From a virus: 24,756 nucleotides of DNA. A program made the position numbers and the translations under genes. The stretch covers positions 1 through 24,756 of the IMG/VR virus record IMGVR_UViG_3300010396_000097; one strand, written 5' to 3'. Under the pieces are notes generated by a model. The model ran no database searches and was not told the origin of the DNA. It worked only from the letters and a program-made list of their open reading frames with translations. Below, piece by piece: positions 1 through 24,756 of the stretch; within the stretch, counting starts at the first letter, position 1, and each line of letters begins with the position of its first letter.

Positions 1-74
1 ACCTCTACAAATAAGCACAGTTAACATAGGGGGGACGGTTCAGATATAGGGCTATAGCATAGGCACCCGTACCC

Positions 75-500
75 ATGGCTACACGAATTTTGATTGGAAC
101 CGGCTTTATGCCTAAAACCCATTGTTCACTTTTGTGTAGTAAATGCGGAACGATTTTGACGGCGGCTAACCAATACGTGGGGACGCCGTGGGCTCAATGT
201 AAACCGTGCATTAGGATTCGTGCAAACACGTTTAACCGGGCACATCCCGCCAAGATGCAGAAGTATAGATTGCGTGAGATGTACGGAATAACGCCGCAAA
301 TGATTGGGCGCATAAAGAAACGACAAGCCGGGGCGTGCGGAATTTGCTTTCGTGTGTTGCCGTTACACGTAGACCACGACCATAAAACGGGGCGAGTTCG
401 CGGGTTACTGTGTCGTGGTTGTAACCTCGCACTGGGAATGCTGGACGACAATATTAGTTCGATTAAACAGGCGGTTTTGTATCTATCCGGGGGGATATAG
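75..500 (+). CDS. Recombination endonuclease VII-like HNH nuclease
   Basis: This is a small nuclease of the T4 endonuclease VII family, which cleaves branched DNA such as Holliday junctions and clears replication intermediates before packaging. Numbered from position 75, the C-terminal core shows a zinc cage C88-x2-C91 and C113-x2-C116 around the catalytic stretch H98-V-D100-H101-D102-H103, followed by the family's GRVRGLLCRGCN signature. Four more cysteines near the N-terminus (C21, C24, C42, C45) look like a second zinc site. An ATG at 108 gives a 130-residue protein and has a better ribosome site (GGAA at 96-99), so it may be the true start. The gene sits directly before the packaging genes, 2 bases ahead of the next one. 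The family call is firm; the start is not. Confidence 0.88.
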   Translation: MATRILIGTGFMPKTHCSLLCSKCGTILTAANQYVGTPWAQCKPCIRIRANTFNRAHPAKMQKYRLREMYGITPQMIGRIKKRQAGACGICFRVLPLHVDHDHKTGRVRGLLCRGCNLALGMLDDNISSIKQAVLYLSGGI

Positions 501-502
501 CC

Positions 503-1192
503 ATGGCCGATCAGCCGATTATTACTGAAGTATCCGCTACTGATGGCGACGTGGCGGCTGTGCGCCAAGATATGACCGCTGCGGCTGGCGTGGGCGGCGT
601 TCCCATCGACCGGATTCCATATAACGATCAGCTAGTGCGCCTTGAACAATCAGGCGTATATTCGCGGCGAATCGCAAATACCGACCGGTGCATTCGGCTA
701 ATCACGGTTCCGCAAAAGGGCGGCGCGGCGGCACAGTACCATTGCTCGCGGCCCTGTGTCAGTGTGGGCGACCAGCGGCTTTGTCCGGACCACGATAAAT
801 CGTCCTTTCAACCTAACCAAACGCCGCATGGATCAAAACCACGCACTTACAATTCGGCGTCCATTCCTCTTACTAAATCTGAAATGGAGGTCCGGAACGA
901 TAAGGGCGAGGTTGTGGGGATGCTGGCTGAGGGGCGGTCTATAGTGCCCCAGGGCGCGCACCGCGCAGATAAGGCGGTAGAGCCGGCGCCTGGGGCAATA
1001 CAGATTTCTTTTTCGTTGGAAGAATTGGCAGATGGGCACGTTTTGGCGGCGTTTGTTCAGCGGGCGACGGAAGCACTGGACGCGCTGCCATGCAATTCAG
1101 TTCGACAAATGAAGCAGATTGTGGCTATCCAAGAGAAGATAGCGAAGCTGGCAAAGCGGGGGAAGAATGAGCACTCAACAAGCGCACTTTGA
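503..1192 (+). CDS. Unknown protein with a putative C3H zinc site
   Basis: I do not recognise this 229-residue protein. It has one cluster of metal-ligand residues, C81-x3-C85-x8-C94-x2-H97, which could hold zinc. A low-complexity middle follows (about residues 100-160). The end is helical and rich in Ala, Lys and Gln (about 168-225). A purine-rich GGGGGGA ribosome site lies at 489-495, ahead of the ATG. It follows the endonuclease gene by 2 bases and overlaps the next gene by 26 bases, so it is a member of the packaging operon. A DNA-binding or packaging accessory role would fit the position but is inference only. Confidence 0.75.
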   Translation: MADQPIITEVSATDGDVAAVRQDMTAAAGVGGVPIDRIPYNDQLVRLEQSGVYSRRIANTDRCIRLITVPQKGGAAAQYHCSRPCVSVGDQRLCPDHDKSSFQPNQTPHGSKPRTYNSASIPLTKSEMEVRNDKGEVVGMLAEGRSIVPQGAHRADKAVEPAPGAIQISFSLEELADGHVLAAFVQRATEALDALPCNSVRQMKQIVAIQEKIAKLAKRGKNEHSTSAL

Positions 1193-1508
1193 TGAACTTT
1201 ACGCGGCGTTTCACACGTTTTACCAGGAAGCCTTAAAGACAGCCGACGCACCTAACGCGAAGGTTCGCCTTCAACTCACGACGGTGTTTTTTGACGACCT
1301 GGCACTTTTGAAAGCGGTTGGACCCGTGTTTGCGAGGTTTGCGACCACGGTTGAAGATAAGCGGGCCGTTGCGCGCGCCGCCTATTACGATGCGCTGCTC
1401 ACGCATAAATTGAGCACGTTTAACAGCGCGATTGTAACGCAGCTATTCCAGAATGACGAAGATGCGGAAAAGCGTATTGCGAAACTCGAAAAGGCGGCCA
1501 CGAAATAA
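1167..1508 (+). CDS. Unknown small helical protein of the packaging operon
   Basis: This 113-residue protein is not recognised. It looks almost wholly alpha-helical, with hydrophobic heptad-like spacing through residues 10-80 and a charged end (about residues 95-113) rich in Lys, Glu and Asp. There is no signal peptide or membrane segment. The start lies inside the end of the previous gene (26-base overlap) with GGGGGAAGA directly before the ATG. Its stop overlaps the next ATG by one base (TAATG). The tight linkage to the terminase genes suggests a packaging or head accessory role; it might also be one part of the small terminase. Confidence 0.72.
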   Translation: MSTQQAHFDELYAAFHTFYQEALKTADAPNAKVRLQLTTVFFDDLALLKAVGPVFARFATTVEDKRAVARAAYYDALLTHKLSTFNSAIVTQLFQNDEDAEKRIAKLEKAATK

Positions 1509-1816
1509 TGCGACGTTCATTCCCGAAAGGGCACCCAAAGTACGGCGGACGCAAAGCCGGGACTAAGAGTAAGCAAACGTTATGGGTGCTTGAGTCCCTG
1601 AAAGCGCACGGCGTCGATTATGAAAAGATGCTGGCCGATGCGCTGAAGCGTGCCGAAACTGGCGACGAATTCGCGCTTGAGTTATTGGACCGTCTGGCGA
1701 AGCTGGCGCCGCATATCGCTAACAAGCCGAAAGAAACGGTCGGCATGGAAGGTATCGAGGGGCTTGTGATTAAGCCTTACGATGAAACGAAGCCAGAAGA
1801 TAAGCCGAAAGCGTAG
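1508..1816 (+). CDS. Probable terminase small subunit
   Basis: This 102-residue protein probably recognises phage DNA and recruits the large terminase. The basic N-terminus (FPKGHPKYGGRKAGTKSKQT, from residue 5) matches the Gly/Arg/Lys-rich opening often seen in small terminase-like phage proteins. It is followed by a helical stretch ending in LLDRLAKLAPHIANKP (about 58-73). The tail (about 75-102) is Lys/Glu/Pro-rich and probably disordered. It starts on the stop of the previous gene (TAATG) and ends 6 bases before the large subunit, the classical order. There is no strong ribosome site, so translation is probably coupled. The family link is weak by sequence alone and depends heavily on position. 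Confidence 0.6.
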   Translation: MRRSFPKGHPKYGGRKAGTKSKQTLWVLESLKAHGVDYEKMLADALKRAETGDEFALELLDRLAKLAPHIANKPKETVGMEGIEGLVIKPYDETKPEDKPKA

Positions 1817-1822
1817 TCTGCC

Positions 1823-3223
1823 GTGCCGCAGATTATATTCCAGCCGCACAGGCGGCAAATGGAAGTATTGCAAGATGGCCGTGACTATGTGCTGGCGGTT
1901 GCCGGGAAGCGCGGCGGAAAATCCGTCGTCGCCGCCGTCAAGTTCATTACGAAAATAGCCGCCGATCTGAAAAAGGGCGTGCACGGGGATTACCTGATTT
2001 TAGGCCCCACCTATGGGTTGCTCCGCAACGGGACAATTCCGACGCTAATGAAATACTGGCCTAAAAAGCTAGGCGTTTATCGTAGGTCTGAGTCCCGCGT
2101 TCAGCTTCCAAACGATCCGGACGGCCAGGAACATTTTGTTTACATCCTTTCGGCGGACGAACCAGACCGCATTGAGGCGTTCGGTATCCGTGGCGCGTGG
2201 ATGGACGAGGCGGGCCAGTTTCGCCAAGAAGTTTGGCAAAAGGTTCAGCAACGTATGACGACGGAGGTCGGTACGACCGGATGGGTTATCTTTTCGACCA
2301 CACCCTACGGTTTGCCGACCTCATGGCTAAATACCGACCTGATCCAGCGCCGGGATGAAATGCCCTGGGTTGGATATCACAACTGGTCCACGCTAGATAA
2401 TCCGTTCATAGACCATACCGCTATCGAGCGCGCGCGGCTGACTATGAACGAGCAAATATATAAACGCGACGTGCTCGGCACATACACGAATATTGACGGG
2501 CTTATATATCCCGACTTTAACCGCCTAGAAGATGGCATTAAGCCGTTTGGTATCCCCGCCCACTGGACGATTTTCGCGGGCATGGATTACGGGTTTACTG
2601 ACCCGACCTGTATATTGATCATCGCGAAAGACCCTGAAATGGGCGTTTTCTATGTGATTGACGAACTTTACAAGTCCAAGGGTTCGTTGCAAGAGCATCA
2701 GGCGTTTTTGGAGAAGTGGCGCGGGCGCCTGAAACTTTGTCTTTACGATCCGTCCGCCGTTGGTTATTGCTCGGAATTGCAGCGCCTTACCAGCATGAAC
2801 CTTGTCGCCGCCGACAACGGGGTTGAAGCTGGTATATCGCGCGTGACTCGCCTGGTTAAAACGCAGCGCCTAAAGGTATTTAACACCTGTGACAATTTGT
2901 TGCGAGAAATGGAGAGTTATGTATATGCCGAGGGGAAGAATAAGCCCGCGCACGAAAATTCACACTCTCCGGACGCTCTGCGATATGCCTTCAGTAAAGA
3001 TTTGCTGGGAATATACCCCGAGCTTAAACGATTGCAAGCCGCCGAGGATTTCAAAAAGTGCTTCAACGATAAAGGCGAATTCGTGCCGCCGGCTAAAACG
3101 ATGTCGCAAATCTTCGATCTAAAAGACCCTAAGAATAAACGTAAGCCTAAATCAGAAAAAGAGCCACACGAAGCAATGGAATATAAACCGAATTTTCAGC
3201 CTTGGAGCGTAGAAGAATGGTAG
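1823..3223 (+). CDS. terL: Terminase large subunit
   Basis: This is the 466-residue ATP-driven packaging motor that also cuts the DNA concatemer. The N-terminal ATPase shows a Walker A loop AGKRGGKS (residues 27-34), Walker B WMDE (D128, E129) and the coupling motif STTP (158-161). The C-terminal RNase H-like nuclease shows its three acidic sites: D255 in GMDYGFTDP, D309 in LYDPS and D384 in HSPDALRYA. It starts with GTG six bases after the small subunit and overlaps the portal start by 7 bases. The length is normal for the family. By hand count, 8 of 26 isoleucines use the AUA codon, which is high and is discussed in the findings. Confidence 0.96.
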   Translation: MPQIIFQPHRRQMEVLQDGRDYVLAVAGKRGGKSVVAAVKFITKIAADLKKGVHGDYLILGPTYGLLRNGTIPTLMKYWPKKLGVYRRSESRVQLPNDPDGQEHFVYILSADEPDRIEAFGIRGAWMDEAGQFRQEVWQKVQQRMTTEVGTTGWVIFSTTPYGLPTSWLNTDLIQRRDEMPWVGYHNWSTLDNPFIDHTAIERARLTMNEQIYKRDVLGTYTNIDGLIYPDFNRLEDGIKPFGIPAHWTIFAGMDYGFTDPTCILIIAKDPEMGVFYVIDELYKSKGSLQEHQAFLEKWRGRLKLCLYDPSAVGYCSELQRLTSMNLVAADNGVEAGISRVTRLVKTQRLKVFNTCDNLLREMESYVYAEGKNKPAHENSHSPDALRYAFSKDLLGIYPELKRLQAAEDFKKCFNDKGEFVPPAKTMSQIFDLKDPKNKRKPKSEKEPHEAMEYKPNFQPWSVEEW

Positions 3224-5274
3224 ATAACGGCAGTGAAACCGGCGTGAAGGACGCGCTTCAGGACACGCTAAACCAAGAGGGCGCTGAAGATTTGGCGCAG
3301 ATGGATTCTAGCCCGATAGAGCTTACCAGCCCGGATGCGAGCGCGCTTCAGGGCGCGGTATTGGACGAGTTTAACGCCGCGCTGCAAAAACAAATGCTCG
3401 ACAAACTCATGGGTGATTTTGTGCGCCGCGAGGATTGGCGCCGCCCATATGAGCTTTTGTGGTGGCAGATATATTTGCTTTTCATGTCCGGCCAGGTTGC
3501 GTCAAAGACGCCGAGCCGCGCGAAGGTTTTCATACCGATATGCTATCAGATTATTGAGGCCGCGACGCCTAAGCTGATTTCGTTCTTGTCGGATAACGAT
3601 TCGCAGTTCGATGTAAAACCGACGGACATCAAAGAAGCGGATATCGCCGATAACGTTAAGCGGTTGATTCAGGATCAATTGAGCAAAGCGCGTTTTGGTC
3701 ACAAATACGAGGCGTTTGTTAAACAGTTATTGATGTACGGCACCAGCTATTTCTTTGTCGATTGGAAGGTTCGATGGGCCTGGGTTTGGGAGCGCGTGCC
3801 GCAAACCACAACCAAGATGGACCCGGAAACCGGCGTCAATATTCCCACGACCAAGTTTGTCAATCAGAAGTCATATAAGATCGTCGAGCGGCGCCCGGAG
3901 GTTACGTTCTTAGATATATTGGACGTTTTCCCCGCGCAGGATTACCCGACCGTGGAGGATCAACCGGGCATTTTTATACGCCGGTTCATGAACAAGGATG
4001 AATTTGAATCTCGTTGTCAGGGTAGTCAGCCGTATTTTACGAATCTTCAGCCCGTCCAAGACGGCGGCACCTCTAACAAGTACCAAGAAACCCGCCAGTG
4101 GCGCAAATCAGCGCGCGGCGAAGTTTCTACTGTTCAAAGTTCCCAGGTCGAGCTTATCGAATATTGGGGACCGTGGGATATTGACGGCAGTGGGAATCCT
4201 TGCGAGTGTCAGATCGTCATTGCGAACCGGACTACCGTCGTTCGAGCGGTTGCCAACCCCTACTATCATCAGCGACGGCCCCTCATCAAAGTTTGTTTTA
4301 CTAATGTACCCGGTGAGTGGTATGGAATGGGCCTTATTGAGCCAGTCATATCTCTACAGAACGAATTAAATACAGTTCGCCGTCAGCGCTTAGATAACGT
4401 TAACTTGATGATTAATCGCATGTGGAAAGTTCTTTCCACGGCGGACGTGGATATTGACAAACTTACCGCTGCCCCCGGCGGCATTGTGCTCACGGATAAC
4501 ATGGCTGCTATTGAGCCATTGCCCCCCCAGGATATAACTCAGAGCGCATACGCCGACGCCGAAAAGATCGTTCAGGATATGTTTAATGCGACGATCCCGC
4601 CGACGCTCACCGGCAGTATCGATGATATGAAGGGCATGGGCGGTAGTGCCGGCCTCGGCGTGGCGCGCGTCGCCGTGTCGCAAGCCCTAGAAAAATTCGC
4701 AACCGCCGCGAAGAACGTCGAGGAAGAAGGCGTTAAGCGCGTTTTAGAGTTGTTTTATCAACTCGATTTGCAATATCTCGATAACGAGGAAGTATTGCGC
4801 GCGTTCTATGGGGATATATTCCCGAAAGCCCTAGACGGCACGAGCCTGGTTACCCCCGCTATGATTCGCGGGCAAGTTAATTTCACCATGACAGTGTTAA
4901 GCGAAATGGTGAATAAGGACGCAAAAGTTAACCAAATGGTTGCCTTTTTCTCGACCTTCCAGGCGGTGCTAGCGGACCAATCAAAAGAAACAATTGCAAA
5001 GCAAATTTGGGAACTAGAGGGCTTTGACGCGGATGAAATTCAGGTTCAGCCGACGGCACCGCCAATGGGTTTACCCGGTGCGCCGCCGATGGGTATGCTG
5101 CCGGTTCCGGGGGCGGGGCCCAAGGGCGGTTTGCCGGTGGGCGTGCCGTCCAATACGGTGCCGATGACGCCGAGCCAAACGGCGCAAGCGGGCGCGGCAA
5201 TATTGAAGCAAGCTGGGCAGACCAATATCAATCTTCCAGGCAACCATAATACGGCGATAGGCCCACAGGGATAA
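3217..5274 (+). CDS. Portal (head-tail connector) protein
   Basis: This 685-residue protein should form the dodecameric ring at the capsid vertex through which DNA enters and leaves. It follows the large terminase, is of portal size, and has the Trp/Tyr-rich N-terminal block (about residues 70-200, including FIPICYQIIEAATPKLISFL) and the long helical core seen in podovirus portals. The last 75 residues are Pro/Gly/Met-rich (for example APPMGLPGAPPMGML), a flexible tail probably exposed on the ring. I chose the ATG at 3217 because GGAG at 3204-3207 lies nine bases upstream; an in-frame TTG at 3202 would sit on that site. It overlaps the terminase stop by 7 bases. AUA makes up about 11 of 38 isoleucine codons by hand count. 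Confidence 0.88.
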   Translation: MVDNGSETGVKDALQDTLNQEGAEDLAQMDSSPIELTSPDASALQGAVLDEFNAALQKQMLDKLMGDFVRREDWRRPYELLWWQIYLLFMSGQVASKTPSRAKVFIPICYQIIEAATPKLISFLSDNDSQFDVKPTDIKEADIADNVKRLIQDQLSKARFGHKYEAFVKQLLMYGTSYFFVDWKVRWAWVWERVPQTTTKMDPETGVNIPTTKFVNQKSYKIVERRPEVTFLDILDVFPAQDYPTVEDQPGIFIRRFMNKDEFESRCQGSQPYFTNLQPVQDGGTSNKYQETRQWRKSARGEVSTVQSSQVELIEYWGPWDIDGSGNPCECQIVIANRTTVVRAVANPYYHQRRPLIKVCFTNVPGEWYGMGLIEPVISLQNELNTVRRQRLDNVNLMINRMWKVLSTADVDIDKLTAAPGGIVLTDNMAAIEPLPPQDITQSAYADAEKIVQDMFNATIPPTLTGSIDDMKGMGGSAGLGVARVAVSQALEKFATAAKNVEEEGVKRVLELFYQLDLQYLDNEEVLRAFYGDIFPKALDGTSLVTPAMIRGQVNFTMTVLSEMVNKDAKVNQMVAFFSTFQAVLADQSKETIAKQIWELEGFDADEIQVQPTAPPMGLPGAPPMGMLPVPGAGPKGGLPVGVPSNTVPMTPSQTAQAGAAILKQAGQTNINLPGNHNTAIGPQG

Positions 5275-5280
5275 TCGGGA

Positions 5281-5302
5281 TTGTTATAGAAAAATATAAC
5301 AA
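5281..5302 (+). repeat. Perfect 8-bp inverted repeat beside a ribosome site
   Basis: TTGTTATA (5281-5288) and TATAACAA (5295-5302) are exact reverse complements separated by the six-base loop GAAAAA. The arm ends directly against the Shine-Dalgarno tract GGGGGACGGGG of the next gene. In RNA it would form an A/U-rich hairpin just upstream of the ribosome site. No T-run follows, so it does not look like an intrinsic terminator. It could be an operator, an RNA stability element or a translational control element. Confidence 0.6.
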
Positions 5303-5313
5303 GGGGGACGGGG

Positions 5314-5679
5314 ATGAGTTACGAGGATATATTGCGCGATGAATATTCGACGCAAGACGATAAAGAGATCGCCGCAAAGTTAATGGCCCTTGAGTCACAG
5401 GCGCACGAGGGCGCGCTGTTTGAGGATTGGATGCGCCACGGCGCGGGGCAGAAGTTCGCAAAGTATTTAGAGTCACAGATCACATTGGCAAAGAACGATT
5501 GGTTGTCGGCGGAAGATCGCCAAGCCGCCGAGAATATCCGTATCCAAGCTCAGGTTTACGCAAAGATCAAAGCGTGGATATATTCGCAGATTCAAACCGG
5601 AAAAGTAGCGGGGACCGAAATTAAGAAGTTTTCGGATGAGGGAACTAGACTGAACGGCCTTATACGGCTGCCACAGTAA
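5314..5679 (+). CDS. Unknown protein between portal and scaffold
   Basis: I do not recognise this 121-residue protein. It is helical and charged throughout, with no cysteines and no membrane segment. Residues 10-60 are Glu/Asp/Ala-rich, and a second helix covers about 65-110. A very strong purine-rich ribosome site (GGGGGACGGGG, from 5303) precedes the ATG, and an 8-bp hairpin lies just before that. It lies between portal and scaffold, where phages often encode small head-assembly factors, so a head-assembly role is the best guess. Confidence 0.75.
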   Translation: MSYEDILRDEYSTQDDKEIAAKLMALESQAHEGALFEDWMRHGAGQKFAKYLESQITLAKNDWLSAEDRQAAENIRIQAQVYAKIKAWIYSQIQTGKVAGTEIKKFSDEGTRLNGLIRLPQ

Positions 5680-5680
5680 C

Positions 5681-5698
5681 GCCCCGAAAAGGACAAGC
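5681..5698 (+). repeat. Leader element, copy 1 (before scaffold)
   Basis: GCCCCGAAAAGGACAAGC lies 12 bases before the scaffold ATG and runs into its ribosome site. A nearly identical 17-mer, GCCCCGCAAGGACAAGC, occurs at 6675-6691 in the gap before the capsid gene; the two differ only within the central A-rich run. Shared leaders ahead of two morphogenesis genes suggest a common regulatory or processing element, but chance similarity of purine-rich leaders is not excluded. Confidence 0.35.
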
Positions 5699-5710
5699 AA
5701 GGAGACAGCC

Positions 5711-6577
5711 ATGTCAGAGGTATCGAAAGTCAGTCTGGGAAGTATTGCCGAACGCGCGGAAAAACTTGAAGCCGAGAAACCCGCTGAAACTAGCGCAGAA
5801 TCGACCGTTGAAACTACCGAACCGGCTAAAACAGAGCCAGTTTTAGAGAAAAAGACTGAACCAGCTAAAACGGAGCCAGTTTTAGAGAAAAAAGTGCCGA
5901 ATGACCCCGACGAATTGCGGAAATGGAATACGAAGGTATCCATGGAGCTATCGGACGTTAAAAAGCAGTTGCAATTACTGGCCGAATCGCTGAATAAGGT
6001 GTCTAAAAAGCCGGTTGACTGGAAAGAACTAGCAAAAGACCCGGCGAAGCTACAGGCCGCCGTCGAAGCGCAGCAAAAAGAGGCGATTGGCGAGGTCGAA
6101 TCGAAATATAACGAGCAATTGGCCGCCCGCGACCATGAAATCGTCGAAAGCGAGAAAGAGCGCCGGCTGCACGACCCGAAATACCCGCGATGGGGCGAGT
6201 TAATGCCGAAAATGATTTCGCTCGCGGTTAACGGTGACCGCCGCATTGACTTTACCAAGCCGCCAAAGCAGTGTTTGGACCAAATGTACGAGGTTGCAAG
6301 CAGCGAGACGCCCGCAGGATCAACCCAGGCCGCGCCGGTTAGCGCCACGGGGCCTAAAACCTTCAGTGAGGCGGATATTGCCGCCGCGAAGGAGGAGGCC
6401 CGCAAAGAGGCCCTAGCGGAGGCCCAGAAGGGTCTAGCTGCCGAGCAAAAGGGTGCGAGTGTGGCCGGGATGGGTAAGAGCGCGCAAAAGGGCAAGGGTA
6501 GCGATGTCAAAGACGCCGCCTGGAAGATGCCGCTTAGCGACTTGAAGGCCGCGCTTCAGCAAGCGTCAGATAAATAG
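5711..6577 (+). CDS. Capsid scaffolding protein
   Basis: This 288-residue protein lies between portal and major capsid protein and has the composition of a scaffold, which shapes the procapsid and then leaves. It is highly charged (Glu, Lys, Ala) with long coiled-coil helices (about residues 65-165 and 215-250). It ends in a helix (MPLSDLKAALQQASDK, from about 273), the part that usually contacts the capsid protein. Near the N-terminus a 13-residue unit, TEPAKTEPVLEKK, occurs twice in tandem. AAGGAG at 5699-5704 gives a strong ribosome site. No protease motif is visible, so scaffold exit by simple release seems more likely than self-cleavage. The identity rests on position and composition. 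Confidence 0.78.
   Translation: MSEVSKVSLGSIAERAEKLEAEKPAETSAESTVETTEPAKTEPVLEKKTEPAKTEPVLEKKVPNDPDELRKWNTKVSMELSDVKKQLQLLAESLNKVSKKPVDWKELAKDPAKLQAAVEAQQKEAIGEVESKYNEQLAARDHEIVESEKERRLHDPKYPRWGELMPKMISLAVNGDRRIDFTKPPKQCLDQMYEVASSETPAGSTQAAPVSATGPKTFSEADIAAAKEEARKEALAEAQKGLAAEQKGASVAGMGKSAQKGKGSDVKDAAWKMPLSDLKAALQQASDK
5816..5893 (+). repeat. Two tandem 39-bp repeats inside the scaffold gene
   Basis: Units 5816-5854 and 5855-5893 each encode TEPAKTEPVLEKK. They differ at four bases, all third codon positions and all synonymous (ACC/ACT, CCG/CCA, ACA/ACG, AAG/AAA). The peptide copies are therefore identical although the DNA has drifted. Confidence 0.9.
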
Positions 6578-6581
6578 AATT

Positions 6582-6655
6582 CGCGGTTAGATGCACTGGC
6601 GTGCATACCTGGCCCATAACCAGGCTCTAGGTTGGTTCGATTCCAACAACCGCAA
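6582..6655 (+). tRNA. tRNA with CAU anticodon (Met, fMet or Ile2)
   Basis: A cloverleaf folds over 74 bases. The acceptor is CGCGGTT with AACCGCA (six pairs plus a C1-A72 mismatch). The D stem is ATGC with GCAT around an eight-base loop containing GG. The anticodon stem is CCTGG with CCAGG (6608-6612, 6620-6624), the anticodon CAT lies at 6615-6617, and the T arm is GTTGG-TTCGATT-CCAAC. Oddities: base 33 is C instead of the near-universal U, base 8 is A instead of U, the variable loop has six bases, and the end reads ACGA so CCA is not encoded. The C1-A72 mismatch is an initiator hallmark, but the pyrimidine-purine pair T11-A24 and the missing third G-C pair in the anticodon stem are not. An Ile2 tRNA reading AUA after lysidine modification is a serious alternative. 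Confidence 0.85.
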
Positions 6656-6918
6656 CGATTTGTAGTGCTAGACAGCCCCGCAAGGACAAGCCCGCCTAGT
6701 AGAGCGTAACCCCCAGGTTGTAACTGGACACGGTGAGATATCAAGGGTAACGGACAAATATACATATAGATATATCAAAGTGTAGATATATCGATACGTT
6801 TAAGTATATCCCGCGAGCGTAGATATCGGTAGCAGCTTTAGAGCTATTTACTCATTGTAGCTAGTCAACCTGATTGCAGATATCGCGCTGCGTCAGTATC
6901 GAATTCAGAAGGTATATA
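6656..6918 (+). other. Non-coding leader before the capsid gene
   Basis: No credible gene fills this gap. It holds a second copy of the leader element (6675-6691), a tRNA-like fragment (6690-6727) and an A/T-rich tract with repeated palindromes: GATATC at 6737-6742, GATATATC at 6769-6776 and 6785-6792, and GATATC at 6822-6827 and 6879-6884, plus GTATATC at 6804-6810. TAGATATATC is repeated exactly, 16 bases apart (6767-6776, 6783-6792). The capsid ribosome site AGAAGG (6907-6912) closes the region. This is the natural place for a late promoter or RNA processing site, but I cannot point to a convincing -35/-10 pair. Confidence 0.5.
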
Positions 6919-7863
6919 ATGTCTCTCAATCTTAACCTCACCTCAACGGGTGGGCTTAACGACGCCTCGGCCATTTTCTATGACCGCAAGCTCTTAACCC
7001 GCCTTATGTTCAACCTGTTTCTCCAAGAGAGTGCCGAAAAACGGACGCTCCCGAAGGGTAACGGTACACAGATTCAATTCCTCCGCCCAGCGAACCTTGC
7101 GGCTATCACCTCGGCCCTCACGGAAGGCACGAACCCGAACGGTCAAAGCTGGCAGTCCACAAAAATCCTGGCGACCCCCGTGCAATACGGCGGATATATC
7201 GCCTATTCGGATCGCCTCATGTTGGAAGCGTATGACAATATCACGGAAGCCATGCACGACGTTCTCGGCTATCAAGCCGGATTGTCGATGGATACCATTG
7301 CGCGAATCGCTCTGGCTGGCAACGTGACCACGCAGTACACGGGCACGGCGACGAGCGAAGCCACGGTTTCTGTTGCGACCGCCGCCGTTGACTTCCGCAA
7401 AGCCGCGAAAGCCTTGAAAACGCTTGCTGTTCTGCCTTTCGAGGACGGCTGTTTCCGCGCGGTTATTCACCCCGCGACCTCGGCTGATCTTCAGGCCGAT
7501 TCCGCCGCCGGTGGATGGCTGGACGTTAATAAGTACGTTTCAATCGCATCGGAGCATGACAAAGTGCTGACCGGCGAAGTGGGTAAGTTAGTCGGCGTTC
7601 GGTTCCAAGAGTCGCAGAACATTCTTACCGGTACGGGCGCGGCTAGCGCGGTCACGTATCACAGCATGGTATTCGGAAAAGAAGGCTTTGGTTCGGTTGA
7701 CGTTGCTAACCAAGGAATTCAAAAGATCGTTCACCAACCGGGCGACAGCGGCGTTTCTGATCCGTTGAACCTCAATGGAACGATAGGATGGAAGGCTTAC
7801 GTCGTTTTTCCCATCCTCGATGCAAACCGCATTGTAGAGATTATCGGAACAAGCAACTACTAA
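6919..7863 (+). CDS. Major capsid protein, N4-gp56 family
   Basis: This 314-residue protein is the shell subunit. Its N-terminal half matches the N4-gp56 capsid family: a leader ending in YDRKLLTRL, then EKRTLPKGNGTQIQF (about residues 39-53), a LTEGTNPNGQ loop (about 69-78), then YGGYIAYSDRLMLEAYD and the helix HDVLGYQAGLSMDTIAR. The family folds as an HK97-type shell protein. The ATG at 6919 has AGAAGG six bases upstream; in-frame codons further upstream lack a start with a ribosome site. Codon use differs from terminase and portal: only 1 of 18 isoleucines is AUA, as expected for the most highly made protein. It follows the scaffold across the tRNA gap. Confidence 0.92.
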   Translation: MSLNLNLTSTGGLNDASAIFYDRKLLTRLMFNLFLQESAEKRTLPKGNGTQIQFLRPANLAAITSALTEGTNPNGQSWQSTKILATPVQYGGYIAYSDRLMLEAYDNITEAMHDVLGYQAGLSMDTIARIALAGNVTTQYTGTATSEATVSVATAAVDFRKAAKALKTLAVLPFEDGCFRAVIHPATSADLQADSAAGGWLDVNKYVSIASEHDKVLTGEVGKLVGVRFQESQNILTGTGAASAVTYHSMVFGKEGFGSVDVANQGIQKIVHQPGDSGVSDPLNLNGTIGWKAYVVFPILDANRIVEIIGTSNY

Positions 7864-7968
7864 GCAGGGGATAGTAGCTTAACGCAATAAAAGAACTCGG
7901 CAACGGTTCACTGATTCCCCCCTCTCTATCAGTCTTAACGTGCCACTAATTTTCAAGGAGATATAACC

Positions 7969-8187
7969 ATGATGCCCCCGATGCCGCCTACGTCTCAACC
8001 GCCCGTGCCCGCGCTTCCTGCGGCCCCCGCGCCAACAATGAATTGTCCGCATTGCGGCAAGCCGGTTACGCTCCAAAAGCCGCCTACGGTTGCCCCAAAA
8101 GTGCCCGCGAAGAAAAAGAACGCCGCGAGCGCCCCAATGGACGAGCTAAAAGAAGTCCTGAAGGATAAATCCGATGGAAATGACTAA
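7969..8187 (+). CDS. Small Pro-rich virion-region protein with CPHC motif
   Basis: This 72-residue protein has three parts. It opens with a Pro/Ala-rich stretch (residues 1-23), then has a short CPHCGKPV knuckle (26-33) and a Lys-rich linker. It ends in PMDELKEVLKDKSD (56-69). A lone C-x2-C pair cannot fill a four-ligand zinc site, so any zinc binding would need a dimer or a partner. The C-terminal motif recurs in the next protein. The ribosome site AAGGAG is strong, and the gene overlaps the next one by 14 bases. The place after the capsid gene suggests a head decoration or assembly factor; the function is unknown. Confidence 0.75.
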   Translation: MMPPMPPTSQPPVPALPAAPAPTMNCPHCGKPVTLQKPPTVAPKVPAKKKNAASAPMDELKEVLKDKSDGND

Positions 8188-8479
8188 TCAAGCTCCCGGT
8201 GCGCCAAAGCAGATCAAGATATCGCTCGCTGATTTGCCGCCGGGGACGGGTGAGGGCGATAGCCTTACGGTGAAAGTTACCAACGTGAACCAGGCCACCG
8301 GCGTTGCGTTTTTATCCGCCGATAGCCCGCAGCCGTCACAGTCAGAGCCGGAGGAAGATACGCAGCCGGAAAATGAAAGCAACCCAAAAGATACGAGCGT
8401 CCTGCTCGGCCCAATGGACGGGCTGAAAAATTACCTGGTTAAGAAAAGTATGGACGCACCTAGCAATTCTGGCCGCTAG
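8174..8479 (+). CDS. Small acidic virion-region protein sharing the PMD-LK tail
   Basis: This 101-residue protein is not recognised. Residues 12-50 look like a compact beta-rich domain (IKISLADLPPGTGEGDSLTV, then VTNV and VAFLSA). An acidic, Gln/Ser/Pro-rich disordered linker follows (51-77). It ends in PMDGLKNYLVKKSMD (80-94), matching the end of the preceding protein at 8 of 13 aligned residues. It starts inside the previous gene with AAGGAT upstream. A decoration protein, or a protein carrying a docking peptide for a shared partner, would fit. The role is inferred from position only. Confidence 0.75.
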   Translation: MEMTNQAPGAPKQIKISLADLPPGTGEGDSLTVKVTNVNQATGVAFLSADSPQPSQSEPEEDTQPENESNPKDTSVLLGPMDGLKNYLVKKSMDAPSNSGR

Positions 8480-8496
8480 ATGAGAGGGAGGGGGAT

Positions 8497-9087
8497 ATGT
8501 CAAGGACGTTATCAACGCACGAGTTTATGCGGCAGTTACGGGTATTGAATCCGGCGCTCAGAATATGCGCGTTTGAAAATAGCAATCACTTGGCCGGGCT
8601 ATACCACATCGATTCAGCCGGTGAATATCAGGATATATGCGGCGTCGATAAGGACTATGTACCCGAATATACCGAATGGGACGCCAAGGGGCATATCGTT
8701 AAATCGGGCTGGCGGCGCGTGTTTATCGCGCTGTTAGATTTCAGATTAACTACCCCGCAGAAAGTCAGTAAGGTTTGCCCCGGCTTTTTCCTCCATAGGA
8801 CACAAGCATATGTCGATGCGGATAGGCGCCGCGTTTTACTCGGCGACGAGATACAAGCAAAGATTCAGAAGTATTCAGAAAACGCACCAATTAGATCGTG
8901 GCGCGACCCGGATACTGGCAAGGTTGAAACGGGTACGGTTCTTACCGACGAGCAAAATTTAGAAGTCGCAGCCGATATTCGGGCGCGCGACGATCAATAC
9001 ACGAAAGAACAAGCTGAAAAGGAACGTTGGTTCCTCCAAACCTGGCAAAAACGGGGCGGCGACATAGCCGATAAACCAACAATTTAG
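8497..9087 (+). CDS. Unknown conserved-looking virion-region protein
   Basis: I cannot name this 196-residue protein. The N-terminal half (about residues 8-110) looks like a compact alpha/beta domain rich in aromatic residues (AGLYHIDSAGEYQDICGVDK, then SGWRRVFIALLDFRL and CPGFF). The C-terminal third is a charged helix (about 150-190) ending in WFLQTWQKRGGD. A strong ribosome site, GGAGGGGG, lies at 8488-8494. The next gene's ribosome site overlaps its stop. Genes between capsid and adaptor usually encode head completion or decoration proteins, but no direct evidence decides this. Confidence 0.75.
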   Translation: MSRTLSTHEFMRQLRVLNPALRICAFENSNHLAGLYHIDSAGEYQDICGVDKDYVPEYTEWDAKGHIVKSGWRRVFIALLDFRLTTPQKVSKVCPGFFLHRTQAYVDADRRRVLLGDEIQAKIQKYSENAPIRSWRDPDTGKVETGTVLTDEQNLEVAADIRARDDQYTKEQAEKERWFLQTWQKRGGDIADKPTI

Positions 9088-9099
9088 GAGACAAAAATC

Positions 9100-9390
9100 A
9101 TGGCAGCTTTTACGAAGGCGTTTTATCAGGACAATTCGGGCGTTGCGCTCACCGGCGCGTTTGTGGCGGTAAATTTCGGCGGGACGCGCGGGGATAGCGT
9201 GTTTATCTGTAATGACGAGGCCAGCGGCGCAAATACCGTCATATGGAGTTTCGACGGCGTAACCGTTCATGGCGTAGCTAAAGCCACGGAGAAATTCGAG
9301 TTAAAGAATTTGAGCCTTTGCGGAATCTACTTGAAGTTTGGGACCGCCGCCGCAGCCTACCGCCTTATCGCAACAATGAGCAACGGCTAA
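9100..9390 (+). CDS. Small beta-rich structural protein
   Basis: This 96-residue protein is Gly/Ala/Thr/Val-rich with alternating hydrophobic residues typical of a small beta-sandwich (for example GVALTGAFVAVNFGG, VIWSFDGVTVHG, and LSLCGIYLKFG). It has no charged coiled coil, signal peptide or membrane segment. The ribosome site AGGAG (9086-9090) overlaps the previous stop, and the next ATG comes one base after its own stop. It is probably a virion protein, such as a head decoration or neck component; the sequence does not separate these. Confidence 0.72.
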   Translation: MAAFTKAFYQDNSGVALTGAFVAVNFGGTRGDSVFICNDEASGANTVIWSFDGVTVHGVAKATEKFELKNLSLCGIYLKFGTAAAAYRLIATMSNG

Positions 9391-9391
9391 C

Positions 9392-10108
9392 ATGACCGGC
9401 CAAGATATCGCTAACCTAGTTCGCGCGGAAGTCATCGAACCGAATCCCGCGTTTTTCACCGCGACCACGCTATTGAACCTTATCAATAGCGCGCAGCGTA
9501 ACTACGTGCGCCGAACGCGCTGCCTCCAAAACTTTGCTACGACTAGCACGGTCCAAGGGCAAGCCGATTATCCGATGCCCTCTGACTGGTTGGGCTCTGA
9601 AAAGGTTCTGTATAACGCGGCTGTGAATGGCGTGGATAACTGGTATCCGTTGATCCCTACTTCAATTGAAAAGCTATCGCAAGAAAACCCTAACTTTCTT
9701 TCAAGTGATAGCACGCAGCAAGGGGCGCCCAAAAAGTATTACATCGTCAATAAGACGCTTTATGTTTACCCGCGCCCGTTGACGAGCGGTTCAAGCGACC
9801 TCTATATGTTTTACGAGTCAAAGCCTATTACCTTAACCTCGCTGGCCTCATCGCTTAGTATTGACGATAGTTTGGCCGATGGCGTCGAGGCGTACGTGCT
9901 CTGGAAAATGTGGAAGCAGGACGGCGAGGACCAATTAGCCCAGGAGCAATTAGACCGATTCGAGCGAGAAGTCGGCCAAGGTTTGAAGTGGAAAAAGAAA
10001 CAAGTTTTAGACGGTAAATGGAAGATCGATATTGAGTCATTCGTGCCCTTTGGTTATGGCACCACTAGCAGCGTGGCCGGGGGCGGTATCAATCCGCTTA
10101 ATCTATGA
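9392..10108 (+). CDS. Head-tail adaptor, tail tubular protein A-like
   Basis: This 238-residue protein resembles the adaptor that sits below the portal in short-tailed phages (T7 gp11-like). The N-terminal part has the usual opening helix pair (IANLVRAEVIEPNPAFFTAT, then LLNLINSAQRNYVRR). It then has a beta stretch with QADYPMPSDWLGSEKVLYN (about residues 56-74) and YYIVNKTLYVYPRP (about 112-125). A helix near the end (EAYVLWKMWKQDGEDQLAQE) follows, as in the family. It starts one base after the previous stop with only a weak ribosome site, so translation is probably coupled, and it overlaps the next gene by 4 bases (ATGA). Confidence 0.75.
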   Translation: MTGQDIANLVRAEVIEPNPAFFTATTLLNLINSAQRNYVRRTRCLQNFATTSTVQGQADYPMPSDWLGSEKVLYNAAVNGVDNWYPLIPTSIEKLSQENPNFLSSDSTQQGAPKKYYIVNKTLYVYPRPLTSGSSDLYMFYESKPITLTSLASSLSIDDSLADGVEAYVLWKMWKQDGEDQLAQEQLDRFEREVGQGLKWKKKQVLDGKWKIDIESFVPFGYGTTSSVAGGGINPLNL

Positions 10109-10560
10109 AAATATATTGCAACGATTCATTTACGGGTATCACTGGTAGCGTCAAGGTCCAGCTTTTTGATGAGCATGGAACCCTGGTCCAGTCACGCGAG
10201 GAGCATAATCTCGTTGTTACAGTCGGAAAGACCGCACTCGCCACGTGGCTTACCGGGGCACAAGCAAGCGGGTTTATGCAGTGGATCGCCGTCGGCTTTG
10301 GCACCACTTCCCCACTCTCCGGCGATACCGCGATGCAATCTGAAACGGGTACGCGCGTATCGGGCACGCTAACAAGCGCGTCGAATACACTCACGAATAC
10401 CGCGACTTTCCTACCCGGTAACGGTACGGGCGCAATTACCGAATTCGGATTATTTTCCGCATCCTCTAGCGGGACGATGTTTTCCCATCAAGTCCAGGCC
10501 GCCTATAACAAGCGCGCGGTAGATACGCTCGTAGTCACTTGGTCAATTAGCTTTAACTAA
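10105..10560 (+). CDS. Virion structural protein, beta-rich
   Basis: This 151-residue protein is Thr/Ser/Gly-rich and beta-rich. It has a layout I associate with tail-region phage proteins: an early LFDEHGTLV strand, a central IAVGFGTTSPLSGDTAMQSE segment with TRVSGTLTS, and a closing TGAITEFGLF...TLVVTWSISF block. It overlaps the adaptor by 4 bases (ATGA) and precedes the tail fibre by 14 bases. It is probably part of the tail or fibre attachment. No enzymatic motif is visible. The structural call is reasonable; the exact role is unknown. Confidence 0.7.
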   Translation: MKIYCNDSFTGITGSVKVQLFDEHGTLVQSREEHNLVVTVGKTALATWLTGAQASGFMQWIAVGFGTTSPLSGDTAMQSETGTRVSGTLTSASNTLTNTATFLPGNGTGAITEFGLFSASSSGTMFSHQVQAAYNKRAVDTLVVTWSISFN

Positions 10561-10574
10561 CAGGAGTTATCAAT

Positions 10575-11687
10575 ATGGCTGGAAAATGGCCCACAGTTGC
10601 GACGGACGCTGATCTTTACGTCGCCGTTAATGAACTTCAAAATAATCTAGCAAGCGCGGTTGACGCGGTAGTGACTACGCTGCCACTTAACTCGGCGACG
10701 GGTTTCCCTACCGTTGGCCTCGTTCTTATCGATAACGAGGTTATTAAGTACACAGGTATATCGACGAATAGCCTTACTGGTTGCACGCGCGCATTTGATG
10801 GCACGACCGCAGCCGCCCATAGTTCTAGTGCGGTTGTTAGCTTTGCGAATATGGCCGCGCATCATAACGTTACAAAAGACGAGATTGAGGCTATAGAGGC
10901 CGATCTCGCCAATGTGCTTACGGCGATCACCGGCGCGTCGCCCGCGTCTACCGCTGCCTCAATCTATGCCCGCTTTCAGCAAATGACGCAGCAAATTAAA
11001 AACGCTTTGGGTACGACGAATTGGTATGACGCGGTAGGAACCAGCCTCGCGGCTACGGTTTCGACGGCGAATACCGCGCTCGCGACCGCCAATGCCGCCC
11101 TTCCGACTACTGGCGGCACCATGAGCGGCGCTATTGCCATGGGTGCGCATAAAGTTACGGGCCTCGCGAACGGATCGGCGTCTGACGATGCAGCGGCATT
11201 CGGTCAACTTTCGTCGCTTCTTCCTTTGGCGGGCGGAACGTTAACCGGAAATCTCGCGTTTAGTCCCACGACGAAAGGCATTGTCGGCACCACGACCAAC
11301 GACAGCGCGGCGGCGGGGAATGTTGGGGAGTATAAATCTAGTTTAGCGAGCGGTACTTTTTCAGCGCCGGGCGCGACGAATGTTGCAAGCATTTCGCTAA
11401 CGGCGGGAGATTGGGACGTTACCGTTGTCGGATATTTAAATGCCGTTTCCGGTACGACTTATACAACTGCCTATCTAGCAGTAGGTTTTACTGGTGAAAC
11501 ACAAACGACTGGAAATAACTTTATTTGGATGGGTGTTCCCACGACAACTACACAAGCCGCCGCTTGTATTGCGAACTATCGGGAATCACTAGCAAGCACG
11601 ACAACAATTAACTGCATTTTAAACGTCGCGTATACGGGATCTAACCCAGGGTATGCTGGTCGCATCTCCGCTAGGAGGATTCGCTAA
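10575..11687 (+). CDS. Tail fibre protein
   Basis: This 370-residue protein is a probable host-recognition fibre. The N-terminal domain (about residues 25-90) reads like a small beta domain attaching to the tail (LPLNSATGFPTVGLVLIDNE, then TGCTRAFDGTTAAAH). A helical stalk follows (about 97-175). Two classic fibre repeats come next: LPTTGGTMSGAIAMGAHKVT (from about 176) and LPLAGGTLTGNLAFSPTTKG (from about 216). The end (about 245-370) is a beta-rich head, with NVGEYKSSLASGTFSAPGA and an aromatic, Thr-rich region, likely the receptor-binding part. The ribosome site is AGGAG at 10562-10566. The next two genes may encode partners of this fibre. Confidence 0.85.
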   Translation: MAGKWPTVATDADLYVAVNELQNNLASAVDAVVTTLPLNSATGFPTVGLVLIDNEVIKYTGISTNSLTGCTRAFDGTTAAAHSSSAVVSFANMAAHHNVTKDEIEAIEADLANVLTAITGASPASTAASIYARFQQMTQQIKNALGTTNWYDAVGTSLAATVSTANTALATANAALPTTGGTMSGAIAMGAHKVTGLANGSASDDAAAFGQLSSLLPLAGGTLTGNLAFSPTTKGIVGTTTNDSAAAGNVGEYKSSLASGTFSAPGATNVASISLTAGDWDVTVVGYLNAVSGTTYTTAYLAVGFTGETQTTGNNFIWMGVPTTTTQAAACIANYRESLASTTTINCILNVAYTGSNPGYAGRISARRIR

Positions 11688-11834
11688 ATGTTCTACATTC
11701 AACGTTCCGACGGAGCCTATGTTTCTTTCGAAGGTATGACGCAGGACCAAATCACAACGATGCTGGCCGAGCAGGGTCTCTCCGCGACGTTTATCACCGC
11801 CGACCAATATGCCGCAGCGACCGCGCCTAGATAA
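11688..11834 (+). CDS. Unknown 48-residue protein after the tail fibre
   Basis: This short gene begins immediately after the fibre stop with a near-perfect AGGAGG at 11673-11678, nine bases before its ATG. It ends on the next start (TAATG). The peptide opens MFYIQRSDGAYVSFEGMTQD and closes with an Ala-rich tail ending in APR. It looks like a small alpha/beta fold with an amphipathic helix in the middle. Many tail fibres are followed by a small attachment or folding partner, so a fibre accessory role is plausible. The function is unknown, but the gene itself is well supported by its ribosome site and packing. Confidence 0.72.
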   Translation: MFYIQRSDGAYVSFEGMTQDQITTMLAEQGLSATFITADQYAAATAPR

Positions 11835-12217
11835 TGGCCTTTAATCGTCCCTCGTTATTCGGCGCCCGCCTATTCGCGGGTGATAGCGCGGCCTCGTCGC
11901 TCTATGCCACCGGCTATTTGCCGCAAACTATTTCCGCCGGCCTATCCGATTCCATAGCCGGATCGGATGCGGGTACTATAGCCATGACCGCCGCGCTCGC
12001 GGATTTCCTGGTCATAAAAGAATGGTTAGCCGTTAATCTGAGCCGCGCAACGGTATGGGTCAATCCCGGCGCTAACGAAAATACTTTTGATTCGCTCTTT
12101 GGCAAATATATGTATGGTCGCGTTCCTTTCGGCGGCGTCACACCTACATCTACATGGACGGCGGGCGCAAAGCGTACTGAAAATTGGACTCAATCGGACG
12201 GGCATAAAAATGGATAA
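11834..12217 (+). CDS. Unknown virion-region protein after the fibre
   Basis: This 127-residue protein is not recognised. It is Ala/Ser/Gly/Thr-rich, with a central VIKEWLAVNLSRATVWVNPG stretch (about residues 60-80) that looks like a helix followed by a strand. The C-terminal part has FDSLFGKYMYGRVPFGG. It starts on the stop of the preceding small gene and overlaps the large tail gene by 8 bases. Neither membrane segment nor metal site is visible. A minor tail or fibre-accessory role is the simplest reading. Confidence 0.68.
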   Translation: MAFNRPSLFGARLFAGDSAASSLYATGYLPQTISAGLSDSIAGSDAGTIAMTAALADFLVIKEWLAVNLSRATVWVNPGANENTFDSLFGKYMYGRVPFGGVTPTSTWTAGAKRTENWTQSDGHKNG

Positions 12218-15200
12218 AGTAAAAATTGATATCCCCCGCAAAGAGGATGGCAAATGGGGATCATACATATCTAAATATCCCGCCGACTCCGGTAAGGTCC
12301 AGGCGAATATGTTTACGAGCGGCACCCGCAACGTTATCACCTCGGCGTCTGGCCAAGCTGAAAAGCGTTCGGGCGGCGCTATCTGGAATCCGAATAGCAC
12401 GTTATCCGGCGCCGCGCTCGACCAATACGAGGCGGTATTTACCTCGGGCCAGCGCCTATTTGTGGTTAATGACGCCGGGACGATTAAAGCCTCGACCGGC
12501 AATCAATTGTTCACGAGTATTCAATCGGGCTTTACTAATCCCTCGAACTTTGAATTCGTCACCTATCAAAGCCGCGTTTACGGGTGCAACGGGGTCGATA
12601 ATCCTATCGTGCTAGACGTGGCGACGAGCTACGGCGGCGTTCCATATACGGTTAACGTGGCAAAGACGCGCGCAATGGGCGCACAGGTGCCCGCGACCGC
12701 GTGTACCGCCTCTGGGCCAAGCGCGGGCGGCAGCGTACCCGTCGGCAGCCATACCTACAAGGTTACCTACGTCTATTATAACGGGGTTGAAGAATCGAAC
12801 GGGAATACCGCCTCTGGCGTCGTGGCCGCGACCACGGGCAATCAGACAATCGCGCTTTCCAGCATTCCAGTAGGCGGGTATGGCGTCACTGGCCGCAATA
12901 TTTACCGCGATAATAACGATGGTAACTATTTGCTGCTTACCTCGATCAACGATAATACCACGACGACATTTAGCGATACCCTGGCCCTCGGTAGCACGCC
13001 GACGCCTATTCCTACCACAAGCGGGTTGCCGCCGGTATTCAAGTACGTTGCGTTCTACTTGGACCGCCTATTTGTAATTGACGTTACGGGGAAGAATATT
13101 ATTTGGAGCACCGCCGGTCAGCCCGATTGCTTCAATCCGGCGAATGCAATTTCCGGGCCGCAAGATGACGTGATGACGGCCATTTATGTCTTTAATGGTA
13201 TACCGTGGGTATTCGGCCAGCACACTACGGGCCAAATCCTCGGCAATACGGATGGCACTTTTTACTATAACCCCGTCAGCATTTCTACGGGTTGCGTCGA
13301 TAATCGCACGATCCAAACACGCTCTATCGTATCGGTGCCAACGTTGCTATGGCTCGCGGCAACCCCGAATAAAGGTATCTATTACACGAACGGTTCTATC
13401 GTTCAATATCTCTCGGATTATATCGAGGATTTAACCTTCAACCTAGCGCAGATTTCCTACTTAGAACGCCAGAACACCCAGGCGTCTCAGGTAGCCTTTC
13501 AGGGCGGTACGGCGTCTGCCGGTATTGACTTACTCAGCAACCCTGGTACTATTCAGACGATCAACCCGGAGGCGTCGTATCACACTGCGACCCAATGGGC
13601 AACCGGCGTCCTGTCCAACCTCTATCAGTCCGGCGATACGCTCCAAATGCCGACACTCTTTGCTGCACTTTTGGCGTCCGGCTCCCTAACGGGCAGCGCA
13701 ACTATCTCCGGCGTCAATGTCACGCTCCCCACGGGCTCCTCTGGCTCCAGTGAGAACCACGGTGTAGCGGGCACGCAAAACTGGAACTCGGACGCGGTGA
13801 ACACCCGCTACCATTCGATCATGCTAGCGCAGATGATTATTCCGAATGCGACCGGCCAAATCACGACGGTTACGCTCCCGTCCGGTTTCAACATGTACGC
13901 TAGCACGGTCTCCGGCAACTTCGATATCACCGTAGCCGTCTACAATGATCTCGGCGGCCTACCTGGTTCGTCCATCGGCTCTCAGACCTTCTCGTTGCCC
14001 GGCGGATTCGGCGCAGATCAACCGCTATCTATCCCCGCCGCTACGGTGAACGCCAACGTTACTAGCGGTACGCACTACTGGATTGTGGTTGGTATCACGC
14101 CCATTACCGGCGCGGGTCAGTTCGACCAAATGCCGTTTACCAGTGACACATGGTCCGGCGGTGGGAATTGTCTCTCGTTCAATGGCGCAACATGGGTTAC
14201 ATTCGGTCCGCCGGTCAACTCGACCCCGCGCCGCATGGCAGCCGCCTACACGCTCGTTCGCACGCCCGTAGCTTCGTCCGGTACGTGGACCTCTAGCGTC
14301 TATGATTCGCACTGCACGACCGTTGCGAGCGGCCAGAAGCTTACCGTAGCCGCCTCGTACCCGGCGGGATGTTCCGTCACGGTCCTAGTCCAAGGCAGCA
14401 CGACCGGCGTAGGTTCGTGGGTCACCACAGACACGCTATCTAACCCCAACGGGACGATTTCGCTAACTGGCGGAAACTACCGCTACTGGCAAGTCATTTA
14501 TCAGCTAGCTACGACGGACAATATCAACGTGCCTACCATCGGCGCGCCAACGTTGAAGTTTGCCACGACGGGCGCATGGGTGTCTCCGGCTATTCTTTGC
14601 ACGGCGGATATCACCTCGCTAGTCGCCCTGACCCAATCGGTCACGCTCCCGGCGGGTACTTCCTCGACGATTGAAGTTCGCACGTCCCCGGATGCCTCCT
14701 CATGGTCTAGTTACTCGGCTGTGAACTTGGCAACCCCGAATGTCTATGCCCAAATTCGCGTCACCATGACAACGGATTCGGGTAACAGCGTTTCGCCGTC
14801 ACTTCTGAGTGCGGTTTTGGATTGGGCAGTTACTAGCAACCTAATCTCTTCGGCCATTGATACCGGAACGACGCCCGCCGGATGGGGCATATTCCAGTAT
14901 AGCCAAGTGGGGACGAGCGGCACGGTGCAATTTTATTTCCGTAGCGCGTCAAGCTCCGGCGGCCTATCGTCCGCCACGTTTACGCCGGTTTCTAATGGCG
15001 GGTTTCCTACATCCTCGCCCCTAGAGTTTTGCCAGTGGAAATGCGTCATGACCGCCGCAGCAAATAATATGCCGGAAGTGGATAGCGTAACGGTTAACTG
15101 GTTGCTATCTAATGGCGCGATTGTCCGCGCAGCCAGCTTATTTTTTAACAAGTCCTACTACCTTTCGGTTGCGATGCAAGGTAGCGCCCACAACGATACG

Positions 15201-15719
15201 CTGATCGAACTTGATTACGAAGGAAACTGGCGCATCCATAGCGGCGCCACTATTGGCACTTTGGCGACTTACTTTAATGACGCGTTTTATTGCGATTCGG
15301 CCAATGGAAATGTTTACAACGCTTTCAAACTATCTACCGATAATGGTACGCCGATTGTCTTTGATCTCCGCACGAAATGTTTCACGGCTGGCGATGACGA
15401 GCATTTATCAGTGGTGCGTAGCTGCCGCGTAAAGGGCGTCAATACTGGTACTACGATCCACGTTTATTATTCGATGGATAAGGGCGCCACTTGGAATGAA
15501 ATGCTCAATTCGAACGGGGTTACGGGGTACACGACTACGGTTGACGGCAGCGAGTTTAACGAGTATTTCGTGCCCGACTATAGCGCCGCAGCCCCGACCT
15601 CTGGCCTCACCGCGATATTCCGCGTCGTATCTAGTGATGCATTCGCGTGCTCTATCCTCAAAATTAGCCCGGAACTGCGCATCCGCAAGGGTAAAGCAAT
15701 CACCGAGGCGATGGCATGA
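12210..15719 (+). CDS. Large modular tail / DNA-stabilisation protein
   Basis: This 1169-residue protein is the largest in the window. The N-terminal part (about residues 1-430) resembles phage stabilisation or tail-hub proteins, with beta-propeller-like repeats such as DQYEAVFTSGQRLFVVNDAG, and ends with YYTNGSIVQYLSDYI. Inside it lies a fibronectin-like module, GSHTYKVTYVYYNGVEESNG to TTTTFSDT (about 178-256). The middle (about 545-880) is built of beta modules, one with AVYNDLGGLPGSS that recalls choice-of-anchor R domains; these could bind sugars. The C-terminal part returns to a style like the N-terminus. I chose the ATG at 12210, which overlaps the previous gene by 8 bases and has GGACGGG upstream; the reading frame upstream has no good site. 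Confidence 0.75.
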   Translation: MDKVKIDIPRKEDGKWGSYISKYPADSGKVQANMFTSGTRNVITSASGQAEKRSGGAIWNPNSTLSGAALDQYEAVFTSGQRLFVVNDAGTIKASTGNQLFTSIQSGFTNPSNFEFVTYQSRVYGCNGVDNPIVLDVATSYGGVPYTVNVAKTRAMGAQVPATACTASGPSAGGSVPVGSHTYKVTYVYYNGVEESNGNTASGVVAATTGNQTIALSSIPVGGYGVTGRNIYRDNNDGNYLLLTSINDNTTTTFSDTLALGSTPTPIPTTSGLPPVFKYVAFYLDRLFVIDVTGKNIIWSTAGQPDCFNPANAISGPQDDVMTAIYVFNGIPWVFGQHTTGQILGNTDGTFYYNPVSISTGCVDNRTIQTRSIVSVPTLLWLAATPNKGIYYTNGSIVQYLSDYIEDLTFNLAQISYLERQNTQASQVAFQGGTASAGIDLLSNPGTIQTINPEASYHTATQWATGVLSNLYQSGDTLQMPTLFAALLASGSLTGSATISGVNVTLPTGSSGSSENHGVAGTQNWNSDAVNTRYHSIMLAQMIIPNATGQITTVTLPSGFNMYASTVSGNFDITVAVYNDLGGLPGSSIGSQTFSLPGGFGADQPLSIPAATVNANVTSGTHYWIVVGITPITGAGQFDQMPFTSDTWSGGGNCLSFNGATWVTFGPPVNSTPRRMAAAYTLVRTPVASSGTWTSSVYDSHCTTVASGQKLTVAASYPAGCSVTVLVQGSTTGVGSWVTTDTLSNPNGTISLTGGNYRYWQVIYQLATTDNINVPTIGAPTLKFATTGAWVSPAILCTADITSLVALTQSVTLPAGTSSTIEVRTSPDASSWSSYSAVNLATPNVYAQIRVTMTTDSGNSVSPSLLSAVLDWAVTSNLISSAIDTGTTPAGWGIFQYSQVGTSGTVQFYFRSASSSGGLSSATFTPVSNGGFPTSSPLEFCQWKCVMTAAANNMPEVDSVTVNWLLSNGAIVRAASLFFNKSYYLSVAMQGSAHNDTLIELDYEGNWRIHSGATIGTLATYFNDAFYCDSANGNVYNAFKLSTDNGTPIVFDLRTKCFTAGDDEHLSVVRSCRVKGVNTGTTIHVYYSMDKGATWNEMLNSNGVTGYTTTVDGSEFNEYFVPDYSAAAPTSGLTAIFRVVSSDAFACSILKISPELRIRKGKAITEAMA

Positions 15720-15985
15720 TCTCCCAAGGCCTCCGCGTGGTGCCGCCGACTGACGGCGACAGTAAGCTAATAGACTTTTCAGGGATTATTCAACGTAACT
15801 TGGTTACTTTGTTTCAGGCTGGGCACACGCACGTCGGCCAAAATGGAGTTTTATCGGCGTTTCCGGCAAAGACCGACGGGCAAGTGGGCGACATATTGAT
15901 CGCGGTTGTATCCGGCTCGGCGTATTTGTGTTTTAAGGTTTCAAGTAGTCAATGGTACCGGCTAGGTCCGGCTACCGCGCTTTAA
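15716..15985 (+). CDS. Small virion protein linked to the large tail gene
   Basis: This 89-residue protein overlaps the large tail gene by 4 bases (ATGA). The sequence looks like an N-terminal helix (SKLIDFSGIIQRNLVTLFQA) followed by a beta-rich part (QVGDILIAVVSGSAYLCF and SSSQWYRL). A His pair (AGHTHVGQNG) lies in the middle. Such small proteins after tail genes are often virion components, with the ending recalling short phage repeats that describe a property of a sample (display strands). I do not recognise a family. Confidence 0.68.
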   Translation: MISQGLRVVPPTDGDSKLIDFSGIIQRNLVTLFQAGHTHVGQNGVLSAFPAKTDGQVGDILIAVVSGSAYLCFKVSSSQWYRLGPATAL

Positions 15986-15997
15986 GGAGAATTATTT

Positions 15998-16924
15998 ATG
16001 GGAAGTATAATTTCAGGGCTTATTGGTAGCAGCCAATCGCTGCCTACCGTTGATATTCAGGCGTTGCTAAATACGATCAACGCCAACAAACAGTATCAGC
16101 AAGGGATTATTAACCAATTGCCCGCGAACGTTCAGCAATTGATTAACCAATACCAGCAAGCCGGGACGAATAACGCCGCAACCCTACAAAATGGTATCGG
16201 CGGCGCGAATAACGCGCTACTTTCCGGGACCGCCAGTCTTTATGGCCCCGACTCTCCGGCGGCCCAGGCGCAAAAAGCTGCGAATACCCAAAGCATCTAT
16301 TCCACGGTGCCGGGCACCCAGAACGCGGTCCGTAACGCAATGGCGGCCACCGGCGGCCTATCGCGCGGCAATGCGGGCGTCCAATTAGCGCAACCGTACT
16401 TACAAGCGGCGCAACAAGCGGGCCAAGCGAACGCAAATGTGAACGCGCAGCAAACCGCCGCCGGGCAGAACGCCATGTCGCAAGCCCTGGCGAAGGTTCA
16501 ATCAATGGACGGGGCGATGTTTCAGCAATTGTACGGTATGTCGCAGCAACAAGCGCAGCAAATTCTTACAACGGGCAACCAGGCGCTTTCTACCCAATTA
16601 GCTGACCTCATCAATTCAAGCAATAACGCGACCAATCAGACGTTGGGCGCCGAGGGTATCGCGGTAAATAATGGGTATCAAAACGCGGTAACACGCAATA
16701 ATCAGCAAAATCAGATTTACTCCGGCCTCGCAAATACCGCGCTACAGGGCGCCGGGCTGGAAAATAGTTCGGGCGGCATGGCGTCAAGTATGCCCTCCTG
16801 GTTATCTTCGCTCATCGGTAACGATAGTGGCGGCGTAGCGGGTGCAATGGGCGCCCCCGGTGGTATGGATTCCGCAGGCTCTACGCTCCTGCCCGCCTCT
16901 CTTAGCCTTCTCGGAGGATTTTAA
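15998..16924 (+). CDS. Probable ejection (internal virion) protein A
   Basis: This 308-residue protein is extremely rich in Gln, Asn, Ala and Gly and is predicted mostly helical, with stretches such as QQLINQYQQAGTNNAATLQ and QAAQQAGQANANVNAQQTAA. The end is Gly/Ser/Met-rich and hydrophobic, closing with LLPASLSLLGGF. There is no signal peptide. Proteins with this composition after the tail genes of podoviruses are carried in the head and ejected ahead of the DNA to build a channel across the envelope. The ribosome site AAGGAGA (15984-15990) is strong. The class is likely; the exact partner role is inferred. Confidence 0.65.
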   Translation: MGSIISGLIGSSQSLPTVDIQALLNTINANKQYQQGIINQLPANVQQLINQYQQAGTNNAATLQNGIGGANNALLSGTASLYGPDSPAAQAQKAANTQSIYSTVPGTQNAVRNAMAATGGLSRGNAGVQLAQPYLQAAQQAGQANANVNAQQTAAGQNAMSQALAKVQSMDGAMFQQLYGMSQQQAQQILTTGNQALSTQLADLINSSNNATNQTLGAEGIAVNNGYQNAVTRNNQQNQIYSGLANTALQGAGLENSSGGMASSMPSWLSSLIGNDSGGVAGAMGAPGGMDSAGSTLLPASLSLLGGF

Positions 16925-16926
16925 TC

Positions 16927-18099
16927 ATGGCTGATAATTTCAATATCAATACAACGCAAGCGCAATCACTGGAAGCGGGCGGCCTAGACCCAAATTCCCC
17001 CGGCCAAACGCTTTGGGATTCCATGAATAAAAATCAATTGGCGCAGCAAGAACAGGCGCAATTGGTCCAGCAAGCTATAGAGAAATCTAAACAGGCGGGA
17101 ATTCAGACTCAGGAGGATCAAAGTAACCTCGACACCGGCGCGTATCAAGCAGGTAAAGGTTTGGTCCCGAAAGCGCAAGCTATCACCACACTTAAAGCGG
17201 GCTTAGATAATAGCTCTATCGACGATGATCAAAAAGCGAGCGTGCTACAGGACGCCGAGGATACTTGGCCGGAAGTGGTCAGCGCCGATGACGTGCACCG
17301 CATGATTACCGCGCTCCACGAGGGCCGCGTGACCAAATTAGGCGAGGGTCTACCTTTCCCCGCGACTGGCAAGGAAGTTGATGGCGACGGTAATCCATAT
17401 CCGAAAGGGACTATGATTCAAGATATCGTCGATAATGACGGTAATCATACCTTCGTCGAATCGAATACCCCTCCGGCGGTTATTAAGGCCGAGAATGGTA
17501 AGAATAAAGCTACCACAGACGATTTACGAGCATTCGGCAAGGAAATCTCCGGCCTCATGAAAACCCGTTTCGGCTCTACGGGTATGCTGGCTACCACGGT
17601 ATTTCGCGCCGACCGCGCTATAAATACGCTTACCTCGCAGCAAACGCTAACCAAACAGGATTTGGATAACGTTTCGACGGATATCGCGGCCATCTATCAA
17701 GGCGGCGTACCGGGCCAGTCGCAAGTTATCGAAAATGGTTATGGTACTAGTCTTACAAACCTTATGGATACGCTTAGGCATTATACCGGCGTACTTAGCG
17801 GGTTTGGTCTAAATCAAAAGGTTTTGAGCGATACCAAGGCCAAGCTATTGGGTGTTCTTACCGATATGCGAAACAGCGCCCTGGCGTCCTTGAAGCAGAT
17901 ATTTGAAGGATTAGTTTCACATTATCCGTCATTATCCGCCGACGATCCGGCGGTAGTGAAGATTATTGACGACGCGATGGCCGGGCTATCGTCTGGCATG
18001 ATAAACGCTGGCCGCCAAGTTATGCCGCCCACTGGCGCGCCCCCTGTCGCTGGTACAACCCCGCAAGGAGCGAATAATGACCCCCTCGGAATTCGCTAA
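16927..18099 (+). CDS. Probable ejection (internal virion) protein B
   Basis: This 390-residue protein has a Gln/Asn-rich helical N-terminus (about residues 1-70, including QLAQQEQAQLVQQAIEKSKQ), a compact middle (about 90-190) and a long helical C-terminal half (about 195-360). The tail is Pro/Gly/Ala-rich. It lies between two other Ala/Gln-rich proteins in one operon, with GGAGG at 16913-16917 and a 23-base overlap with the next gene. The context points to a set of three ejection proteins. No enzyme motif is visible, so a lytic transglycosylase role is not supported. Confidence 0.62.
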   Translation: MADNFNINTTQAQSLEAGGLDPNSPGQTLWDSMNKNQLAQQEQAQLVQQAIEKSKQAGIQTQEDQSNLDTGAYQAGKGLVPKAQAITTLKAGLDNSSIDDDQKASVLQDAEDTWPEVVSADDVHRMITALHEGRVTKLGEGLPFPATGKEVDGDGNPYPKGTMIQDIVDNDGNHTFVESNTPPAVIKAENGKNKATTDDLRAFGKEISGLMKTRFGSTGMLATTVFRADRAINTLTSQQTLTKQDLDNVSTDIAAIYQGGVPGQSQVIENGYGTSLTNLMDTLRHYTGVLSGFGLNQKVLSDTKAKLLGVLTDMRNSALASLKQIFEGLVSHYPSLSADDPAVVKIIDDAMAGLSSGMINAGRQVMPPTGAPPVAGTTPQGANNDPLGIR

Positions 18100-19267
18100 A
18101 TCTATTCGGGCAAAGCATCCCGGCACGTATGACGATATGGACGATGAGTCCTTGACGAGTGCTGTCCTAAAAAAGTACCCGCAATATAACGACCTAGTCA
18201 CAACGACCCCCGCCGGGTTTCCAGAGCCGCAAGTTTCGGATAACCCGTCCGCCGGCGCCGAAGTACCCGCCGAACAAAGGTTGCTTAACGCTGGCGACGC
18301 CCTCGCTAATGGTTATTTTACCGGGCAACTCGTCGGTGGCGGCCTCGGCTTAGCTGGTAAGGCAGCATCGGCTATCGGTGACGCTACTGGTATCAGCGAC
18401 GCAGCGGCCAAGGTTGGTGATATGGTAGGCAACGGCGCGGATGCGCTAAAAGCCCAAATTACCGGCAATACGCCGCGCGCGTTCGGTTATGCTCAAAACG
18501 CTGGTGCGACGCCTGAAGCCCGCGAGCTCGCTAATAGCGCGATTGATTTCGCCAATAAGCCGCAGCCGGAACTAGGCCAATTGGTTAGCGACGCCAGCCA
18601 GACGCCCGCGCCCGACGTTTCTACGTTCAATAATCCAATTAAAACTGGAATGTTCGGCGGCGACCCCGAGGCGATGCTGCAAACGGTTGAAACACAAAAA
18701 CAGGCGGTTGGAAAAGCCATAGAAAATACCCTGGCTAAATATGACGCTAATGGCTCCTATTACGATCCAACCGCGCTGAACAATCAAGTTAAAAGCATGA
18801 TGGAACGCGACGCAAACGGTCAAATTATGACCACTGGACCGCAGGGCGAGATTAACCAAGCGATTGATAAGGCTATCGCCGGTTTACGCGACTATTCGCA
18901 GGGCGACCCGATCAAATGGAGCGACGCCGCGCGAATCAAAACGCTGCTACAGGGCGACGCCTCGTTTGGGCAGCAAGGATTAACCCGCGCACAGCAAGCC
19001 TATGACGCCGTGGCGACGATGTTAAAGAACGATATCGACTCACAGGCCGCCAAAATGTTGCAAGAAAAGGGCGGCGCGGGCGATGTGCAATCTTACCAGC
19101 AATTGCGTGACGCCTATGGCAAGCTGGCGAGCCTGGGCGACTCATTGAACGTGGCGAGTAAGCGCCAATTTGCAAATAGCGCGATTCCGTGGTGGGTAAA
19201 AATGGGCGCGGGGGCGGCGTTAGGCTCTATGGGCGCCAGAGTGTTACATGGATTGACGGGGAATTGA
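18077..19267 (+). CDS. Probable ejection protein C with YDDMDDESL motif
   Basis: This 396-residue protein opens with FAKSIRAKHPGTYDDMDDES, then LTSAVLKKYPQY (about residues 6-38). This matches a repeated motif, roughly [IR]-x-K-[YH]-P-x-Y-D-D-[LM], that I know from phage internal and injection proteins. A Gly/Ala-rich hydrophobic segment follows (about 77-105), then a long helical body, and the end (PWWVKMGAGAALGSMGARVL) could enter a membrane. Such amphipathic ends suit a protein that crosses or lines the host envelope. It overlaps the previous gene by 23 bases and has AAGGAG at 18065-18070. Confidence 0.68.
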   Translation: MTPSEFAKSIRAKHPGTYDDMDDESLTSAVLKKYPQYNDLVTTTPAGFPEPQVSDNPSAGAEVPAEQRLLNAGDALANGYFTGQLVGGGLGLAGKAASAIGDATGISDAAAKVGDMVGNGADALKAQITGNTPRAFGYAQNAGATPEARELANSAIDFANKPQPELGQLVSDASQTPAPDVSTFNNPIKTGMFGGDPEAMLQTVETQKQAVGKAIENTLAKYDANGSYYDPTALNNQVKSMMERDANGQIMTTGPQGEINQAIDKAIAGLRDYSQGDPIKWSDAARIKTLLQGDASFGQQGLTRAQQAYDAVATMLKNDIDSQAAKMLQEKGGAGDVQSYQQLRDAYGKLASLGDSLNVASKRQFANSAIPWWVKMGAGAALGSMGARVLHGLTGN

Positions 19268-19268
19268 T

Positions 19269-19487
19269 ATGAAACTATCTACCAAGGAAAGAAACGCATT
19301 AAATACTAGTCAATTTGCCCTTCCGGGGCGCAAATACCCAATGTATGATGCAAACCACGCCCGCAACGCTTTAGCCCGCGCAAGCGAGTTCGCGTCGCCC
19401 GCCGAGAAAGCGCGCATCCGCGCCGCCGTACATCGTAAATTCCCTGGTATTGGCCGCGCGCATGCAATTGGGAAGGCGCTTCAATGA
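19269..19487 (+). CDS. DUF6582-like small phage protein
   Basis: This 72-residue basic protein shows the pattern KLSTKERNALNTSQFALPGR, then KYPMYDANHARNALARASEF, and ends with a short helix (EKARIRAAVHRKFPGI). This is the arrangement I associate with DUF6582 proteins of phages and some bacteria, whose function is unknown. It follows the ejection genes by one base and overlaps the holin-like gene by 4 bases (ATGA). GGGGA upstream gives a fair ribosome site. It is more likely a virion-associated or DNA-linked small protein than a lysis enzyme, but that is inference. Confidence 0.78.
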   Translation: MKLSTKERNALNTSQFALPGRKYPMYDANHARNALARASEFASPAEKARIRAAVHRKFPGIGRAHAIGKALQ

Positions 19488-19702
19488 AAATTGCTGATCG
19501 GGTAGATTTATTGGAAGCAAAGTTTATCAAGCATATTGAAGAATCGGGCGCAATTCGCGCCGATCTCGCGTGGCTGAAAAAAGCGTTCTGGACCCTCACA
19601 GTAGCAGTAATCACCGCAACCGTTACCCATTTCATCGTCCCCGGAGATTCCCATGTCAGAGCAAATATGCCCCAGGTGCCAGAAATCACGCTCAACCGCT
19701 AA
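19484..19702 (+). CDS. Holin-like small membrane protein
   Basis: This 72-residue protein has a short charged coiled coil (residues 4-30, DRVDLLEAKFIKHIEE), then one hydrophobic segment (about 33-53, FWTLTVAVITATVTHFIV) and a polar tail. The order of coiled coil then membrane span resembles XhlA-type hemolysin/holin helpers. It lies next to the DUF5675 candidate lysis gene. Holins form the membrane hole that starts lysis, but single-span proteins may be pinholins or regulators, so this is a suggestion. The ribosome site is AAGG at 19473-19476, and it overlaps the previous gene by 4 bases. Confidence 0.55.
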   Translation: MKIADRVDLLEAKFIKHIEESGAIRADLAWLKKAFWTLTVAVITATVTHFIVPGDSHVRANMPQVPEITLNR

Positions 19703-19874
19703 AAAAACAATGCCCGACCCCCATATAAAGGGCCGAGCATGGACGGTTGAGTATTGCCCGACATGCGGGTTTAATTTTGACATCGAGGAAGAAACCAATG
19801 CTCTTGCAGTTATCCCGCCGCCCGCCCCACGGAAACGCTTTGTTTGGGACCCTGAAAGTAAATGGGACCTTTGA
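19653..19874 (+). CDS. Small zinc-ribbon protein, out-of-frame with both neighbours
   Basis: This 73-residue protein has two C-x2-C pairs, CPRC (residues 6-9) and CPTC (35-38), the layout of a zinc ribbon. A Pro-rich, basic tail with WDPESKWDL follows. It overlaps the holin-like gene by 50 bases and the DUF5675 gene by 77 bases, each in another frame. The ribosome site GGAG (19643-19646) sits six bases before the ATG. Both cysteine pairs lie before the overlap with DUF5675, so the conserved fold is free of that constraint. Function is unknown; a regulatory role is possible. Confidence 0.6.
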   Translation: MSEQICPRCQKSRSTAKKTMPDPHIKGRAWTVEYCPTCGFNFDIEEETNALAVIPPPAPRKRFVWDPESKWDL

Positions 19875-20181
19875 ATGTTTTACGCTTGAAAATCAGGCCG
19901 TATGCATTCCAGCGGGTACATACCCCATATCCGCCTACTTCTCGCCTCATGCAAAACATCTTGTACCGTTGCTGCTAAATGTTCCTGGCAGAGACTACAT
20001 AGAAATGCATTGTGGGAATCTACCCTGTGACAGTCGGGGTTGTGTATTAGTGGGCCAGGGAAACACACAGGACACGTTAGAAAACTCACGCCTAGCATTT
20101 GACCACCTTTTCCCGCAAATTATGGATGCAATTCAGCGCCAAGAGCCGGTTTCGATTGAGATAGACAGTCCGCGCACTTAG
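19798..20181 (+). CDS. DUF5675-like protein, candidate lysis enzyme
   Basis: This 127-residue protein matches the pattern of DUF5675, a phage-associated family without an agreed function. Residues 15-70 contain FGTLKVNGTFECFTLEN, IPAGTYPI and LLLNVPGRDYIEMH. The next stretch holds H71 in MHCGN and C82 in DSRGCVLVGQG, which resembles the His and Ser-x-Gly-Cys motif of L,D-transpeptidase folds. A role in peptidoglycan cleavage is therefore possible, and no other lysozyme is visible in the window. I chose the ATG at 19798, with GAGGAAG at 19785-19791; an upstream TTG at 19747 has no such site. Being last in the rightward operon fits a lysis gene. Confidence 0.7.
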   Translation: MLLQLSRRPPHGNALFGTLKVNGTFECFTLENQAVCIPAGTYPISAYFSPHAKHLVPLLLNVPGRDYIEMHCGNLPCDSRGCVLVGQGNTQDTLENSRLAFDHLFPQIMDAIQRQEPVSIEIDSPRT

Positions 20182-20245
20182 ATTCTTTTGGCGCCTCGCC
20201 CTCGCAGTCCTTTAAGCATATATGGCAAAACCAATATATAGCCAT
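20120..20245 (-). CDS. Tiny zinc-knuckle protein (41 residues)
   Basis: This gene starts on the stop of the next one (TAATG) and encodes a peptide with a C4-like pattern: C7-x2-C10, C14, and C24-x2-C27. Cysteine spacing of this kind suits a mini zinc ribbon. Its last 62 bases overlap the 3' end of the DUF5675 gene on the other strand, so the rightward and leftward blocks meet tail to tail. There is no strong ribosome site; it must rely on translational coupling. Being last in the operon, it may be a non-functional tail of the transcript, hence the moderate confidence. Confidence 0.45.
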   Translation of the reverse strand: MAIYWFCHICLKDCEGEAPKESKCADCLSQSKPALGAELHP

Positions 20246-20352
20246 TAACGCCCCTTCGTGCAATCGCACCAGCACACTACCCCATCCTGCCTTTCACATA
20301 GCTTATGTAGCGCCGCGCGGCACATCGCGCACGCCGGGAATTCGCCCTCCAT
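20245..20352 (-). CDS. Tiny cysteine-rich protein (35 residues)
   Basis: The peptide opens MEGEFPACAMCRAALHKLC and later has VCWCDC, giving seven cysteines in 35 residues. The spacing (C8-x2-C11, C19, C27-x-C29-x-C31) suits a metal-bound knuckle. A very good ribosome site, GGGAGG, precedes the ATG, and the start shares one base with the stop of the previous gene (TAATG). The strong ribosome site makes this more than a chance reading frame. No family is recognised. As an early small protein it could act on the host, which is inference. Confidence 0.6.
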   Translation of the reverse strand: MEGEFPACAMCRAALHKLCERQDGVVCWCDCTKGR

Positions 20353-20561
20353 TAGATATCCTCCCTTTGCCAATATAGGCTATGCTTATTATCTTCCCAG
20401 TCTTTGCCCGCCGTTACGCCCTGGCTGAACGCCTCGTCGCGCGTTGCTTGCATATTCGCGGCTAGGCCAAGATCGTGCCCGAACGCGAACGCCAGATATA
20501 GCCACGATATAAGGCTTGTGGCCACAAAGGTAAAGAATATAACCAAGTCCGTGCGCGTCAT
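20352..20561 (-). CDS. Small membrane protein (69 residues)
   Basis: Residues 6-30 (LVIFFTFVATSLISWLYLAF) form one clear membrane segment, followed by a soluble, polar C-terminal half with DWEDNKHSLYWQ. The N-terminal MTRTD is short and polar, so the protein may sit with its tail in the periplasm or cytoplasm; the sequence does not settle this. It overlaps the previous gene by 4 bases (ATGA) and the next by 1 base. No family is recognised. It lies next to a second small membrane protein, and the two may work as a pair. Confidence 0.65.
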   Translation of the reverse strand: MTRTDLVIFFTFVATSLISWLYLAFAFGHDLGLAANMQATRDEAFSQGVTAGKDWEDNKHSLYWQREDI

Positions 20562-20719
20562 CGGTAGGCCCTACACTGTTCGCAAAGAGTAGTCATTTCC
20601 GCCGGCAGAGCCGCCTTCCAGAATGCCTGTTCGACCGCGCGACCGCCGTAGAACGCGACGGTGACACTAATGGCATATATACAGAGCGCCATAACCCACA
20701 GCCACAGGTCATTTTCCAT
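20558..20719 (-). CDS. Small membrane protein (53 residues)
   Basis: Residues 4-26 (LWLWVMALCIYAISVTVAFY) form a membrane segment, and the tail carries a C-x2-C pair (LCEQCRAYR). I chose the ATG at 20719, reading MENDLWLW; a longer frame upstream starts in basic sequence with no gain. Its start overlaps the preceding gene by 11 bases and its stop overlaps the next ATG by 4 bases. Together with its neighbour it makes two adjacent one-span proteins. The function is unknown. Confidence 0.6.
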   Translation of the reverse strand: MENDLWLWVMALCIYAISVTVAFYGGRAVEQAFWKAALPAEMTTLCEQCRAYR

Positions 20720-20954
20720 TGGTACACTTCCCGCACTTCCAACCGACCGTAGAAATCTCGTTAAGCGGCGCCGCAACGCCGATCATATGTCGTGGCTTAA
20801 AAATATATCTAATTCCATGGTTTATATGGTCCCGACTGTCTCGTTTCAACCGGGTAACTAGGCTAGAAAACGCCGGTTCTTTGAATACGTCCCCGTTATA
20901 GGCGATATATCCGCCGATTACGCCATCTACTCGCATGATTTTATTTTTTTCCAT
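20709..20954 (-). CDS. Unknown 81-residue early protein
   Basis: The sequence starts MEKNKIMRVDGVIGGYIAYN and looks like a small alpha/beta fold. It ends in WKCGKCTNGK, a C-x2-C knuckle. The ribosome site AAGGGGAA lies six bases before the ATG. It overlaps the gene before it by 14 bases and the gene after it by 11. No family is recognised. Because it is a well-packed operon member with a strong ribosome site, I accept it as a gene. Confidence 0.68.
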   Translation of the reverse strand: MEKNKIMRVDGVIGGYIAYNGDVFKEPAFSSLVTRLKRDSRDHINHGIRYIFKPRHMIGVAAPLNEISTVGWKCGKCTNGK

Positions 20955-21111
20955 GTAATTCCCCTTGGTACGAATTCCACAGCCACAATATTCCGCGCAG
21001 CGTGGTAGAAGTAAACGTATTACCGCCGCAGCGCATCATATAGACGCCGCTGGGTATAAACTCAATATCCGGCTTGTTCCCATGTACCCGACAGGCGGCG
21101 ATATCGGTCAT
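20941..21111 (-). CDS. Unknown 56-residue early protein
   Basis: The peptide starts MTDIAACRVHGNKPDIEFIP and continues with MMRCGGNTFTSTTLRGILWL. I chose the ATG at 21111 because AAGG lies seven bases upstream; a longer frame starts at 21147 with GAGG upstream and adds 12 residues. Either way it overlaps the 48-residue gene before it in another frame (50 or 86 bases). The CxxH and CGG elements may bind metal but are not a known pattern. No family is recognised. Confidence 0.55.
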   Translation of the reverse strand: MTDIAACRVHGNKPDIEFIPSGVYMMRCGGNTFTSTTLRGILWLWNSYQGELHGKK

Positions 21112-21208
21112 AGTGCGCCCTTCGTTCGATGACATATGCAATTCCATTTACCTCGACCATTTCGGCGGTATCGCCGCCCGGATACACAATGTAACCTATG
21201 CTCCTCAT
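21062..21208 (-). CDS. Unknown 48-residue early protein
   Basis: This short gene starts 3 bases after the stop of the previous one, and its ribosome site GGGGAG lies inside the end of that gene, nine bases before the ATG. The peptide begins MRSIGYIVYPGGDTAEMVEV, then has a basic helix (VIERRAHYDRYRRLSGTW). The composition looks like a real small beta-then-helix protein. It overlaps the next gene in a different frame. No family is recognised; nucleic-acid binding is possible from the Arg-rich helix but is inference. Confidence 0.55.
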   Translation of the reverse strand: MRSIGYIVYPGGDTAEMVEVNGIAYVIERRAHYDRYRRLSGTWEQAGY

Positions 21209-21211
21209 TTC

Positions 21212-21553
21212 TTATTGCTCCCCGGCTTGTGATACCCCGACTTGATTCCCATCCGCTCGTAATCCTTGATCCGCGTTGCTAGGCGTTTCGCCGCCTTCCG
21301 GCCCACTCGACTTGGCATTTATGGCCCCCGTTTGCTTTTCAATATCTTTCTTAATATCATCCTCGGTCATACCGTTTGGATACATGTCGTCTAGCTTGCG
21401 GCGCAGCGGGCGCAACGTTTTAATTAACACTTGGCGCTCGGCGCGGCTCATAAGCGTAAACATCATATAGACCATGTTAAACTTCTCTTGGCGTGTCGGC
21501 GCAACGCGCGATTTAGGTGTTATCTCTTTACCATCCGGTCCTAGTAAACTCAT
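21212..21553 (-). CDS. Unknown 113-residue early protein
   Basis: I chose the ATG at 21553 (MSLLGPDGKEI) because the very strong ribosome site AGGAGGAAGGGG lies upstream. A longer frame from a GTG at 21667 would have a basic, unlikely extension. The protein has a helical N-terminal half (about residues 15-75, with FNMVYMMFTLMSRAERQVLI and basic TLRPLRRKLDDMY) and a disordered Gly/Asn/Gln-rich tail. It overlaps the preceding 26-residue gene by 4 bases (ATGA). No family is recognised. Confidence 0.68.
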   Translation of the reverse strand: MSLLGPDGKEITPKSRVAPTRQEKFNMVYMMFTLMSRAERQVLIKTLRPLRRKLDDMYPNGMTEDDIKKDIEKQTGAINAKSSGPEGGETPSNADQGLRADGNQVGVSQAGEQ

Positions 21554-21630
21554 ATTTCCCCTTCCTCCTCGATATGCTCCCGCTCGGCGGCGTCCTCGTG
21601 CGGCTCGTATATATCTATTTTGCAAATCAC
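21550..21630 (-). CDS. Possible 26-residue acidic microprotein
   Basis: A GTG at 21630 overlaps the exonuclease stop as GTGA, and its own stop overlaps the next ATG as ATGA. The peptide is MICKIDIYEPHEDAAEREHI followed by EEEGEI, strongly acidic. It carries the AGGAGG ribosome site of the next gene inside its 3' part. The two exact four-base junctions are the pattern of the rest of this operon, which is why I list it. Chance is possible because it is so short. Confidence 0.4.
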   Translation of the reverse strand: MICKIDIYEPHEDAAEREHIEEEGEI

Positions 21631-22385
21631 GGTAGCGGCTCTCGTTTACCACATACCCAGGTGCCACAATTCTTACAGCGCATGGACCGAAAGCGGCTTA
21701 CCCGCGTATAGCTATAGCCGCGCGACTCCATACGCCCTTCGGCGCCGCACGTAGCGCATTGGGATAATAAATGACCGATGTTATATACACGCGGCGCGTT
21801 TTGCGGCGCCCACGCGCGAAGCTTCATATATAATTCTTCCGTCGCCAGTACATCATGTTTATTGTACTTCCGCATCTCATCCCACGCCTTAATGTTCCCC
21901 AACAAACATTCCTTCCACAACGAAAAACCGGGGAATTTGGCATGTTCTAGTTTCTTGTATTTCGTACACAGTTTATCGGTCAAATATTCCAGTTTGTTTG
22001 ATGTAAACTTGGCCGCGTTCCGGGCAATCTGATACGTGTCCAAATGTTTATATGGACTCGGCGGCCTCATGCCGTGCATGATAAACCGCGCGTTTAGTTT
22101 CGGGCCGTCGAAATTCTTACCGTTCTGCGTGACTACAATGTCCGCCTCGTCCAGTAGCTTCCAAAGGGCACCGAGTATCTTTTTATCGTCCTCTATATCT
22201 TTTGCGGCGCGTTGATCCATATACATCACTTCAGACGCCGGCGCGCCGAGCCATTTTGCCGCCCACGCTATCACATACCAATCTCTATTGATTTGATTAA
22301 CCGCAACGTTTTGATCTTTTAGGCCCCAAACATAAGCAAGCACGGGCGCGGTTTCGATATCAAAAACTAGAACCTTAGATTTCAT
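21627..22385 (-). CDS. DEDDy 3'-5' exonuclease / RNase H-like with zinc ribbon
   Basis: This 252-residue protein is a DnaQ-like nuclease. It opens with VLVFDIETAPV, giving D9 and E11. The second motif has D93 in NGKNFDGPKLNAR, and the third is Y174-x3-D178 (YNKHDVLAT), so it is the DEDDy subtype. The C-terminal part carries a zinc ribbon C210-x2-C213 and C237-x2-C240, which may bind DNA or a partner. It should degrade single strands or trim ends during replication or recombination. It overlaps the HNH gene by 4 bases (ATGA). Phage polymerase already has an exonuclease domain, so this one probably acts separately. Confidence 0.82.
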   Translation of the reverse strand: MKSKVLVFDIETAPVLAYVWGLKDQNVAVNQINRDWYVIAWAAKWLGAPASEVMYMDQRAAKDIEDDKKILGALWKLLDEADIVVTQNGKNFDGPKLNARFIMHGMRPPSPYKHLDTYQIARNAAKFTSNKLEYLTDKLCTKYKKLEHAKFPGFSLWKECLLGNIKAWDEMRKYNKHDVLATEELYMKLRAWAPQNAPRVYNIGHLLSQCATCGAEGRMESRGYSYTRVSRFRSMRCKNCGTWVCGKREPLP

Positions 22386-22723
22386 TTAATCTCCCGTTTT
22401 CCCTTTGTTCGTTGCTTGTTTTCGCCGCCTGTTTTCGCGTGGTGACAATCCGAACATAGCGCCTGTAGCCCGGAGGCCGCGCAATTAAGGCGCGCCGCGA
22501 ATAACGCGATATCGAGCGGGTCCTGCCCGGGTGCCAGTTTAGGCTTGATATGGTCAATGTCAAGTAATCGTGAATCCAGTTCTTTGCCGCATTTTTCACA
22601 GGCCGATACCCCCGTTCGCCGCCAGCATCGTGCTCTACAGGCGTGATACATGGGGCTTTCCTTCCACAAGCGCGTTAATTTACCCCGATAATAGGCCGAC
22701 GCCGCGTGCGGGTCTAAGCTCAT
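22382..22723 (-). CDS. HNH endonuclease
   Basis: This 113-residue nuclease shows the HNH fold: CEKCGKELDSRLLDIDHIKP (C-x2-C and the catalytic DH), then NLQALC-like LQALCSDCHHAKTGGE (C-x2-C with HxxKT). The first 40 residues are a basic helix that may contact DNA. I chose the ATG at 22723, with GAGG upstream; it overlaps the polymerase stop by 4 bases (ATGA), and its own stop overlaps the exonuclease start by 4 bases. Because the packing is so exact, it looks like a settled operon member rather than a fresh homing insertion. Confidence 0.85.
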   Translation of the reverse strand: MSLDPHAASAYYRGKLTRLWKESPMYHACRARCWRRTGVSACEKCGKELDSRLLDIDHIKPKLAPGQDPLDIALFAARLNCAASGLQALCSDCHHAKTGGENKQRTKGKREIK

Positions 22724-24576
22724 GGTTTCGCCTCTAGCCAACTCTGCCCTATCCCGCCCTCGGCGTATAACTTGACCATAGGCCACCACGGAACGGGCGT
22801 TTCCATTGCCTCAACAAGCGTGTTTAGGGTCCATTGCGCATCTCTATCTGGCGCGACCGCTAATACTTCGTCATGGACCTGGCCGACGCATTGCACGCCG
22901 TTATAAATCGCCCGCGATATAGCCAACTTGCACAGTTCACCGGCGAGCGCTTGACTGATATTCTCTAGTAACTTGCCGCCGTATAGCTTCGACTTGCCGC
23001 CTTTCGTGTCAAACGCCCACTCATCCCGCTTATAGTGACCTTTGCCGAAAAAGCCGTCTTTGCGGAGGTTCGGATACTGTAAGCGCAACCCCGACGGCAG
23101 ATATACGCAACCATTTTTAATTTCCAAGAACGGCACCCCCGGCAATTTGACATTTGACTTTTCCGCGATGTACGGTATATAATGGTCCAATGTTTCCCAT
23201 AGCCCAGGGATACGCGTAAATGTTCCACGGTATAGCCCGACGACACGCTCGGATTCTTCTTGTTCAATAATCATTCCGGTTTGACTGCGAGTTTGGAATA
23301 TGAATTTTTTGGCACCCATCTGATATCCCAAGCCGAGGATCGCGCATTTACCGTACTGGCGTTCTGCTTTATCGGCCTTTGTTATGGAACGCTGATATAT
23401 TTTTGTGGCGAAATGGCTATATGGATCGCCCTTTCTATCTAATAGAACCTCGATTAACTTTGGTTCCCGCGCGAGCCATGCGACAACGCGAAGTTCAATC
23501 GCGGCGAAATCCGCAACGACCAGTTTCGACCCAGACGATGCACATACGGCACCCCGCAGCGCACTCCCGCGCGGCAGATTTTGCGGGTTTCCGCCCGCGC
23601 CGCTCGCGCCAGAGAAACGGTGAGTGTTTACCGCACCGGAGTAATTCAAATCGAATGGAAACGTACCAATTTTTGATATCTCCAAAAATTTGGCAGAGCG
23701 CGTTTCTAATAGGGTTGACTTTGCCGCAATACGCGCCTCGCACAGGGCCTCCAATTCGGGATTATCCGTATTCTGTAGCTCGATAAACCCCGTATCGCTA
23801 ATAGACAGCGCCGGAATCATAAGCGCATTGCCATCGGCGTCCTTACGCTTAGGCGACTTTTTCATCGGCACTTCATACCCGCGTTCGGCCAGGAGCGCCG
23901 GGAACTTGACGTTCGACGCGAATACTTCTTTTGGCAATCCAATCTCTTTAAATATGTTTGCCCGCCGCTCGCGCTCTTTCACATTCAAGTCGGCCAGTAG
24001 CGCGCCGTCCAATACCAGTTTAGGCTCTATAAAACATCGGATAGTCCAATCAAGAACCTTATATTCCGCCTCGGGGAAACCCGGCGAAACGCGGTTATAT
24101 ATTTCCTCGCAAAGCTCCACGTCATGTAAGCAATAGCTGGCTAATTCTTTCTCTTGTTCTGGCGTTAATTCGGCGAGCCCGTCAGTCTTTAGAAACCCTT
24201 TGGGTGCCAAACCAAAATACGCTGAAACGCTCGCAAGAGAATGGCTCGGAAGTCGGCAACCGATAATGGCCCTAGACATTGAGAGAGTGTCCAAATAACG
24301 TGCCGGATTGATTCCATATATCCACCTTAGTATTGCGCCGTCAAATTTCACGTTCTGGGCGCAGATTTGCGTATCCGACCAATCTATAGCGTCGAAATAT
24401 TCCCGGCACGCCCTATCGCCGGATACCCATATCGTTTCGCCACCGGCCCACTTTAGGCCGCATCCGAATACCTTAAATTTTGGCGAACGAATATACTCGA
24501 ACATTGAAATTTCTTTCAATGTATAACCGTTCGCCGTGCTATAATAGGTCTCGAAATCAAGAAAAAGCGTATTCAA
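22720..24576 (-). CDS. DNA polymerase, family A, with 3'-5' exonuclease
   Basis: This 618-residue replicative polymerase has an N-terminal proofreading domain: D7-x-E9 (LFLDFETYY), D79 in QNVKFDGAI and Y148-x3-D152 (YCLHDV). The polymerase domain has motif A DFAAIELR (356-363), motif B R406-x3-K410-x7-Y418, followed by Q419 instead of the usual Gly, and motif C HDE (568-570). THRFSGASGAGGNPQNLPRG (318-337) fits the DNA-binding site before motif A. It lacks a 5'-3' nuclease domain, as is normal in phages. It starts with TTG at 24576, eight bases after GGAG, and overlaps the previous gene by 4 bases (TTGA). Confidence 0.95.
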   Translation of the reverse strand: MNTLFLDFETYYSTANGYTLKEISMFEYIRSPKFKVFGCGLKWAGGETIWVSGDRACREYFDAIDWSDTQICAQNVKFDGAILRWIYGINPARYLDTLSMSRAIIGCRLPSHSLASVSAYFGLAPKGFLKTDGLAELTPEQEKELASYCLHDVELCEEIYNRVSPGFPEAEYKVLDWTIRCFIEPKLVLDGALLADLNVKERERRANIFKEIGLPKEVFASNVKFPALLAERGYEVPMKKSPKRKDADGNALMIPALSISDTGFIELQNTDNPELEALCEARIAAKSTLLETRSAKFLEISKIGTFPFDLNYSGAVNTHRFSGASGAGGNPQNLPRGSALRGAVCASSGSKLVVADFAAIELRVVAWLAREPKLIEVLLDRKGDPYSHFATKIYQRSITKADKAERQYGKCAILGLGYQMGAKKFIFQTRSQTGMIIEQEESERVVGLYRGTFTRIPGLWETLDHYIPYIAEKSNVKLPGVPFLEIKNGCVYLPSGLRLQYPNLRKDGFFGKGHYKRDEWAFDTKGGKSKLYGGKLLENISQALAGELCKLAISRAIYNGVQCVGQVHDEVLAVAPDRDAQWTLNTLVEAMETPVPWWPMVKLYAEGGIGQSWLEAKP

Positions 24577-24755
24577 AATGGCGGCTCCATGTCGTCGGCT
24601 CGCTGCTCAGCCGCTAGCTTTTCCTTTACCATCTCACAACCCGCTAAATTAAAAGCCACTGCCGCCGCATGGTCCTCGGATAGATCGCCGTCAAGCCACT
24701 GGAAAAGGTGCCGCGTCGCGGACGCCTGGAAACGCCGCAATTCCGCCTCGCCCGA
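24573..24755 (-). CDS. C-terminal end of a possible DUF5664-type nucleotide pyrophosphohydrolase
   Basis: Only the last 60 residues lie in the window; the gene continues past its edge. The visible sequence has RRFQASATRHLFQWLDGD, then SEDHAAAVAFNLAGCE. This resembles the RH-x-W-x-GE and HL-x-A-x-N pattern near the end of DUF5664, a MazG-like family that includes dATP/dGTP diphosphohydrolases. The metal-binding Glu residues of that fold would be upstream, outside the window, so the call is tentative. The end DDMEPPF is acidic with a final Phe, a style also seen in single-strand binding proteins. It overlaps the polymerase TTG start by 4 bases. Confidence 0.35.
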   Translation of the reverse strand, partial: SGEAELRRFQASATRHLFQWLDGDLSEDHAAAVAFNLAGCEMVKEKLAAEQRADDMEPPF

Positions 24756-24756
24756 C

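Follow-up and report, generated by a model that had tools for sequence, protein, structure and literature searches.

The window, by which we mean the whole stretch of 24,756 nucleotides analysed here, is a tailed-phage contig that carries terminase, portal, major capsid protein (MCP), tail and DNA polymerase genes. ARAGORN finds a single tRNA within these 24.7 kb, a tRNA-Met(cat) at 6582-6656 on the + strand. As Table 1 shows, it lies among the head genes: it starts 4 nucleotides past the stop codon of the putative scaffold gene upstream of the MCP, and about 260 nucleotides separate it from the MCP gene. Between the upstream gene and the MCP, we found neither a terminator-like site nor, on the + strand, a promoter-like one.

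Table 1. Features around the tRNA of the window, and modules found in related loci (positions preceded by the name of the locus)
Feature	Position	Strand	Basis or remark
Putative scaffold gene, 288 aa	5711..6577	+	named from position alone, no PHROG match
tRNA(CAU), candidate initiator type, tRNA positions 1-73	6582..6655	+	ARAGORN, cloverleaf parse, covariance model, fold
A8	6589	+	
6-bp D stem (predicted)	6591-6596/6601-6606	+	
C33	6614	+	
Anticodon	6615-6617	+	
CGA where an encoded CCA tail is expected	6656..6658	+	sequence
MCP leader	6659..6918	+	conserved structured RNA, no Rfam match
CCC...GGAYA hairpin modules in leader	6673-6690, 6709-6733	+	
Hairpin with conserved 8-nt loop ATATCGCG	6875..6891	+	27 nt before MCP start; stem covaries across relatives
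Major capsid protein (MCP)	6919..7863	+	phrog_1357, E 1.7e-48
YrlA-like module	L041:2528-2587, L042:2568-2627, L043:2630-2690, L044:1422-1482		
YrlA-like module	L046:2628-2687, L050:2211-2270, L053:2526-2581		

The tRNA and its fold

Read directly from 5' to 3', the parts of the tRNA are CGCGGTT, AG, ATGC, ACTGGCGT, GCAT, A, CCTGG, CCCATAA and CCAGG, and then CTCTAG, GTTGG, TTCGATT, CCAAC, AACCGCA and A, followed by CGA. A preliminary description of the locus reported a CAU tRNA with a clear cloverleaf, on which ARAGORN, the predicted fold and a covariance model agree, and a list of oddities that are all present in this reading: a C1·A72 mismatch, A8, T11-A24 (U11-A24), C33, a pair T-A at 29-41 (U29-A41) where the third G-C pair is missing from the anticodon stem, the pairs 30-40 and 31-39 being G-C, and a 3' end that reads ACGA and not ACCA. 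Position 73 is A, and the variable loop has 6 nucleotides. The 3' end would have to be completed by a CCA-adding enzyme.

Folded alone, the tRNA is predicted to form a cloverleaf at -28.1 kcal/mol (z = -2.76), in which all stem pairs are standard save 1-72. The predicted pairing of the D arm continues via 14-21 and 15-20a, which yields 6 base pairs and a loop of 4 nucleotides, TGGC: this extended D arm is a feature that the preliminary description missed. It would abolish the usual 8-14 and 15-48 contacts, and may also compensate for their loss.

A covariance model trained on 16 tRNAs from related phages, the window being excluded from training, gives the tRNA a score of 51.6 bits, with E about 5e-13, which implies that it is not a chance match. 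No Rfam tRNA match of the window tRNA reaches its gathering score. The best one is tRNA-Sec (RF01852), at 34 bits, below the cut-off of 47, probably because the D arm is extended to 6 base pairs with a 4-nucleotide loop, the one respect in which we liken the two. A tRNA-Sec is rejected: its UCA anticodon, long variable arm and 13-bp acceptor/T stack are absent, and the window tRNA has instead a CAU anticodon, an acceptor stem of 7 positions in a 7+5 layout, and a short variable loop of 6 nucleotides.

The slot ahead of the capsid gene in related phages

Of two scans with the MCP, the wider one yielded 39 viral loci. Where the MCP is at least 67% identical to that of the window and the upstream region is in hand, ARAGORN finds a tRNA before the MCP at every locus except L040 and L060; at L041 it reports only a tRNA-Ala, and we located the CAU tRNA of this locus with the family model and with a parse of our own in which the acceptor boundaries were placed manually. 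At loci with an MCP below 50% identity, the space ahead of the MCP is 20 to 41 nucleotides long and the tRNA is absent. Phage Pony, a cultured Pagevirus relative, has just 22 nucleotides between the upstream gene and the MCP, with no annotated tRNA there, and an MCP-based search for prophages in bacterial genomes found none.

On the MCP tree, the slot holds a tRNA in 20 of the 22 rows of the window's clade, and the anticodon is CAU in 19; since each row is a metagenome contig and some are close to each other, these numbers do not count independent events. One gain and two losses suffice to explain the 22-row clade, and the losses, at L040 and L060, indicate that the slot tRNA is dispensable. 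The slot tRNA of L056 has a CCU anticodon and a broken 2-71 pair. Most relatives encode ACCA.

The sequence of the tRNA changes faster than the neighbouring MCP and leader. Its nearest distinct relative, in L039, is about 60% identical. Between L038, a near copy of the window, and L039, the identity is 94% for MCP residues, 64% for the last 150 nucleotides of the leader and 60% for the tRNA; between L041 and L042, the same three values are 96.5%, 84% and 57%, both tRNAs being CAU with A72. Neighbours with MCPs 95-97% identical can have tRNAs whose identity falls to 55-57%. The data fit both replacement and fast divergence, and either could account for this turnover.

What is kept amid the turnover is best seen on the 18 distinct slot tRNAs. 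All have A72 and A37; in 17, the 1-72 pair is unpaired, the state of L041 depending on its hand-set acceptor boundaries; and G2-C71, C3-G70, CAU and A73 are each found in 17. The pair G30-C40 occurs in 16 of the 18, and A11-U24 (A-T) in 9. With the window and L041 left out, two-sided changes are seen at 15 of 21 pairs, and the covariation score is 0.775, versus 0.198 for shuffled alignments and 0.09-0.16 for slid ones (maximum 0.161): beyond the 1-72 end, the stems have preserved their pairing although many of the pairs changed on both sides. The mismatch C1·A72 and the pairs G2:C71 and C3:G70 are known determinants of formylation (PMC7949028). The features retained in the slot are the ones that belong to initiation and to the formylation of Met-tRNA.

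The slot and its surroundings hold other sequences. In L048 and L049, open reading frames that resemble, by eye, endonuclease VII or HNH enzymes lie between the tRNA and the leader; the slot therefore also accepts endonuclease genes. L045 and L050 have, 3' of the CAU tRNA, an Ala-type (TGC) tRNA-like sequence whose T loop, GGCAGAA, is unusual, at a place where L041 has a regular tRNA-Ala(TGC). The CAU tRNAs of L045 and L048 have yet another deviant core, with a D loop TAGAGCTA lacking the G18G19 pair and a G at position 55.

Initiator features and competing explanations

With bacterial initiator tRNA-fMet, the window tRNA shares the CAU anticodon with A37, the mismatch C1·A72, the pairs G2-C71 and C3-G70, A73, and the pairs G30-C40 and G31-C39. 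It differs by A8, C33, U11-A24 in place of A11-U24, U29-A41, which interrupts the three G-C pairs 29-41/30-40/31-39, the 6-bp D stem, the 6-nucleotide variable loop and the absence of CCA. Because of the deviations at 29-41 and 11-24, we read it as a variant with a putative initiator-like function that stands outside the canonical tRNA-fMet family. The paired 1-72 end of an elongator tRNA-Met or a tRNA-Ile2 is replaced by C1·A72, and the broken stems of a pseudogene are not found.

The preliminary description presented C33, A8 and the missing CCA as unusual. Each of them is recurrent in CAU tRNAs of phages, and it is their combination that is rarer. The exact anticodon arm of the window, with C33, occurs in 22 viral stretches and its U33 version in at least 120, the latter being a lower bound, so that the ratio is rough. 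After parsing, there are 15 distinct C33 tRNAs, the window's own included, and, among the matches listed, 86 distinct U33 tRNAs, both sets being selected by their anticodon arm. In the C33 set, 9 of 15 are mismatched at 1-72, 3 have A8 and 3 encode CCA, and some members are elongator-like (L023, L034); in the U33 set, again among the matches listed, the figures are 62 of 86 for the mismatch and 7 for A8, with CCA encoded in 41 and not encoded in 45. Within the window's clade, the window and its near copy are alone in having C33; U33 stands in all the rest. The A8 and the extended D stem are also present in the otherwise intact-looking tRNAs of L049, L053 and L018, and the last combines both with C33. 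To our knowledge, no characterised bacterial initiator has A8, C33 and an altered core together. Metazoan cytoplasmic initiator tRNAs also have C33 for U33 (PMC9023262); they are eukaryotic, with a distinct T loop (A54/A58), and no homology is claimed.

The nearest match in a cultured phage is a CAU tRNA of Pectobacterium phage Bobbio (MN812694, Otagovirus). The two are 75.7% identical over the whole tRNA and have in common A8 G9, the GCGGTT acceptor and a similar D arm; that of Bobbio has U1-A72, U33 and an encoded CCA, and stands among other tRNA-like matches in a phage of 98.5 kb. The CAU tRNA on the viral contig of L018 shares C1, A8, the extended D stem, a TGG-type loop and an identical C33 anticodon arm; however, its 1·72 is C·T, and it belongs to a large array, 27 tRNAs in a 14-kb locus, and not to a capsid leader.

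We conclude, with a probability of roughly two thirds, that the window tRNA is a phage-encoded tRNA of initiator type, co-transcribed with the late head genes and putatively active. This reading is the best supported because the features conserved in the slot are the determinants of initiation and formylation, and the suggestion of a phage initiator variant in the preliminary description is thereby strengthened. In its favour is also the fact that the 1-72 mismatch prevails among viral CAU tRNAs from elsewhere that share this anticodon stem (62 of 86 among the matches listed); against it stand U11-A24, U29-A41, A8 and C33 with the altered core, the missing CCA, and the losses in L040 and L060. 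In the mechanism that we propose, one transcript would run from the putative scaffold gene through the tRNA to the capsid leader; the tRNA would be cut out by RNase P and 3' nucleases of the host, and a CCA-adding enzyme would then complete its 3' end. MetRS would charge it, and Met-tRNA formyltransferase, aided by C1·A72, G2-C71 and C3-G70, would formylate it. The mismatched 1-72 end should keep an initiator tRNA off EF-Tu. The pool of initiators might thus be enlarged at the peak of capsid translation.

A bolder and rather doubtful conjecture is that an initiator tRNA is a standing part of the capsid mRNA leader, in a slot refilled by unrelated-looking but only initiator-type tRNAs, where excision would both free the initiator and make the 5' end of the structured leader, coupling the supply of initiator to capsid synthesis. 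The presence of tRNAs in phages has long called for an explanation, and codon usage has been the main argument; a tRNA of initiator type has no part in decoding internal codons, so codon compensation is here a poor explanation. Because the position ahead of the capsid gene is fixed and natural losses can serve as controls, the question becomes open to test. The slot set also shows how much an initiator can change, here by A8, C33, an altered D arm and an incomplete 3GC, with the acceptor-end determinants retained.

We weigh in turn, from the likeliest down, punctuation, nuclease resistance, decay and an Ile2 identity. The cloverleaf could be mainly a site for RNase P and 3' nucleases, whose cuts would detach the capsid mRNA, structured leader included, from the transcript of the upstream head genes; the tRNA so released would be of secondary importance. 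The tight layout described above, 4 nucleotides after a stop codon and about 260 ahead of the MCP with no sign of a + strand promoter or of a terminator between, agrees with such a role, as does the leader retained even in the tRNA-less L040 and L060. However, the tRNA was lost twice there with the leader kept, and a mere processing signal need not preserve CAU, A37, A73, A72, G2-C71 and C3-G70 amid turnover: we hold punctuation to be unlikely. There is also a small chance that the phage initiator, with its C33 and altered core, takes the place of host tRNA-fMet that VapC-type toxins cleave in the course of infection. This is compatible with an initiator function and with the recurrence of C33 in viral CAU tRNAs; phage tRNAs bear changes in the anticodon loop that are predicted to protect them from tRNases, and the initiator tRNA is a target of VapC, but phages of hosts bearing VapC-LT2 reportedly tend not to encode tRNA-fMet (PMC10264068). 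Moreover, C33 is limited in the clade to the window and its near copy.

The preliminary description also considered a decaying gene, or an Ile2 tRNA. That the gene is heading for loss could be read from A8, C33 and CGA for CCA, and the losses in L040 and L060, like the CCU anticodon and broken 2-71 pair of L056, are real; for the copy in the window, however, decay seems quite improbable, its stem pairs being standard save the initiator mismatch despite only about 60% identity to L039, and A8 with the extended D stem being found in the otherwise intact-looking tRNAs already cited. A tRNA-Ile2 reading AUA, with lysidine at C34, would agree with CAU, A37 and A73, but the unpaired 1-72 with A72, seen in nearly all slot tRNAs, fits initiators and not elongators, and AUA accounts for just 70 of 361 Ile codons (19%), no marked enrichment; we give this identity hardly any credit.

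The capsid leader and an upstream tRNA-like module

The leader between the tRNA and the MCP is conserved over the clade, in the window and in L039-L060, with repeated CCC...GGAYAA hairpins. Most members have, 26 to 31 nucleotides ahead of the start codon and shortly before the ribosome-binding site, a hairpin with loop ATWTYGMG, whose inner stem covaries, on few pairs and with modest statistics. L040 and L060 have kept the leader without the tRNA, so that of the two elements the leader is the more stable. It could act in autoregulation or in mRNA stability. The leaders of the window and of L043 match no Rfam family. In the same two loci, a group I intron is rejected for want of an Rfam match at E values of 10 or less, as is an HDV-like theta ribozyme 3' of the tRNA, a kind of element whose known cases are described in PMC10879173. 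A CsrA-type reading of the GGA motifs is set aside as well: by inspection, some modules are GAGATAAG, without GGA.

Upstream of the initiator-type tRNA, seven relatives have a module resembling the tRNA mimic of Y RNA (YrlA). It reads as a circularly permuted tRNA, but a novel permuted tRNA gene is rejected, as its Rfam match is to YrlA, in the part that mimics a tRNA. This match covers part of the model and scores 35-41 bits, below the family cut-off of 69. A search for Ro60 (TROVE) in eight phage records, including the module carriers L041, L046 and L053, found none. The acceptor-like stem of the module in L041 differs from the others yet stays paired.
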